Source of the DNA: Bacteroidales bacterium
GTDB taxonomy: Bacteria; Bacteroidota; Bacteroidia; Bacteroidales; UBA7960
Direction of reading: 5' to 3'
Assembly (NCBI GenBank): GCA_019429365.1
Contig: JAHYJD010000009.1
Span: forward strand, 1 to 64,000
Length of the DNA stretch: 64,000 nt
In this document: in pieces, positions 1 through 64,000 of the stretch
Layout: each line of letters opens with the position of its first letter
Numbering within the stretch: position 1 is the first letter of the stretch
Program-made: the position numbers and the translations under genes
Notes under the pieces: generated by a model
Told to the model about the DNA's origin: nothing
What the model saw: only the letters and a program-made list of their open reading frames with translations
The model's database searches: none

Positions 1-371
1 TTCCTTTTGCCCTGCTGGCCATTTTTGCACCGGCGGTTTTCAGGCTGGTATTTACCGAAGAGTACCTTTTGGCAGGGCGTTTTTTGCAGGTACTAAGCCC
101 CTGGCTTTTTGCCGTCTTCCTTACCAGCCCGCTGTCGTTTGTGCCCGAACTGTTTTTCCACCAGAAAAAAGCCATGATCATCGACATTGTGCTGCTGGTG
201 TTGCGCTTTTTGGCACTTTGGGCCGGTATATGGCAGCAAAACCTGTGGCTGTCGCTCTGGCTTTTCAGCGGGGTAAGCTTTGTGGTGGTAACTTACTGCC
301 TGTTCTGGTACCTTAGCCTGGCGCGCAGGCACAAGCCGGCACCAATGCATAGCAACGAAACAAAAACCTGA
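1..371 (+). CDS. Polysaccharide flippase, C-terminal fragment (Wzx/PST-like)
   Basis: This is the C-terminal end of a membrane protein whose reading frame is already open at the left edge, in the frame beginning at base 3. The visible part, about 120 residues, has a conserved-looking stretch around the peptide SPWLFAVFLTSPLSFVP followed by hydrophobic helices, and ends in a short basic tail. The pattern matches the last transmembrane helices of PST/Wzx-type lipid-linked oligosaccharide flippases, which move undecaprenyl-linked sugar units across the inner membrane. Only 3 bases separate it from the glycosyltransferase downstream, so the two are probably co-transcribed. The family call is moderate because most of the protein is missing. 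Confidence 0.6.
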   Translation, partial: PFALLAIFAPAVFRLVFTEEYLLAGRFLQVLSPWLFAVFLTSPLSFVPELFFHQKKAMIIDIVLLVLRFLALWAGIWQQNLWLSLWLFSGVSFVVVTYCLFWYLSLARRHKPAPMHSNETKT

Positions 372-374
372 GCC

Positions 375-1574
375 ATGGCATCCGAAAAGGAAATAAAAGT
401 GCTTGTCATTCCCTCGTGGTATCCTCCCAACGGAGGCTACTTCTTTCGCGAGCATGCAATAGCCCTTGCTGAGGCAGGTGCCAGGGTGAATGTTCTCGCC
501 GGCATTCATACCAGCCTGCGCACGCTGCGGCCCGCCGATTTCTTTAAATCCCGCACCAGGCATTGCATCTCGTCGGAGGGTATCACCGAGCACCTGCGCA
601 AATACTGGATCAAACCTTTTTCAAACAAACCCAACTTTCATGGCTGGGTAAATATGATGCTGCGCTTTTACAAAAGCCATCAAAAGCTCTATGGCAAGCC
701 CGACATCATCCTTGCGCACAGCAGCATTTGGGCAGGATTGGTTGCGGCCTTTATCCGGGAAAAGTACGGAGTGCCCTACGTGATTACCGAGCACCGCAGC
801 CGCTTCATTTACAACTCAGAAGAAGCCATGCGCATGTTCGAGCCCTGGTTTTTTCCTTACCTGCAAACGGCTTTCGAAGGGGCTGAAAATGTTATCACCG
901 TGAGCGATGCCCTGCAGCCCTTCATCAAACAAATTGCACCCGGAGCCGCAGAACGCATGATCAGTATACCAAACATGGTCGATACCGATTTTTTTGTGCC
1001 ACCCAGCCAACCTTTGCCTCAAAAACCTTTTACCTTTTTTTCGCTTGCCAATCTTATTCCGCTAAAAGGCATGGACACGCTGATAGAAGCCTTTGCCCTG
1101 CTCCTTTCAAGGCAGAAAGCGGATTTCAGGCTGGTGATCGGCGGGGATGGTCTTGAGCGTGGTAAACTTGAGCAATTGGCAGAAAGGAGGAACCTCCATA
1201 ACAAAATCACTTTCGTGGGAAAACTTGATCGCGAGCAGGTGGCCGCGTATTTGCAGCAGGCCCATGCCTTTGTGCTGGCAAGCCATTTCGAGGCTTTTGG
1301 CGTAGTGTATATCGAAGCCATGGCCAGCGGCCTGCCCGTAATCGCCACCCGCGCGGGCGGTCCCGAAAGTTTTATCCGCGAAAGCGAAGGCCTGCTTGTG
1401 GAACCCCAGAACCCTGAGACATTGGCCATTGCCATGGAAAAATTATTCGAAAATTACCATGCCTATGATCCGGCAGCCATACGCCAGCATGCCACGGCAG
1501 AATTCGGCCGTGAAAGTGTTGCCCGTCAATACATTGAACTTTTTAAAGAAATCATAAAAAAACAAACAAGATGA
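375..1574 (+). CDS. Glycosyltransferase family 4 (GT-B fold)
   Basis: A 399-residue cytoplasmic glycosyltransferase with the two-domain GT-B layout. The N-terminus holds the SWYPP motif (about residues 14-18) followed by a Gly-rich loop, typical of GT4 enzymes. The C-terminal nucleotide-sugar domain begins near residue 215, and the family E-x7-E motif is formed by Glu306 and Glu314 in HFEAFGVVYIEAMASG. It should transfer a sugar from an NDP-sugar (or sometimes another activated donor) to a growing lipid-linked glycan; donor and acceptor cannot be read from sequence. It follows the flippase by 3 bases and its stop overlaps the next start (ATGA), indicating a polysaccharide operon. Confidence 0.9.
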   Translation: MASEKEIKVLVIPSWYPPNGGYFFREHAIALAEAGARVNVLAGIHTSLRTLRPADFFKSRTRHCISSEGITEHLRKYWIKPFSNKPNFHGWVNMMLRFYKSHQKLYGKPDIILAHSSIWAGLVAAFIREKYGVPYVITEHRSRFIYNSEEAMRMFEPWFFPYLQTAFEGAENVITVSDALQPFIKQIAPGAAERMISIPNMVDTDFFVPPSQPLPQKPFTFFSLANLIPLKGMDTLIEAFALLLSRQKADFRLVIGGDGLERGKLEQLAERRNLHNKITFVGKLDREQVAAYLQQAHAFVLASHFEAFGVVYIEAMASGLPVIATRAGGPESFIRESEGLLVEPQNPETLAIAMEKLFENYHAYDPAAIRQHATAEFGRESVARQYIELFKEIIKKQTR

Positions 1575-3184
1575 ACCAGGTATTTTTGGTTTACAACTAC
1601 AATTATTTCTGGCACACCAGGGAAGATCTGCATTTTAAGGGCTTCTTCTTCGACAACGACAGCAGGCATTTTCATGAAAGTGGTGCCCTCGACGATTTGC
1701 AGCCTATCAAAGAGCGGAAAGCCATTAAAGAGAGACTCGAAAGCATCGACGGACCCTTTTCCATTGTCAGGCAAACGCCCGAGGGCATTTTAATCTGCAC
1801 AGGAACCATGAGCATTTTCCCGGTGTTCTACACCTGGGAGGACGGCAAGTGGTTGGTTTCCGACAGTTCCGACCAGTTGCTGAACATGAAGCAGGACAAG
1901 CAATGCAACACCGAAGCCTTCGACGAGTTTCTGGGGGCGGGCTTTGTACTGGGGCGCGAAACCTTGCTAAAAGACATTTACAAATCGCGTGCGGCCGAGA
2001 TTCTTCTGCTCAAACCCGATGGGACCCTGGAATCAGAAATTTACAATTACTTCCTGCCAAAGGCTTTCTGGGGCGAAAGCCTCACGGAGCTTAAAGTAAA
2101 ACTGGTTTACAAGCTTAAAGATGTAATTAAAAGGCTGATTATTTCATTAAAAGACCGCACTGTGGTGGTACCCCTGAGCGGGGGTTACGACTCGCGACTG
2201 ATCGTGAGCCTGTTGAAGCTGGCCGGATACCAGAAAGTTGTTTGCTTTTCTTACGGGAGGCCCAACAAGGAGTCGGAGTTGAGCCAGCGGGTGGCCAATG
2301 AGCTGGGCTACGATTGGATCTTTGTGGATTATCGCATTCTCGACACCCGCAACTTCCAGAACGACCCGGTTTTCCAGGATTACTACCGCTACGCCGGCAA
2401 CAACTACACCATGCCATACCTTCAGGAATATTTTGCGGTGAAACACCTGAAAGATCATAAGCTCATCCCCGACGAGAGCGTGTTTATTCCGGGTCATGGT
2501 GGCGATTTCCTGGCAGGAGGTCATGTAAAAAAAGCCGCAAAGACAAAACGTGACCTGAAAAACCTGGCCCCACATATTGCAAAAAAATATTACCAGTTTA
2601 TTCCTTTGGGCAACAGCACCAAAGACCAGATCATAAAAAGGCTGGAGCATTGGTTTGCCGATTATTACCCGCCCGAATGCGCCACCGATCCGCTTTACAG
2701 TGTTTATGTCGAAGACTGGGATGTAAAGGAAAAACGCTCGAAGTTTATTTTTCAGTCGGCCCAGGTATTTCCTTTCTTTGGCTATGCCCTGCGCCTGCCG
2801 CTATGGCACAAAGACCTCAGAAAACTTTTCCGGCAAGTTCCTTTCGACCTTCGCCTGAACCAACAGCTTTACTACCAGCTGCTCGAAGATGAGTTCTTCA
2901 AGCCCCTGAACATTTTCTTTGATGACGAAGAAATGAAAGAACCTCGGAAAGTGAGCCTGGAAAAGCGCATCCGGAAAATGCTAAAGCCCTTTGTGCCCGG
3001 GATGGTGCTGGCCCGAAAACTAAAAGCTGCCGACTGGATGTGCTACGACAAGTTCACCTCTGAGTTGGAGAAACAGCTAAAGAAAGAGGGGCAGGCGTCC
3101 CTCAAAAATATTTACAGCTACAATGCACGCATCTGCAGGTGGTACCTGCAGCAGGTGCGCAAAAAAACTGATTGTAAAAATTAG
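1571..3184 (+). CDS. Asparagine-synthase-like protein without glutaminase Cys
   Basis: A 537-residue protein whose C-terminal half is an ATP-pyrophosphatase domain of the asparagine synthase type. The PP-loop SGGYDSR begins at Ser203 and is followed by a beta-alpha-beta region (VVCFSYG). The N-terminal ~190 residues resemble the class II glutamine amidotransferase fold, but the start is Met-Asn-Gln, so the catalytic N-terminal Cys of AsnB is absent. Such proteins are common in surface-polysaccharide clusters, where they may amidate sugar acids or use free ammonia; the substrate here is unknown. The start codon overlaps the GT4 stop by 4 bases. Confidence 0.75.
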   Translation: MNQVFLVYNYNYFWHTREDLHFKGFFFDNDSRHFHESGALDDLQPIKERKAIKERLESIDGPFSIVRQTPEGILICTGTMSIFPVFYTWEDGKWLVSDSSDQLLNMKQDKQCNTEAFDEFLGAGFVLGRETLLKDIYKSRAAEILLLKPDGTLESEIYNYFLPKAFWGESLTELKVKLVYKLKDVIKRLIISLKDRTVVVPLSGGYDSRLIVSLLKLAGYQKVVCFSYGRPNKESELSQRVANELGYDWIFVDYRILDTRNFQNDPVFQDYYRYAGNNYTMPYLQEYFAVKHLKDHKLIPDESVFIPGHGGDFLAGGHVKKAAKTKRDLKNLAPHIAKKYYQFIPLGNSTKDQIIKRLEHWFADYYPPECATDPLYSVYVEDWDVKEKRSKFIFQSAQVFPFFGYALRLPLWHKDLRKLFRQVPFDLRLNQQLYYQLLEDEFFKPLNIFFDDEEMKEPRKVSLEKRIRKMLKPFVPGMVLARKLKAADWMCYDKFTSELEKQLKKEGQASLKNIYSYNARICRWYLQQVRKKTDCKN

Positions 3185-3193
3185 CTTCTGCTT

Positions 3194-3751
3194 TTATTGG
3201 GTAACCTTTCCCTGAAAACTGGCAGTAAACTCATCCAGGTTGGGATTGGACTTGTAAACGTCTTCGCTGAAAAACACCAGCACCGGCTCCATGCGGGCAG
3301 GCGGGCGAAATCCTGGAATGGCGTAAATCAGGCTCAGGTTTTCATCGAAAAAAGCCACCGAAGGATAACTCATGCGACCCTGCAAAATGGCAATGGCAAA
3401 GTTGTGGGCTGCACGGCGCTGTCCTTCCTTCGCCCGCTCGTTTTCATAAGTAACTCCCTTAAAAACAATAGGATCGGTTTGTTCGGCATTGAGTTTTACC
3501 GCGTAAAAGTTTTCGTTGATATAATCAACAATTACAGGATGGGTAAAAGTTTCGGCATCCATGCGCTTGCACCAGCTGCACCAGTCGGTGTAAATATCGA
3601 CAAAAATCTTCTTGGGGTTCTTCTTGTGAAGTTCCTGGGCTTCCTCAATACTGAGCCAGTTAACCTTTTTTTCCTGGGCTGTGGCTGGCAATTGCATCAA
3701 AAGTCCAAGAGCAAAAACAAAAAGGCCGGAGGTGAAAAGTTTCTTATTCAT
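3194..3751 (-). CDS. Secreted thioredoxin-fold protein (CSWC active site)
   Basis: A roughly 185-residue thioredoxin-like protein with an N-terminal signal peptide (basic MNKK, then a hydrophobic run ending ATAQ). The active site lies in DWCSWCKRMD, a C-x-x-C with Trp before the first Cys, as in DUF255/thioredoxin_7 proteins that act as periplasmic disulfide oxidoreductases. The start was placed at the ATG at 3751 because it gives a standard signal peptide; an ATG 12 bases upstream (3763) is equally open. It is convergent with the asparagine-synthase-like gene, 9 bases away, with no terminator visible between them. The redox partner is unknown. Confidence 0.8.
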   Translation of the reverse strand: MNKKLFTSGLFVFALGLLMQLPATAQEKKVNWLSIEEAQELHKKNPKKIFVDIYTDWCSWCKRMDAETFTHPVIVDYINENFYAVKLNAEQTDPIVFKGVTYENERAKEGQRRAAHNFAIAILQGRMSYPSVAFFDENLSLIYAIPGFRPPARMEPVLVFFSEDVYKSNPNLDEFTASFQGKVTQ

Positions 3752-3894
3752 TTTATAGATCATTTTATCTGACTAGGTCAATTTATACACTAAAATAATG
3801 CCAATTAATGAGATAACGAAAAAAATGTGCTGACATTATTTATTAAAATGGGCTAAGTTAAAAAGGTTAACAGCAAACAAACCATTTTGTTTTA

Positions 3895-3902
3895 TAATTT
3901 TG
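3895..3902 (+). promoter_or_regulatory. Putative Bacteroidota -7 box upstream of ABC permease
   Basis: TAATTTTG fits the TAnnTTTG -7 consensus and lies 19 bases before the GTG start of the permease. No clear -33 TTTG element is seen at the expected distance. Confidence 0.45.
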
Positions 3903-3920
3903 GCACCATAACTGCCCAAA

Positions 3921-5147
3921 GTGTTCAGAAAAAAGAAGGACGACATAAAAGGTTCGCTAAGCAAAATGGCCTGGTGGAGGTTTCGCCGCAACCCTCTGGC
4001 CTTTGGCAGTTTTGTTTTTATTCTTGTTTCGGCCCTTGCCGCCATTTTAGGATACCTTATTACCCCCGACAGCACTCCCTTTGCCAACCACCAGCAACTT
4101 GAGCTTGCCACCCACAAGCCTGGCTATAATGCCCAGCTTTTGCTTGTGGCAAAAAACCGTGAACCGGAAAACATATCCTTTATCAGGAAAATGATTTGGG
4201 GCAGCCCCGAAGACCATACCAGCATTCCCATTCAACACTTTTGGTTTGTGGATGCCTGGCTATATTACGAAACCTATGCCGGCCAACCAGGATATCCGGG
4301 ACTTGAAAACCGTGTTTGGCTGCCCGACGTTTTATTTGCCTTGGAGCATGGACAAGAACCTGGGGAGGTAAAAAATGATTCCATTTCTTTTTTAACCCAT
4401 TCGGGTGAAAAGCAAACCATGGCTGCAGCTGACATGCAGCAACAGATTGAACAAAAGCAAATAGTCGTGCGCAGATTTCTTTTAGGCACCGACCGCTTCG
4501 GGCGCGACATGCTCAGCCAGCTGGTAATAGGTGCCAGGGTTTCACTCTCGGTGGGTTTTATTGCCGTTTTCATTTCGCTGGTTATAGGCGTTACCCTGGG
4601 CAGCCTGGCAGGCTATTTCCGCGGGTGGCTCGATGATCTGATCATGTGGCTGATCAACGTGATTTGGTCTATCCCCACCTTGTTATTGGTAATTGCCATC
4701 ACCTTTGCCATAGGCAAGGGATTCTGGCAGGTGTTTCTGGCAGTGGGGCTTACCATGTGGGTTGATGTGGCCCGTGTGGCGCGCGGGCAGGTGCTGAGCC
4801 TGCGCGAAAAGGAGTTTGTTGAGGCAGGCCGGGCATTGGGATTGGGTAGCTTCCGTATCATCACCCGCCATATTCTGCCCAACATCATGGGGCCGGTCAT
4901 TGTTATTTCGGCCGCCAACTTTGCCTCTGCTATTCTGATTGAAGCGGGACTTAGTTTTCTGGGTATTGGAGTGCAACCCCCCATGCCATCCTGGGGCACC
5001 ATGATCAGGGAACATTACGGTTACATTATTCTCGACAAGGGATATCTTGCCTTCTTGCCGGGTATCATGATTATGCTAATGGTGCTGTCATTTATGATGG
5101 TTGGCAACGGACTGCGCGATGCCCTTGACAAAACACCTCAGTTCTGA
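3921..5147 (+). CDS. ABC transporter permease, DppC/OppC family
   Basis: A 408-residue inner-membrane permease of the dipeptide/oligopeptide/nickel ABC class. A first transmembrane helix lies near residues 25-48. The C-terminal half (from about residue 190) carries the usual five helices and the cytoplasmic EAA-type loop, EFVEAGRALGLGSFRIITRH near residues 298-317, which docks on the ATPase. Between helix 1 and the core sits a periplasmic insertion of about 130 residues, longer than in typical DppC/OppC. GTG is the start. No DppB-type partner, binding protein or ATPase is adjacent, so the rest of the transporter must be encoded elsewhere. It is convergent with the SiaB-like gene, 3 bases apart. 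Confidence 0.85.
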   Translation: MFRKKKDDIKGSLSKMAWWRFRRNPLAFGSFVFILVSALAAILGYLITPDSTPFANHQQLELATHKPGYNAQLLLVAKNREPENISFIRKMIWGSPEDHTSIPIQHFWFVDAWLYYETYAGQPGYPGLENRVWLPDVLFALEHGQEPGEVKNDSISFLTHSGEKQTMAAADMQQQIEQKQIVVRRFLLGTDRFGRDMLSQLVIGARVSLSVGFIAVFISLVIGVTLGSLAGYFRGWLDDLIMWLINVIWSIPTLLLVIAITFAIGKGFWQVFLAVGLTMWVDVARVARGQVLSLREKEFVEAGRALGLGSFRIITRHILPNIMGPVIVISAANFASAILIEAGLSFLGIGVQPPMPSWGTMIREHYGYIILDKGYLAFLPGIMIMLMVLSFMMVGNGLRDALDKTPQF

Positions 5148-5150
5148 TCT

Positions 5151-5690
5151 TCACCAGGAGATTATGGTTCTCAGGTAAAAACGTAGCTTGCCTTCGCCTT
5201 CGGCAAGGAATCCAATGCCAAGCGGCATGCCCGAGCGCCGTGCAATATCCATCAGCCCAAGCCCCGCACCTCCCTTTTTTTCAGGAACCCTTTGACGGCG
5301 TTTTGACAAGTATGAAGATTTTAATTCGTCAGGGCCCATGCGATTGATTTCGCCTATCCGCCGCTTCAGGTAATCCATTTGATCCGTACTGATGAGGTTG
5401 AAGGTAAGCAAATGAAACCCATCGCTGGCCTGCAGCAGCAAAAAACGTCCTCTGCCCTGCCCGGCTATTCCACGTTCGAGGCTGTAATGTAATATATTTT
5501 GAGCCATTTCCACAAAAACGGTAAAAGCACGCCTGGCCAAAGCAGCGTTGCTGGTAGCACTTACCTCATTGCGTACTACCTCGCCCAGGCTTACAATGGT
5601 GTCCTGATTAAAGTCGCCGTTAAATGCCAGTATCAGTTGACCGTTAGAGCCCTGATTGAAAATGTCGCGAAAAGTTTCGAGATGCCTCAT
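5151..5690 (-). CDS. SiaB-type protein kinase (histidine-kinase-like ATPase fold)
   Basis: A small 179-residue protein with a GHKL-type ATP-binding fold and no sensor or dimerisation domain. The N-box region reads FVEMAQNILHYS and the G-box region GGAGLGLMDIARRSG, separated by a basic linker ending KKGGAG. This pattern matches the SiaB/DUF6272 family, whose Pseudomonas member phosphorylates the partner protein SiaC in a switch controlling c-di-GMP and biofilm formation. No SiaA, SiaC or SiaD homologue is in view. The start at 5690 (MRHLETF) removes an unlikely hydrophobic leader; the frame stays open to 5723. Family call is moderately firm, function inferred. Confidence 0.7.
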   Translation of the reverse strand: MRHLETFRDIFNQGSNGQLILAFNGDFNQDTIVSLGEVVRNEVSATSNAALARRAFTVFVEMAQNILHYSLERGIAGQGRGRFLLLQASDGFHLLTFNLISTDQMDYLKRRIGEINRMGPDELKSSYLSKRRQRVPEKKGGAGLGLMDIARRSGMPLGIGFLAEGEGKLRFYLRTIISW

Positions 5691-5777
5691 GAAGTAGCAC
5701 AAATACCATAAGTGAACAGGCATTTATCCTGTAAAAATATAGATTTGATTTACAAAAACAAACAAATGAAGAAAAAT

Positions 5778-6419
5778 TTATTCTTTATTGCCTAGCATGG
5801 GAACAAATCTGAATTGCCCGAAGTCGTTCAGTTCATATTTACCTTCATCGACTTTCGTAATTCTCATCATGACTTGAGTGCCACCGGAACCAACCGGTAC
5901 CACCATCATGCCGCCGATTTTCAGTTGCTTAAGCAATTCCGGAGGGGCCTCAGGAGCAGCGGCCGTAATAAGTATCTTATCGAAGGGAGCAAATGCAGGC
6001 AGTCCCTTGTATCCATCGCCATAAAAAAGCCTGGCATTATAACCCATTTTCTGCAACAGGGCTTTTGTTTTTATGTAAAGGCTGTGGTGACGTTCGATGC
6101 TGAAGACCTTGGCTCCAATTTCGAGCAGCACACAGGCCTGGTAACCACTCCCAGTGCCAATTTCAAGGACTTTTTCGCCTTTCTTAACTTCGAGCAACTC
6201 CGTTTGAAAAGCCACGGTATAGGGCTGGCTTATGGTTTGGCCGGAACCAATAGGGAAAGGCTTATCCTGATATGCAAACTCTACGAATGATGAATCGAGA
6301 AAGAAATGCCTCGGGATGCGCTCAATGGCCCCAATAACGCGCTCGTCCCTGATGCCTTTCTGGCGAATTTCTTCGGCAAGCTTGCGGCGCAATCCCTTAT
6401 GTCGGTAGTTGTCGATCAT
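5778..6419 (-). CDS. pcm: Protein-L-isoaspartate O-methyltransferase
   Basis: A 213-residue SAM-dependent methyltransferase that methylates isoaspartyl residues in damaged proteins so that they can revert to aspartate. The family signature SQPYTVAF is at residues 64-71, and SAM motif I, VLEIGTGSGYQ, at residues 84-94. The C-terminal region contains ILITAAAPEAPPELL and GGMMVVPVG, both typical of PCMT enzymes. Length and motif spacing match the standard bacterial enzyme. It stands alone on the minus strand between the SiaB-like gene and a divergent oxidoreductase. Confidence 0.93.
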   Translation of the reverse strand: MIDNYRHKGLRRKLAEEIRQKGIRDERVIGAIERIPRHFFLDSSFVEFAYQDKPFPIGSGQTISQPYTVAFQTELLEVKKGEKVLEIGTGSGYQACVLLEIGAKVFSIERHHSLYIKTKALLQKMGYNARLFYGDGYKGLPAFAPFDKILITAAAPEAPPELLKQLKIGGMMVVPVGSGGTQVMMRITKVDEGKYELNDFGQFRFVPMLGNKE

Positions 6420-6602
6420 TTTCTAACAATCAAAAAGAAGCCCTGAAACAATGCGCTAAAATAATCATTAATTCCGGAAGTTTTGGTTTGATTCTACTGG
6501 CTGAAGGCCCACGGGGTTGGGATTTTTCCGGGTGATTTCTGGAGAAGTTCCACGCAAATACCGGTTTTTGGGAAAAAGCATTCTGAAAACAGTTAAATAA
6601 TT

Positions 6603-6610
6603 TACATTTG
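6603..6610 (+). promoter_or_regulatory. Putative -7 box for Gfo/Idh/MocA gene
   Basis: TACATTTG matches TAnnTTTG, 29 bases before the GTG start at 6639, in the divergent intergenic region with pcm. A matching -33 element is not evident. Confidence 0.45.
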
Positions 6611-6638
6611 CAAAACAAAATCAAAAAAGAACCCTGCT

Positions 6639-7631
6639 GTGCAAGTAAAAAAAATTGGCGTATTGGGAGCCGGCCATTTGGGCAAAATACACATTAAATG
6701 CATTCTTGAATCAGATCGTTTTGACCTGCTTGGTTTTTACGACCCCAACCCGGCTATTTGCGCCGAAGTTGAAGAGAAGTTCGGCATCAAACGCTTCAAC
6801 TCGGCCGATGAGCTGATTGAGGCATGCCAGATGGTCGACATTGTAACCCCCACCGTTTCGCATTTTGAAAATGCTGCCAGGGCACTAAAACGTTCGCGCC
6901 ATGTGTTTATTGAAAAGCCCCTTACCACCACCCTTTCAGAGGCCCGCCAGCTTATTGAACTGGCAAGGGAAGCCAATGTTAAGGTGCAGGTTGGTCATGT
7001 GGAGCGTTTCAACCCTGCCTTTATTGCAGCCAATCCTTTTCTCGAAAATCCAATGTTTATAGAAACGCACCGCCTGGCGCAATTCAATCCCAGGGGTACC
7101 GATGTACCTGTTATTCTCGATCTGATGATACACGACATCGACATTGTATTGCACGTGGTGCGTTCGCCCATTAAAAAGATTTCAGCCAGTGGGGTATCGG
7201 TGGTATCAGAAACGCCCGACATTGCCAATGCCCGAGTGGAGTTTAACAATGGTTGCGTGGCCAACCTCACGGCCAGCCGCATCAGCATGAAAAATATGCG
7301 CAAAACGCGTTTCTTCCAGAAAGATGGTTACATTTCCGTTGATTTCCTTACAAAGGAAACGGAGATTATTCGGATGAAAGCAGCAGAAAACACCAACGAT
7401 CCCTTTGCCATGATTATTGACCTTGGCCACGGCCGGGGGCAAAAGCAGATCTTGGTTGAAAAGCCCGAAATTCAGCCCATTAACGCCATCAAAACCGAAC
7501 TGGAAACTTTTCAGGCTTCGATTGCCGAAAACACCCAACCAGTGGTTACCATTGAAGATGGATACCGCTCGCTTGAGCTGGCATATCAGATTATGGATAA
7601 GATCGACATCAATGCCAGGGTGCTCGGATAA
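6639..7631 (+). CDS. Gfo/Idh/MocA family NAD(P)-dependent oxidoreductase
   Basis: A 330-residue cytoplasmic sugar-type dehydrogenase. The N-terminal Rossmann fold opens with GVLGAGHLGKIH (about residues 8-19), a G-x-G-x-x-G dinucleotide-binding loop. The family motif EKPLTTT, whose Lys takes part in catalysis, is near residue 93. The C-terminal alpha/beta domain begins near residue 120 and contains the HDIDIVLHV segment common in members acting on sugars or nucleotide sugars. GTG is the start, chosen because the fold begins immediately after it. Its closeness to a polyprenyl-phosphate sugar transferase fits a role in modifying a glycan precursor, but the substrate cannot be read from sequence. 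Confidence 0.85.
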   Translation: MQVKKIGVLGAGHLGKIHIKCILESDRFDLLGFYDPNPAICAEVEEKFGIKRFNSADELIEACQMVDIVTPTVSHFENAARALKRSRHVFIEKPLTTTLSEARQLIELAREANVKVQVGHVERFNPAFIAANPFLENPMFIETHRLAQFNPRGTDVPVILDLMIHDIDIVLHVVRSPIKKISASGVSVVSETPDIANARVEFNNGCVANLTASRISMKNMRKTRFFQKDGYISVDFLTKETEIIRMKAAENTNDPFAMIIDLGHGRGQKQILVEKPEIQPINAIKTELETFQASIAENTQPVVTIEDGYRSLELAYQIMDKIDINARVLG

Positions 7632-7831
7632 TTAACCTTCTGCAGTTTATTTAAAAATAACCCAACCGGTTGCTCGCAACGGCAGATTTTCTTTGTTCAT
7701 AACCAAACAATATGTAATACGTCAAAGCGTTATCAAAATATTATCTCCTCCCCGTTCTTTTAATATCATTTAAATCAAACCAACATACCGAGCCGATGGA
7801 ATAATACTATTCGCGAAACCAACAACACAGC

Positions 7832-9256
7832 ATGGATAAAAGACTACAACGAATCCACCTTTTCCGTTACATCGCGTTCGACTTCCTCGCTGCTTCCCTG
7901 GCCTGGTTTTTTTTCATCAGTTTCAGGAAGGCAAATAACAACATCGGCCTTGGCGCCCTGAAAGAACAACTTTTTATTGACGAGAACCTCATAGTGGGAT
8001 TGCTCGTCATCCCTCTTTTCTGGCTTCTCTTTTACTGGGCAAGCGGGGCTTATAAAACCATTTTCCGAACCTCGCGACTGGGCCAGTTCGGACAAACCCT
8101 TTTCACTTCGGTAATTGGCGTGCTGGTCATATTTTTTGTGGTACTGCTCGATCAGGAAGTTAGCACCAGCAGCGAATATTACCGTTCCTTTTTATTTTTG
8201 CTTGTTTTTCATTTCTTTTTTACAGTCACCTTCAGGCTGGTGCTTACCACTATTCTTATCAAAAAAATTCACAATCGGGTTATTGGGTTTCGCACCATCA
8301 TTATCGGAAGCCAAAAAAAAGCCCTCGATATTTTTAATGAGCTGGAATTGCAGAAGAAATCATCGGGCAACCACCTGATTGGCTACGTCAACGTTAACAT
8401 TTACGATAAGTACCTTATTGAAGGCCATTTGCCTTACCTGGGCTGGTTTAAGGACCTTAAAGACATTATTGAAGAATACCAGATTGAAGAGGCCATCCTG
8501 GCTATTGAGCCGCGCGAGCACAAAAACATCAGCCAGATACTCACGGAGTTGTACCAGTCGGATGTGGTGGTGAAAGTGATTCCGGAATTGCATGATATTT
8601 TGTTGGGAGCGGTAAAAATGACATCCATTTTCGGGGCTCCTCTTATTCAGATACAACCAGGTCTGATGCCTGCCTGGCAGCAATCGATCAAGCGCCTTAT
8701 TGATCTGGTGATTTCGCTGCTTGGACTGGTTTTTCTTTCACCGGTTTTTCTGATTACGGCCATTATTGTGAAGGCAACATCCAAAGGACCGGTTTTTTAT
8801 GCCCATGAGCGTATTGGATTGCACGGCAAGCCCTTTATGATGCATAAGTTCCGCTCGATGTATGTCGATGCCGAAAAAGACGGGCCGCAACTTTCGTGCA
8901 AGGACGATCCCCGCATAACCCCCTTCGGACGTTTTATGCGCAAGGTGAGGTTGGATGAAATTCCACAGTTTTACAATGTGCTCATTGGAAACATGTCGCT
9001 GGTGGGCCCCCGACCCGAGCGTCAGTTCTATATCGAACGCATTGCAAAAAAAGCGCCCCACTATCGGCTTCTGCAAAAGATAAAACCAGGGATTACAAGC
9101 TGGGGACAAGTAAAATACGGTTATGCCGAAAATGTGGACCAGATGATTGAACGATTACGCTACGACCTGCTTTACCTGGAAAACATGTCATTGGCCGTCG
9201 ATTTTAAAATCCTGATTTACACAGTACTGATTATTTTGCAAGGAAGGGGAAAGTAA
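7832..9256 (+). CDS. Polyprenyl-phosphate sugar-1-phosphate transferase (initiating glycosyltransferase)
   Basis: A 474-residue membrane enzyme of the WbaP/WcaJ type, which transfers a sugar-1-phosphate to undecaprenyl phosphate and so starts exopolysaccharide or O-unit assembly. About four N-terminal helices (residues 10-140) precede a CoA-binding-like cytoplasmic domain. The C-terminal bacterial sugar transferase domain starts near residue 288 with a re-entrant hydrophobic helix and contains KFRSMYVDAE, RKVRLDEIPQFYNVL and GNMSLVGPRPE, the conserved catalytic segments. Its sugar specificity is not evident. It lies about 200 bases after the oxidoreductase and is convergent with the DUF4294 gene, 5 bases apart. 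Confidence 0.92.
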   Translation: MDKRLQRIHLFRYIAFDFLAASLAWFFFISFRKANNNIGLGALKEQLFIDENLIVGLLVIPLFWLLFYWASGAYKTIFRTSRLGQFGQTLFTSVIGVLVIFFVVLLDQEVSTSSEYYRSFLFLLVFHFFFTVTFRLVLTTILIKKIHNRVIGFRTIIIGSQKKALDIFNELELQKKSSGNHLIGYVNVNIYDKYLIEGHLPYLGWFKDLKDIIEEYQIEEAILAIEPREHKNISQILTELYQSDVVVKVIPELHDILLGAVKMTSIFGAPLIQIQPGLMPAWQQSIKRLIDLVISLLGLVFLSPVFLITAIIVKATSKGPVFYAHERIGLHGKPFMMHKFRSMYVDAEKDGPQLSCKDDPRITPFGRFMRKVRLDEIPQFYNVLIGNMSLVGPRPERQFYIERIAKKAPHYRLLQKIKPGITSWGQVKYGYAENVDQMIERLRYDLLYLENMSLAVDFKILIYTVLIILQGRGK

Positions 9257-9261
9257 GTCCA

Positions 9262-9876
9262 TCAAAGCACCCCGGCTTCAATCATTTGAACAATTTCTTC
9301 GATCAGGCGGTCTTCCCCTTCGGGATCGTATTCGGTTTTGAGATTGTAGCCAAAAATGCGGCCCAGCCCTTGCCAGAATACCGCCGACACCATGCCCCTG
9401 AATTCCCTCACTACATCGTAAGAGGTATGTTTAGTCTGTCTGTCGACCAGCTTGATCAGGATCAATCCCTGGGAGAAGGTTAGCCTTTTGAGGTCATCTT
9501 CAAATTGGGCGCGCAGTTCGTTTTCAGCCTGCCTCATGGCCCGCTTGCGTTGGGCTTCGGTAGGCAAAGTCATTAGAATTTCATTGTATTCGTCGAATTT
9601 AATACCAGCCAATCGGGCATATGGGTATACCCGCTTAACATTCTGCACCAGGCGGCGGTAGCGATTTTCGTCGGCACGGTTTTTAAAAATGCGTGGGGCA
9701 AAAAAGGCCACCGGCTTCAGGTCTATTACCGGGATGGTATCGCCATCGATAATGCGGGCCTTAACCACCTGGCCTTGTCTGGGCATTTCGGGCACCAGCA
9801 CATGCTGGGATTGTCCGTAGCTAAGAGCAGGCAGTAACAAGAAAAAAAACAACAGATATTGATTAAATTTCATCAT
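9262..9876 (-). CDS. DUF4294 family secreted protein
   Basis: About 204 residues, beginning with a signal peptide (MMKFNQY, hydrophobic run, then SYGQ). The mature part contains a DGDTIPVIDL segment, then a basic helical region (ENRYRRLVQNVKRVYPYARLA) and a helical C-terminus. I recognise this as DUF4294, a family found mainly in Bacteroidota and of unknown function, probably periplasmic. The ATG at 9876 was preferred over 9909 because it places the hydrophobic run directly after the first basic residue. It sits downstream of clpX in the same direction but behind an apparent terminator, so it is likely expressed separately. Confidence 0.75.
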   Translation of the reverse strand: MMKFNQYLLFFFLLLPALSYGQSQHVLVPEMPRQGQVVKARIIDGDTIPVIDLKPVAFFAPRIFKNRADENRYRRLVQNVKRVYPYARLAGIKFDEYNEILMTLPTEAQRKRAMRQAENELRAQFEDDLKRLTFSQGLILIKLVDRQTKHTSYDVVREFRGMVSAVFWQGLGRIFGYNLKTEYDPEGEDRLIEEIVQMIEAGVL

Positions 9877-9912
9877 GGTTGTGCCAACGCAAATTTCGAC
9901 AAGAAACATGCC

Positions 9913-9945
9913 AAAAAAAAAGCGCTTGTCCAGTAAACAAACGCT
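9913..9945 (-). terminator. Intrinsic terminator of the tig-clpP-clpX operon
   Basis: On the minus strand the sequence forms an AGCG-TTTGT / ACAAG-CGCT stem with a short loop, followed by nine T residues. It lies about 50 bases after the clpX stop. Confidence 0.75.
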
Positions 9946-9992
9946 AAAAGTTAGTGAAAATTTTGCTCAAATGCAAGCCTGAAAACCACTCG

Positions 9993-11234
9993 CTATGCCA
10001 CTTTAAGCCTGCTCATTTTGTTTTTGCTGAGCTTTTTCGTGGCATATTCAAGGGTAATCCTGAATTCTTTTTCTGGCTTGGCTGAGGAAGGAATTTCAAA
10101 CATGGCATCAAGCATGATCACTTCGCAGATAGAGCGCAGGCCGCGGGCGCCAAGTTTGAATTCTATGGCTTTGTCTACCACGAAATCGAGTACATCGTCT
10201 TCAATTCTTAGTTGAATATTGTCCAGTTCAAAAAGCCTGACATATTGCTTTATAAGGGAGTTCCTGGGTTCGGTAAGGATGGCCCTGAGCACTTCACGGT
10301 CGAGCGGGTTGAGGTAGGTAAGCACTGGCAGGCGCCCTACAAGTTCCGGAATCAGTCCAAAACTTTTCAGGTCCTGCGGGGCGATATACTGAAGCATATT
10401 GTCACGGTCGATTTGCTCCGATTTGTTTACCCCATAGCCAATAGCGTTGGCCTGTATGCGGGAGGCGATTTTCTTTTCGATGCCATCGAAGGCACCACCA
10501 CAAACAAAAAGTATGTTCTGGGTATTTACCTGGATCATTTTCTGCTCGGGGTGCTTGCGCCCGCCCTGCGGCGGAACATTTACCACGGATCCCTCCAGGA
10601 TTTTCAGTAAGGCCTGCTGCACCCCTTCGCCCGAAACATCGCGGGTAATGGAGGGGTTATCGCTTTTGCGTGCAATTTTGTCAACCTCGTCAATAAAAAC
10701 AATACCCCTTTCGGCGGAGGCCACATCGTAATCGGCCACCTGAAGCAAGCGTGCCAGAATACTTTCCACATCTTCGCCAACATAACCGGCCTCGGTAAGC
10801 ACTGTGGCATCGGCAATACAAAATGGAACCTGCAGCAGACGGGCAATGGTGCGGGCCAGCAAAGTTTTGCCGGTTCCCGTTTCGCCAACCATGATGATGT
10901 TAGACTTTTCGATCTCCACATCATCGGCCTTGTCTTTCTTCACGCTGTTTTGGCCAATTCGCTTGTAATGGTTGTAAACAGCCACTGAGAGGACTTTCTT
11001 GGCATCGTCCTGGCCAATGACATACTGGTCGAGATGTTTCTTGATCTCTGCAGGTTTAAGCAACTTAAATGAAGGGATATTGGCCTTTCCCTTAAGCGAT
11101 TTCTCTTCGGCTACAATCAGGCCCGCCTGCTCCACGCAGCGCTCGCAGATGTGAGCGCCCACGCCAGAGATCAGCATTTCGGCCTGTGAAGCATCACGCC
11201 CGCAGAATGAGCATTTTTTGTTTTCTTTTGACAT
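9993..11234 (-). CDS. clpX: ClpX, ATPase and unfoldase subunit of the ClpXP protease
   Basis: A 413-residue AAA+ unfoldase that selects tagged substrates and feeds them to ClpP. The N-terminal zinc-binding domain has Cys8, Cys11, Cys30 and Cys33. Walker A is GETGTGKT (117-124) and Walker [10 protein letters not shown] (178-186). The pore loop GYVGEDVE and the C-terminal small domain [10 protein letters not shown] are present. Length is standard. It is the last gene of tig-clpP-clpX, 26 bases after clpP, and a good terminator follows. Confidence 0.97.
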
Positions 11235-11260
11235 AATAATATTACACTGCTGCCGCCCTG

Positions 11261-11944
11261 CTAGCTGGTTTTCTTATTGGTAAGCAGCACTTCATCAATC
11301 ATACCGTAATCTTTGGCTTCCATTGCAGTCATCCAATAGTCACGGTCTGAGTCCTGATAAACTTTATCGTATTCCTGCTTTGAATGCAGCGAGATGATTT
11401 CGTACAGTTCTTTTTTGAGTTTAAGGATTTCCCTTGCAGTAATTTCGATATCGGAGGCCTGACCTTCAGCCCCGCCCATAGGCTGGTGAATAAGCACACG
11501 GCTATGCTTGAGGGCAGTCCGCTTACCGGGGGTGCCGGCGCAAAGCAGCACAGCACCCATAGATGCGGCGATACCAGTGCAAATGGTAGCCACATCGGGC
11601 GCAATGTATTGCATGGTATCGTAAATGCCAAGACCAGCATACACTGAGCCGCCAGGCGTATTCAAGTAAATCTGGATGTCCTTTTTGGGGTCGACCGACT
11701 CAAGGAAAAGCAACTGGGCCTGAATAATATTGGCCACATAATCGTTAATTGGCACACCAAGAAAAATAATACGGTCCATCATAAGGCGGCTGAACACGTC
11801 CATGGTAGCCACATTTAACTGCCGCTCCTCAATAATGGTCGGGCTTATATAATTGCCATACACCGAAGTGTAGTTATGCAGGGTTTGACTGCTTATACCC
11901 AAATGCCTGGTGGCATATTTCTGAAACTCATCCTTTCTGCTCAT
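11261..11944 (-). CDS. clpP: ClpP, proteolytic subunit
   Basis: A 227-residue serine peptidase that forms the tetradecameric barrel of ClpXP. The catalytic Ser is in [11 protein letters not shown] (Ser128) and His in LIHQPMGG (His153); the Asp lies about 50 residues later in the QDSDRDYWM region. The N-terminal 30 residues are somewhat longer than in E. coli, as is common in this phylum and where propeptides occur. It lies between tig and clpX with gaps of 26-27 bases, consistent with one transcript and co-ordinated chaperone and protease supply. Confidence 0.97.
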
Positions 11945-11971
11945 GGGAAGTTATTTTTTTCAGGTCTTGAA

Positions 11972-13351
11972 TTAAGCTGAAGTCTTTTCAGCCTGGTATT
12001 TTTCGGTCACTAATTTAACAAAATCATCAAAACTGATCTCAACCTCATTCAGCTTTAATTTTTGCTTGTACAGATCCAGGAGTTTCTGGTCAAAAAGGTT
12101 GTCATACACCTTTTTCATTTCGTCCTGATTCTTCATAATGTCTTTCACAAAGCCATCGATAACGCTTTGCTCCACATTTTCCTGTCCATATTGCCTGAGT
12201 TGAGTGCGCATGAACGATGACAAATGGTCGGTTACTTCGTCGGGGGTAACTTCCAGGTTGTTGCCGGAAATCATGTGATTTTCAATCAACTGCCAGCGAA
12301 AAGTATCGGCGAGAGCGGGAAATTCTGCTTCGACCTGCTCCACGGAAAACTCTTCCTTGTTGGCTTCCTTGAGCCACTTCTTCAGGAAAGTCTCGGGCAG
12401 CTCAAGACTGGTCACCTCAAGCAGCTTCTTCATTACCTCATTACGAAAATGCTTGTCGGCATCCACCTGATACTGCTGGCTAATCTGCCCGGCCAGTTTC
12501 TGGCGGAACTCCTCTTCGGTTTTTACCTCGTCGTCAGGAAGGGCTTTTTTGAAAAGGTCTTCATTCAATTCGGCTGGTTCAATTCTCGAAATATTTTCAA
12601 CGGTAATGCGGAACAAAGGGCTGTAGTTTGCCAGTTCTTCTTTCTTTACCCCGATCATTGAAGCGGCTTCAGTTTCGTTCTCAACGGCTTTGAGCAGCTC
12701 GAATTCAACGGTATCGCCAACCTTCATGCCGATCAGTTCTTTCTTAATCTCTTCATCCTTAACAAACTTAATCAGCAGATTCGATTTATGCGAAAGGCCC
12801 TCTTCCTTCACGGTGCCGGCCGATTCAAGTTCGGAAAATTCACAAAAGAGCACATCTTCGGCTTCAGAAACCTCAGGGCTGATCATCTTGCCAAAACGGC
12901 GGCGAATATCGTCGATATATGAATTAATGGTTTCATCGGCTACCTTAATGCGATGATAATCTACCTCAATATTTTCCGAAAGTTCGAGTTCAACTTTTGG
13001 GGCAAGTCCAATTTCGTAAAAGAACTCAAAATCGGTTTGGGTGTCCCAGTCAATTTTCTCAGCAGCGTCATGGTCGGGAAGCGGATTGCCCAGTATGTCG
13101 ATATTGTTGTCCTTGATATACTTATAAACTTCATCAACCAGCATTTTATTAACCTCCTCGGCCATAACGCTTTTACCATACATCTTTTTTATCATGCCGA
13201 AGGGCACTTTGCCGGGGCGGAAGCCGGGCATCTGGGCTTTTCGCTGAAGGTTTTTCAACTCTGCGGCAACCTTGTCGCGGTAATCTTCTTCTTTAAGTTC
13301 AACTTTAAGCACAGCTTCCAGCTGTGCTTTGTTTTCCTGAACAATATTCAT
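11972..13351 (-). CDS. tig: Trigger factor, ribosome-associated chaperone
   Basis: A 459-residue chaperone. The N-terminal ribosome-binding domain carries FRPGKVPFGMIKKMYG (around residue 44), the signature loop that docks near L23 at the exit tunnel. The middle domain is the position of the FKBP-like PPIase fold but is divergent in sequence, as usual in Bacteroidota. The C-terminal half is helical and charged. It is the first gene of tig-clpP-clpX, so its promoter should lie in 13352-13458, but no clean TAnnTTTG box was found there. Confidence 0.93.
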   Translation of the reverse strand: MNIVQENKAQLEAVLKVELKEEDYRDKVAAELKNLQRKAQMPGFRPGKVPFGMIKKMYGKSVMAEEVNKMLVDEVYKYIKDNNIDILGNPLPDHDAAEKIDWDTQTDFEFFYEIGLAPKVELELSENIEVDYHRIKVADETINSYIDDIRRRFGKMISPEVSEAEDVLFCEFSELESAGTVKEEGLSHKSNLLIKFVKDEEIKKELIGMKVGDTVEFELLKAVENETEAASMIGVKKEELANYSPLFRITVENISRIEPAELNEDLFKKALPDDEVKTEEEFRQKLAGQISQQYQVDADKHFRNEVMKKLLEVTSLELPETFLKKWLKEANKEEFSVEQVEAEFPALADTFRWQLIENHMISGNNLEVTPDEVTDHLSSFMRTQLRQYGQENVEQSVIDGFVKDIMKNQDEMKKVYDNLFDQKLLDLYKQKLKLNEVEISFDDFVKLVTEKYQAEKTSA

Positions 13352-13458
13352 AAACGGTGTTTATTTTTTTGATTTATAAAACTCCGGAAAGTATAAAAAC
13401 CCGCCGGACTAGAGCAACATCGTATAAAATGGTTTTTTGCCTGAATGTCAGCATTTTG

Positions 13459-13540
13459 TGCGGATGAAGGGACTCGAACCCCCACGCCTTTCGGCACCAG
13501 ATCCTAAGTCTGGCGCGGCTACCAATTACGCCACATCCGC
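13459..13540 (-). tRNA. tRNA-Leu (anticodon TAG)
   Basis: The minus strand folds as a class II tRNA of 82 bases: acceptor GCGGATG pairs with CATCCGC, followed by discriminator A. The anticodon stem CCAGA/TCTGG encloses loop CTTAGGA, giving anticodon TAG, and the T-arm contains GGTTCGAGTCC. The 3' CCA is not encoded. The variable arm is short for a Leu tRNA but long enough for class II. Confidence 0.95.
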
Positions 13541-13558
13541 CCGGTTCAAAATGGAGTG

Positions 13559-13566
13559 CAAATATA
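13559..13566 (-). promoter_or_regulatory. -7 box of tRNA-Leu promoter
   Basis: Read on the minus strand this is TATATTTG, a match to TAnnTTTG, 19 bases upstream of the tRNA 5' end. It is back to back with the promoter box of the FetAB-like pair. Confidence 0.6.
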
Positions 13567-13601
13567 CGACATTTTTTTACTCTTACGGCTAAAATATAGT
13601 C

Positions 13602-13609
13602 TATATTTG
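13602..13609 (+). promoter_or_regulatory. -7 box of fetA-like gene
   Basis: TATATTTG on the plus strand, matching TAnnTTTG, 22 bases before the ATG at 13631. Confidence 0.6.
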
Positions 13610-13630
13610 CAGACGAAAAATGTCATTAAC

Positions 13631-14254
13631 ATGATAATAATCAACGATCTGACCATCGCCTTTGAGAAAAAAACCATCATTGAGTCATTCAGTTTGGCGG
13701 TAAGCAAGGGAGAGAAGGTTACATTCAAGGGGCCTTCGGGTTCGGGCAAAACCAGCATTTTAACAACCCTTCTGGGGTTTAACCCGGCTCAGCATGGGCA
13801 AATCATTATCAACAAACTGAACCTCAACCCCGGGAATATACGAGCCATTCGCAAGCTTACGGCATGGGTTCCCCAGGAGCTGGCATTCGACCTTCCACTT
13901 GCGCGCGACCTGCTTCTTTTTCCTTTTCAGTTTAAAAGCAACAAAAAAAATACGCCCTCCGAAAACAACATTGAAAATACCCTGGAGGCGCTGAACCTGG
14001 ATTACGGCCTGCTTGAACAACCCCTGAAAAAGATCTCGGGCGGTGAAAAGCAGCGGCTCTCGCTAGCGGCCGGCATTTTGCAGAAAAAACCCATCCTTGT
14101 GCTCGATGAACCCACTTCTGCCCTCGACAGCCAAACCCGCAAAAAAGTTTCAGACTACATACAAAGTCTGGAAGAGGTTACCGTGATTGCTGCTTCGCAC
14201 GATGAATACTGGATTGAACATTCTGGAAAAGTAATTGACCTGCAAAAGAAATGA
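13631..14254 (+). CDS. ABC transporter ATPase, FetA/YbbL-like
   Basis: A 207-residue ABC ATPase. Walker A GPSGSGKTS is at residues 34-42, the signature ISGGEKQ near 135-141, and Walker B PILVLDEP near 154-161, with the switch His in AASHD. The ATG at 13631 was chosen because the frame upstream runs into promoter sequence and the ATPase fold begins directly at MIIINDL. Its stop overlaps the start of the permease gene (ATGA), and the partner is of the UPF0014/FetB type, so this is most likely the ATPase of a metal or iron export system like FetAB. The transported substrate is inferred only from the partner family. Confidence 0.85.
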   Translation: MIIINDLTIAFEKKTIIESFSLAVSKGEKVTFKGPSGSGKTSILTTLLGFNPAQHGQIIINKLNLNPGNIRAIRKLTAWVPQELAFDLPLARDLLLFPFQFKSNKKNTPSENNIENTLEALNLDYGLLEQPLKKISGGEKQRLSLAAGILQKKPILVLDEPTSALDSQTRKKVSDYIQSLEEVTVIAASHDEYWIEHSGKVIDLQKK

Positions 14255-15057
14255 CATTATTGAATATATACGAGATCAGCTGGCCAAACCTTGGTCTTGG
14301 GTATTTGCTGCTCATCATTCCTTTTACCCTGCTGCATCTTTTTCGCACCGGCCTGGTAAAAGACACCCTGGTGGCCGTTGCCAGAATGACTGTTCAACTG
14401 TTTCTGGTCGGGCTGTACCTTGAGTTTCTGTTCAACATCAATAATCCCTGGGTAAATATTGCCTGGGTATTACTAATGATTGCCGTAGCCAGCTATGCCA
14501 CGGTGAGCCGTAGCCAGCTGAAAAGCAGAATTTTCTTTATTCCGGTGGCTCTGAGTATTTTGCTCAGCATGATCATTATTGATGCATTTTTCATGGGGCT
14601 GATCATTCAAGCCGGTAGCTTTTTAGAGGCCAGGTATTTTATCCCCATTACTGGGATGATTATAGGCAACTGCATGGAAAGGAACATTATTGCCCTGAAC
14701 AGCTTTCGCGGACAGGTATATCGCGAAATGGACACCTATCGCTATTTTGTGGCCAATGGAGCGAGCCGCCACGAAGCCTTGCTGCCCTTTATACGCACTG
14801 CACTGAAAAATGCTTTTAATCCTCTGATCGCCAATATGGCTGTAATAGGGCTCATTGCCTTGCCTGGCACCATGACCGGGCAGATACTAGGCGGAAGCAG
14901 CCCAAATCAGGCCATACGCTATCAGATACTGTTGTTGTTGGGAATTTTTGTTGCAACCATGATTACCGTGGTGGTAAGCATAATGCTAAGCCGAAGATTT
15001 TTGTTCGATGAAATGGATAACCTGAAAGAAGAGCATATCATAAGCACCAAACACTAA
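14251..15057 (+). CDS. ABC permease, FetB/UPF0014 family
   Basis: A 268-residue integral membrane protein with about six to seven helices. Characteristic segments of the FetB (YbbM) family are present: VARMTVQLFLVGLYLE, PITGMIIGNCMERN, and LPGTMTGQILGGSSP followed by YQILLLLGIF. In E. coli FetAB contributes to iron efflux under peroxide stress; a similar role here is inference. It overlaps the ATPase gene by 4 bases, so the two are translationally coupled. Its stop overlaps by 4 bases the stop of the convergent histidine kinase gene. Confidence 0.85.
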   Translation: MTLLNIYEISWPNLGLGYLLLIIPFTLLHLFRTGLVKDTLVAVARMTVQLFLVGLYLEFLFNINNPWVNIAWVLLMIAVASYATVSRSQLKSRIFFIPVALSILLSMIIIDAFFMGLIIQAGSFLEARYFIPITGMIIGNCMERNIIALNSFRGQVYREMDTYRYFVANGASRHEALLPFIRTALKNAFNPLIANMAVIGLIALPGTMTGQILGGSSPNQAIRYQILLLLGIFVATMITVVVSIMLSRRFLFDEMDNLKEEHIISTKH

Positions 15058-17219
15058 TCGATCTTTTCGAGCGGGAGTGAGAAGGTAAAATTGCTTCCTT
15101 TACCTTTTTCGCTTTTCACGCTGATTTGGCCGCCCTGTTTTTCAATGAACTCCTTGCAAAGCAGCAGCCCCAGGCCACTCCCCTTCTCGTCGCGGGTGCC
15201 GTAGGTGGTGTGAATGGTATTGACGCTCCAGAGCTGGTCCATTTGTTCCCGGGTCATCCCAACGCCATTATCTTTCACGCTGATGTGAGCCATTTTGTTA
15301 AGCACCTGGCTGGTAACTTCGATTTTGCTGCCAGCATCGGAATATTTCAGTGCATTGGATAGCAGGTTACGAACAAGAGTATTGGTCATGTTCTGATCGG
15401 CAAAAACCACCAGGTCGGGATCGACCGAGTCTACCAGTGTAATCTCCTTTTCGCGCGCATTGCCCGAAAACAGGTTTATATTGTCGCGGATCAAATCGCT
15501 CACGGCAAGGTATTCCGGGTGGAATTTCATTTTGCCCGTTTGGGTACGCGACCATTGAAGAAGGTTTTCAAGCAAGTTGTTGATCTTGAGCACCGATTTG
15601 TCGAGTTCACGGGCCAGTTCCTGCAATTCTTCCTCACCCAGATTCTGAATATCTCTTTTCAGAATGCGCGAAAAACTTACAATGCTTGCAAATGGGTTTC
15701 GTAAGTCGTGTGAGATAATGGAAAAGAATTTATCCTTGGTAGCATTGGTTTCTATCAGGTGTTTCTCCGATTCAATTAGGCGTTGGTTGGTCTGATTGAG
15801 GCGCTGATTAAGCTCTTCTACCTTTTGTTTTTGCACCAACAAGGTCTTGTTCAATTCAGTAAGCTTCTGGTTGTTTTGGCTTATCTCATCTTTTTGTCTT
15901 TCGAGCAGGCGGTTGGACCGGGTGATAAATAGAAAGCGATTATACAGCAGGAAGAGTAAAATAAGGATCAACACCACCCCACCAAGAAGAAAATTTTTCA
16001 AAAGGCTTTGCTTTTGGAGGTTCAGGGCGTTAATTTGGTTGGTTTTTCGAAGCAGTTCAATCTCACTTTCTTTGCGCTCGCGGTCATACATCATTTGCAT
16101 TTCCATGATACGCTGCTGACTTTCGCGGGTGAATAAACTGTCGCGAAGGTTCAGATAAAGTTTCTGATAATTGTATGCCTTTTGGTATTCGCGGCGCATT
16201 GCCGAAATGCTGGCAAGGTTCAGGTAGTTGTCGGCAATAATGCGCGAATGCCCTATATTTTCGGCAATCTCAAGGCTGGTTTCAAAATAGCCAGTGGCTT
16301 GTGTTAAGCGGCCCATTTGCCGGTTTACCAATGCCAGGTTGTGGTAAGTCTGGGCCAGCCCACTCTGGTCGTTAACCTCGAAATAAAGTTCAAGGGCCTG
16401 ATTCAGGTTCGATAAGGCAAAACTGGAATTGCCCATTAAGTAATACAAGTAGCCGATATTGCTCCTGGTATTGGCAATTTCTCGCTTATCGAGCAATTTT
16501 TTTCTAATGGCAAGGGCTTCAGAATAATACTGCAAGGCGGTTTCATAATCTCCTGTTTGCTGCTTCACTACTCCAAGGTTATTGAGCGAAAATGCAATGC
16601 CTTTTTCGTCGTTTGTGGCGCGTTTCACTTCGAGCGATCTCAAATGAAAATCTCCGGCAAGCGCAAAGTCTCCCTGGCTTTGATATACAAGCCCGATATT
16701 GTTGAGCACCGGGGCAATTACCGATTGGTCTTCAATATTTTCGAGAATGCGCAAGGCCTGAAAGTAATTTTCAAGGGCTTTTTCATAATGGCCCTGCTCC
16801 CAGAAAACCAGCCCAATATTGGAGAAAGTTCTTGCGGTTCCCACCTGATCGCCTTCGCGCTGAAACATAATATTGGATTCCTGCAGAAAATCCATGGCCA
16901 TATTAAAATTGCCCAGTTGCCAATACACCACCCCGATATGCCGCAAAGCATCGGCTGCTTTAACCGGGTAATTGCCTTCTTCGGCTATTTCGAGGGCTTT
17001 CTTGCCATATTCCAGTGCCTCCATGGGCTCAATGGATTTCAAATCCCACGACAAGTGCAACAAAGCATCTATCCTGGTAGTATCGTTGGTTCCGGGCTGA
17101 GCAACCAGTTGGCGAAGGCTGTCGAGCCGCCCCGAGGCAAGTGGCGAAGGGTTGTCAATGGCAAACAGAACGCCGCCGGCAAGGAGAAGTGTAAAAATAA
17201 AATTCCGAAAAACAACCAT
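15054..17219 (-). CDS. TPR-containing sensor histidine kinase
   Basis: A 721-residue sensor kinase. It starts with a signal peptide (MVVFRNFIFTLLLAGGVLF), followed by about seven tetratricopeptide-like repeats (roughly residues 50-370, for example ALENYFQALRILENI), predicted periplasmic. A transmembrane helix near 425-445 and a coiled coil lead to the HisKA domain with phospho-acceptor His504 in SIISHDLRNPF. The HATPase domain shows the N, G1 (VKDNGVGM) and G2 (KGSGLGLLLCKEF) boxes. The ATG at 17219 was chosen because upstream codons give no signal peptide. No response regulator is adjacent; it is divergent from nrfHA, which raises a possible but unproven regulatory link. Confidence 0.9.
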   Translation of the reverse strand: MVVFRNFIFTLLLAGGVLFAIDNPSPLASGRLDSLRQLVAQPGTNDTTRIDALLHLSWDLKSIEPMEALEYGKKALEIAEEGNYPVKAADALRHIGVVYWQLGNFNMAMDFLQESNIMFQREGDQVGTARTFSNIGLVFWEQGHYEKALENYFQALRILENIEDQSVIAPVLNNIGLVYQSQGDFALAGDFHLRSLEVKRATNDEKGIAFSLNNLGVVKQQTGDYETALQYYSEALAIRKKLLDKREIANTRSNIGYLYYLMGNSSFALSNLNQALELYFEVNDQSGLAQTYHNLALVNRQMGRLTQATGYFETSLEIAENIGHSRIIADNYLNLASISAMRREYQKAYNYQKLYLNLRDSLFTRESQQRIMEMQMMYDRERKESEIELLRKTNQINALNLQKQSLLKNFLLGGVVLILILLFLLYNRFLFITRSNRLLERQKDEISQNNQKLTELNKTLLVQKQKVEELNQRLNQTNQRLIESEKHLIETNATKDKFFSIISHDLRNPFASIVSFSRILKRDIQNLGEEELQELARELDKSVLKINNLLENLLQWSRTQTGKMKFHPEYLAVSDLIRDNINLFSGNAREKEITLVDSVDPDLVVFADQNMTNTLVRNLLSNALKYSDAGSKIEVTSQVLNKMAHISVKDNGVGMTREQMDQLWSVNTIHTTYGTRDEKGSGLGLLLCKEFIEKQGGQISVKSEKGKGSNFTFSLPLEKID

Positions 17220-17537
17220 AATTTTTCCTTTTCCGCAACCGGGATTATATTTCGCTATGAAAAACAAAATTAAAGAATAAAACCCACAAAAAGCACTTTT
17301 ATGTTGCCGGTTTGGCATTAAAAAAAAACAAAAGGTTGAATTTTGCAGAAAATATTTTTCTTTCAGAACATAACCATCATGCCAACCAATATGCCTAACA
17401 ATCAATTAGATTCAATGTTATTTTTACTTAGTCTTAACAAAAATAGAGGATCAAGGTTGTTTTCTTGTGTTTTGCAATGCCATTCTTATGTATATTTAGG
17501 TACAAATTTTCTTAAAACCCGCGGTAAACCCAAAACG
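17220..17537. other. Divergent intergenic region between the kinase and nrfH
   Basis: 318 bases, AT-rich. A reading frame in phase with nrfH is open from 17343, but the encoded peptide has no NrfH-like features and the ATG at 17538 fits the family. No convincing TAnnTTTG box or FNR-type palindrome was recognised; TATATTTA near 17490 is the closest -7-like sequence. Confidence 0.5.
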
Positions 17538-18176
17538 ATGAAAGCACTGAAAAAATTGTTTCTGTTCCTGATGCCACCCGAGAACTGGCGACTGACGGTC
17601 ATTATTCTCAGTGGCATCTTTACCGGGATTTTTTTGCTGGTGGTGCACATATCTAAGGCAACCTCCTACCTTTCGGATGAGCCTGAAACTTGCATCAACT
17701 GCCATGTAATGTACCCGCATTATGCCTCGTGGTCGAAAAGCAGCCACAGCGAGGTGGCTACCTGCAGCGATTGCCATGTTCCGCAGGATAACTTTGTAAG
17801 GAAATACTATTTTAAGGGCAGCGATGGGCTCAGACACAGCACCTGGTTTACCTTTCGCTGGGAGCCCCAGGTAATCCAGATCAAAAGTGCAGGCATTGGG
17901 GTAGTACAGGAAAATTGCATTCGCTGCCACCTCGACCTGGTTGACATGACCCAGTTGGTGGAAGTTACCAGAAAAATGGCCGATGCCGGCGAAGGAAAAC
18001 TTTGCTGGGAATGTCATCGCGAAACCCCGCATGGCACCGTTAAAAGCCTTTCGGCAGCGCCACACGCCCTGGTGGAACGATTGCCCACTGTGGTGCCCTC
18101 GTGGCTCGAGTGGCTGGTTGGAAGCCCTGATCGCTCCCCAAAGGTACAAACCCCGGGAATTTCAGAAATGGATTAA
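17538..18176 (+). CDS. nrfH: Cytochrome c nitrite reductase small subunit NrfH
   Basis: A 212-residue tetrahaem quinol dehydrogenase anchored by one N-terminal helix (about residues 18-38). It takes electrons from menaquinol and passes them to NrfA at the periplasmic face. Four haem-binding motifs are visible: CINCH (52-56), CSDCH (76-80), CIRCH (127-131) and CWECH (156-160). It is followed 43 bases later by nrfA, the standard order for the NrfHA complex. The ATG at 17538 places the membrane anchor at the right distance from the first haem motif. Confidence 0.95.
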   Translation: MKALKKLFLFLMPPENWRLTVIILSGIFTGIFLLVVHISKATSYLSDEPETCINCHVMYPHYASWSKSSHSEVATCSDCHVPQDNFVRKYYFKGSDGLRHSTWFTFRWEPQVIQIKSAGIGVVQENCIRCHLDLVDMTQLVEVTRKMADAGEGKLCWECHRETPHGTVKSLSAAPHALVERLPTVVPSWLEWLVGSPDRSPKVQTPGISEMD

Positions 18177-18219
18177 ATCTTCTCAAACATAAAGCATAAA
18201 CCACAAAAACAACCATATT

Positions 18220-19662
18220 ATGAGCATTAGAGAAATTTCGCAGAAGAAACCATGGCTGAACTGGGTATTGTTTTTTGCCACGGTAGTCATTGTGTTTATT
18301 ATCGGGTTGCTGGCGGCCAGCATTGTTGAAAGGCGCAGCGAAGCCCAGCTCTATTTCCAAATGATCAACCCCATTGAAGAATGGGAGGCCAACAACGCAG
18401 TATGGGGCGATAATTTTCCACGGCAGTACGAGTCATACTCTATGACAGCCGACACCAGCTTTATGAGCAAGCACTTTGGTTCGGGCATGATCGATTACCT
18501 GGACAAGTATCCTGAGCTGGTGGTAATGTGGGCGGGTTATGCCTTTTCGCGCGACTATAACCAGGGCCGTGGACACTATTACTCGGTAACCGATGTGCAA
18601 AACACCTTGCGCACCATGGTTCCACAGCCAGCCACGTGCTGGACCTGCAAAAGCCCCGACGTGCCCCGAATGATGAACGAAATTGGTGTGGCCGAATTTT
18701 ATGCCGGCACCTGGGGCGATATGGGGCCCAACATTCAGAATCATATTGGCTGCCTCGACTGCCACGACCCGAGCACCATGAACCTGCGCATTTCAAGGCC
18801 CGCACTGGTGGAAGCTTTCCAGCGCCAGGGCATCGATATTACTAAGGCTACCCGACAGGAGATGCGCTCGCTGGTTTGCGCCCAATGCCATGTGGAGTAT
18901 TACTTCAAGCAGCCCGGCAACTACCTGACCTTCCCATGGGATGAAGGGTTTGCCGCTGAGGACATGGAAAAATACCTCGACAATGTTGGCCACACAGACT
19001 GGGTGCACGCGCTCAGCAAAGCTCCCATGATTAAAACACAACACCCCGACTACGAGCTTTATAAAACCGGCATTCACGCCCAGCGCGGGGTCTCGTGTGC
19101 CGATTGCCATATGCCTTACAAACGCGAAGGCGGCATTAAATTTACCGATCACCATTTGCGCAGCCCCCTGGCCAATGTGGCAGGCTCATGCCAGGTTTGC
19201 CATCGCGAAAGCGAAGCCGACCTGATAAAAAACGTCTATGACCACCAGGCAAGGGTTTCTGAATTGCGCCGCATTTGCGAAAAGAACCTTGCCACGGTTC
19301 ATTTGGAAGCCAAATATGCCTGGGATGCCGGAGCTACCGAGGATGAGATGAAGGATGTGCTGCAGTTGATCCGGCACGCACAATGGCGCTGGGACTGGGT
19401 GGCAGCTGCCAACGGCATGGGCATACACTCGCCCGCTGAGGCGCTCAGGGTGCTTGGCACTTCCATTCAAAAGGTGAATGAGGCCCGTATTATCCTGGCC
19501 ACTGTTTTCCATAAATACGACCACCAGTATCCAGTGGAGTTGCCCGATTTTTCAACCAAAGCAAAAGCCCAGGAAGTGATTGGGCTGGACATGGACAAAC
19601 TGCACCAAGACAAAAAAGAATGGAAAGAAACCGTTTTGCCGCAATGGCTTAGCGCGTTATAG
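18220..19662 (+). CDS. nrfA: Ammonia-forming cytochrome c nitrite reductase NrfA
   Basis: A 480-residue pentahaem enzyme that reduces nitrite to ammonium. The catalytic haem has the characteristic lysine-ligated motif CWTCK (140-144). The other four are CLDCH (178-182), CAQCH (220-224), CADCH (293-297) and CQVCH (324-328). Residues 13-34 form a hydrophobic helix without an obvious signal peptidase site, so the protein may stay membrane-anchored. Together with NrfH it forms the respiratory (or detoxifying) nitrite ammonification module. A strong terminator follows. Confidence 0.97.
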   Translation: MSIREISQKKPWLNWVLFFATVVIVFIIGLLAASIVERRSEAQLYFQMINPIEEWEANNAVWGDNFPRQYESYSMTADTSFMSKHFGSGMIDYLDKYPELVVMWAGYAFSRDYNQGRGHYYSVTDVQNTLRTMVPQPATCWTCKSPDVPRMMNEIGVAEFYAGTWGDMGPNIQNHIGCLDCHDPSTMNLRISRPALVEAFQRQGIDITKATRQEMRSLVCAQCHVEYYFKQPGNYLTFPWDEGFAAEDMEKYLDNVGHTDWVHALSKAPMIKTQHPDYELYKTGIHAQRGVSCADCHMPYKREGGIKFTDHHLRSPLANVAGSCQVCHRESEADLIKNVYDHQARVSELRRICEKNLATVHLEAKYAWDAGATEDEMKDVLQLIRHAQWRWDWVAAANGMGIHSPAEALRVLGTSIQKVNEARIILATVFHKYDHQYPVELPDFSTKAKAQEVIGLDMDKLHQDKKEWKETVLPQWLSAL

Positions 19663-19678
19663 TTTATTGACAAAATGC

Positions 19679-19713
19679 AAAAAACCGCTCCGGAATTCCG
19701 GGGCGGTTTTTTT
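19679..19713. terminator. Bidirectional intrinsic terminator
   Basis: AAAACCGCtCCGG / CCGGgGCGGTTTT forms a long stem with an AATT loop, with A-tract and T-tract on the two sides. It lies between the convergent nrfA and Na/Pi cotransporter genes and can serve both. Confidence 0.85.
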
Positions 19714-19733
19714 ATTTTTAAGGGAAAAGTCCG

Positions 19734-21434
19734 CTATTCAATATTTACCCCTGATACGGCTTCAGAAATATTCAGCAGGGTATCCCCTATTTTTTCGCAG
19801 GAAGAAATAAGTTTGTTAAAATAGAAGGCACTTTTTACGTGGGCTACGCCTTTTTCTATGTCTTCAATTACTTCTTCGCTCACAGCATCGCGAAAAGCGT
19901 TAATGCGCTCTTCCAGCTCGATGGAGCGTGGCAGGTTCTGCCGGGCAAACTGATCACCTTTGTCGAGGTTTTCAATGGCTTGCTCAAAGGCATCGTTGGT
20001 CAATTTAAACATCTCGAACAACTCGCTGCGCTGGGCAGGTGTAAAATAAACCTTCTCTTCCTTTTTCTTGGCCAACAGCGTGGACATTTTATAGCACACG
20101 TCGCCAATCTTTTCGATTTCGGCACAGACCAGGCGCATGCGGCGCAATTCTTCGGAGGCATGTCCGCTCAACTGGTTTTTCGAAACCTTTACAAAGAAAG
20201 TGGTAATTTCTACCTCCACCCTATCGGTAATTTCCTCGTATTTGCTAACCCTTTCTCGCAATTCCTCAAATTCTTTTTTATCAGTTTCAATGATCATGGC
20301 CGGAATGAAATTAAACATGCGATGAGCCAGGTCGGCAAATTGCTTGGTTTCTTTCTTGGCCTGGAACACGGTAAGCTCGGCTGCCTGCAAAAAACCACTG
20401 CTGAAAAACTCGAGTTGCGGACGTTCCAGGCGCTTGCCACGGGGAGGCAGGATATGCTCCACAACAAAAACAAAATACTTGAGAAAACCTATCAGCAGAA
20501 GGGTATTGATAATATTGAAAGCGGTGTGGAAAATTGAAAGGCCAATGGGTACCATTGCTGCGCTGGCGATGGGCGAAGCCATGCCAGCCTTTACCATATA
20601 ATGATCAATCTGACCGACAAAGGGTTTGAAAACAATGAGCATCCAGATGACCCCGGTAATATTAAACAAGGTATGAGCCAGAGCTGCCCTTTTTGCCTGA
20701 TTGTTACCCACCAGGGCAGCCAGGTTGGCAGTTATGGTAGTGCCAATATTTTCGCCCAGCACAATGGCCGCCCCATGCTCAAAGCCAATCCAACCATTGG
20801 CGCACATCACCAGGGTGAGGGCCATGGTGGCACTCGATGATTGCAGCACAATGGTTAACAAGGTTCCAATGCCCAGGAAAATAAGGGTAGTATAAAAACC
20901 GTAGTCGGTTAAACGGCCCAGGGCTTCAAAAATTTCGGGATTGCTGTTAAAATCAGGCACCGAATTTTTCAGGAATTCAAGCCCCAGAAACAATAGCGCA
21001 AAACCTAGCAGGGTTTCACCCGTGGAGTTTAGCCTTTCCCGCGACATCATTAAAAGCGGGAAGCTTATGGCAATCAGTGGCAGGGAGTAGGTAGCAATGC
21101 TGACCTTAAACCCCAGCAACGAAATTATCCAGGCGGTGGTGGTGGTGCCTATATTGGCCCCCATAATTACACCTACGGCCTGGGTGAGGTTTAACAGACC
21201 GGCATTGACAAAGCTCACAAACATTACAGTGGAGGCCGATGACGACTGCACCAGGGTCGTCACAAGAAAACCTGTGAGCACGCCCATAAAGCGGTTGGAG
21301 GTCATGGCCGACAGAATGTTGCGCATTTTGTCACCGGCAAGCTTCTGAATACCTTCGCTCATGGTCTTCATTCCGAAAAGGAACAAACTGAGCGATCCGA
21401 AAAGGGTGAGGAACTGAAGAAAGCTATAGTTCAT
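19734..21434 (-). CDS. Na/Pi cotransporter family protein with PhoU-like domain
   Basis: A 566-residue inner-membrane protein. The NptA/PNaS family hallmark is seen in two inverted halves, each with a QSSSA motif (residues 63-67 and 198-202) followed by a GxNIGTT-type segment (GANIGTTTT and GENIGTTIT). Helices extend to about residue 330. The C-terminal ~200 residues are helical and charged, resembling PhoU, as in bacterial YjbB-type members. It probably moves phosphate coupled to sodium; import or export cannot be decided. It stands alone, with a promoter box 29 bases upstream. Confidence 0.9.
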   Translation of the reverse strand: MNYSFLQFLTLFGSLSLFLFGMKTMSEGIQKLAGDKMRNILSAMTSNRFMGVLTGFLVTTLVQSSSASTVMFVSFVNAGLLNLTQAVGVIMGANIGTTTTAWIISLLGFKVSIATYSLPLIAISFPLLMMSRERLNSTGETLLGFALLFLGLEFLKNSVPDFNSNPEIFEALGRLTDYGFYTTLIFLGIGTLLTIVLQSSSATMALTLVMCANGWIGFEHGAAIVLGENIGTTITANLAALVGNNQAKRAALAHTLFNITGVIWMLIVFKPFVGQIDHYMVKAGMASPIASAAMVPIGLSIFHTAFNIINTLLLIGFLKYFVFVVEHILPPRGKRLERPQLEFFSSGFLQAAELTVFQAKKETKQFADLAHRMFNFIPAMIIETDKKEFEELRERVSKYEEITDRVEVEITTFFVKVSKNQLSGHASEELRRMRLVCAEIEKIGDVCYKMSTLLAKKKEEKVYFTPAQRSELFEMFKLTNDAFEQAIENLDKGDQFARQNLPRSIELEERINAFRDAVSEEVIEDIEKGVAHVKSAFYFNKLISSCEKIGDTLLNISEAVSGVNIE

Positions 21435-21462
21435 AAATTAGCATTTAAGCTTTTGGAGATAT

Positions 21463-21470
21463 CAAAATTA
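21463..21470 (-). promoter_or_regulatory. -7 box of the Na/Pi cotransporter gene
   Basis: TAATTTTG on the minus strand, matching TAnnTTTG, 29 bases before the ATG at 21434. Confidence 0.5.
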
Positions 21471-21608
21471 CATAAATCCAATCCAACAGTTGTGTTGTTA
21501 ACACAAACTTAATATTGATAACAATTTACCCACAGCCAATTTACAAAAAAATCAGTTCGGCAGATTTTTTCACACAAAAAAACAAAAAAGGGAAGTGAGT
21601 TAAGCTAT

Positions 21609-22889
21609 CTAATGCTTGATAACCTTGGTAGAAAATGGTTTTACCATTGACCCTTCGGCCCTGAGAATATAAATTCCCGGGCTGAGTCTGGAAAGGTCTA
21701 CAGACCAGGTCTCGCCGGGCAAGAAATGTTTTGCCGGACTGGTAAATAATTTTTCTCCTGTAAGGGAATAAAGAGAAACAACCACGGGCAGCGATACGCC
21801 CGAAATCTTCAGGTTGAGCCGGTCGGCCACAGGGTTGTTAAAAATAAACCGGCCGTTTGCGGCAAAATATTCTGGCGTGCTTACGGTAATCTGACTAGTT
21901 TGCATTTTCATCACCACCGGCAAATGATCAGACATGCCATATAGAGCCTCTACAACCATCTGAGGCGCGCTGTTATTAGGCGGATCTATCACCGACTGGT
22001 TGTAGCGGTTTCCATCCTGCCCAAGCGCCTGGTAGCTCTCCTCAATAAAGTGCAGGCCCATATACCCCTCCAAGATTGCATGAGAAGTTAGAATAAGATC
22101 GTACCGATCGTCGAGTCCGCCCGTAACAAAGCAGGCATGGCTGCCAGTGCGGGTACTCTGGGTGTGATACCTGGCCATAGCCGGGTTATTATACCATTGC
22201 CCCGGCTGATCGACTGGATCATAAAATCTGATGGCTTCATTGGGATGGTAGGTAATGTGTTGAAAGGCCTGCTCAAAGGAAGCATTCATGTTGAAATCGC
22301 CCATAAATAGCAGGTTTCCGCGAATGTTGTTTGAATTAATATAGGCCATTACCGCCTGGGCCTCGGCAGTGCGCGTTTGCTGGTCGGAAGCAGTGCTGCC
22401 AGCTTTGAAGTGTGCCACGATGGCCGTAAGAAATATGGTGTCGCCTGCTTCAAGCCCCTCCTGATCGTTGTAGTAAAGAGTGTAAAGGTTTATGTCGCGC
22501 AAGATATTGGCTGCCACGGCCTCAAAATACAGGCTGAATTTGTTATGATCGTAATACAGCATGTTTACGATGGTTGAATTGGTGGTGTTTGAATAGGCTG
22601 CCCGGCTAAACCTGCTTTCATCGCCTGCATTTAGCACTCCGTTGAGAATGCGATCGGCATTTGCTTCACCGCGACCCAGTTCATTTACCGTAAAAATATC
22701 GGGCTGTACATAATCGATAATAGTGCTAAGATACTGATCCTTAATGTTCACGTTATTGTTTTGCGAAGTGCAAAAAGAAGTATTTATACCATAATACAGC
22801 AGATTGTAATGCATTACGGTAATGGAATCCTGGGCGGCAGCTAAGTAGGATAAAAAGACAAGGAAAGCCGGGAAGATAATCTTTTTCAA
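21609..22889 (-). CDS. Secreted endonuclease/exonuclease/phosphatase-fold protein with T9SS sorting domain
   Basis: A 426-residue secreted protein. An N-terminal signal peptide (MKKIIFPAFLVFLSYLAAAQ) precedes an EEP-fold domain with VMHYNLLYYG, MGDFNMN and SDHLPVVMKM, the catalytic motifs of the DNase I-like superfamily. The last ~80 residues form a type IX secretion sorting domain (FNNPVADRLNLKI, LYSLTGEKLF, LSPGIYILR, ending in a basic KVIKH). The protein should therefore cross the outer membrane by T9SS and be released or surface-attached. Substrate could be extracellular DNA or a phosphoester; not decided by sequence. It is upstream of, and in the same direction as, the Na/Pi cotransporter, separated by 174 bases. 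Confidence 0.88.
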   Translation of the reverse strand: MKKIIFPAFLVFLSYLAAAQDSITVMHYNLLYYGINTSFCTSQNNNVNIKDQYLSTIIDYVQPDIFTVNELGRGEANADRILNGVLNAGDESRFSRAAYSNTTNSTIVNMLYYDHNKFSLYFEAVAANILRDINLYTLYYNDQEGLEAGDTIFLTAIVAHFKAGSTASDQQTRTAEAQAVMAYINSNNIRGNLLFMGDFNMNASFEQAFQHITYHPNEAIRFYDPVDQPGQWYNNPAMARYHTQSTRTGSHACFVTGGLDDRYDLILTSHAILEGYMGLHFIEESYQALGQDGNRYNQSVIDPPNNSAPQMVVEALYGMSDHLPVVMKMQTSQITVSTPEYFAANGRFIFNNPVADRLNLKISGVSLPVVVSLYSLTGEKLFTSPAKHFLPGETWSVDLSRLSPGIYILRAEGSMVKPFSTKVIKH

Positions 22890-22924
22890 TGGTTGTAACA
22901 GGAATTACTATATCAGAAAAAAGG

Positions 22925-22952
22925 AAAAAAAAGGGGCCAAACTGGCCCCTAT
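22925..22952 (-). terminator. Intrinsic terminator of eno
   Basis: On the minus strand TAGGGGCCA / TGGCCCCT forms an 8-pair stem with a 3-base loop, followed by a run of T residues. It starts 25 bases after the eno stop. Confidence 0.85.
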
Positions 22953-22974
22953 TCCCCTGCATTAGCGGGATAAA

Positions 22975-24373
<1,399 letters not shown>

Positions 24374-24400
24374 GTGATTTATCCGGTCGCAAACATTGAA

Positions 24401-25018
24401 TTATTTTTCAGTGTCTGCATCTTTGGTTTCTTCCGGTGTGGTTTGGTCTTCAGTAGCATCAGTTGCCTGTGCCTCGGGCTGAACTTGTACCTCTTCTGCT
24501 TTAGGTTCTTCTATCTTGGGTTCTTCAGCAGGTTTTTCTTCCTTTTCAGCCTTAGGGGCAGCTTGTTTTGCTACCGGAGCGTCGTCTTCCGTCTTTTTGC
24601 GACGGCCGGCACGCCTGGTCTTTTTAGCCTGATCGCCTTCGGCTTTCTTAAGCAGGTTGGGGTTGTAATCAACCAGCTCAATCATGCACATCTCGGCGCC
24701 ATCGCCCATACGGAAGCCAGTTTTCAGAATCCGGGTATATCCGCCCGGACGGTCGGCAACTTTCTGTGCAACCTCGCGAAAAAGTTCGCTCACTGCATGT
24801 TTGTTTTCCAGGTAGCTGAATACCACGCGGCGCGAATGAGTGGAGTCATCCTTCGATTTGGTAATTAGCGGCTCAACATACACTTTCAAGGCTTTTGCCT
24901 TGGCAACGGTGGTATTGATGCGTTTATGGAGAATGAGGGAGGCAGCCATGTTTGAAAGCATAGCCTTGCGGTGTGCAGATTTCCTTCCCAGGTGATTGAC
25001 TTTCTTTCTGTGTCTCAT
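24401..25018 (-). CDS. rplQ: 50S ribosomal protein L17 with long acidic tail
   Basis: 205 residues, against about 127 in E. coli. The first ~120 residues are normal L17 ([38 protein letters not shown]). The remaining ~80 are low-complexity, rich in Glu, Ala, Pro and Lys (for example [18 protein letters not shown]). Tails of this sort occur in other Bacteroidota L17 proteins; the function is unknown, probably solvent-exposed on the ribosome. It is the last gene of the array, just after rpoA. Confidence 0.96.
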
Positions 25019-25023
25019 TTCAG

Positions 25024-26016
25024 TTATTCCTTATCTAATTTATATTTCGCAAGGTTCATTCCAAAGGTGAGGTTCTTCGACTTGATCAGTTCCTCGAGCT
25101 CAGTAAGCGATTTTTTGCCAAAGTTGCGGAACTTAAGCAAATCGTGCTTGTTGAGGGCAACCAGATCGGCAAGGGTTTCCACATCGGCAGCTTTCAAGCA
25201 ATTGAGGGCACGGACGGAGAGGTCCATGTCAACAAGTTTTGTTTTAAGCAACTGACGCATATGCAGTGAGGTCTCGTCGAACTCTTCGCTGGCTGCTTTC
25301 TCTTCGGTGTCGAGGGTAATTTTCTCGTCGGAGAAAAGCATGAAATGAACGATCAGGATCTTGGCAGCTTCCTTCAGGGCATCTTTCGGTGTAATGGAGC
25401 CGTCGGTAAGAATATCCAGAACCAGTTTTTCGTAGTCGGTTTTTTGTTCCACGCGGTAGTCTTCCACCAAAAATGTAACATTTTTTACGGGGGTGAAAAT
25501 GGAGTCAACTGCAATGGTGCCAATTATCGGGTTAAGCTGTTTGTTTTCCTCAGCAGAAACATATCCCCTGCCCTTTTCAATGGTAAATTCCATTGTAAGG
25601 TTCACGCTGGGTTCCATACTGCAAATCACCACCTCGGGGTTAAGTACTTGAAAATTAGAAAGCGAGGCGTTAAGATCGCCGGCAGTAAGGGCTTCCTTGC
25701 CGGAAACATTAATGGTAAACTTTTCGTTTTCCACCTCTTCTACCTGCCTTTTAAACCGGAGCTGCTTCAGGTTAAGAATGATTTCCGTTACATCTTCTAC
25801 TACACCTTTAATGGTAGAGAACTCGTGATCAACGCCTTCAATTTTAACCGAGGTAATGGCAAATCCTTCCAGCGATGAGAGCAGAATCCTCCTGAGCGCA
25901 TTGCCAATGGTAATACCATACCCGGGTTCCAGCGGACGGAATTCAAACTTGCCGAATCGTTCGTTCGATTCGAGCATGATCACTTTATCCGGTTTTTGAA
26001 AAGCTAAAATTGCCAT
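25024..26016 (-). CDS. rpoA: RNA polymerase alpha subunit
   Basis: A 330-residue protein that starts polymerase assembly and contacts upstream promoter DNA and activators. The N-terminal domain contains [20 protein letters not shown]. The C-terminal domain (from about residue 265) has the helix-hairpin-helix segment [18 protein letters not shown] and [17 protein letters not shown]. Length is standard. It lies between rpsD and rplQ with short gaps, as in the classical alpha operon. Confidence 0.98.
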
Positions 26017-26050
26017 TATTGTTGGTTTTTGATTAAAAAATGATTGATCA

Positions 26051-26656
26051 TTACTTAGAGTAAAGTTCCACGATGAGCTGCTCCTTGATATTCTCGGGGA
26101 TAGCTTCCCTTTCGGGCATGTTCAGGAATTTACCCTGCATGGTTTCCCTGTCCCACTCCAGCCAGCTGAAGCTGCTTGGACGGGCTGCAAGGGATTCAAC
26201 AATAAATTCGAGGCTTTTCGACTTTTCACGAACGCCAACAATATCACCTGGTTTAACGGTAAACGATGGAATATTGGTAACCTCGCCGTTAACGGTAATA
26301 TGACGGTGTCCTACCAGCTGACGGGCAGCGCGGCGCGAGGGAGCTATACCAAGACGGTATACTACGTTGTCCAGGCGTGCTTCGAGCAGTCCCAGCAGGT
26401 TTTCACCAGTAATACCTTTCATGCGAACGGCCTTTTTAAAGGTGTTGGAGAACTGACGCTCCAGCAAGCCGTAGGTATATTTGGCTTTTTGTTTTTCGAG
26501 AAGCTGAACACCGTATTCCGACATTTTCTTGCGCTTCTTCGATTGCCCGTGTTGTCCCGGGGGGTACTTCTTCTTTTCAAATGCCTTATCAGCGCCGAAG
26601 ATGGGTTCGCCAAACTTACGGGCTACTTTTGTTTTGGGGCCTAAATATCTTGCCAT
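26051..26656 (-). CDS. rpsD: 30S ribosomal protein S4
   Basis: 201 residues. An assembly-initiating 16S rRNA-binding protein, also a translational regulator of the alpha operon in E. coli. The S4 RNA-binding domain is seen as [20 protein letters not shown] and GHRHITVNG. The N-terminus ([16 protein letters not shown]) lacks the four-Cys zinc cluster, so this is the zinc-free form. Confidence 0.97.
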
Positions 26657-26698
26657 GGGTTGTTTAAATCTTAATTTACAAACACGAAAAACAAATGG

Positions 26699-27097
26699 TT
26701 ATACTCTCCTTCTCTTGGGCGGACGGCAGCCATTGTGCGGCAGCGGGGTCACGTCCATGATTTCCACCACCTCAATTCCTGAGGCGTGCAGGGTACGGAT
26801 GGCCGACTCGCGTCCTGATCCGGGTCCTTTAACGAAAACCTTCACTTTGCGAAGACCAAGGTCGTATGCTACCTTGGCAGCATCGCCGGCAGCCATCTGA
26901 CCAGCATAGGGTGTATTCTTTTTTGAACCTTTGAAACCCATTTTACCGGCCGACGACCAGGAGATAACCTGTCCGTTTTGGTTGGTCAGCGTAACGATAA
27001 TATTGTTGAAAGAAGCGAAAATGTGGGCCTGTCCTGTAGGCTCAACCTTTACAACTCTTTTCTTGACGCTCCTGGCGCCTTTGGTTGTTTTTGCCAT
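26699..27097 (-). CDS. rpsK: 30S ribosomal protein S11
   Basis: 132 residues. A component of the 30S platform contacting mRNA near the Shine-Dalgarno helix site. Conserved segments [17 protein letters not shown] and the C-terminal [18 protein letters not shown] are complete. In the alpha-operon order rpsM-rpsK-rpsD-rpoA. Confidence 0.97.
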
Positions 27098-27160
27098 TGT
27101 TTTTAAACTGTTTTGCTCTGATCAAGGGGCACTTATGTACCCACTTCAAAAATTAATGGA

Positions 27161-27538
27161 TTACTTAGTTGCTTTCTTCTTGTTCGCAACGGTTTTTTTC
27201 TTGCCCTTACGGGTACGGGCATTGTTCTTGGTTTTCTGCCCCCTGAGCGGTAGTCCGATACGGTGGCGAATACCACGGTAACAGCCAATGTCCATCAATC
27301 GCTTGATGTTCATTTGAACCTCTGAACGCAGCGAACCTTCTACCTTAAATTTTTCGTTGATAATGTTACGGATCGTGGTCAATTGATCGTCGTTCCATTG
27401 TTCAACCTTGATAGATTCGTCTACTCCGGCCTCAGCGAGGATCTGGGCGGCTGTGCTCCGGCCAATACCAAAAATGTAGGTAAGGCTGATTACGCCTCTT
27501 TTGTTTCTCGGAATGTCAACTCCAGCTATACGTGCCAT
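27161..27538 (-). CDS. rpsM: 30S ribosomal protein S13
   Basis: 125 residues. A head protein of the small subunit that contacts the P-site tRNA and bridges to L5. [15 protein letters not shown] and [26 protein letters not shown] are family signatures; the C-terminus is Lys-rich. Confidence 0.97.
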
Positions 27539-27567
27539 ATGATTTTACCTTGTTTAATTACAGACTT

Positions 27568-27684
27568 TTATCCCTGACGTTGCTTGAACTTGGGATTCTT
27601 TTTGTTAATGACGTAAATCCTCCCTTTCCTGCGAACGATCTTGCACTCGGGGCTTCTTTTCTTAACCGACACTCTGACTTTCAT
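27568..27684 (-). CDS. rpmJ: 50S ribosomal protein L36, zinc-free form
   Basis: A 38-codon gene in the 179-base space between infA and rpsM. The product begins [19 protein letters not shown] and ends KFKQRQG, the L36 pattern. Only one Cys (position 14) is present, and the CxxC...C...H zinc ligands of the C+ form are missing, so this is the zinc-independent (C-) type. L36 helps organise 23S rRNA near the factor-binding region. ATG start at 27684, TAA stop at 27568. Confidence 0.95.
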
Positions 27685-27717
27685 TTTTCAGTGTATTTGT
27701 GTGTGTTGTAAAATCTC

Positions 27718-27936
27718 TTACTTGTACCTAAATGTGATTCGACCTTTTGTAAGATCATAGGGCGACATTTCGACCTTTACCTTATCCCCTGGCAAAATTT
27801 TAATGTAATGCATGCGCATTTTGCCTGATATGTGGGCCGTGATTACGTGGCCGTTTTCGAGTTCAACCCTGAACATTGCATTGCCAAGGGATTCGATAAC
27901 CACGCCGTCCTGCTGTATTGATGCCTGTTTTGCCAT
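27718..27936 (-). CDS. infA: Translation initiation factor IF-1
   Basis: 72 residues, a single OB-fold protein that blocks the A site during initiation. [21 protein letters not shown] and [14 protein letters not shown] are diagnostic. It sits between map and rpmJ as in many bacteria. Confidence 0.98.
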
Positions 27937-27942
27937 ATAATC

Positions 27943-28743
27943 TTACCGAATAATGATTGAATTATTTTGGTTTTTCTTCAAAGCTTCCTCAATATACTGA
28001 AACGATGATAACACATCTGCTTTCCCTTTCCTGACGGCAATGGAATGCTCGAAATGGGCCGAGGGCTTGCGGTCGGAAGTTCGTATGGTCCAGCCATCGT
28101 TTTCCTGTACCACAAAACGTTGCCCCAGGTTGATCATTGGTTCAATCGCAATTACCAGACCTTCTTTCAGCTTCAGGCCTTTCCCTTTGGTTCCGAAATT
28201 CGGAACTTCGGGTGCTTCGTGCAGGTTGCGGCCCAAACCGTGGCCTACCAACTCGCGCACTACTGTAAAGCCTGCCTTCTCGGCATATTGCTGAATGGTG
28301 CCTGAAATATCGCCCAAAGAGTTCCCTTCAACAGCCTGCTCAATACCGAGCAAAAGGCTCGCATGGGTAACTTTCAACAGCCGCTTGAGCGTTTCACTGA
28401 TTTCACCAATGGCAAATGTGTAGGCAGAGTCACCATAGAAACCATTTTTCAGCACCCCGCAATCGACCGACACAATGTCTCCTTCTTTTAATTCCTTTTT
28501 TGAAGGAAACCCGTGAACCACAACTTCGTTGGGCGAAATGCAAAGGGTATAAGGAAAACCGTGATACCCTTTAAAGCCAGGCGAAGCACCATGATCGCGA
28601 ATAAACGTTTCGGCAACCTGGTCGAGGTGCTGGGTGGTGATGCCTGGCTTAATATGCCGGGCAACCTCTGCCAGCGTTTTAGCAACAAGCAAAGAACTTT
28701 CCCTAATTAATTCAATTTCTTCGTTAGTCTTGTAATGAACCAT
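27943..28743 (-). CDS. map: Methionine aminopeptidase, type I
   Basis: A 266-residue dimetal enzyme removing the N-terminal Met from new proteins. The five metal ligands are visible: two Asp in VDCGVLKNGFYGDSA, His in GHGLGRNLHEAPEVPN, Glu in IAIEPM and Glu in FEHSIAV. It follows secY by 12 bases and precedes infA by 6; adk, often found between secY and map, is absent. Confidence 0.97.
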   Translation of the reverse strand: MVHYKTNEEIELIRESSLLVAKTLAEVARHIKPGITTQHLDQVAETFIRDHGASPGFKGYHGFPYTLCISPNEVVVHGFPSKKELKEGDIVSVDCGVLKNGFYGDSAYTFAIGEISETLKRLLKVTHASLLLGIEQAVEGNSLGDISGTIQQYAEKAGFTVVRELVGHGLGRNLHEAPEVPNFGTKGKGLKLKEGLVIAIEPMINLGQRFVVQENDGWTIRTSDRKPSAHFEHSIAVRKGKADVLSSFQYIEEALKKNQNNSIIIR

Positions 28744-28755
28744 TACCGCAGCTTT

Positions 28756-30108
28756 TTAGCCAGTCATTCCCATCGATGAACGTCCCTTGATCCTACCGGA
28801 CTTGGTAAGCCCATCGTAATGACGCATTAAGAGATGACTTTCGATCTGCTGCAATGTATCCAATACAACCCCTACCATAATAAGGAGCGAAGTACCGCCA
28901 AAGAACTGGGCAAACTGCCCGGTTACGCCCATCAGACTGACAAGTGCAGGCATGATGGCCACAAAGGCAAGGAACAACGATCCCGGAAGGGTGATTTTCG
29001 ACATAACATTGTCGATAAATTCGGCAGTCTTCTTACCAGGTTTTACACCCGGGATAAAACCGCCATTCTTTTTCATGTCTTCTGCCATTTGGTTAGGATT
29101 AACGGTTATGGCAGTATAGAAATAGGTAAACAGAATGATCAGCACGGCAAAGGTGAAGTTGTACCAGAACCCTGTAAAGTTCGACATGGTGGCCGCAAAG
29201 CCTCCCAGCGACTCGGAGAATCCGGCAAGGGTAATGGGAATAAACATGATTGCCTGGGCAAAGATGATGGGCATTACACCAGCGGCATTCACCTTAAGCG
29301 GAATGTACTGACGCACACCGCCATACTGTTTGTTACCTACAATACGTTTTGCAAACTGAACGGGGATTCGCCGCGTGCCCTGAACCAGCATAATGCTGAG
29401 GACCACCACGGCCATTAATATAACAATCTCAATAAGGAACACTACAAGGCCACCACCTTCTGTTGAGCGTGCGATAAACTCGCCAAAGAGGGCAAAAGGC
29501 AGACGCGCAATGATTCCGATCATAATAATGATCGATATACCGTTTCCGATACCCTTATCAGTGATCCTTTCGCCCAGCCACATTACAAACATAGTACCTG
29601 CTATAAGAATGACCACCGAGGAGATCATAAAGAAGGTAGAGGGCGAAGTAGCAGCCGGATCGAATGGAGAAATAGCTTCGGGAGGAAGCTGGCCAATTAG
29701 GTTTGCCAAGTAAGCAGGAGCCTGAGCACCAGTGATAAGCACGGTGAGGTACCTGGTAATCTGGTTAATCTTTTTACGGCCGCTTTCACCTTCTTTCTGC
29801 AGGCGCTGGAAGTAAGGAACCGCTATCCCTAACAGCTGAATAACAATGGAGGCGCTAATATAAGGCATGATACCCAATGCGAAAATGGAGGCATTGGAAA
29901 AAGCACCGCCCGAAAACATATTCAGAAGACCCAGCAGACCCTCCTGGGTTTGCGCCTGAAGTTGATCCAACTGGGCAGGATCCACACCGGGCAACACAAT
30001 AAACGAACCCAGGCGATAAATCAGAATAAAACCCAGGGTATTTATTATGCGGATGCGAAGGTCGTCGATCCTGTAAATATTCTGCAGCGTTTGGAAAAAT
30101 CGTTTCAT
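28756..30108 (-). CDS. secY: Protein translocase subunit SecY
   Basis: A 450-residue, ten-helix channel protein of the Sec translocon. The N-terminal plug region (LLNMFSGGAFSNASIFALGIMP), the RRIPVQFAKR loop and the late cytoplasmic segment KKNGGFIPGVKPGKKT are all conserved. It exports the many signal-peptide proteins seen in this window. It lies between rplO and map in the usual spc-operon position. Confidence 0.98.
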   Translation of the reverse strand: MKRFFQTLQNIYRIDDLRIRIINTLGFILIYRLGSFIVLPGVDPAQLDQLQAQTQEGLLGLLNMFSGGAFSNASIFALGIMPYISASIVIQLLGIAVPYFQRLQKEGESGRKKINQITRYLTVLITGAQAPAYLANLIGQLPPEAISPFDPAATSPSTFFMISSVVILIAGTMFVMWLGERITDKGIGNGISIIIMIGIIARLPFALFGEFIARSTEGGGLVVFLIEIVILMAVVVLSIMLVQGTRRIPVQFAKRIVGNKQYGGVRQYIPLKVNAAGVMPIIFAQAIMFIPITLAGFSESLGGFAATMSNFTGFWYNFTFAVLIILFTYFYTAITVNPNQMAEDMKKNGGFIPGVKPGKKTAEFIDNVMSKITLPGSLFLAFVAIMPALVSLMGVTGQFAQFFGGTSLLIMVGVVLDTLQQIESHLLMRHYDGLTKSGRIKGRSSMGMTG

Positions 30109-30117
30109 TACGGAGTA

Positions 30118-30564
30118 TTAAATCGTGTTTACTTTTCCACCATTGGCTTCAATTGCTTTAACAGCAGTGGCCGTAAAAGCATGGGCAGTCACCTCAACTT
30201 TGGCAGTGAGTGTGCCGCGTCCTAAAACCTTAACCCGGTCTTTTTTTGATACCAGTCCGTTTTCAATCATTACATTAATGTCAATAACTTCCAGGCCTTT
30301 TTCTTCGGCAAGTTTCTGTATAACATCAATGTTAACACCGGCATACTCGACGCGGTTGGGGTTTTTGAAACCAAATTTGGGGAGACGCCTCACCAACGGC
30401 ATCTGCCCGCCTTCGAAACCACCCTTGCGGCTGTAACCCGAACGTGACTGGGCGCCTTTATGACCCCTTGTGGAAGTTCCGCCTCTGCCAGATCCTTCTC
30501 CGCGACCAATACGCTTGCTGGTTTTAACGGAACCTTTTGCTGGTTTAAGTTTGCTTAAATCCAT
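30118..30564 (-). CDS. rplO: 50S ribosomal protein L15
   Basis: 148 residues. GRGEGSGRGGTSTRGHKG and GGFEGGQMPLVRRLPKFGF are the family signatures. The ATG at 30564 (MDLSKLKPA) was chosen over 30576 because the L15 N-terminus starts here. Binds 23S rRNA late in assembly. Confidence 0.97.
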   Translation of the reverse strand: MDLSKLKPAKGSVKTSKRIGRGEGSGRGGTSTRGHKGAQSRSGYSRKGGFEGGQMPLVRRLPKFGFKNPNRVEYAGVNIDVIQKLAEEKGLEVIDINVMIENGLVSKKDRVKVLGRGTLTAKVEVTAHAFTATAVKAIEANGGKVNTI

Positions 30565-30602
30565 TGTATAGTGCAAATTAAAAATTATTGAACAAAACCA
30601 AA

Positions 30603-30788
30603 TTATTCACTCACTTCTTCTACAAGGAGCAAGTGCTTTACTGCATTGATCATGCCTAATACCTGCGGGCTGCCTTCCACCACAGTGGGCCTGTTGAGCT
30701 TGCGCAATCCAAGGGCGATCAATGTCCTTTTCTGACGTTCGGGCCGGCCAATGCCGCTCTTTACCTGAACAATTTTGTATTTTTTCAT
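30603..30788 (-). CDS. rpmD: 50S ribosomal protein L30
   Basis: 61 residues, the short bacterial form. KSGIGRPERQKRTLIALGLRKLNRP matches the family core. Located between rpsE and rplO as expected. Confidence 0.95.
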   Translation of the reverse strand: MKKYKIVQVKSGIGRPERQKRTLIALGLRKLNRPTVVEGSPQVLGMINAVKHLLLVEEVSE

Positions 30789-30851
30789 CTATCAGTGTTT
30801 TTCAGATTACTGGTAATGATTGCCAGGCTCCTTTAGGAAGCCCTGCAACGT

Positions 30852-31370
30852 TTAACCTCTAAAGACTTTCTCGACCTCAATACCACGCTGCTGAGCTACT
30901 GTGAAAGGGTCCCTGAGCTTGGTAAGGGCATCGATAGTAGCCTTAACAACGCTGTGGGGGTTTGATGAACCTTTCGACTTGGCAAGCACGTCGGTAACAC
31001 CAACGCTTTCGAGCACGGCGCGCATAGCACCACCGGCAATAACACCGGTACCGTGCGAGGCAGGTTTAATAAGGACGAGGGCCCCGCTGTATTTACCCTC
31101 CTGGGTGTGCGGAATAGTGCCTTTGTGCACAGGAACCTTTATCAGATGCTTCTTGGCATCGTCAATGCCTTTGCTGATAGCGGTGGTTACTTCCTTGGCT
31201 TTGCCAAGACCATAACCCACAACGCCATTCTCGTTGCCAACCACTACAATAGCAGAAAAGCTGAAGGTCCGGCCACCCTTGGTTACCTTGGTAACACGCT
31301 GAATGCTAACGAGCCTGTCTTTGAATTCGATTTCGCTTGACTTTACTTTCTTTATATTCGCGTTTGTCAT
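30852..31370 (-). CDS. rpsE: 30S ribosomal protein S5
   Basis: 172 residues. A fidelity protein near the decoding site and mRNA entry. The dsRNA-binding-like N-terminal domain includes [22 protein letters not shown], and the C-terminal part [21 protein letters not shown] is complete. Five bases separate it from rplR. Confidence 0.97.
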
Positions 31371-31374
31371 GTTC

Positions 31375-31734
31375 TTAGAATTTTAAACCGCCTTCGCGGG
31401 CGCCTTCTGCCAATGATTTTACTCGTCCGTGATACAAATAACCGTTACGGTCGAAAACAACCTTTTCGATACCAGCTTCTTTTGCCTTGCCAGCAAGCAA
31501 TTTGCCCACTTCCTTGGCAGTTTCTGTTTTGGTCATTTTCTTTTCGGCCAGCTCTTTCGAAATGGAGGAAGCTGACACCAGGGTACGGCCTTCCAGGTCG
31601 TTGATTACCTGGGCATAAATGGCCTTATTGCTACGAAATACCGTCAGACGCGGACGCTCGGTAGTGCCATGCACTCTCTTGCGAATGCGGTATTTTATCT
31701 TTGTCCTTCTATTAAGTTTCTTAGTTGTTGCCAT
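31375..31734 (-). CDS. rplR: 50S ribosomal protein L18
   Basis: 119 residues. Binds 5S r[21 protein letters not shown] and the C-terminal [25 protein letters not shown] are conserved. Confidence 0.97.
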
Positions 31735-31764
31735 CCTGATAAGGAATTAAAAAATTTACAAAAA

Positions 31765-32322
31765 TTACTTAGCACCGGCTGCCTTACCAGCTTTACGACG
31801 AAGAACCTCGCCCTGGAAGCGAATACCTTTACCTTTGTAAGGCTCGGGCTTGCGCAAGGAACGAATCTTGGCCGCTACCTGTCCGATAAGCTGCTTGTCG
31901 TGCGATTCGAGAATAATGGTGGGGTTCTTACCCCTTTCAGTAATAGTTTGCAGTTTAATCTCCTGAGGCAACTCAAAGAAGATATTGTGCGAATAACCCA
32001 GCGAGAGTTCGAGCAGGTTGCCTTCATTTGAGGCTTTGTAACCAACACCAACTAACTCCTGAACTATTTTATAACCTTCGGATACGCCAATAACCATGTT
32101 GTGGATGAGCGAGCGGTAAAGGCCATGAAGGGCCTTATGCCTTTTCTGTTCCGATGGACGTTCTACATGCAAGGTGCCGTCTTCAATTTTGACCTTGATA
32201 TCCTGGTCAACGGCTTGTTTCAATTCGCCTTTAGGGCCTTTCACAGTCACGACATTGTTGTCGGAAACATGAACAGTTACGCCGGCAGGCAGACTAATGG
32301 GCAATTTTCCTATTCTTGACAT
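31765..32322 (-). CDS. rplF: 50S ribosomal protein L6
   Basis: 185 residues. Two L6 domains; the C-terminal signature KPEPYKGKGIRFQGEVLRRKAGK is intact. Located near the factor-binding site of the large subunit. Confidence 0.97.
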   Translation of the reverse strand: MSRIGKLPISLPAGVTVHVSDNNVVTVKGPKGELKQAVDQDIKVKIEDGTLHVERPSEQKRHKALHGLYRSLIHNMVIGVSEGYKIVQELVGVGYKASNEGNLLELSLGYSHNIFFELPQEIKLQTITERGKNPTIILESHDKQLIGQVAAKIRSLRKPEPYKGKGIRFQGEVLRRKAGKAAGAK

Positions 32323-32335
32323 TTTTTCCCCTCCT

Positions 32336-32734
32336 TTAGCTTACGTAACAAATTACTTCACCGCCAACGTTTAGTACGCGGGCTTCTTTATCAGTGATCA
32401 AACCATTGGAAGTGGAAATAATGGCTATGCCAAGACCATTGAGTACGCGGGGCAGTTCGTCGGCGCTGCAATATTTACGCAAACCAGGCTTACTGATCCT
32501 GGTAATTTCGTTAATAGCAGCCACCTTGGTTACCGGGTGGTATTTCAAAGCGATTTTGATCATAGCAGGCATTTTGTCATCCTCAAATTTATAATTAAGG
32601 ATATAGCCTTTTTCAAAAAGAATTTTTGTGATCCCCTTCTTGAGATTCGATGCAGGAATTTCTACAATCCTGTGATTGGCCTTCACGGCATTCCTTATTC
32701 TTGTCAGATAATCTGCAATTGGATCGGTTACCAT
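32336..32734 (-). CDS. rpsH: 30S ribosomal protein S8
   Basis: 132 residues. Primary 16S rRNA-binding protein and, in E. coli, translational repressor of the spc operon. [16 protein letters not shown] and [20 protein letters not shown] are diagnostic. Confidence 0.97.
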
Positions 32735-32766
32735 TGTGTTTTATTAAAAGTTGTGTTAAAAAATTA

Positions 32767-33036
32767 CTACCAGCTGGCTTTAGTAACGCCGGGAATGAGG
32801 CCGTTGTTTGCCATTTCGCGGAAGTTGATACGGCTGATTCCAAACTGGCGCATATAGCCTTTTGGACGTCCGGTAAGCTTACAGCGATTGTGCAGGCGCA
32901 CGGGCGATGCATTCTTAGGAAGTTTTTGCAAGGCTTCGTAATCGCCCTGGGCTTTCAGTTCGGCCCTTTTTGCAGCGTACTTTGCAACCAGTTTTGCTCT
33001 TTTAAGCTCGCGGGCTTTGATTGACTCTTTTGCCAT
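32767..33036 (-). CDS. rpsN: 30S ribosomal protein S14, zinc-free long form
   Basis: 89 residues, the longer form without the CxxC zinc knuckle. [20 protein letters not shown] and the C-terminal IPGVTKASW are typical. The zinc-independent form agrees with L36 and S4 in this window. Confidence 0.96.
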
Positions 33037-33045
33037 TATTCAATT

Positions 33046-33603
33046 TTATTTTTTGAGGTTCTTGAATGGAACACCGAATTCGCGAAGCAAAGCAAAGGCT
33101 TCCTTGTCGGTTTTGGCACTGGTCACAAAAGTAATGTCCATACCGCCGATACGGTTAACCTTATCGATGTTGATTTCGGGGAAAATGATCTGCTCAGGCA
33201 CGCCCAGGGTAAAATTACCACGGCCGTCGAAACCTTTTTCATTAATCCCTTTAAAGTCGCGAATTCGCGGGAGTGATACCGAAATTAACCTGTCGAGAAA
33301 TTCGTACATACGCTCTCCACGAAGGGTCACGCGCACGCCAATGGGCATCCCTCTTCTGAGTTTGAAGTTAGATATGTCTTTCTTCGATTTGGTTGGAACG
33401 GCTTTCTGGCCAGAGATCTGGGTCATTTCTTCCAGGGCGGCTTCAATGATCTTCTTATCGGTGATGGCATCGCCAACGCCTTGGTTAAGGCTGATCTTGA
33501 GCAACCTGGGAGCTTGCATCTGGCTCTTATACTGGAATTCCTGCATCAGCGCAGGAATAATTTCCTCTGTATACTTCTGCTTAAGTCTAGGATTATAGCT
33601 CAT
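33046..33603 (-). CDS. rplE: 50S ribosomal protein L5
   Basis: 185 residues. Binds 5S rRNA and forms the central protuberance. [19 protein letters not shown] and [17 protein letters not shown] are conserved. Its ATG overlaps the rplX stop by one base, implying coupled translation. Confidence 0.97.
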
Positions 33604-33923
33604 TACTTAATTACCTCCCCTGTCTTTTTGGAATAACGAACCAGTTTGCCTTTCTCATCGCGTTTGCGACCGATACGGGTGGCGTTGCCTTTACCGTCGA
33701 TCAGCATAAGGTTTGAGAGGTGTATGGGGGCTTCTTTCTTAACGATACCGCCCTGGGGGTTGGCTGCGTTGGGCTTGGTATGCTTCGACACCATATTAAC
33801 GCCCTCTACCAGCGCCCTTAATTTTTCGGGATACACCGCAAGCACCTTGCCTTCAGAACCTTTTTCGTTCCCGGCAATGATCTTAACGGAATCTCCTTTT
33901 TTTATGTGTAATTTGGCTTGCAT
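33603..33923 (-). CDS. rplX: 50S ribosomal protein L24
   Basis: 106 residues with an N-terminal KOW motif ([21 protein letters not shown]). Assembly-initiating protein near the exit tunnel. Confidence 0.97.
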
Positions 33924-33942
33924 AGCTCAGGTTAATTTTGCA

Positions 33943-34311
33943 TTAAAGCACTTCAGGTGCCAAAGAAACAATTTTCATAAATTGCTTTTCGCGCAATTCG
34001 CGTGCCACGGGCCCGAAAATACGGGTTCCGCGCATCTCTTCGTTTGCAGTCAAAAGCACAACGGCGTTGTCGTCAAAGCGGATATAGCTGCCATCGGCGC
34101 GACGCACATGCTTTTTTGTGCGCACTACCACAGCTTTCGATACGGTGCCTTTCTTTACGTTGCCCGAAGGGATGGCATCCTTAACAGTGACGATAATCTT
34201 ATCGCCAATGCCGGCATACCTGCGACGGGTTCCGCCAAGAACACGGATACAGAGTACTTCTTTGGCACCACTGTTGTCCGCTACCGCTAGTCTGGATTCT
34301 TGTTGTATCAT
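33943..34311 (-). CDS. rplN: 50S ribosomal protein L14
   Basis: 122 residues. [18 protein letters not shown] and [20 protein letters not shown] are signatures. Forms an intersubunit bridge. Two bases separate it from rpsQ. Confidence 0.98.
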
Positions 34312-34313
34312 AA

Positions 34314-34571
34314 TTACTTCGCTCTTTCAAGTATTTCCACTAATCTCCAACATTTATTCTTGCTCAGGGGACGGGTTTCCATGATGCGCACGGTGTCACC
34401 GATATTGCTATCATTCTTTTCGTCGTGAGCCATGAAACGGGAAGAACGCTTGACAAATTTCCCGTATTTGGGGTGTTTTACCCTGCGCTGAACCTCAACT
34501 ACGATGGATTTTTCCATCTTGTTGCTCACCACAATGCCCGTTCTTTCTTTTCTGGGTGTTCTGGTTTCCAT
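34314..34571 (-). CDS. rpsQ: 30S ribosomal protein S17
   Basis: 85 residues, OB fold. [20 protein letters not shown] and [20 protein letters not shown] are conserved. Confidence 0.97.
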
Positions 34572-34580
34572 TGTTAAAAA

Positions 34581-34787
34581 TTACTTTTGTTTTAGTTCTT
34601 CTGTTTCCCTTAGGTTGAGTTCTGTCATGATCCGGGCAATGGTCTTGCGATATACCTGGATCTTGAGCGGATTTTCGAGGGGAGAAACTGCATGGTTCAT
34701 TTTGAGTTTCCGCAGTTGTTTTCTTTCCTCTACCAAACGCTCTTTGAGCTCACTGGTTGACATTTCACGTATTACGTTAGCCTTCAT
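34581..34787 (-). CDS. rpmC: 50S ribosomal protein L29
   Basis: 68 residues, a two-helix protein near the tunnel exit. ELKERLVEERKQLRKLKMNHAV and the second helix KTIARIMTELNLRE fit the family. It is the first gene after the widest gap in the super-operon (161 bases) and is preceded by a candidate internal promoter and leader. Confidence 0.96.
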   Translation of the reverse strand: MKANVIREMSTSELKERLVEERKQLRKLKMNHAVSPLENPLKIQVYRKTIARIMTELNLRETEELKQK

Positions 34788-34912
34788 TTTTGTGCGTGAA
34801 TTTTAAATTTTGCCAGCTTAACAACTCCCGATCTTTTCCGGGAGGACTTTATTGGGAGAACATTCCAGACAGGTAACGGCTGTGTTGGTTTTGGTTCCCT
34901 GCAAAAAGGCTG
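34788..34912 (-). promoter_or_regulatory. Structured leader upstream of rpmC
   Basis: Read on the minus strand, the sequence downstream of the internal -7 box contains CTCCCG / CGGGAG (34825-34845 region) with an 8-base loop. A second CTCCC copy about 15 bases upstream could pair with the same GGGAG, so two exclusive helices are possible. No terminator tract follows. This could be a ribosomal-protein autoregulatory leader; that is inference. Confidence 0.4.
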
Positions 34913-34920
34913 CAAAGTTA
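34913..34920 (-). promoter_or_regulatory. Internal -7 promoter box within the S10/spc region
   Basis: TAACTTTG on the minus strand, an exact TAnnTTTG match followed by GCAG, as at known Bacteroidota promoters. It lies between rplP and rpmC and would drive rpmC onward. No clear -33 TTTG at the expected distance. Confidence 0.6.
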
Positions 34921-34948
34921 CAAAATTATTTCTGAATAAAAAACCTTA

Positions 34949-35368
34949 TTATTCAACATAATCCCTTCTTACCACAAATTTGGTAAGAATGGGTAGTTTT
35001 TGTGATCCCAGGCGCATGGCTTCCTTGGCAGTTTCGAGGGTAACACCCTCTGCTTCAAAGAGTATGCGGCCGGGAGTAACGCGTGCCACAAAGTATTCGG
35101 GGGCACCTTTACCTTTACCCATACGAACTTCGGCGGGTTTTTTGGTAACGGGCTTATCGGGGAACACCCTGATCCACAGCTGACCTTCACGTTTCATAAA
35201 ACGGGTAATGGCCTGGCGGGCGGCTTCGATCTGACGGCCGGTAAGCCAGCAGCTATCGAGTGCCTTTATGCCAAACGAACCGAAAGAAAGTTCGGCACCA
35301 CGCTTGGTGTTGCCTTTCATGCGGCCTTTCTGCTGTTTCCTGAATTTGGTTTTCTTTGGCTGTAACAT
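34949..35368 (-). CDS. rplP: 50S ribosomal protein L16
   Basis: 139 residues. [20 protein letters not shown] and [20 protein letters not shown] are signatures. Contacts tRNA in the A and P sites. Last gene before the 161-base gap. Confidence 0.98.
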
Positions 35369-35402
35369 TATTCAACAGTTTTTCTTTTCGACAAATCAAA
35401 TA

Positions 35403-36134
35403 TTACCTTTTGTTTTTCGGACGGCCTCTGAAACGGCCACCACCACCAACGCCGGCCGGAGCGGGTCTTCCTTTTGAAGGCTCCTCGGTGAAGGGGGTTA
35501 GATCGCGCTTGCCATACACTTCTCCTTTGCAAATCCAAACCTTAATACCAATGCGACCGTAAGTGGTGTGCGCTTCGGCAGTGGCATAGTCGATATCTGC
35601 ACGAAGGGTGTGCAACGGAATGCGACCTTCTTTATAGGTTTCTGTGCGGGCCATTTCGGCCCCACCCAAACGACCACCAACAGTGATCTTGATACCTTCG
35701 GCGCCAAGACGCATGGTAGAGGCAATAGAGGTTTTAACAGCACGGCGGAAAGAAATACGGCCTTCGATCTGCTTGGCCACAGTGGTGGCTACCAGGAAAG
35801 CATCCAACTCGGGGCGCTTGATTTCGCTGATGTTGATCTGCACCTCTTTCTGGGTGATATTCTTTAATTCTTCCTTGAGCTTGTCAACTTCCTGACCACC
35901 TTTCCCAATGATGATACCGGGGCGGGCAGTGTTTATGGTAACGGTAATAAGCTTTAATGTACGTTCGATAATGATCTTGGAAACGCTGGCCTTGGTGAGG
36001 CGGGCGTTGAGGTACTTACGGATCTTTTCGTCTTCTACGAGTTTGGCCTCGTACTTGCGGCCACCATACCAGTTAGAATCCCATCCTTTGATGATACCAA
36101 GCCTAAGACCGATCGGATTTGTTTTTTGTCCCAT
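35403..36134 (-). CDS. rpsC: 30S ribosomal protein S3
   Basis: 243 residues. [13 protein letters not shown] starts the protein; a KH domain ([16 protein letters not shown]) and the C-terminal [20 protein letters not shown] are present. The C-terminus is a Gly/Arg-rich tail. Part of the mRNA entry helicase site. Confidence 0.98.
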
Positions 36135-36145
36135 CTGAAAAAGAT

Positions 36146-36550
36146 TTAATCGTTTTTAATTTTACTATCAACAAAAATGGTTACATGGTTGGATCTTTTA
36201 CGAATCCGGTGAGCACGGCCTTGGGGTGCGGGGCGCAAACGCTTGAGCGAACGGCCACCATCCACATTTATACTCTTAACGTAAAGGTTGCTTTCTTCAA
36301 TCCTCACGCCTTCATTTTTGCTTTGCCAGTTTGCGATGGCCGACAACAGGAGCTTTTCGAGCCTGTCGGAGGCATCTTGTTTAGAATACTTAAGTATTCC
36401 AAGGGCTTTATTGACTTCTTTACCCCTAATCATGTCGGCTACCAGGCGCATTTTCCTGGGCGAGGTGGGGCAATTCCGGAGGCTGGCAAAATACTGAGTT
36501 TTCTTCTCTTCCTTGAGTTTCTCAGCCCTTAAGTGTTTTCTTAATCCCAT
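36146..36550 (-). CDS. rplV: 50S ribosomal protein L22
   Basis: 134 residues. The core [21 protein letters not shown] and the beta-hairpin tip [21 protein letters not shown], which lines the exit tunnel where macrolides bind, are both intact. Confidence 0.97.
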
Positions 36551-36565
36551 TTTAAGATGAAATTT

Positions 36566-36844
36566 TTATTTTTTTGCTTTGTCTTTTTTACCTGCATGAC
36601 CGCGAAAAATGCGGGTGGGTGCAAATTCGCCCAGCTTATGTCCTACCATATTTTCGGTAATATAAACGGGGATGAATTTATTGCCATTATGAACGGCAAC
36701 AGTCTGACCTACAAACTCAGGTGAGATCATCGAGGCCCTGGACCAGGTTTTAACAACAGATTTTTTGTTGCTGGCTGCCATGGCAAGGATTTTCTTCTCA
36801 AGCTTGACGCTAATAAAAGGTCCTTTTTTTAGTGAACGGCTCAT
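36566..36844 (-). CDS. rpsS: 30S ribosomal protein S19
   Basis: 92 residues. [19 protein letters not shown] and [19 protein letters not shown] are diagnostic. Located in the 30S head. Confidence 0.98.
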
Positions 36845-36872
36845 ATCAATAGTTTTTTCCTGTTACAACTGA

Positions 36873-37697
36873 TTATTTCTTCCTTCTTTCCACGATAAGC
36901 CTGCTGGATATTTTCTTCCTGTTGCGGGTTTTGTAACCTTTTGCAGGCAGGCCTTTCCGGCTACGTGGGTGTCCGCCTGAAGCACGGCCTTCACCACCAC
37001 CCATGGGGTGATCAACCGGGTTCATGGCTACACCGCGGGTACGGGGACGACGGCCCAGCCAGCGGCTGCGACCTGCCTTGCCCGATACTTCGTGCATATG
37101 GTCGGGGTTGGAAGTGCTTCCTATGGTGGCGCGGCAGGTAACAAGTACCATGCGTGCTTCGCCCGAGGGAAGCTTCAGGATGGCATACTTGCCTTCCCTT
37201 GACATGAGCTGCGCATAGGTGCCGGCGCTGCGGGCCATCCTGCCACCCTGTCCAGGGTTAATCTCAATATTATGAATGATGCTACCCAGTGGCACATCGC
37301 GCAGGAAAAGGGTGTTGCCGATATCGGGTGTAGCTTTTTCGCCCGACATAACGGTTTGACCAACCTTAAGCCCGTTAGGGGCAACGATATACCTTTTTTC
37401 GCCATCGGCATAAAAAAGAAGGGCAATGCGGGCCGAACGGTTCGGATCGTATTCGATCGAATTCACCACGGCGGGGATGCCATCCTTCTCGCGCTTGAAG
37501 TCAATCACGCGGTAACGTCTTTTATGCCCACCGCCAAGGTAGCGCATGGTCATTTTTCCAGAGTTATTCCTGCCTCCTGATTTGTGTTTACCAACCACCA
37601 GGCTCTTCTCAGGAGCGGAGGCAGTTATTTCTTCAAACGCGCTAATTACTTTATTGCGCTGTCCGGGCGTGGTTGGTTTAAATTTTCTTAAAGCCAT
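36873..37697 (-). CDS. rplB: 50S ribosomal protein L2
   Basis: 274 residues. Needed for subunit joining and peptidyl-transfer centre structure. The conserved C-terminal segment [17 protein letters not shown], containing the functionally important His, is intact. Gap to rplW is 6 bases. Confidence 0.98.
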
Positions 37698-37703
37698 TTA
37701 TCC

Positions 37704-37997
37704 TTAAATATTGCTGTAAAAATCAATGGTTTGACCTTCGGCCAGGGTAATAATGGCCTTCTTAAAACTATTTTTCCTGCCGCTCTGGAGGCCGGTCTTG
37801 GTAAAGCGGGTCTTGCGCTTACCAAGGTAAACCATGGTATTGACAGTGGCTACCTCCACATCGTACATTTCTTGTACAGCGTGCTTTATTTGAGCTTTAG
37901 AGGCGCGTTTATCAACAACAAACCCGAAGCGGGCGGGAAATTTTTCAGTTACCGCGGTCATTTTCTCGGTAATCAGAGGCTTAATCAAAACTTCCAT
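37704..37997 (-). CDS. rplW: 50S ribosomal protein L23
   Basis: 97 residues. IKPLITEKMTAVTEK and VEVATVNTMVYLGKRKTRF match the family. At the tunnel exit it docks trigger factor, which is also encoded in this window. Confidence 0.96.
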   Translation of the reverse strand: MEVLIKPLITEKMTAVTEKFPARFGFVVDKRASKAQIKHAVQEMYDVEVATVNTMVYLGKRKTRFTKTGLQSGRKNSFKKAIITLAEGQTIDFYSNI

Positions 37998-38049
37998 GTT
38001 TGTCTATAATTTAGGGGTCGATCTTTTTCCAACCCGTTACATTGTTTTT

Positions 38050-38679
38050 CTAGTCCAGCAAAATGTTTTCAACTTCGGGCAGTGAGTTTTCCAAAATAAG
38101 CAAATGGTCGGCATTGAGAATCATGTAAGTGTTGAGTTCTGATGCCAGGGCAACTTTTGCTTTGGGAATGTTGCGCGAAGAAAGTACAATGGTGCGATCC
38201 ACTTCGGGAATTACCAGCAAGGACTTTTTCCCTTCGAGATTGAATTTCTTCAGTACTTCGAGGTAATTCTTGGTTTTGGGCTCTTCAAACTGGAAAGGCT
38301 CAAGCACCATAATATTGTTGTCTTTTGCTTTGTAGGTAAGGGCCGACTTGCGGGCCAGCCTTTTAACTTTTTTGTTAATCTTAAAGGAATAGTCGCGGGG
38401 CTCGGGGCCAAAAATGCGGCCACCGCCACGAAAAATCGGCGATTTAATATCGCCTTTACGTGAGCCACCGGTACCTTTTTGGCGGTGCAGTTTACGGGTA
38501 CTACCCATTACTTCGCTTCTTCCTTTGGTTTTGTGGGTACCCTGGCGCTGGTTGGCCATGTATTGCTTCACATCCAGATAGATGGCGTGGTCGTTGGGCT
38601 CAATGGCAAAAATACTGTCGTTCAGCACCACAGTTCTGGCGGTTTTGCTTCCGTCAATGTTATATACTGTTAACTCCAT
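38050..38679 (-). CDS. rplD: 50S ribosomal protein L4
   Basis: 209 residues. The extended loop [20 protein letters not shown] reaching the exit tunnel is conserved. In E. coli L4 also represses the S10 operon. Its start overlaps the rplC stop by 10 bases. Confidence 0.97.
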
Positions 38680-39299
38680 CTTTCAAGAATTAAATATGAT
38701 CCATTAGGTCCTGGTACAGAACCTTTAACAACAACTAAGTTCTTTTCGGGAATAAGTTTCATGATCTGCAGGTTGATCATTTTAACCCGATCTCCGCCCA
38801 TACGGCCGGCCATGCGCATACCCTTGAAAACCCTTGAGGGCCATGAGCTTGCTCCAATAGAACCTGGCGCCCTGAGGCGGTTGTGCTGACCGTGGGTAGC
38901 CTGGCCAACACCGGCAAAACCATGACGTTTCACAACGCCCTGGAAGCCTTTACCTTTAGATGTACCTACCACATCAATGTATTCTCCCTCGATAAAAATT
39001 TCAACCGTGAGTACATCACCAAATTTCTTCTGGTGGCCTTTCTCGAAACGGGAAAATTCAGCAATGTGTTTTTTGGGAGTGGTGCCGGCTTTGGCAAAAT
39101 GGCCTTTCATAGCCTTGGTCGTCTGCTTTTCCTTCTTCTCATCGAAGGCAAGCTGAATGGCTTCGTAGCCATCCGTTTCCTGCGTCTTGACCTGAGTCAC
39201 AATGCAGGGACCAGCCTCTATTACCGTGCATGGGACATTCTTCCCAGAGGCATCGAATATGCTGGTCATTCCAATCTTCTTTCCAATTAATCCTGACAT
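38670..39299 (-). CDS. rplC: 50S ribosomal protein L3
   Basis: 209 residues. [35 protein letters not shown] and the tip region near the peptidyl-transfer centre are present. Assembly-initiating protein of the large subunit. Confidence 0.98.
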
Positions 39300-39340
39300 T
39301 TTTCAGATTTTTCTGCTCTTTCAGCAATAGTTTAAAAATG

Positions 39341-39646
39341 TTACACTTTAATTTCTACTTCCACGCCGCTGGGCAGCTCAAGCTTCATGAGCGCATCAAC
39401 AGTTTTGGATGAAGACGAGTAGATATCCAGCAGGCGCTTGTAAGAGCAAAGCTGGAACTGTTCTCTTGACTTTTTGTTTACGAATGTGGAACGCAAAACT
39501 GTAAAGATCTTCTTGTTGGTTGGCAATGGAATAGGACCATTAACAACTGCACCGGTTGATTTTACGGTTTTTACGATCTTCTCGGCTGACTTGTCAACCA
39601 GGTTGTAATCGTAAGACTTTAATTTAATTCTGATTCTCTGACTCAC
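39341..39646 (-). CDS. rpsJ: 30S ribosomal protein S10
   Basis: 101 residues. [20 protein letters not shown] and [19 protein letters not shown] are signatures. Also the NusG/NusB contact in antitermination. It follows fusA directly by 26 bases with no tuf gene between. Confidence 0.97.
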
Positions 39647-39672
39647 GGTTTAATTTATTTTGAATTAAACGA

Positions 39673-41772
39673 TTATGCTTTTACACCAAACAATTTAAAA
39701 ATTACATCATCAGCAATATTCTTGGGGGTTTCCTCGTAATGCGAAAACTCCATGGTTGAGGTGGCCCTGCCGCTGGTAAGGGTACGCAGCGAGGTCACAT
39801 AACCAAACATTTCTGAAAGGGGCACCTGGGCGTCTACCACCTGGAGGTTTGCCCTGGACGAAATACCTTTAAGATGTCCCCTGCGACGGTTAATATCGCC
39901 CACCACGTCGCCCACATATTCGTCGGGAGTAACCACTTCGAGCTTCATAATGGGTTCGAGAAGTAAGCTTCCGGCTTTTTTGCAGGCTGTTTTGTAGCCT
40001 ATCTTGGCAGCCAGTTCGAACGAAAGCGAATCGGAATCGACCGGGTGGTATGAACCATCAATAAGTCGAACCTTCAGGCTGTCGAGCGGGTATCCGGCCA
40101 GTACACCATTTTGCATGGCCATGCGGAAGCCTTTTTCTACCGAGGGGATATATTCGCGCGGAATATTTCCGCCTTTCACTTCATCAATAAACTGCAAACC
40201 GGTAAGGCCTTCGTCGGCTGGGCTGATTTCGAAAACAATATCAGCAAATTTACCACGGCCACCAGTTTGTTTCTTGTATACCTCTCGATGATGAACCGTT
40301 TTGGTTATGGCTTCTTTGTATGCTACCTGGGGTGCGCCCTGGTTGCATTCTACTTTAAATTCACGTTTTAGCCTGTCGACCAGTATTTCCAGGTGCAATT
40401 CGCCCATGCCACTAATAACGGTCTGTCCGCTGTCAGCATCGACCTTAACCTTAAAGGTGGGATCTTCTTCGGCCAATTTTCCAAGGGCCATGCTAAGCTT
40501 ATCAACATCAGCCTGGGTTCTGGGTTCCACAGCCACCGCAATTACCGGGTCGGGGAACGTCATTGATTCGAGCAGCACGGGGTGCTTCTCATCACAAAGG
40601 GTGTCGCCGGTATGAATTTCTTTAAATCCAACGGCGGCGCCAATATCGCCTGCTTCAATGCGCTCAATGGGGTTTTGCTTATTGGCATGCATCTGCAGTA
40701 TGCGTGAGATGCGTTCCTTTTTACCAGTGGAGGCATTCAGCACATAAGAACCCGACTCGAGGGTACCACTGTAAACCCTGAAAAAACAAAGCCGGCCCAC
40801 GTATGGGTCGGTAGCGATTTTGAAGGCCAAAGCGGCAAAGGGCTCTTTAGCGTCAGGATGGCGAAGTTCTTCTTTTTCGGTTTTGGGGTTTATACCGGCC
40901 ACGGCATCAATCTCGAGGGGTGAAGGAAGAAATTTAGCCACTGAATCGAGCAGCAACTGAACTCCCTTATTCTTAAATGAAGATCCGCAAAGCACCGGAC
41001 TGATCTTAAGGTCGATGGTCGCCTTACGAATAATGGCAATCATCTCCTCTTCCGAAATGCTGTTGGGGTCTTCCATAAACTTTTCGAGCATCTCCTCGCT
41101 TTCCTCAGCACAGCCTTCAATAAGCTGCAGGCGCAAATCTTTAACCGTTTCGCGCATATCATCCGGAACGGGTACTTCGTTAAAAATCATACCCAGCGAT
41201 TGCTCTTCCCATTCGTAGGCTTTGCCTGTAATCAGGTCGACTACGCCCCTGAAGTTCTCTTCAGATCCAATGGGGATTTGCACCGGCACGGCATTCATGC
41301 CCAGGCGTTCCTTAATCTTAGAAACAACACTAAAAAAATCGGCGCCGGCACGGTCCATCTTGTTGATGAAACTTATGCGAGGCACCTTATATTTATCGGC
41401 CTGACGCCAAACCGTTTCCGATTGGGGCTCCACACCACCTACGGCACAAAACAGGGCAATGGCCCCATCGAGTACCCGCAGGCTACGCTCTACCTCAACG
41501 GTAAAGTCAACGTGGCCAGGTGTATCAATAATATTGATTTTATATTGGTTATCCCTGTAATTCCAGAAGGTAGTAGTTGCCGCAGAGCTAATGGTAATGC
41601 CACGCTCCTGCTCCTGGACCATCCAATCCATGGTAGCAGCACCGTCATGCACTTCGCCCAAACGGTAGTTCACGCCGGTATAGAACAAAATGCGCTCGGT
41701 GGTGGTAGTTTTACCAGCATCGATGTGCGCCATAATGCCTATATTGCGTGTATATCTTAAATCTCTGGCCAT
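39673..41772 (-). CDS. fusA: Elongation factor G
   Basis: A 699-residue GTPase driving ribosomal translocation. G1 is [13 protein letters not shown]3 DTPGHVDFT and G4 NKMDRAGA. Domains II to V follow, with [10 protein letters not shown] and the C-terminal [19 protein letters not shown] and [13 protein letters not shown]. Length is normal. Located between rpsG and rpsJ. Confidence 0.98.
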
Positions 41773-41797
41773 TTATTCAGTAGGGATATCAAAATTC

Positions 41798-42265
41798 TTA
41801 GAAACGGAAATGCGAGAAGGCCTTGTTGGCATCAGCCATACGGTGGGTATCTTCTTTACGTTTGAAAGCAGCGCCTTCTTCTTTAAATGCGGCGACGATC
41901 TCACCGGCAAGTTTTCCTGCCATTCCTTTTTCATTACGCTTACGCGAAAAGTTGATCAGGTGCTTCATGCCGATCGACATTTTGCGCTCGGGGCGAATCT
42001 CTGAAGGAATCTGGAAAGTTGCACCACCAATACGGCGGCTGCGAACTTCTACATTGGGTGTTACATTGGCAAGAGCCTTTTTGAACACTTCCAGACCATC
42101 TTCTTTGGTCTTTGCAGAAACGATTTCGATGGCATCATAAAATATATTGTATGCCAAATTTTTCTTGCCCCTCAGCATCAGGTTGTTTACGAAGCGTGTT
42201 ACCAGCACGTCGTTAAACTTCGGATCTGGGAGCAGGATTCTTTTCTTCGGTCTTGATTTTCTCAT
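41798..42265 (-). CDS. rpsG: 30S ribosomal protein S7
   Basis: 155 residues. [17 protein letters not shown] and [22 protein letters not shown] are conserved. Primary binder of the 16S 3' domain and, in E. coli, repressor of the str operon. Confidence 0.98.
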
Positions 42266-42302
42266 TGTATCGTGAAAATTAAAGCTTGGTCTTTTTCAAA
42301 GA

Positions 42303-42683
42303 TTACTTCTTGGCCTTAGGCCTTTTGGTTCCGTACTTCGACCTGCGCTGGTTACGGCCGTTCACGCCGCTGGTATCCAGGGCACCACGAATGATGTGAT
42401 ACCTTACGCCGGGAAGGTCTTTTACCCTGCCACCGCGGATCAGCACGATGCTGTGCTCCTGCAGGTTGTGGCCTTCACCAGGAATATAAGCGTTCACTTC
42501 TTTGCCGTTGGTAAGCCTTACCCTGGCAACTTTTCGCATGGCCGAGTTGGGCTTCTTGGGGGTGGTGGTATAAACCCTTACACATACTCCGCGACGCTGG
42601 GGACATGAATCCAAAGCGGGTGACTTACTCTTGTAAGTAACCTTTTGGCGTCCTTTACGAACCAATTGTTGTATTGTTGGCAT
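42303..42683 (-). CDS. rpsL: 30S ribosomal protein S12
   Basis: 126 residues, first gene of the super-operon. [21 protein letters not shown] opens it. The two loops that govern streptomycin response read [10 protein letters not shown] and [12 protein letters not shown], both with the wild-type Lys residues; Asp in VKDLPG is the usual methylthiolation site. Decoding-centre protein. Confidence 0.98.
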
Positions 42684-42752
42684 ACTGCAATTTAATTTGT
42701 AAAAACTTCGTTTTTATTTATTTAAAGTCAATCCTCTCTATTTTTGGGAGTG

Positions 42753-42760
42753 CAAAGGTA
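42753..42760 (-). promoter_or_regulatory. -7 box proximal to rpsL
   Basis: TACCTTTG on the minus strand followed by CACT, matching TAnnTTTG. It implies a leader of about 60 bases before the rpsL ATG. Confidence 0.6.
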
Positions 42761-42908
42761 AGCGTTTATTTTTGAAAACCAATATGGTTTCACAAAAAAT
42801 TCTTCCTGCATTCCCTTAAAGCTTGAAAGTCCCCGCGATCTCTATTGAGGTCAAAACTCAGAAGTGTGCTGTAACTCAACTACATCGATCTCCCTTATTT
42901 GGGGGGCA

Positions 42909-42916
42909 CAAAGATA
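42909..42916 (-). promoter_or_regulatory. Possible distal tandem -7 box for the rpsL operon
   Basis: TATCTTTG on the minus strand, a TAnnTTTG match, about 156 bases upstream of the proximal box. If used, it adds a long leader. Confidence 0.4.
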
Positions 42917-42977
42917 GGAAAGTTTTTACAAAAATGCACGCTTTTTTTTATATATCCTGGCAAGTAAAAAAACACCA

Positions 42978-43021
42978 AAAAGCAATTGAGGGTGGCCGCT
43001 CCAAAAGAAGCAACCACCCTC
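42978..43021 (-). terminator. Putative terminator of the S9 peptidase gene
   Basis: GAGGGTGG at 42988-42995 pairs with CCACCCTC at 43014-43021. On the minus strand the stem is followed by AATTGCTTTTTGG. It lies about 95 bases after the peptidase stop. Confidence 0.55.
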
Positions 43022-43114
43022 AGAATTTCTCACCCTCACGTCTTCACATCCTCCCACCCTCAAACCCTCACATTTCCTTCCATTCTCTCACTCTCTTAAG
43101 TCTCTCAAGTCTCA

Positions 43115-44212
43115 TTAAAACCTGTACGCCGCCCGCTCCATATCGCGCAGGTTACGAAACTTGCGTGGGGGGTCAAGATGTTTCTCCAGGAACTTGTAAA
43201 TCTTAAAGCGAATCTCCCGGCCCTGGCTATGGTCCATGCGGTCAAAGCTGTGACCGCCCGGAATATCTTCAAAAATCTCGTATTCAAAGCGTTTGTTTTC
43301 TGCTTTCAGGGCGTTGATAAGGTTCACAACCTCAAGGTAATGTACATCCTCATCAATGGTGTTAGTATGGATAAGCAACGGAACCTGCAGTTTGCCGGCA
43401 TGGGCCACGGGCGAGCGGCGGCGGTACTCTTCCATATTCTGGTCTATACGCTGCCCTATGTGATAAGGTGCCGAAAAGAAATCTTCGTAATTGGGCCGTT
43501 TGTAACCAATACGAAAAATCAGGTCGCTCACCGGCACCCCTGCAAACACGCACTTGTAATCGCGGGGGCGTTCAAAAGCATTCATAAGTGAAATCATGCC
43601 ACCATGGCTCCAGCCCATAAGCCCAACCCTGTTCTTATCTACAATCGGGTAGTTGTCGATCATGTATTGGCGGCTTACATCGGTGTCGTTATTTTCGAGG
43701 CCGCCATAGTCGATCAGCTCGTAATGCCCGCGACCATATCCGGTGCTTCCACGGTATTCGGGAGCTACTACTATATATTGTTGTGCTACCAGTTCGCGAA
43801 TGATGTGCGTGTAATAGGTATTGAAGTCGCTGTGCACCCCGCCATGCGGAAGCACTATCAACGGGTATTTCCTGTCAGGGTCAATATCCTTTGGAATAAA
43901 CACATACGACCAGAACTTAATGGGGTTTACTTCGGGCAAGGTGGTGCCACTGCCCTGACGAGCAGGAGGCGGACCAGCCATAAACACCTTGTCGATAAAG
44001 GCCACATCGCCCACGCGGTCGTACCAGCGCACGTCGTCGATGGTTTTTTCGAGCACATCAAGGCGATGCCGCAGGTTGCGAAACTCATTCATTAAGGCTT
44101 CCTGACTTTTCATCAGGTCTTCGTTGGTGACCTGCCCCTGGGTATTCACCGAAAAGCCCATAACCATCAGGAGCACAATAAAATAATATTTAGCAAAAGT
44201 TTTGTTAAACAT
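43115..44212 (-). CDS. Secreted S9-family peptidase / alpha-beta hydrolase
   Basis: A 365-residue exported serine hydrolase. An N-terminal signal peptide (basic start, hydrophobic run, ending NTQGQ) and a short coiled coil (EFRNLRHRLDVLEKTID) precede the catalytic domain. The nucleophile elbow is GWSHGG, the Asp lies in TNTIDEDVHY and the His in IPGGHSFDRM, giving the Ser-Asp-His order of prolyl oligopeptidase-like enzymes. The N-terminal beta-propeller typical of S9 peptidases is missing, so substrate access may differ and the enzyme could be an esterase. It is transcribed toward the rpsL promoter region. Confidence 0.85.
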   Translation of the reverse strand: MFNKTFAKYYFIVLLMVMGFSVNTQGQVTNEDLMKSQEALMNEFRNLRHRLDVLEKTIDDVRWYDRVGDVAFIDKVFMAGPPPARQGSGTTLPEVNPIKFWSYVFIPKDIDPDRKYPLIVLPHGGVHSDFNTYYTHIIRELVAQQYIVVAPEYRGSTGYGRGHYELIDYGGLENNDTDVSRQYMIDNYPIVDKNRVGLMGWSHGGMISLMNAFERPRDYKCVFAGVPVSDLIFRIGYKRPNYEDFFSAPYHIGQRIDQNMEEYRRRSPVAHAGKLQVPLLIHTNTIDEDVHYLEVVNLINALKAENKRFEYEIFEDIPGGHSFDRMDHSQGREIRFKIYKFLEKHLDPPRKFRNLRDMERAAYRF

Positions 44213-44325
44213 GTTGAAGAGGTTTTGTTAGTTGATAATTGGGTTGTAAATATAGGAAGGTTTTTGTGCAAAAAAAAACTCGAAATGAGATCAATGTTCT
44301 ATCCGGCCTATGGGTCAATTTTGCC

Positions 44326-44333
44326 TATCTTTG
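44326..44333 (+). promoter_or_regulatory. -7 box of the UvrD/PcrA helicase gene
   Basis: TATCTTTG followed by CATC, matching TAnnTTTG, 32 bases before the ATG at 44365. Confidence 0.6.
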
Positions 44334-44364
44334 CATCTTGCCTGAAAAAACCATACAGGAATTT

Positions 44365-46659
44365 ATGACCGATTTTCTAAACGAATTAAACGAACCGCAA
44401 CAGGAAGCGGTAAAAGCCACTGAAGGCCCGGTAATGGTAATTGCAGGAGCCGGCAGCGGAAAGACGCGCGTACTCACCTATCGCATTGCATATTTGCTCA
44501 GTTTGGGCATTGAACCTTTCAATATTCTTTCACTGACTTTTACTAACAAGGCGGCCCGCGAAATGAAAGAGCGCATTGCCCAGCTGGTGGGCCCTTCTAA
44601 GGCAAAAAGCCTGTGGATGGGAACCTTTCACAGCATTTTTGCCCGCATTCTGAGGGTCGAATCTGACAAACTGGGGTTCCCTGCAAATTTCACCATTTAC
44701 GATACCGACGACAGCAAGCGCCTGATCAAGAACATAATAAAGGAACAAAACCTCGACGACAAGACCTATAATCCGGGCTATGTGCTGAGCCGCATATCGA
44801 ACGCCAAGAACAACCTGATCGGCCCAATCGACTACAACGAGGATTTCGAAATACAGTCGGCCGACACTGCTGCCCGAAAACCAAAGTTGGGACTGCTTTA
44901 CAGCATTTACCAGCAACGCCTGCGCAAGGCTTCGGCCATGGATTTCGACGACCTGCTGTTCAACACCAACGTGCTGCTGCGCGACTTCCCCGATGTACTA
45001 TATAAATACCAGCAGAAGTTCACCTACATTTTGGTGGACGAATACCAGGACACCAACTTTTCGCAATACCTTATAGTAAAGAAGCTGGCTGCCAACAATG
45101 AAAACCTTTGCGTGGTGGGCGATGATGCCCAGAGCATTTATGCATTTCGCGGGGCCAACATCGCCAATATCCTCAACTTCAAAAAAGATTACCCTGATTA
45201 CAAACTTTATAAGCTGGAGCAAAACTACCGTTCCACCCAAAACATTGTAAACGCGGCCAACAGCGCCATTGCCCACAACAAGGATCAGATATTTAAAAAA
45301 GTATGGACCCAGAATGAGCAAGGCGAAAAAGTTAAGATTTACAAAGCCGCCAATGAGGCCGACGAAGCCAGCTGGATTGCAGGCCGCATTTTCGAATGGC
45401 GGGCCCAGCAACAGCTTCCCAACAGCGCCTTCGCCATACTGTATCGCACCAATGCCCAGTCGCGCGCCCTGGAGGAAGCCCTAAGGCGCCTGAACGTCCC
45501 TTACCGGATTTTTGGCGGGGTGTCGTTCTACCAACGCAAGGAAGTAAAGGATGTGCTGGCCTACTTCAGGCTCATCATCAACCCCCAGGACGAGGAGGCT
45601 TTCAGCCGCATCATAAATTTCCCCGCAAGGGGTATTGGCGACACCACCCTGAATAAGCTGCGGGTGGCCGCCGAAGAGAAAGGTATCTCACTTTGGGAGG
45701 CAGCCCTCAATGCTCCTGCACTGCAACTGGGTTTCAATGCCGGCACGCTGAACCGCCTGCAGGAGTTCACCCTGATGATCAAAGGCCTGGGCACCCAGCT
45801 ATTCAAGTATAACGCCTTTGAGTTGGGCGAAAAGATTGTAAACCAATCGGGGATCCGCAAATTCTATTTCGAGGATGACTCGCCCGAGAGCATCAACCGC
45901 AAAGAAAATATTGAAGAATTGCTCAGCGGCCTCAAAGATTTTGTAATGGCCCCCACCGAGGAGGGTGAAGAGAACACTTTCCGCACCCTTGATGAGTTTA
46001 TGCAGGACATTGCCCTGCTTACCGATGCCGACACCAAGACCAGCGGGCCCGAAGATACCAACAAGGTGTCGCTCATGACTATACATGCAGCCAAAGGGCT
46101 GGAGTTTCCATTTGTATTTATTGGAGGGGTAGAAGAAAACCTGTTCCCCTCGCAGCTGTCCATTGGCAGCCGTGCCGAGCTGGAAGAAGAGCGCCGCCTG
46201 TTTTATGTGGCCCTGACCCGCGCCATGCAACAGGCCACCATCACCTGGGCAGAAACACGCTTCCGCTACGGCAATTTCAACTTTTGCGAACCCAGCCGGT
46301 TTATCGACGAGCTGAAGCCTGAATTCATTGACTATCTGCCTGGAGCAAAACAAAAAAAGTCGCAGCAAGCCAAACAGGAGAGTTTCAGCGAAAGCTTCAA
46401 AAACTTCCGAAAAGTTTCAGAAGCCACCAGCCAGCCAGCCCAATCTGCCCCTGCTGCAGCCGCCGCAGATGGAGACTTTGTGATCCTCACCGGCGCACAA
46501 CTGATGCCCGACATGAAAGTGCAGCACCAGCGCTTCGGCACAGGAACGGTTGCAGAAGTGGAGGGCGGCGGCCCCGATGCCAAAGCCACCGTGGTCTTTG
46601 CCAACTTCGGGAAAAAACAATTGCTGCTGAAGTTTGCCAGGCTGAAGATTGTGGGATAA
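44365..46659 (+). CDS. UvrD/PcrA-type superfamily 1 DNA helicase
   Basis: A 764-residue 3'-5' helicase of repair and replication restart. It opens with LNEPQQEAVKATEGPVMVIA and Walker A GAGSGKTR. Other SF1A motifs are visible: LTFTNKAAREMKERI (Ia), ILVDEYQDTN (II), VVGDDAQSIYAFRGA (III), LEQNYRS (IV), MTIHAAKGLEFPFVFI (V) and EERRLFYVALTRA (VI). The C-terminal ~60 residues form a Tudor-like domain (HQRFGTGTVAEVEG, FANFGKKQLLLKFARL) that in PcrA contacts RNA polymerase. The ATG at 44365 lies just after the promoter box; the frame is open further upstream but has no homology-like features. Confidence 0.95.
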   Translation: MTDFLNELNEPQQEAVKATEGPVMVIAGAGSGKTRVLTYRIAYLLSLGIEPFNILSLTFTNKAAREMKERIAQLVGPSKAKSLWMGTFHSIFARILRVESDKLGFPANFTIYDTDDSKRLIKNIIKEQNLDDKTYNPGYVLSRISNAKNNLIGPIDYNEDFEIQSADTAARKPKLGLLYSIYQQRLRKASAMDFDDLLFNTNVLLRDFPDVLYKYQQKFTYILVDEYQDTNFSQYLIVKKLAANNENLCVVGDDAQSIYAFRGANIANILNFKKDYPDYKLYKLEQNYRSTQNIVNAANSAIAHNKDQIFKKVWTQNEQGEKVKIYKAANEADEASWIAGRIFEWRAQQQLPNSAFAILYRTNAQSRALEEALRRLNVPYRIFGGVSFYQRKEVKDVLAYFRLIINPQDEEAFSRIINFPARGIGDTTLNKLRVAAEEKGISLWEAALNAPALQLGFNAGTLNRLQEFTLMIKGLGTQLFKYNAFELGEKIVNQSGIRKFYFEDDSPESINRKENIEELLSGLKDFVMAPTEEGEENTFRTLDEFMQDIALLTDADTKTSGPEDTNKVSLMTIHAAKGLEFPFVFIGGVEENLFPSQLSIGSRAELEEERRLFYVALTRAMQQATITWAETRFRYGNFNFCEPSRFIDELKPEFIDYLPGAKQKKSQQAKQESFSESFKNFRKVSEATSQPAQSAPAAAAADGDFVILTGAQLMPDMKVQHQRFGTGTVAEVEGGGPDAKATVVFANFGKKQLLLKFARLKIVG

Positions 46660-46661
46660 CC

Positions 46662-46958
46662 TTACTTTTTTAAGGGTTTTTGACGAGTGCCCCTGATGTT
46701 AAGAATTTCAATAACTTTCTTTCTTGGCCTTACTCTGTATGTAACTAAGATCAGCCTGTTCATTGGGCCGCGAAATACATTTTTTCGGCTTGTAGACGGC
46801 TGAAGTAATTGTGGGTTTTTCTGCAAAAGGTGAATGAATTTGCGGGTTTCAATAAGGAAATTTCGAATCTCCCTGTCAGTCCATTCCTCTTTTAAATAAT
46901 CAACTATCCGATCGTAACCTTTTTCAGCCCGGGTGGTCCAGATTACTTCGAATCCCAT
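46662..46958 (-). CDS. ParE/RelE-type toxin
   Basis: A 98-residue basic protein. The fold pattern of the ParE/RelE superfamily is visible: VIWTTRAEKGYDRIVDYLKEE, then helix 2 with IHLLQKNPQLLQP, followed by RLILVTYRVRPRKKVIEILNIRGTR. Its start lies inside the 3' end of the antitoxin gene (16-base overlap), the usual layout for a type II toxin-antitoxin pair. Members act as mRNA interferases or gyrase inhibitors; which applies is not clear. The gene is convergent with the helicase, 2 bases apart. Confidence 0.8.
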   Translation of the reverse strand: MGFEVIWTTRAEKGYDRIVDYLKEEWTDREIRNFLIETRKFIHLLQKNPQLLQPSTSRKNVFRGPMNRLILVTYRVRPRKKVIEILNIRGTRQKPLKK

Positions 46959-47182
46959 TGCTTGTATTTTGATAATACTTCCTCTGTAGTTTTTGTTTCT
47001 CCCCTATCGGCCTGCGAAAGGCCTTCTTCTATCTCAGCCCTTTCTTCTTCACTTATTTCATCCCACCAATCTGTTGCCGGAACTTGGGAAGCCAACAAAA
47101 CCCTGACCGCTTCTAAAACATTCACGTCATCAATGTTTTCGATTAATCGGTGTAAATCAGTTTTCAACTCAATGGCATTCAT
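46943..47182 (-). CDS. Antitoxin of the ParE-type pair
   Basis: 79 residues, acidic. MNAIELKTDLHRLIENIDDVNVLEAVRVLL is followed by WWDEISEEERAEIEEGLSQADRG, a C-terminal pattern common in antitoxins paired with ParE-like toxins in Bacteroidota. No classical DNA-binding domain is evident, so self-repression is uncertain. The ATG at 47182 was chosen because it follows a promoter box by 27 bases and starts the conserved helix; the frame is open to 47239. Confidence 0.75.
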   Translation of the reverse strand: MNAIELKTDLHRLIENIDDVNVLEAVRVLLASQVPATDWWDEISEEERAEIEEGLSQADRGETKTTEEVLSKYKQWDSK

Positions 47183-47208
47183 ATCGGTGTATTTTATTAA
47201 AGGTTTAT

Positions 47209-47216
47209 CAAATTTA
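47209..47216 (-). promoter_or_regulatory. -7 box of the toxin-antitoxin operon
   Basis: TAAATTTG on the minus strand, matching TAnnTTTG, 27 bases before the antitoxin ATG. Confidence 0.5.
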
Positions 47217-47340
47217 CAACGAAAAAAGGGATTTTTCAAACTTGGTTAATATCCCAAATTTTGTTGTACCCGCCCGAACACCTTCCTTTCAGGTTCCTTT
47301 CTCCTTCCTTTCAAGTCCCTTTCAAGTCCCTTTTCAATCC

Positions 47341-47379
47341 CATCCTACAAGAGCGTGCTACGAGCATGGTAGTAGGATG
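47341..47379. repeat. Imperfect inverted repeat
   Basis: CATCCTAC (47341-47348) and GTAGGATG (47372-47379) can pair, with a further short pairing inside around GTGCTACGAGCAT. The right arm recurs at 47472-47479. Confidence 0.5.
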
Positions 47380-47594
47380 GTTAGGTCCTGTTTTGGGCCA
47401 TATCAAGTCCTGCTTTGGGCCTGCATTTAAATGAGGTGTTTTGGCCGGGGAAGGAGAATGGCAGGCGCGGGGTAGGATGGAAATGAGCACGGGCGCAGTG
47501 GTAAGCGGCAGCGCTGCGAAATATTGGTAGCCGAAAATGTGAGTTTGTTTTCTCATTAGGTGCAGCGCACCGCGATATCTTATTTTTCGTGCAA

Positions 47595-47800
47595 GGTCTC
47601 TCTGAGACCCGCCAGAAGCGCGTCTGTAAGGAGAATCTCAATTTTTAAAAAGAAGACGTGCCACCAGGCACGTCTCTACCATATAAATTTCGTGAAAGTC
47701 CACCCTTAATGTAGTGACGCGCTTTGCGGCGCGTCTGAATTTCAATTTTAATGCATGCCCTGTAGAGACGCGCTTGTAGCGCGTCTCGCTTGTAGCGCGC
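47595..47800. repeat. Cluster of AGACGCGC-type palindromes
   Basis: Several hairpins of one style lie within 206 bases: GGTCTCTCTGAGACC with a degenerate AGCGCGTCT neighbour (47595-47626), AGACGTGCC/GGCACGTCT (47654-47675, perfect 9-base arms), GACGCGC/GCGCGTC (47716-47735) and GAGACGCGC/GCGCGTCTC (47765-47787, perfect 9-base arms) with a trailing half-copy. The unit resembles GTAGAGACGCGC...GCGCGTCTCTAC palindromes scattered in Bacteroidota genomes (recalled, not searched). Confidence 0.75.
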
Positions 47801-47935
47801 CTAATTTTTTATTTTCCACTTTTTCCCGCTCCTCTCTTGTCTTGTCACCAGGTTTTATTCAAGGCCAAAAGGAAAGCGAGGGATTGGCCCAATTCGTTCT
47901 GGGTTTTTGAATTGCAAATTCAATTTTTTCCAGAG

Positions 47936-47974
47936 TGGAATTTGAAATTCCTCTCAGCGGGGAGAATATGATTC
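47936..47974. repeat. GGAATTT palindromic repeat, copy A
   Basis: TGGAATTTGAAATTCC followed by TCTCAGCGGGGAGAAT. It lies just beyond the 3' end of the orphan gene ending at 47985 and matches copy B at 49044 at most positions. Confidence 0.65.
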
Positions 47975-47984
47975 TATTGTATAT

Positions 47985-48827
47985 TTATTCTAATATATCC
48001 AAAAACCTGCTGCTCATCCAGCCTACAGAATTAAATTTATTATTATTTTCAAATTGCCTGTTTAACACTGAAAGCAATGGTTCTTTATTGTTAACCATTG
48101 CAACAAACCACCATATCCGACCTGTATTATCCTTCTTTTCTGCAAAAGCATAGCCTCTGGAGCCTTTAGTATAACTTCCAATTATATTTCCCTTGACACT
48201 TGGATGGATATCCTCACTTTCATTGTCAATCTCAGGCTTGCTCCTGAGATGATACGGTTCATTTACCACTTCAAATAAAACAGGATTATCGAAAAAAGAA
48301 GAAGGAAATTCGACACTATCAATGGTAATATATTTTGTTGAAGCTGCCAGTTTAAATTTTTCTCCGGTAAAAACAGAGTGATAAATTTCATATACCTGGA
48401 CATAATCGCCACAGCAGGGTAAATCAATTAGCACGAAAGAAAATGGGGGCTGTTTGCCACTCAACGAATTGATTATTATGATCTCTCCTTTTGCCTCAAA
48501 GGCAGTTATGTATTTTCCATTAATAAATTCGAAAATAAATGTATATAAACCTTCAGCTCCAGGTACTCTGCCAGAATATATTATTTCATCAAACCCATTA
48601 AAATTATAATCAACAAAATGAAAATTGGTAAAATATTGCCCTAAGTTCCCATATTCAAGAAAATTTTGAACTAACCAATGGTCAATTTTCACTATCTCAC
48701 TCATTTTATATTCCGTGCTGTAATTCTTCTCAAAAGGTTGCCAATTAAGTTCTTCACGAGGAATAAAGACCTGAGCAAATAATGAACTGCTGAAAAAAAT
48801 CAAAATAAAGAATAGGGTGCTTCTCAT
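47985..48827 (-). CDS. Orphan secreted protein with C-terminal SH3-like domain
   Basis: 280 residues, not assigned to a named family. A signal peptide (MRSTLFFILIFFSSSLFAQ) is clear. Around residue 70-85 DYNFNGFDEIIYSG resembles a calcium-loop D-x-N-x-N-G-x-D motif. Two adjacent Cys lie in LIDLPCCGDYVQVYE. The last ~95 residues look like a bacterial SH3 domain (YHLRSKPE, IIGSYTKGSRGYAF, GRIWWFVAM, VGWMSSRFLDIL), suggesting cell-wall or protein binding. Codons are visibly more AT-rich than in flanking housekeeping genes, suggesting acquisition. Function unknown. Confidence 0.65.
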   Translation of the reverse strand: MRSTLFFILIFFSSSLFAQVFIPREELNWQPFEKNYSTEYKMSEIVKIDHWLVQNFLEYGNLGQYFTNFHFVDYNFNGFDEIIYSGRVPGAEGLYTFIFEFINGKYITAFEAKGEIIIINSLSGKQPPFSFVLIDLPCCGDYVQVYEIYHSVFTGEKFKLAASTKYITIDSVEFPSSFFDNPVLFEVVNEPYHLRSKPEIDNESEDIHPSVKGNIIGSYTKGSRGYAFAEKKDNTGRIWWFVAMVNNKEPLLSVLNRQFENNNKFNSVGWMSSRFLDILE

Positions 48828-49043
48828 TTTTATACTTTAAAAGGTTAACAGACAATCAGTTTTATATCAGTATTTGAATTTATAAACTCCAATTAGGAAC
48901 ATTTGAAGGCCGCTTTGTCCAAACCCAATCTTCAATTCCGCAAACCATTACTGCAACCTACCTTTTCCAACTCCCAAAAAATTTTTTTAAGCAAAAATCA
49001 AATCGAACTTGCCCGAAAAATACAAATTTTTGAAATATAAAAG

Positions 49044-49084
49044 CGGAATTTAAAATTCCGCTCAACGGGCGTAATGTTGATTTT
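49044..49084. repeat. GGAATTT palindromic repeat, copy B
   Basis: GCGGAATTTAAAATTCCGC is followed by TCAACGGGCGTAAT. The palindromic core and the CTCA(G/A)CGGG flank are shared with copy A in the same orientation. It lies about 35 bases beyond the 3' end of the second orphan gene. Confidence 0.65.
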
Positions 49085-49118
49085 TAGAATTCTTTCCTGT
49101 TTTTTAAACCAAAAAAAA

Positions 49119-49748
49119 TTATTTTAAATAACTTTCCACCAACTCAAAATATTCTTTCAAGAATGTCATAATTTCCTTTGGTGTTAATCCACTTACAAAA
49201 GTTACCACTTCTAAATTTAAACATCCAAATTGAGAAGATGATAAACTTCCCCAGTATTGCGACTCTAATGAAAGATGCTTTTGAACCAGATGTTTGGTTT
49301 TTTCCATTTCAAAAATAATCTGACTGAACTCAATACTTACATTATAATCAAACTGAAAAGGAAAAAATAGAATCTCTTGGATTTTTATCCAAGTTTCAAT
49401 TTTTCGAAAATATTCTGCTCTTTGATCAAAAGGCAACAATTCAAGGTATTCATTCGCATGGTTAATAAAACTTTTGATTTCATCATTACCTATTCTGTGA
49501 TAATACAATAATATATCGTCACAGCTATAATCTTCATAAAAAATAAACGCAGCAAAATCTGTTACTAACATGGACTTAATCAACTCAACACCATATTGAT
49601 TATAAAGCAGTTCTATTTTTCCAAGGTCATTTTTTTGGTATTTCAATTCTTGTTCTTTAAAAACCGAAGAATTATCAGGATTTTTAGAGCCTATAACACA
49701 ACTATTACTCAACATCAATATAATTAGGATTTTGACAAATGGTCTCAT
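49119..49748 (-). CDS. Orphan probable lipoprotein
   Basis: 209 residues, no family recognised. The N-terminus MRPFVKILIILMLSNSC resembles a lipoprotein signal with a loose lipobox before Cys17. The remainder is mainly helical, with aromatic-rich stretches such as FAAFIFYEDYSCDDILLYYH, and ends in a segment TPKEIMTFLKEYFELVESYL. The DNA is AT-rich like its neighbour at 47985-48827, and it too is followed by a copy of the GGAATTT palindrome. Function unknown. Confidence 0.6.
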   Translation of the reverse strand: MRPFVKILIILMLSNSCVIGSKNPDNSSVFKEQELKYQKNDLGKIELLYNQYGVELIKSMLVTDFAAFIFYEDYSCDDILLYYHRIGNDEIKSFINHANEYLELLPFDQRAEYFRKIETWIKIQEILFFPFQFDYNVSIEFSQIIFEMEKTKHLVQKHLSLESQYWGSLSSSQFGCLNLEVVTFVSGLTPKEIMTFLKEYFELVESYLK

Positions 49749-49839
49749 AGTTTAAAAAACTTATGGGATTTTATGAAAAAATAATTCTGGTAGTCCTCCT
49801 TTGTTTTTAGTAAATATTCCAACCCTTCAGTTGAGAATC

Positions 49840-50943
49840 TTATTCAAAACTCCCCAAATACTCCTCCAGCCCATATTCCTGGCACAGGCCCTGGTATTCT
49901 TCCAGCAGCGCATCATTAAATGGCACGCCTTTGTCTTTGCGGTCAAGCCAGGTGAAGTATTCTTTTTCGCCGGCGGTGTAGATGCGGTCGTGGCCGGGCA
50001 TTTTGCGCGAAGCCCGCAGTTCCCTTAGTATATCGCCGGTAGTTTTTTTGAAATCATCGGGTTCGGTAAAAGCGCTGACATCTATTGCAATAAAGAAATG
50101 CCCCAGCGGATAAGGCACTTTTTTGCCATCTTTTACACCCATCAACATCTTCATAAAGGCGCCCTGCTGCAAGGCTGCCGAAAGGATCTCTACCACCGTG
50201 GCATAGCCATAACCCTTGTATCCGGCGGTTTCCTCGCCAATGCCGCCCAAGGGTGCCAGGGCCGCGCGCCCTTTTATGAGGTCTTCAAGCACCTCGCGCG
50301 AATTGGTCTTGCTGTGCCCCTGCTCATCAATCACCAATCCCTTGGGCAGCTCCTTGTTTTCGCGGGCATACATTTCAATCTTTCCGCGCTGGAAAATGGA
50401 GGTGGCACAGTCGAGCAGAAAAGGGAAATCCTCGTCGGTGGGCATGCCAAAAGTAAGGGGGTTGGTGCCCAGCATGTTTTCCACCCCAAAGGTGGGGGCA
50501 ATGGACGGACGGGCGTTGGTGCCGGTAATACCGATCATGTTTTCCTTAACAGCCATAAGCGGATAATACCCGGCAAAACCATAATGCGTTGAGTTGCGCA
50601 CAGCCACCATGCCCATGCCAAACTCGCGGGCTTTTTTTATGGCCAGTTTCATAGCATTAAAGGCAATTACATGGCCCATACCGTTATGCCCGTCAATCAC
50701 GGCAGTGGTGGGCCCTTCCCTAACAATTTCATAATTAGTCACCGAATTCTGTATCCCTTCCTTAATCCGGTCGAGGTAAATGGGCTTGAGGCGGTTCACC
50801 CCGTGCGAATCGAAACCAAACTTATCGGCCTGTATGAGCACCCCGGCCACAATTTTTGCATCGGCTTCGGGAATACCAGCCTTCACCATGACTTTGGCAA
50901 GGAATTCTTCCACAATGCCAAAAGGAACAAATGTTTGAGCCAT
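49840..50943 (-). CDS. Ldh_2 family malate/L-lactate-type dehydrogenase
   Basis: A 367-residue NAD(P)-dependent oxidoreductase of the malate/L-sulfolactate/ureidoglycolate family, unrelated to classical LDH. Family segments are GFDSHGVNRLKPIYLDRI, DGHNGMGHVIAFNAMKLAI, VAVRNSTHYGFAGYYPLMA and GTNARPSIAPTFGVENMLGTNP. It should oxidise a 2-hydroxy acid; which one is not clear. It stands alone, with a promoter box upstream. Confidence 0.88.
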   Translation of the reverse strand: MAQTFVPFGIVEEFLAKVMVKAGIPEADAKIVAGVLIQADKFGFDSHGVNRLKPIYLDRIKEGIQNSVTNYEIVREGPTTAVIDGHNGMGHVIAFNAMKLAIKKAREFGMGMVAVRNSTHYGFAGYYPLMAVKENMIGITGTNARPSIAPTFGVENMLGTNPLTFGMPTDEDFPFLLDCATSIFQRGKIEMYARENKELPKGLVIDEQGHSKTNSREVLEDLIKGRAALAPLGGIGEETAGYKGYGYATVVEILSAALQQGAFMKMLMGVKDGKKVPYPLGHFFIAIDVSAFTEPDDFKKTTGDILRELRASRKMPGHDRIYTAGEKEYFTWLDRKDKGVPFNDALLEEYQGLCQEYGLEEYLGSFE

Positions 50944-50986
50944 ATCATTATTCTTTGAAAAAATATCTAACAGAATTTGGTTTGTT

Positions 50987-50994
50987 CAAAAGTA
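50987..50994 (-). promoter_or_regulatory. -7 box of the Ldh_2 gene
   Basis: TACTTTTG on the minus strand, matching TAnnTTTG, 43 bases before the ATG. Confidence 0.5.
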
Positions 50995-51175
50995 GTATTT
51001 CGAATTGAAGTAAAAAATATCTGTAAAAATTTTCACCGGTTTTTGGCGGAAAAAACCTTTAAGGCCGAGCTTATTGATTATGTTGATCCCGGGAGTTGGG
51101 AAACCTGTAAGTTATCTTGCAAAAATTATTGCTTCGTTTTTGCTATGGTAAAATGCCTAGTTGAAAATAAATTTA

Positions 51176-51183
51176 TACCTTTG
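51176..51183 (+). promoter_or_regulatory. -7 box of the DUF4290-murA operon
   Basis: TACCTTTG followed by CCCC, matching TAnnTTTG. A transcript from here would have a leader of about 210 bases before the DUF4290 ATG. Confidence 0.5.
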
Positions 51184-51401
51184 CCCCATACCGGATTTTC
51201 AGGCCAGCCAATGTAACTCCTTATTCAGGCAGGCATTATAAAGCAGCAAACGAAACATTACCGGTATTTTTCCGTTTGAATTTTTTGATTGAGAAATTTA
51301 TTTCAAGCATAACCACCCGATAATTCATTTATTGATTTTCCATTTAACCGGAATGGACCTTTCTTTGAAGTCCGGCCGAAAACATTACTTATTTTCCCTT
51401 T

Positions 51402-52037
51402 ATGGAATACAATTCCCAGCGCTCAAAGATGAGCATTTCTGAATACGGAAGAAATATTCAGAAGATGATCGAACAGATCATGGAAATCGAAGACCGCGAG
51501 CAGCGCAACCATCAGGCCCGCGCCATTATTAACGTGATGGGCCAGCTCAACCCCCACCTGCGCGATGTGAACGACTTTAAACACAAATTGTGGGACCACC
51601 TGTTTATCATGTCTGATTTCAAACTCGATGTGGACTCCCCCTACCCCATTCCATCGGCCCAGAGCCTGTCGCGCAAGCCAGAGCGCCTTGGCTACGCCAG
51701 CAACCACATAAAATACAGGCACTACGGTCGACACATTGAAAAGATCATTGAAAAGGCCTGCGAACTGGAAGATGGTGCCGAAAAAACCGCACTTATTAAA
51801 CTGATTGCCAACCACCTGAAGAAATCATATCTGACGTGGAACCGCGATGCAGTTACCGACGAAGAAATTGCAGGTCATCTGCTCGAACTGTCGAATGGGA
51901 AGCTGCAGCTCGACGAAAACATCAAACTCAGCCTACCCAACGAGGTAGCCCCACCTCCCAAGCAAATGCCCAAAAAGAAAAAGTTTCAGGGAAAACCCGG
52001 GCAAAACAAGCCTTTCCAGTACCGCAAGAAAAACTAA
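51402..52037 (+). CDS. DUF4290 family protein
   Basis: A 211-residue cytoplasmic protein. The N-terminal ~170 residues are helical with conserved segments SEYGRNIQKMIEQIMEIEDR, RAIINVMGQLNPHLRDV, FKHKLWDHLFIMSDFKLDVD and YGRHIEKIIEKACELEDG. I recognise this as DUF4290, a Bacteroidota family of unknown function. The C-terminal ~30 residues are Lys, Pro and Gln rich (PPKQMPKKKKFQGKPGQNK) and may bind nucleic acid. It ends 11 bases before murA, so the two are likely co-transcribed. Confidence 0.85.
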   Translation: MEYNSQRSKMSISEYGRNIQKMIEQIMEIEDREQRNHQARAIINVMGQLNPHLRDVNDFKHKLWDHLFIMSDFKLDVDSPYPIPSAQSLSRKPERLGYASNHIKYRHYGRHIEKIIEKACELEDGAEKTALIKLIANHLKKSYLTWNRDAVTDEEIAGHLLELSNGKLQLDENIKLSLPNEVAPPPKQMPKKKKFQGKPGQNKPFQYRKKN

Positions 52038-52048
52038 GAAATTCTAAT

Positions 52049-53356
52049 ATGTCTTCATTCGAGATTCGCGGCGGAAAACAGCTCAAGGGCGAAATAATTC
52101 CGCAGGGGGCCAAGAACGAAGCGCTGCAGATTATTTGCGCTACCCTGCTCACCCCCGAAGAGGTAATCATTGAAAACATTCCCGACATCAGGGACGTAAA
52201 CCAACTCATTGAACTGCTGGCCGACTTTGGTGTGAAAGTTAACAAACTCAATACAGGCAAGTGGTCGTTCAAAGCCGATGAGGTTAACATCGATTTCCTG
52301 AGCACCCCCGAATTTAAAAAAAAAGCGACACAGTTACGTGGGTCGGTCATGATCGTGGGTCCACTGCTTGCCCGTTTTGGCAAAGCCAGCATTCCAAAAC
52401 CTGGTGGCGACAAGATTGGCCGCCGCCGCCTCGACACCCACTTTGTTGGCCTCGAAAAGCTGGGGGCACATTTTAACTTCGATCCAGACACCAGTTTCTA
52501 CAAAATTGAAAGCAAAGGCCTGAAGGGCTGCTACATGCTGCTCGACGAGGCCTCGGTGACGGGCACAGCCAACGTGGTGATGGCAGCAGTATTGGCCGAA
52601 GGCACCACTACCATATACAATGCCGCTTGCGAGCCTTATCTGCAGCAGATATGCAAAATGCTTAACCGCATGGGCGCCCACATTTCTGGAATTGGTTCAA
52701 ACCTGCTTACCATCGAAGGGGTTAAATCACTGAAAGGCTGCACCCACCGCATGCTGCCCGACATGATCGAAATCGGTAGCTTTATCGGACTCGCCGCCAT
52801 GACCCAGTCAGAACTTACCATAAAAAATGTGGCCTACGATGAGCTGGGAATGATTCCCGAAGTATTCCGTAAACTAGGCATTAAACTAGAGAGACGGGGC
52901 GAAGATATTTACATCCCCGCTCAAAAAGTTTACGAGGTTGAAACCTTTATCGATGGCAGTATTCTGAGCATCAGCGATGCACCATGGCCGGGCTTTTCGC
53001 CCGACCTGCTCAGCATTGTGCTGGTGGTGGCCACCCAGGCCAAGGGCAGTGTGCTCATCCACCAGAAAATGTTTGAAAGTCGCCTGTTCTTTGTCGATAA
53101 GCTTATCGACATGGGCGCGCAGATTATTCTTTGCGACCCGCACCGCGCCACCGTTATTGGCCTGGAACGCAAATACGCGCTAAAAGCCCTCGAAATGGTT
53201 TCGCCCGACATACGTGCCGGTGTGGCCTTGCTCATTGCAGCCCTGAGCGCACCCGGGAAAAGCGTTATTCATAATATTGAGCAGATCGACCGTGGCTACC
53301 AGCAGATCGACAGCCGGCTGCGCCGAATTGGTGCCGACATCAGGCGCATTGATTAA
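52049..53356 (+). CDS. murA: UDP-N-acetylglucosamine 1-carboxyvinyltransferase MurA (Cys-to-Asp form)
   Basis: A 435-residue enzyme that transfers enolpyruvate from PEP to UDP-GlcNAc in the first committed step of peptidoglycan synthesis. IPQGAKNEALQIICATLL opens the EPSP synthase fold. The catalytic loop reads KPGGDKIGRRRLDTH, where E. coli has GGCxIGxRPVDxH; the Cys alkylated by fosfomycin is therefore Asp. This predicts intrinsic fosfomycin resistance of the enzyme, as established for mycobacterial and chlamydial MurA. The ATG at 52049 is used because the frame to its left overlaps DUF4290 and is not family-like. Confidence 0.95.
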   Translation: MSSFEIRGGKQLKGEIIPQGAKNEALQIICATLLTPEEVIIENIPDIRDVNQLIELLADFGVKVNKLNTGKWSFKADEVNIDFLSTPEFKKKATQLRGSVMIVGPLLARFGKASIPKPGGDKIGRRRLDTHFVGLEKLGAHFNFDPDTSFYKIESKGLKGCYMLLDEASVTGTANVVMAAVLAEGTTTIYNAACEPYLQQICKMLNRMGAHISGIGSNLLTIEGVKSLKGCTHRMLPDMIEIGSFIGLAAMTQSELTIKNVAYDELGMIPEVFRKLGIKLERRGEDIYIPAQKVYEVETFIDGSILSISDAPWPGFSPDLLSIVLVVATQAKGSVLIHQKMFESRLFFVDKLIDMGAQIILCDPHRATVIGLERKYALKALEMVSPDIRAGVALLIAALSAPGKSVIHNIEQIDRGYQQIDSRLRRIGADIRRID

Positions 53357-53450
53357 CTCCTGACAAAATGGCCTGCATCACGAATTGGCAAGGCATTTGA
53401 TGCTTGCAGAAACCTTTATTTATTGGATTAAATAGTTATTGTTACGAAAC

Positions 53451-54059
53451 ATGGAAAAGAAAGCCGATTCAAAAAACAAAGAAACCCAGCAAGAAAAAGA
53501 ATTCATGGCCGGTGAGCAAGACCAGCAGGCCGGCACGAACGACAATATGTCACCCGAGGAGCAGATTCAGGAAGAAGAGGCCGTGCTTGACATGAACCAG
53601 GAGATGCTCGACCGCATTAAAGAATTGGAAGCCAAAGTGGCCGAAGCCAACGAAAAGCACCTCAGGCTGTTTTCTGAGTTCGACAACTATCGCAAACGTA
53701 CCACCAGGGAGCGCATTGAGCTATTAAAAAGCGCTTCCGCGGAAATGATAACAGCCCTGTTGCCCGTGGTCGACGACCTTGAAAGAGCCAGCAGCATTGC
53801 CGCTGCCGAAGCCAAAGGGGATGCAGTGGCCGAAGGTGTAACCCTGATTTTAAATAAACTTAAAGCCATTCTTTCACAAAAAGGTGTTGAAGAAATCAAG
53901 GCCAATGGCGAAGAATTTAACACCGATTACCACGAAGCCATTACCCACATCCCTGCTACCGACAAAAGTCAGAAAGGGAAAGTAGTGGAAGTGATACAAA
54001 AAGGTTATATGCTCAATGAAAAGGTGATCCGCTTTGCCCGCGTGGTTGTAGCAAACTAA
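53451..54059 (+). CDS. grpE: GrpE, nucleotide exchange factor of DnaK
   Basis: 202 residues. An acidic N-terminal tail (about 55 residues) is followed by a long coiled coil (DRIKELEAKVAEANEKHLRLFSEFDNYRKRT) and the beta domain with VLSQKGVEEIKANGEEFN-like and HEAITHIPATD segments. The ATG at 53451 follows an in-frame TTG 12 bases earlier and is preferred. It lies 16 bases before dnaJ; dnaK is not in the window. No HrcA/CIRCE element was seen upstream. Confidence 0.95.
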   Translation: MEKKADSKNKETQQEKEFMAGEQDQQAGTNDNMSPEEQIQEEEAVLDMNQEMLDRIKELEAKVAEANEKHLRLFSEFDNYRKRTTRERIELLKSASAEMITALLPVVDDLERASSIAAAEAKGDAVAEGVTLILNKLKAILSQKGVEEIKANGEEFNTDYHEAITHIPATDKSQKGKVVEVIQKGYMLNEKVIRFARVVVAN

Positions 54060-54075
54060 TTGAAAAAAATTCTGA

Positions 54076-55227
54076 ATGTCGAAAAGAGATTATTACGAAA
54101 TATTAGGCGTTTCGCGCAATGCCACTCCCGAGGAGATTAAGAAAGCTTATCGCCAGAAAGCCTTGAAGTTTCACCCCGACAAGAACCCCGGCGACCCTTC
54201 GGCAGAAGCCAATTTTAAGGAGGCTGCCGAGGCTTACGAAGTGCTGAGCAATGCCGACAAGAAGGCCCGTTACGATCAGTTTGGACATGCCGGTATGGGC
54301 AACAACTTTGGTGGCGGTGGCTATGGCGGTGGCATGTCGATGGATGATATTTTCAGCCAGTTTGGTGATATCTTCGGTGGATTTGGTGGATTTGGCAGCG
54401 GATTTGGTGGCCGCAGCGCCGGCACCCGCAGGGTAAACAAAGGATCGAACCTGCGCATCAAGGTTAAGCTCACCCTGGAAGAAATTCTCAACGGTGTGGA
54501 GAAAAAGGTGAAGGTAAGCAAGTACGTTCCCTGCAAAAGCTGTAATGGCAGCGGCGCCAAGGACGGTAGTTCGCACCACACCTGCAGCACCTGCAATGGC
54601 ATGGGCCGTGTTACACGCGTCACCAACACCTTCCTGGGCCAGATGCAAACCACCCAAACCTGCCCCACTTGCGGCGGAGAGGGAAAAACCATTACCGAGA
54701 AATGTACCGTTTGCTATGGCAATGGCATTGTAAAAGAAGACGAAGTAATTTCCATAAACATTCCTGCCGGTGTGGCTGAAGGCATGCAGCTTTCGCTCAA
54801 CGGCAAAGGCAATGCGGCAGCCCGCGGTGGCGTGCCAGGCGACCTGATTGTGCTGGTAGAGGAAGTCCCCCACGAAAAACTGATCCGCGACGGCAGCAAC
54901 CTGCTCTACGACCATTACATTAATTTCTCTCAAGCCGTGCTGGGCGACACCATCGAAGTTCCCACACTGGAAGGCAAAGCTCGCATAAAAATTGAGCCCG
55001 GCACCCAGGGCGGCAAGGTGCTGCGCCTCAAAGGCAAGGGTTTGCCTTCGGTAAATGCCTACGGTCGCGGCGACCTGCTGGTAAACATCAATGTATGGAC
55101 CCCCCAGAGCGTATCGCGCGAAGAACGAGAGATTCTTGAAAAACTGGCCACCTCAGAAAACTTCAAGCCCAACCCCAAAAAAGGCGACAAGAGTTTCTTC
55201 GAACGCATGAAAGACGTCTTTAACTAA
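54076..55227 (+). CDS. dnaJ: DnaJ, co-chaperone of DnaK
   Basis: A 383-residue type I J-protein. The J-domain (residues 1-70) has the HPD motif in [14 protein letters not shown] Gly/Phe-rich region follows. Four zinc motifs are visible: [24 protein letters not shown] and CTVCYGNG. The C-terminal substrate-binding domains are complete. Gap of 10 bases to the downstream ABC ATPase gene suggests one transcript. Confidence 0.97.
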
Positions 55228-55237
55228 TTCCCATAAG

Positions 55238-56215
55238 ATGGAATATTTGTTTCGTGCTGAGAATATCAGCAAGGCATATACCGGCCACAAGGCGCTTACC
55301 GATGTGAGCATACAGGTGCCGGCTGGCGGAATTTTCGGGCTGCTGGGCCCCAATGGTGCCGGAAAAACCACCCTCATCCGCATAATCAACCAGATTATTG
55401 CACCGGACGAGGGTTTTTTGTTTTACGGCAACGAAAAGCTTAAGCCCGGGCATGTGCACCGCATTGGCTATCTGCCCGAAGAGCGCGGCCTGTACAAAAA
55501 GATGAAGGTGGGCGAACAGGCCATGTACCTGGCCCAGCTTAAAGGAGTGCCGGCACATAAAAGCAAAAAGCTGCTAAGAGAGTGGTTCGAGAAGTTCGAC
55601 CTGATGCCCTGGTGGAACAAAAAGGTGGAAGAGCTCTCCAAGGGCATGGCACAGAAGGTGCAGTTTATCATTACCGTGCTTCACAAGCCCGACCTGCTGA
55701 TCTTCGACGAGCCCTTCAGTGGGTTCGACCCCATCAATGTGAACCTGCTTAAACAGGAAATTCTGAAACTTCGCGACGAGGGCGCCACCATCATTTTCTC
55801 TACACACAACATGGGCTCGGTAGAGGAACTTTGCGACCACATTGCCCTGATCAACAAATCGGAAAAGATACTCGATGGCAATGTGCGCGACATAAAAAAG
55901 GAGTTTTCCACCAACATTTATCAGCTTGAGCTGGCGAACCTTAAACAACCCATCGAACAGCTGCTCGACCGCAGGTTTGAGCTTATCCGCTCGACGGCCC
56001 ATAACGGCATGATGACGGCCAGGGTGAAAATTGCCGCCGGAACCGACTCCAATGAATTGCTGCAGAAGGTGATACCGCTCGCGAATGTGATTTCGTTCAT
56101 GGAGCTGACCCCCAGCATGAACGATATCTTCATTAAGACCGTTACCGGGAAATATCCCCAGGAAAGCAGCGAATACGAAGTTTCCGAAAGCGCCAACGAT
56201 TACCTGGCCGAATAA
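55238..56215 (+). CDS. ABC transporter ATPase, NatA-like
   Basis: A 325-residue ABC ATPase. Walker A is GPNGAGKTT, the signature LSKGMAQK and Walker B LLIFDEPFSGFDP with the switch His in STHNMGSVEELC. About 85 residues follow the ATPase fold, forming a C-terminal DUF4162-like domain (YQLELANLKQPIEQLLDRRF). The partner permease follows 18 bases later. Members export sodium, drugs or peptides; the substrate here is unknown. Confidence 0.9.
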   Translation: MEYLFRAENISKAYTGHKALTDVSIQVPAGGIFGLLGPNGAGKTTLIRIINQIIAPDEGFLFYGNEKLKPGHVHRIGYLPEERGLYKKMKVGEQAMYLAQLKGVPAHKSKKLLREWFEKFDLMPWWNKKVEELSKGMAQKVQFIITVLHKPDLLIFDEPFSGFDPINVNLLKQEILKLRDEGATIIFSTHNMGSVEELCDHIALINKSEKILDGNVRDIKKEFSTNIYQLELANLKQPIEQLLDRRFELIRSTAHNGMMTARVKIAAGTDSNELLQKVIPLANVISFMELTPSMNDIFIKTVTGKYPQESSEYEVSESANDYLAE

Positions 56216-56233
56216 CACCCAAACCGCCAAGCT

Positions 56234-57571
56234 ATGAATAAGATAAGAATCATAATAAAACGCGAGTACCTGAGCCGGGTAAAAAAACGTTCCTTTATAG
56301 TAATGACTATCCTGGGCCCTATTCTGCTGGCAGCGCTTATGATAGGCCCGGCCGTGATTGCCATTATGAGCGATTCGGACTACGAAGTGGCGATTGTGGA
56401 CGACACCAATATGTTTTACGATGCTTTCAGCGACACCCGTAATGTAAAATACACTCACCTTCAAACAGACGTCGACAGTGCCCTGGAACTTATGCGCGGC
56501 GACAAGTTCGATGCCGTGCTGCATATCCCTGAGATTGCATTCCAGGCCCCTTCGAGCCTGCGGCTGTTCTCCCTGAAGTCGGTAAACTTCAATGCCAAAT
56601 CGCAAATGGAGTCGGTGCTCAAAAACGAATACGAAAGCCTGAAACTGACCATTGCCGGCATCGACCCCGAAGTACTTATGGCCGTGGAGACCCGCATCAA
56701 CATCAATGCTGTGCGCATGGACAAGGACGGGCTGGAAAAGACCGACTACCCCGAGGTAAGCATGGGGCTGGGCTTTGTGAGCGGTCTGCTCATTTATATG
56801 TTCATATTTCTGTTTGGCTCCCAAGTGCTGCGCGGGGTACTCGAAGAAAAGACCAGCCGCATTGTGGAGATCATCGTTTCTAGCGTGAAGCCATTTCAGC
56901 TCATGATGGGCAAGGTAATCGGCATCGGGCTGGTGGGCCTCACCCAGTTTCTGATCTGGGTGGTGCTTACCTTTGCCATCGTGGGCGGGGTAAGAACAGC
57001 GTTTCCAAAACTTTTCCAGTTTACACCGACTGAACAGGTGCACATTACTGCCTCACAGTCGCTCAATGCCGAAGAGCTTCAAAGGCAAATGGAAACCGTG
57101 CAGATGCAAAACACCACCGCCGGACAGATACTGGAAGGCCTGCAGGCCATCAACTTCCCGGTCATGATACTGTCGTTCCTGTTCTATTTCATAGGAGGTT
57201 ACCTGCTTTATGCGGCCCTGTTTGCAGCCATCGGGTCGGCCGTCGACAACGAAGCCGACACCCAACAGTTTATGCTACCCGTAACCATACCCCTGCTCTT
57301 TTCCATCGTTATGATGCAAACAATCATTCAGAACCCATCTGGGCCGGTGGCCTTCTGGCTCTCCATCATCCCGCTTACCTCACCGGTAATCATGATGATC
57401 CGGATTCCTTTCGGCGTTCCATTTATTGACCTGGCCATTTCGGCGGTACTGCTGATCCTGGGCTTTATCTTTACCACCTGGCTGGCCGCCAAAATTTACC
57501 GCACCGGCATACTTATGTATGGAAAAAAGATCGACTACGCCGAACTCTGGAAGTGGATCAGGTATAGGTAA
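56234..57571 (+). CDS. ABC transporter permease, NatB/ABC-2 type
   Basis: A 445-residue permease. An amphipathic start (IIIKREYLSRVKKRSFIVMT) leads to helix 1, then a large extracytoplasmic domain (residues ~45-175), then five more helices toward the C-terminus. FMFIFLFGSQVLRGVLEEKTSRIVEIIVSS-like sequence, with the EKxxRIxE loop typical of NatB/YhaP proteins, is near residue 200. Co-transcribed with the ATPase gene upstream; a terminator hairpin follows. Confidence 0.88.
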   Translation: MNKIRIIIKREYLSRVKKRSFIVMTILGPILLAALMIGPAVIAIMSDSDYEVAIVDDTNMFYDAFSDTRNVKYTHLQTDVDSALELMRGDKFDAVLHIPEIAFQAPSSLRLFSLKSVNFNAKSQMESVLKNEYESLKLTIAGIDPEVLMAVETRININAVRMDKDGLEKTDYPEVSMGLGFVSGLLIYMFIFLFGSQVLRGVLEEKTSRIVEIIVSSVKPFQLMMGKVIGIGLVGLTQFLIWVVLTFAIVGGVRTAFPKLFQFTPTEQVHITASQSLNAEELQRQMETVQMQNTTAGQILEGLQAINFPVMILSFLFYFIGGYLLYAALFAAIGSAVDNEADTQQFMLPVTIPLLFSIVMMQTIIQNPSGPVAFWLSIIPLTSPVIMMIRIPFGVPFIDLAISAVLLILGFIFTTWLAAKIYRTGILMYGKKIDYAELWKWIRYR

Positions 57572-57601
57572 ATTTTTCCCAAAATATTTTAATGGGAAAT
57601 A

Positions 57602-57630
57602 ATGGGGCTAAAGCCCATTTTCTCTTCCTA
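57602..57630 (+). terminator. Putative terminator of the grpE-dnaJ-natAB-like unit
   Basis: ATGGGGCT / AGCCCAT forms a short stem with an AA-rich loop, followed by TTTTCTCTTCC. It starts 30 bases after the permease stop. Confidence 0.6.
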
Positions 57631-57794
57631 ATAATCATTGTCCCTTGGCGGCAATCTATTACTTTGATCTTATCTATTACCGGCAGTTTCAACTACAGGG
57701 AAAAAAGAAAAGGGAAATAATTCTTACAAAAACTCCAAACAAAGGAACATTTTTTGCATACATTTACCCACCATAACCATCAAAGCCTTGTCCC

Positions 57795-60700
57795 ATGCGA
57801 AAACTTGCCAGCAGCTGGCTGTTGTTGCTCGCGTTTTTCCTACCCGCTGTAACACAAGACCTTCCCACCGCTGCCCGCCACAGCCACTACCAGTACATTT
57901 ACCAGATCACCAATGAGGAAGCCCTGGACTTTATAAAAAAAGGAAGGATCACTCCGGGTGATGTTTCCTTTTTTCACACAAAGGTCGATTCGGTTCCATT
58001 CTTTAAAACCTTGCCTGAAATTACCCAAGCCGGACATTATCTTGTGGTAACCATCCTGGAAAACAATGTCGGGGTGGCCTTAAAAACGGTTAACAACACC
58101 AATATTCACTTACTGAACAACCAAAAGGACCTGAGTTTTGTAATTACCGATCTTAGCGGTAAGCCTTTGAATAATCTGTCTGTCCGGGCAGGAAGCCGCG
58201 CGGTACATTTTGATGAAACCTCAGGCACTTACCGTGAAAAGAAAAGCAACGCCAGCGGCTGGTTAACTTATGAATACCAGGGACACCTTCATATTTTAGA
58301 CCTTAGGAAAAGCCATGACCGCGGTTTTTTCAAAAAGCTGGGAGCATTTGTTTCCTCCAAAACACCGCTGGCTTTGGGGTCAGACTTTATTGAACTGGCG
58401 GAATTTGCCATCAGCATCCCGATTGATTTATACAAGTTTATCGATTATTCTTATCCTGCCGATGCTTTTTATGAGCTTGGAAATAAATATGCCGCCTTTT
58501 TTGGCTTTGGCCAATACAACCGAAGGAATGAATACACCGGCTATATGGTGCTGAACAAGCCCCGTTACCGCCCGGGCGAAACCATAAAATACAAGGCCTT
58601 TATCACCGATCAGATCGGCAGGCCAGTGAGGGGCTATGTCAACCTTTCTCTGTGGATTCCCCAAAAAGGCAAAACCTTCCTGCAACAAATTGAAAGCTAT
58701 GCTCCGGGCGGGTTTGAAGGCTCCTTTGTACTTCACGACAGCCTCGATCTGAAACTGGATACCCGATACAGGATATCGCTGGAAAGGCCAAATGGCGGCG
58801 AACTTTTTTACGGGTTTTTCCAGTATGCCGATTATGAGTTGGGCAATATTCAGCTTTCGGTGGAAAAACCTCAATCTTATCACTTCCGCGGACAAAACCT
58901 TGAGCTACAGATAGGAGGAAAGGATGAGAATGATTTGCCTTTGTATGATGCGCGGCTCGAAATCACCATTTATCCCAGGAAAGTCGATAAATTCTTCAGC
59001 GATCAAACTTTTGTTCCGGATACCTTACTGAAAAAAGATATTGCTCTCGATGCCGGCGCTCCTACCCCTTTCGTTATTCCCGACTCCCTGTTCACGGAGA
59101 TAAACCTTGACTATGAAGTATTGGTCAGGCTGATCAGCCACGACAACCAGAAAAGAGAAAACAGGCAACGCCTTCAGTTTTTTCACAAGAAAGAGGAGTT
59201 GGAGTACCGCCTGCAGGATTCACTGATCACATTTCACTTTCGTGAAAACGGCATTTCAAAGGAGGTTAAAGCCACCTTGCAATACCAGGATAAAAACGGC
59301 CTGTCGGGAACTAGGAAGGTTGTTGATCTGCCATATTCTGAAAAAATCAACCCGGGCATATTCCAATACAGGATTACGGTGAATGAAATTACCGAAACCC
59401 TTCGGCCCGGGCCTTGGGAGGCCGGTATTTCCATCATGGAAGAGCGAAACCATGAAGAGGTAAGGTTCAGCGTTAACAACCCCCGAAACATACCATTTGC
59501 CTGGTTTCTCTTCAAAAACGACATGGAGGTGGCCAACGGCGAAGGCACAACCTTTTTCATGAAAGAGCCAGCAAAAACGGATGAAGGTTTTCACCTAACC
59601 GTCCATTATTTGTGGGCGGGTGAAATGAAAAGATCCCACAGCGAGTCTTTTTTTCAGCCCGGGCAACTGAAACTATCCGTTCAGCAACCTGAAAGAGTCT
59701 TTCCGGGGCAAACCGTCTCCATTGAACTTGGAGTTACCGACGCCTGGGGGAATCCCGCTGCGAATACTGACCTTACTGCCTTTTCCTGGACAAGGAAATT
59801 CAATGAAATGCCCCCTGCCGTTCCTTCACCAAATAACCGCTGGCGGCCTTTAAGCCTCTACAACAGTTTTTTTCACCATCTTCCAACAAAAATCACCACC
59901 TTATTTACAGCAAAGAAAAAGGAGTTCTGGTTCTCTGAAGCTGGGCTGGACACCATGCCCTATTTTCAATTCCGCTTCCCGGGAAAAGATCTTTTTACCA
60001 CTACCGTTGAAACCTTTACCGGAGAAACGCAGTTTGCGCCATTTGTTTTCAAAAACGGAGTGGAAATACCCATTCATATCGTTTATGTAAATCATAAACC
60101 AGTATTTACCTCGCTTGCCAACAATGCCCGCCCGTGGTCGTTCAGGGCTGAACCGGGCTATAACCATATCAGGATCCGAACCAGAAACAACGAAATAGTC
60201 ATTGACAGCCTTTTCCTGGAACCAGGCAAAAAAACCATGTTGAGCCTTGACCTCGCCAAAAATACAAGCCTCGGTGTGCAAAGGGCACAGGCAAGAATCA
60301 GTCGTAAGGAGAAGTCGCATTTGTACCCGCAACTTTTTTCTTTTCAATTGCCAGGCAATGAAACCACCTGGCTGGATCATGATACCGGCATTGTTTTTTT
60401 AAACCAGGGCAACCGAAACCAGTTCTCATACAGGCATTGGAATACCACTGTTGCCGGCCCCCTGTTTATTGACACGGCAAGGGTGTCCGGTGTCGAAAGC
60501 TCCTCCTTCAGTATTCCCCTCGATCACCGGTTTAAATATTTCATTGGCCCCGACGGGCTAAAGGAGATTCAGGCATTTGAAACGGATGCTTTCCCAAGAT
60601 TCTGGGCACGGGTGGGCGGTAACCTGAGAAATTTGAACGATGAGTTTCTTACCATGAAACTGCTGGAAGAGAATCTGAAAATAAGAGAAGAACAAGCAAA

Positions 60701-63620
60701 AACACCCACGTTTCAGTATCGTTTCCCGGCAAAAACAACGAAAGATAATGGCAAACTGCTGGTGGAAAGAACCTTCGACGAGGAGGTCGTAAAAAAGTTT
60801 GGCCAGCCAATTCATGTTGTACTTTGGCCAGAAAAAGGCAACGAACACATAATTTACCCGGGACCACAGTTTTTGTTTCATAATGTAGTGGAAGGCTTTT
60901 ACACCCTGGTTTACATTTTCAAAGAAAATCATTTCATTAAAACGGGACCCTTCTTTGTTAAAGGCGGCGGACAAAATTTTGTCAGATACAGTTTTGTGGA
61001 TAATCCGGAAGCGAATGAAGAAATAACCAGGATGATTCAACCAAAACTCAATGCATTGATGACCTTCCCTTTCCAGACCTATACCAGCAGGTTTTCAAAC
61101 GATTTGTTTCAAAGGCCAAAAAGAGCAAGCCTTGGAGATACTATGAGCGAAATCCTGAACTTCCGGCAAGGCACAGGTGCCAGCCATGAACAATCATACG
61201 ATGCAGGAAGAGGAAACCCCATAGCGGGTGTAATGCAGGGGAAGGTATTCGATGCTTCAGATGGGGGCTCCTTGCCGGGAGCTGTGATAACCATCAAAGG
61301 CACCACAACCGGGGTTACCACAGATATTGATGGGAATTTCTCCATCAATGTATCATCAGGGCAAACCCTGGTAGTTTCATTCATTGGCATGAAAACCCAT
61401 GAATTCGAGGCTGTTTTTGAAACCCATCTCGTTTATCTTGCCCCCGAAATCTTCGCTTTAGAAGAAGTCGTGGCAGTGGGCTATGGCTCCCAAACCCGAT
61501 TAAATCTCTCAGGTGCAGCCTCAGGAATAAGGATCAGGGGTACATCAGGCATTTACGGATCCAGGGCGGCTGATACTGAAATTTTGTTTGCAGTGGTTGA
61601 GAGTGAAATGCTACCTCCCCCACCACCCGATCAAATTGACATCACAAGCCCCCTTGAGGCTTTTGTCATGCCCGACTTTGCCGGCTGGGAGCCGGGGGCG
61701 CAATCGGGTAGCATCCGCAGCAATTTTTCTGATTATGCCTACTGGCAGCCACGACTCCGAACCAATGCCGAGGGCAAGGCCAGCTTTGAAGTTACTTTTC
61801 CGGATGATGTCACTTTCTGGGATACATTTATTTACGCAATGAACGAGAAAAGGCAATCGGGCAGGCACATTGGCGGCATACAGTCGTTCCAGGCGCTTAT
61901 GGCACAACTCTCTTTGCCCCGGTTCCTGGTGGAAGGCGACACGGCCTTTGCCCTTGGAAGGATAACTTCGTACCTGCAGGATACCCTGAGCGTACAAACT
62001 AATTTTGAACTGGCCGGGCAGCAAATCAAAACAGTTAACCACCAGGTATTCCAGACCGCCATCGATACCCTTTTACTTACCACCACCACACTCGACTCTC
62101 TGCAAGTGAAATATCACCTCGAATACATTGGGTTCTTAGATGGCGAAGAGCGCCAAATACCAGTTATGCCCAAAGGCCTTGAGAAAACGCTTGGTCAATT
62201 CTGGAGCCTGAAGGCCGACAGCACTTTCAGCGTAAGCTTTGACCAAAATCTTGGCGAAGTAAGCCTGTATGCCAAAACCAACGCGCTGGAGCTTTTCCTT
62301 GACGACATTGAACGGCTCATTCGCTTCCCCTACAATTGCAATGAACAAGAAGCCTCGCGCCTGATTGCCCTTATAGCAAAAAAAGAAATTTATGCCCTTA
62401 CGGGAAAACGTTTCTGGCAGGAAGGGCGAATCAGGGCTACCATAAGCGTCCTACTAAAAAACCAAAATTCGGAAGGCCTCTGGGGCTGGTGGGGCAATTC
62501 GCCACATTCGAGCATTTGGATGAGCGAGCATGTGCTCAAGGCCCTGCAAATGGCAACAGAAAAAGGGTATGAAGTAAATTATTCACGACCCATTACAAGT
62601 GGGATGCTGGCCTTTTACGGCGAAAAAAATCTCCCCTTAAGGGAAAAGGCAAGCCTTGTAAGGATTATGCTGATGCACGGCTACGAAGCCGAATACGACA
62701 AAATAATCAGGCAAATGGCTGCGCAGGACGCCAGAAATGAGCTTTTCTATGAACTGGCCGAAATGAAACAGCTCGCAGGCCTGCAGCAACCAGCCCGTGC
62801 AGTGCTCGACAGCGCCAAACACACATTTTTCGGCAATATGTATTTCCCCGGAAGGGGCAATCCAATGTCGTTCTGGGGTACAAACACCACCAATACGCTT
62901 GCCGCTTACCGAATTTTCAACCGCACCGGCGAAAGCAATCAGCAATACCTGGAACCCATTTTCAGCTATTTGCTCGAGGTAAGGGATGTGTCATTCCCGG
63001 CAAGCACTTACTTCACTTCAAACATGATTTACTCCGTAATGCCAACTTTGCTCGAAATGGCAGCAACCGGCGACAGGGCAGCACGAATTGAACTTAGCGG
63101 TCCCGTTGATTCTCTGGCCGTTGAATTTCCGCTGGAGCTGCGGTTTTCGCCTGAGAAAATGCTGCAGGTAAGAAAAACCGGTGCAAGCCCGGTTTATCTC
63201 ACCACCTATCAGCGCTACTGGGAAGCCAACCCAACAGCTGAGAGCGGTGACATAAAAGTTCATACTTGGTTTCAAGGGGTGAGTGAGCCCAACAAGCTGG
63301 AGGCTGCGAAAGAAATAACGCTGAAGGTTTCAGTAACCCTTGAAAAGCCTGCCGAGTACCTTATGTTGGAAGTGCCCATACCGGCCGGTTGCAGCTATGC
63401 TGATCATCAACCAAGGGGCACAGGCGAAGTGCACCGCGAACAGTGGCGCCACCAAACCACCTTATTCTTCAACAGATTGGCCCCCGGCACCTATACCTAC
63501 GAGATCAAACTATTGCCAAGGTTTTCAGGCAGCTACACCCTGAATCCCGCGAAAGCGGAGCTGATGTATTTCCCGGTGTTTAATGCCAACAACGAATTGC
63601 GAAAAGTGGTGATAGAATAG
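57795..63620 (+). CDS. Alpha-2-macroglobulin-like protein with embedded SusC-type regulatory domain
   Basis: A 1941-residue exported protein. A signal peptide (MRKLASSWLLLLAFFLPAVTQ) without lipobox is followed by macroglobulin domains; MG2 shows LNKPRYRPGETIKYKAF near residue 253. Residues 1147-1215 are a carboxypeptidase-regulatory-like beta-sandwich (GKVFDASDGGSLPGAVITIK, TDIDGNFSINV). They are followed by EEVVAVGYGSQ (1223-1233) and IRIRGTSGI (from 1245), the hallmarks of SusC-type TonB receptors, but no barrel. A PPPPP linker (1274-1278) leads to the A2M domain (SDYAYWQPRLRTNAEGKASF, near 1310). The thioester-type motif CNEQ occupies 1515-1518. It may trap proteases or act in envelope defence; no PBP1C neighbour is seen. 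Confidence 0.85.
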   Translation: MRKLASSWLLLLAFFLPAVTQDLPTAARHSHYQYIYQITNEEALDFIKKGRITPGDVSFFHTKVDSVPFFKTLPEITQAGHYLVVTILENNVGVALKTVNNTNIHLLNNQKDLSFVITDLSGKPLNNLSVRAGSRAVHFDETSGTYREKKSNASGWLTYEYQGHLHILDLRKSHDRGFFKKLGAFVSSKTPLALGSDFIELAEFAISIPIDLYKFIDYSYPADAFYELGNKYAAFFGFGQYNRRNEYTGYMVLNKPRYRPGETIKYKAFITDQIGRPVRGYVNLSLWIPQKGKTFLQQIESYAPGGFEGSFVLHDSLDLKLDTRYRISLERPNGGELFYGFFQYADYELGNIQLSVEKPQSYHFRGQNLELQIGGKDENDLPLYDARLEITIYPRKVDKFFSDQTFVPDTLLKKDIALDAGAPTPFVIPDSLFTEINLDYEVLVRLISHDNQKRENRQRLQFFHKKEELEYRLQDSLITFHFRENGISKEVKATLQYQDKNGLSGTRKVVDLPYSEKINPGIFQYRITVNEITETLRPGPWEAGISIMEERNHEEVRFSVNNPRNIPFAWFLFKNDMEVANGEGTTFFMKEPAKTDEGFHLTVHYLWAGEMKRSHSESFFQPGQLKLSVQQPERVFPGQTVSIELGVTDAWGNPAANTDLTAFSWTRKFNEMPPAVPSPNNRWRPLSLYNSFFHHLPTKITTLFTAKKKEFWFSEAGLDTMPYFQFRFPGKDLFTTTVETFTGETQFAPFVFKNGVEIPIHIVYVNHKPVFTSLANNARPWSFRAEPGYNHIRIRTRNNEIVIDSLFLEPGKKTMLSLDLAKNTSLGVQRAQARISRKEKSHLYPQLFSFQLPGNETTWLDHDTGIVFLNQGNRNQFSYRHWNTTVAGPLFIDTARVSGVESSSFSIPLDHRFKYFIGPDGLKEIQAFETDAFPRFWARVGGNLRNLNDEFLTMKLLEENLKIREEQAKTPTFQYRFPAKTTKDNGKLLVERTFDEEVVKKFGQPIHVVLWPEKGNEHIIYPGPQFLFHNVVEGFYTLVYIFKENHFIKTGPFFVKGGGQNFVRYSFVDNPEANEEITRMIQPKLNALMTFPFQTYTSRFSNDLFQRPKRASLGDTMSEILNFRQGTGASHEQSYDAGRGNPIAGVMQGKVFDASDGGSLPGAVITIKGTTTGVTTDIDGNFSINVSSGQTLVVSFIGMKTHEFEAVFETHLVYLAPEIFALEEVVAVGYGSQTRLNLSGAASGIRIRGTSGIYGSRAADTEILFAVVESEMLPPPPPDQIDITSPLEAFVMPDFAGWEPGAQSGSIRSNFSDYAYWQPRLRTNAEGKASFEVTFPDDVTFWDTFIYAMNEKRQSGRHIGGIQSFQALMAQLSLPRFLVEGDTAFALGRITSYLQDTLSVQTNFELAGQQIKTVNHQVFQTAIDTLLLTTTTLDSLQVKYHLEYIGFLDGEERQIPVMPKGLEKTLGQFWSLKADSTFSVSFDQNLGEVSLYAKTNALELFLDDIERLIRFPYNCNEQEASRLIALIAKKEIYALTGKRFWQEGRIRATISVLLKNQNSEGLWGWWGNSPHSSIWMSEHVLKALQMATEKGYEVNYSRPITSGMLAFYGEKNLPLREKASLVRIMLMHGYEAEYDKIIRQMAAQDARNELFYELAEMKQLAGLQQPARAVLDSAKHTFFGNMYFPGRGNPMSFWGTNTTNTLAAYRIFNRTGESNQQYLEPIFSYLLEVRDVSFPASTYFTSNMIYSVMPTLLEMAATGDRAARIELSGPVDSLAVEFPLELRFSPEKMLQVRKTGASPVYLTTYQRYWEANPTAESGDIKVHTWFQGVSEPNKLEAAKEITLKVSVTLEKPAEYLMLEVPIPAGCSYADHQPRGTGEVHREQWRHQTTLFFNRLAPGTYTYEIKLLPRFSGSYTLNPAKAELMYFPVFNANNELRKVVIE

Positions 63621-63643
63621 ATTTCTTGTTTCTGCAATCTTCC

Positions 63644-63651
63644 TATCTTTG
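63644..63651 (+). promoter_or_regulatory. -7 box of the response regulator gene
   Basis: TATCTTTG followed by CGCA, matching TAnnTTTG, 22 bases before the ATG at 63673. Confidence 0.6.
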
Positions 63652-63672
63652 CGCAATGAAAAATTGATTGCC

Positions 63673-64000
63673 ATGGCCAGAATTCTTGTTATTGATGACG
63701 AACGCAGCATACGCAATACCCTTAAGGAAATATTGGAATACGAAAAGTTTGAGGTTGATGTGGCCGAAGACGGTTTTGAAGGGCTTGAAAAGATAGAAAG
63801 CAGCCACTTCGACGTGGTGCTGTGCGACATCAAAATGCCCAAAATGGACGGCATTGAAGTGCTGGGCAAGATACAGGAAAAAGACCCGGATGCCACGGTG
63901 GTGATGATCTCAGGCCATGGCTCTATCGACACGGCCGTTGAGGCCATTAAAAAGGGGGCGTTCGATTTTATCTCCAAACCACTCGACCTGAACCGCCTGC
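63673..64000 (+). CDS. Response regulator, NtrC-type (partial, runs off the window)
   Basis: The first 109 residues of a two-component regulator. The receiver domain is complete in its conserved residues: acidic pair in VIDDERS, phospho-acceptor Asp in VVLCDIKMPKMDG, Thr/Ser position in MISGHGS, and Lys in FISKPLD. The sequence SGHGSIDTAVEAIKKGAFDF is typical of NtrC-family regulators, which continue with a sigma54-activating AAA+ domain. The rest lies beyond the right edge, so that domain is inferred. The sensor is not in view. Confidence 0.85.
   Translation, partial: MARILVIDDERSIRNTLKEILEYEKFEVDVAEDGFEGLEKIESSHFDVVLCDIKMPKMDGIEVLGKIQEKDPDATVVMISGHGSIDTAVEAIKKGAFDFISKPLDLNRL

What the first reader, a model, noticed from the sequence alone, without database searches (positions are those of the whole stretch)
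57795..63620. Alpha-2-macroglobulin with a SusC-type regulatory domain and truncated TonB-plug-like segment inserted before the A2M domain
Seen: macroglobulin domains, then residues 1147-1215 as a carboxypeptidase-regulatory-like domain, EEVVAVGYGSQ and IRIRG as in SusC/RagA receptors, a proline linker, then the A2M domain and a CxEQ thioester motif. Known: the first two modules normally sit at the N-terminus of TonB-dependent barrels. Here they lie close to where the bait region, or the anaphylatoxin domain of complement C3, is found in other family members. Inference: the insert could be a bait, a docking module for a TonB-type partner, or a domain released after cleavage. This is the strongest candidate for an undescribed system in the window.
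Basis: partly seen in the sequence, partly recalled or inferred. Interest (0 to 1): 0.72.

Follow-up and report, generated by a model that had tools for sequence, protein, structure and literature searches.

The report
Macroglobulin with nutrient-receptor module as bait
This bacterial relative of human alpha-2-macroglobulin carries, at the spot where such protease traps normally have their bait, the docking end of a nutrient receptor that is normally pulled by the inner-membrane motor TonB; the same fusion recurs across many Bacteroidota, which suggests an undescribed link between protease trapping and TonB.

Summary
The ORF at 57795-63620 is a 1941-aa alpha-2-macroglobulin (MG2, A2M, bMG10, CNEQ thioester) with a SusC-type N-terminal extension (NTE, PF13715), a Ton box (LEEVVAVGYG) and plug remnants directly before the A2M domain. 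It is not a misassembly. An ortholog (50% identical) has the same truncated insert. At least 80 relatives, many from isolates, share the architecture, and most carry a complete NTE-Ton box-plug module, so the window copy is a plug-eroded member. Profile alignment to solved A2M and C5 shows the insert ends exactly where the bait region or anaphylatoxin ends. AlphaFold2 folds the NTE, but leaves the Ton box and both linkers disordered. A single origin of the insert is not rejected. The Ton box is the best-conserved stretch of the insert and survives in eight of nine proteins that lost the plug but keep a detectable NTE. No paper describing this was found in the library searched. Best model (inferred): a soluble periplasmic protease trap whose bait is a disordered SusC-like segment that can dock on TonB. 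New variant of a known kind.

The parts
57795..63620 (+). A2M-family gene, 1941 aa
   Evidence: ortholog 50% identical over its length
57795..57857 (+). N-terminal signal sequence, no lipobox (probably signal peptidase I type)
   Evidence: sequence; a loose lipobox pattern matches 11 of 104 relatives, a stricter one 0 of 104
58539..58742 (+). MG2 domain (residues 249-316)
   Evidence: Pfam PF01835, (32.1 bits, cut-off 32.8)
61062..61223 (+). disordered linker before the insert (residues 1090-1143)
   Evidence: AF2 pLDDT about 33-41
61227..61451 (+). SusC-type NTE, carboxypeptidase D regulatory-like domain (residues 1145-1219)
   Evidence: PF13715 E 1e-16; TIGR04056; folded, pLDDT mostly 84-93; matches SusC/RagA structures 8aa4, 6sli, 5t3r
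61458..61487 (+). Ton box LEEVVAVGYG (residues 1222-1231)
   Evidence: alignment to SusC; Ton box identity in SusC from PMC7782687; disordered in model
61527..61574 (+). remnants of the TonB plug (IRIRG..IYGSRAAD, residues 1245-1260), core deleted
   Evidence: comparison with full-plug orthologs; no PF07715 match
61614..61628 (+). proline run PPPPP (residues 1274-1278) in the disordered C-side linker
61710..61745 (+). SIRSNFSDYAYW: first residues after the insert, equivalent to those right after the bait region or anaphylatoxin
   Evidence: profile alignment to frog A2M 7s62; human A2M 6tav, A2ML1 and C5 match from the same profile positions
61737..62000 (+). A2M domain (PF00207)
62337..62348 (+). 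CNEQ thioester motif
   Evidence: CxEQ invariant in 24-, 32-, 64- and 87-row alignments
63288..63575 (+). bMG10 domain
   Evidence: PF17973

Best explanation
A soluble periplasmic, thioester-containing protease trap of a Bacteroidota subfamily in which the bait region has been replaced by the N-terminal module of a SusC/RagA receptor (NTE, Ton box, plug; here the plug is eroded). Shown: the domain order, the position at the bait/anaphylatoxin site, an intact thioester motif, a folded NTE between two disordered linkers, and a conserved Ton box predicted to be disordered and so accessible. Inferred: proteases in the periplasm cut the disordered segments around the NTE and Ton box, which releases the thioester domain and links the protease covalently to the trap. 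The Ton box and NTE bind TonB, or imitate the periplasmic face of SusC receptors, so that the trap waits where TonB and SusC meet and offers proteases the same segment they would attack on receptors.
For: Position: SIRSNFSDYAYWQP aligns with VETLRKNFSETFLWR right after the frog A2M bait, and human A2M, A2ML1 and C5 match from the same point. The model of 742-1941 matches native ECAM, Salmonella A2M, CD109, C3 and C5 (E 1e-26 to 1e-30). The Ton box is disordered in both models, truncated and full plug. The Ton box is the most conserved block of the insert (E92 V85 V92 V89 % over 87-88 sequences), 65% pair identity against 37% for the NTE in A2M, and no looser than in SusC (60%). Eight of nine relatives classed as plug-truncated keep it. 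The segment after the Ton box is length-variable in A2M (70% filled against 100% in SusC) and diverges quickly in some close pairs, e.g. 10% against 79% for the post-insert body in L090/L095. CxEQ is invariant. The genome encodes six TonB C-terminal domains. No lipobox in the window protein, so the usual inner-membrane anchor of ECAM is absent.
Against: Nothing here measures protease trapping, TonB binding or localisation. Ton box conservation could be inherited and held by folding with the NTE or plug. In some near pairs the segment after the Ton box diverges, but at matched distances it is no more variable than in SusC (37% against 34%), so diversification is not proven. No conserved neighbour gene supports a pathway. 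The subfamily is patchy (5 of 198 phylum genomes at E 1e-20; 21 of 295 in the order), so it is not a general TonB partner. A Pedobacter copy (L163) has a plug but no Ton box, L075 has a degenerate one, and a clade (L084-L087) shows no detectable Ton box or plug.
Confidence: 0.45

Rival explanations
1. Pure bait: the SusC-like segment is only a flexible, protease-sensitive spacer. Its Ton box has no TonB-binding role and is kept because it belongs to the domain's ancestry.
For: Bait position and disorder. The plug state changed at least six times on the body tree, so much of the module is dispensable. One clade keeps no detectable Ton box or plug.
Against: A mere bait should not keep the Ton box better than the NTE and the plug over such distances, nor in plug-less copies.
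Confidence: 0.3
2. Docking or energised module: TonB pulls on the Ton box to place, recycle or mechanically trigger the macroglobulin, which may act in envelope assembly or tethering rather than protease trapping.
For: Ton box conserved and predicted disordered; the plug is full in 77 of 91; force on TonB complexes gates transporters (PMC5413942 abstract); no lipobox in the window protein.
Against: CxEQ is invariant, which argues that thioester trapping still matters. No barrel gene or other partner is linked.
Confidence: 0.15
3. Plug-in-trans: the plug part docks in an outer-membrane barrel and tethers the trap to the outer membrane.
For: Most relatives keep a complete plug; AF2 gives it a moderately confident fold (pLDDT about 70-79).
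Against: The window protein and others have lost the plug core; no adjacent barrel gene is conserved.
Confidence: 0.05
4. Misassembly, frameshift or recent accidental fusion of two genes.
For: The window's genome is a draft assembly of 224 contigs.
Against: The same fusion in one frame in an ortholog, in isolate genomes of Flammeovirga, Mucilaginibacter, Pedobacter, Rufibacter, Chitinophaga and others, and shared truncation in the sister.
Confidence: 0.01

Closest known systems
Bacterial type I alpha-2-macroglobulin, E. coli YfhM/ECAM and Salmonella A2M (PDB 4rtd, 4ziq, 5a42, 4u48)
   Same: MG domains, A2M domain, CxEQ thioester domain, bMG10, overall predicted fold
   Different: [quoted passage not shown] the window protein has no lipobox, no PbpC neighbour, no PF07703 match, and a SusC module in place of the bait. 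The same genome also has a canonical copy (L038) next to a PbpC-type gene.
SusC/RagA TonB-dependent transporters (Bt1763, RagA)
   Same: NTE (PF13715), Ton box, and in most relatives the plug, in the same order (PMC7782687)
   Different: No beta-barrel; the module sits inside a macroglobulin instead of at the N terminus; the window copy lacks the plug core.
Complement C3/C4/C5
   Same: A folded domain inserted at the same chain position (anaphylatoxin) before the conserved post-bait residues (C5)
   Different: The inserted domain is a SusC NTE, not an anaphylatoxin; there is no evidence that it is released.
Eukaryotic A2M, A2ML1, CD109
   Same: Bait position and thioester layout
   Different: Here a folded domain and a Ton box sit in the bait.

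Membership tests
Alpha-2-macroglobulin family (thioester type) | A2M domain PF00207 | tested here: met
   42.4 bits, cut-off 21
Alpha-2-macroglobulin family (thioester type) | CxEQ thioester motif in a TED | tested here: met
   CNEQ 1515-1518, invariant CxEQ; TED profile under cut-off; aligns with YfhM TED
Alpha-2-macroglobulin family (thioester type) | multi-domain macroglobulin fold | tested here: met
   AF2 model of 742-1941 matches ECAM, SaA2M, CD109, C3, C5
Alpha-2-macroglobulin family (thioester type) | disordered bait at the site before the A2M domain | tested here: met
   disordered 1090-1143 and 1220-1289 around the NTE; position; cleavage not tested
Alpha-2-macroglobulin family (thioester type) | formation of a thioester and covalent protease capture | not testable with these tools
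   needs purified protein
YfhM/PbpC-type bacterial A2M | lipoprotein signal | tested here: not met
   no Cys lipobox in the window N terminus
YfhM/PbpC-type bacterial A2M | pbpC next to the gene | tested here: not met
   downstream gene is a sigma-54 response regulator; no recurrent neighbour in the relatives
YfhM/PbpC-type bacterial A2M | A2M_BRD domain PF07703 | tested here: not met
   no match at E 10; present in L038
SusC/RagA TonB-dependent transporter | NTE (PF13715) | tested here: met
SusC/RagA TonB-dependent transporter | Ton box | tested here: met
   LEEVVAVGYG by alignment; binding not tested
SusC/RagA TonB-dependent transporter | plug domain PF07715 | tested here: not met
   no match in the window protein at E 10; met in 10 of 24 relatives by Pfam and 77 of 91 by a SusC N-terminal profile
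SusC/RagA TonB-dependent transporter | 22-strand beta-barrel | tested here: not met
   TIGR04056 matches only positions 3-102 of 981; macroglobulin fold follows
Complement C3/C4/C5 | anaphylatoxin domain | tested here: not met
   no anaphylatoxin family in the Pfam scan

The most novel reading that the evidence does not exclude
A TonB-coupled macroglobulin: the Ton box in the bait binds TonB, so that the protease trap is positioned, or its bait put under force, by the proton-motive-force-driven Ton motor, with the SusC-like segment as an integrated decoy for proteases that attack SusC receptors.
Probability: 0.3. Interest if true: 0.85.

Novelty: new variant of a known kind. Interest (0 to 1): 0.62.

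Why it matters
If the Ton box works, TonB would have a client that is not a transporter, and a macroglobulin would have a bait with a second, binding function. The role of the NTE in SusC receptors is itself an open question (PMC7782687: its deletion abolished growth on levan, function unknown). A protein that keeps the NTE and Ton box without a barrel gives a natural construct to test whether the NTE chooses between TonB paralogs. It also shows that the bait/anaphylatoxin slot accepted a whole foreign domain in bacteria, as it did in complement.

Tried and rejected
A single-protein scan of genome contigs found nothing; an alignment query succeeded. Searching with the whole protein swamps results with SusC genes, so body-only queries were used. 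Conserved neighbourhood: none recurrent; the largest families occur in 7 loci and look like housekeeping genes. Recent capture of the insert from resident SusC genes: the window NTE is nearer by identity to SusC of its family (52%) than to other A2M inserts, but a tree with all A2M inserts as one clade is not rejected (p-AU 0.71, and it scored higher than the free tree), so recapture is not claimed. Other proteins of this genome with a plug but no barrel: the 33 plug matches lie in frames of 749-1122 aa except one of 209 aa; their barrels were not checked one by one. A sequence search of the pre-insert region against solved structures found no real match. Literature: no paper joined macroglobulin with SusC, TonB plug or Ton box in this sense; the library is open-access only, so this is no proof of absence. 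Misassembly: rejected.

Full report
What is there. The ORF 57795-63620 encodes one uninterrupted chain of 1941 residues. Pfam places MG2, CarbopepD_reg_2 (1148-1226), A2M (1315-1402) and bMG10 along it, and the CNEQ thioester motif is at 1515-1518. NCBIfam's SusC/RagA model matches 1147-1246 with its first hundred positions only. In solved SusC structures the matching stretch is the NTE followed by the Ton box. In the SusC protein Bt1763 the Ton box is 82-DEVVVTG-88, the NTE is PF13715, and mutation of either impairs growth on levan (PMC7782687, read). The window sequence LEEVVAVGYG (1222-1231) is therefore the Ton box by alignment, not only a SusC-like motif. Plug remnants follow (IRIRG, IYGSRAAD) and then a proline run, but the plug domain itself is not recognised.

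It is not an artefact. A second genome of the same genus has an ortholog, 50% identical over residues 7-1941, in one frame, with the same truncation (IRIRGASTIFGS). A scan of one genome per prokaryote species returned 80 best relatives, including isolates of Flammeovirga, Mucilaginibacter, Pedobacter, Rufibacter, Chitinophaga, Aequorivita, Ohtaekwangia and Natronoflexus. Of 91 relatives scored with a SusC N-terminal profile, 77 have NTE, Ton box region and complete plug, 9 are truncated before the plug core and 5 have no detectable SusC module by that profile. Pfam finds CarboxypepD_reg in 22 of 24 Bacteroidales members and Plug in 10. The window protein is thus a plug-eroded member of a recurrent architecture. 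The subfamily is patchy: 21 of 295 genomes of the order have a match at E 1e-53 or better (my count from the list; the next best are near 1e-14), and 5 of 198 of the phylum at E 1e-20, one of them the window's own genome and two with shorter frames.

Where the insert sits. A profile of the part after the insert aligns SIRSNFSDYAYWQP with VETLRKNFSETFLWR of frog A2M (7s62 from residue 715), and human A2M, A2ML1 and C5 match from the same profile positions. In A2M these residues follow the bait region, and in C5 the anaphylatoxin (general knowledge of these proteins). The insert therefore occupies the bait/anaphylatoxin slot.

Structure. AlphaFold2 on residues 742-1941 with 87 aligned sequences (mean pLDDT 80.9) folds the NTE (1145-1219, mostly 84-93), leaves 1090-1143 and 1220-1289 disordered (27-50), and gives a macroglobulin that matches native ECAM, Salmonella A2M, CD109, A2ML1, C3 and C5. 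The Rufibacter roseus ortholog with a full plug gives the same NTE, a disordered Ton box and a plug core at about 70-79. pTM is 0.64-0.65, so the arrangement of domains is not to be trusted.

Evolution. On the body tree (insert left out) full and non-full plug states need at least six changes; the window pair groups with three other plug-less proteins with support 0.965. Eight of the nine proteins classed as truncated keep a Ton box (the ninth, L075, has LDAVYCIAYK). Within the insert the Ton box is the most conserved block, more than the NTE and plug in A2M and no less than in SusC. Between some close relatives the 48 positions after it change fastest, but at matched distance SusC is no more conserved there, so I do not claim positive selection. 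A single origin of all A2M inserts is not rejected (p-AU 0.71).

How it probably works. Shown: domain order, bait position, thioester motif, folded NTE, Ton box in a disordered segment (the last two by prediction). Inferred: periplasmic location (signal sequence without a lipobox), cleavage in the disordered segments, covalent capture, and TonB binding or receptor mimicry. [quoted passage not shown] the same genome has such a copy, with bait domain PF07703 and a PbpC-type neighbour, so the window protein is a second, different macroglobulin. No neighbour gene recurs, so no dedicated partner is suggested. The genome encodes six TonB C-terminal domains, so candidates for docking exist.

Known or new. 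The parts are known; the combination was not found in the open-access papers searched. Domain databases will show the architecture, so it is visible but, as far as I could see, undescribed. I file it as a new variant of the A2M family, and not as a TonB-dependent transporter, because the plug and barrel tests fail.

Noticed in passing
G000:C132 (locus L038, 2469-8234 and 8380-10770): The same genome has a canonical bacterial A2M with bait domain PF07703 directly followed by a PbpC-type transglycosylase/transpeptidase gene.
   Followed up: partly
L083 residues 184-236: One relative (L083) has a second plug-like stretch (PLYIVNG..YGSKGANGVVVITTKSG) near its N terminus, besides the one before the A2M domain.
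   Followed up: no
L084-L087: A clade of Bacteroidales relatives keeps only a carboxypeptidase-regulatory-like stretch with no Ton box and no plug at the bait site.
   Followed up: partly
L142: A full-plug relative sits in a contig labelled Thalassovita (an alphaproteobacterium) and is probably a mis-binned Bacteroidota contig.
   Followed up: no
window 63649-64000 (L039 6617-7846): The gene just downstream encodes a sigma-54-activating response regulator; no sign that it belongs with the A2M gene.
   Followed up: partly
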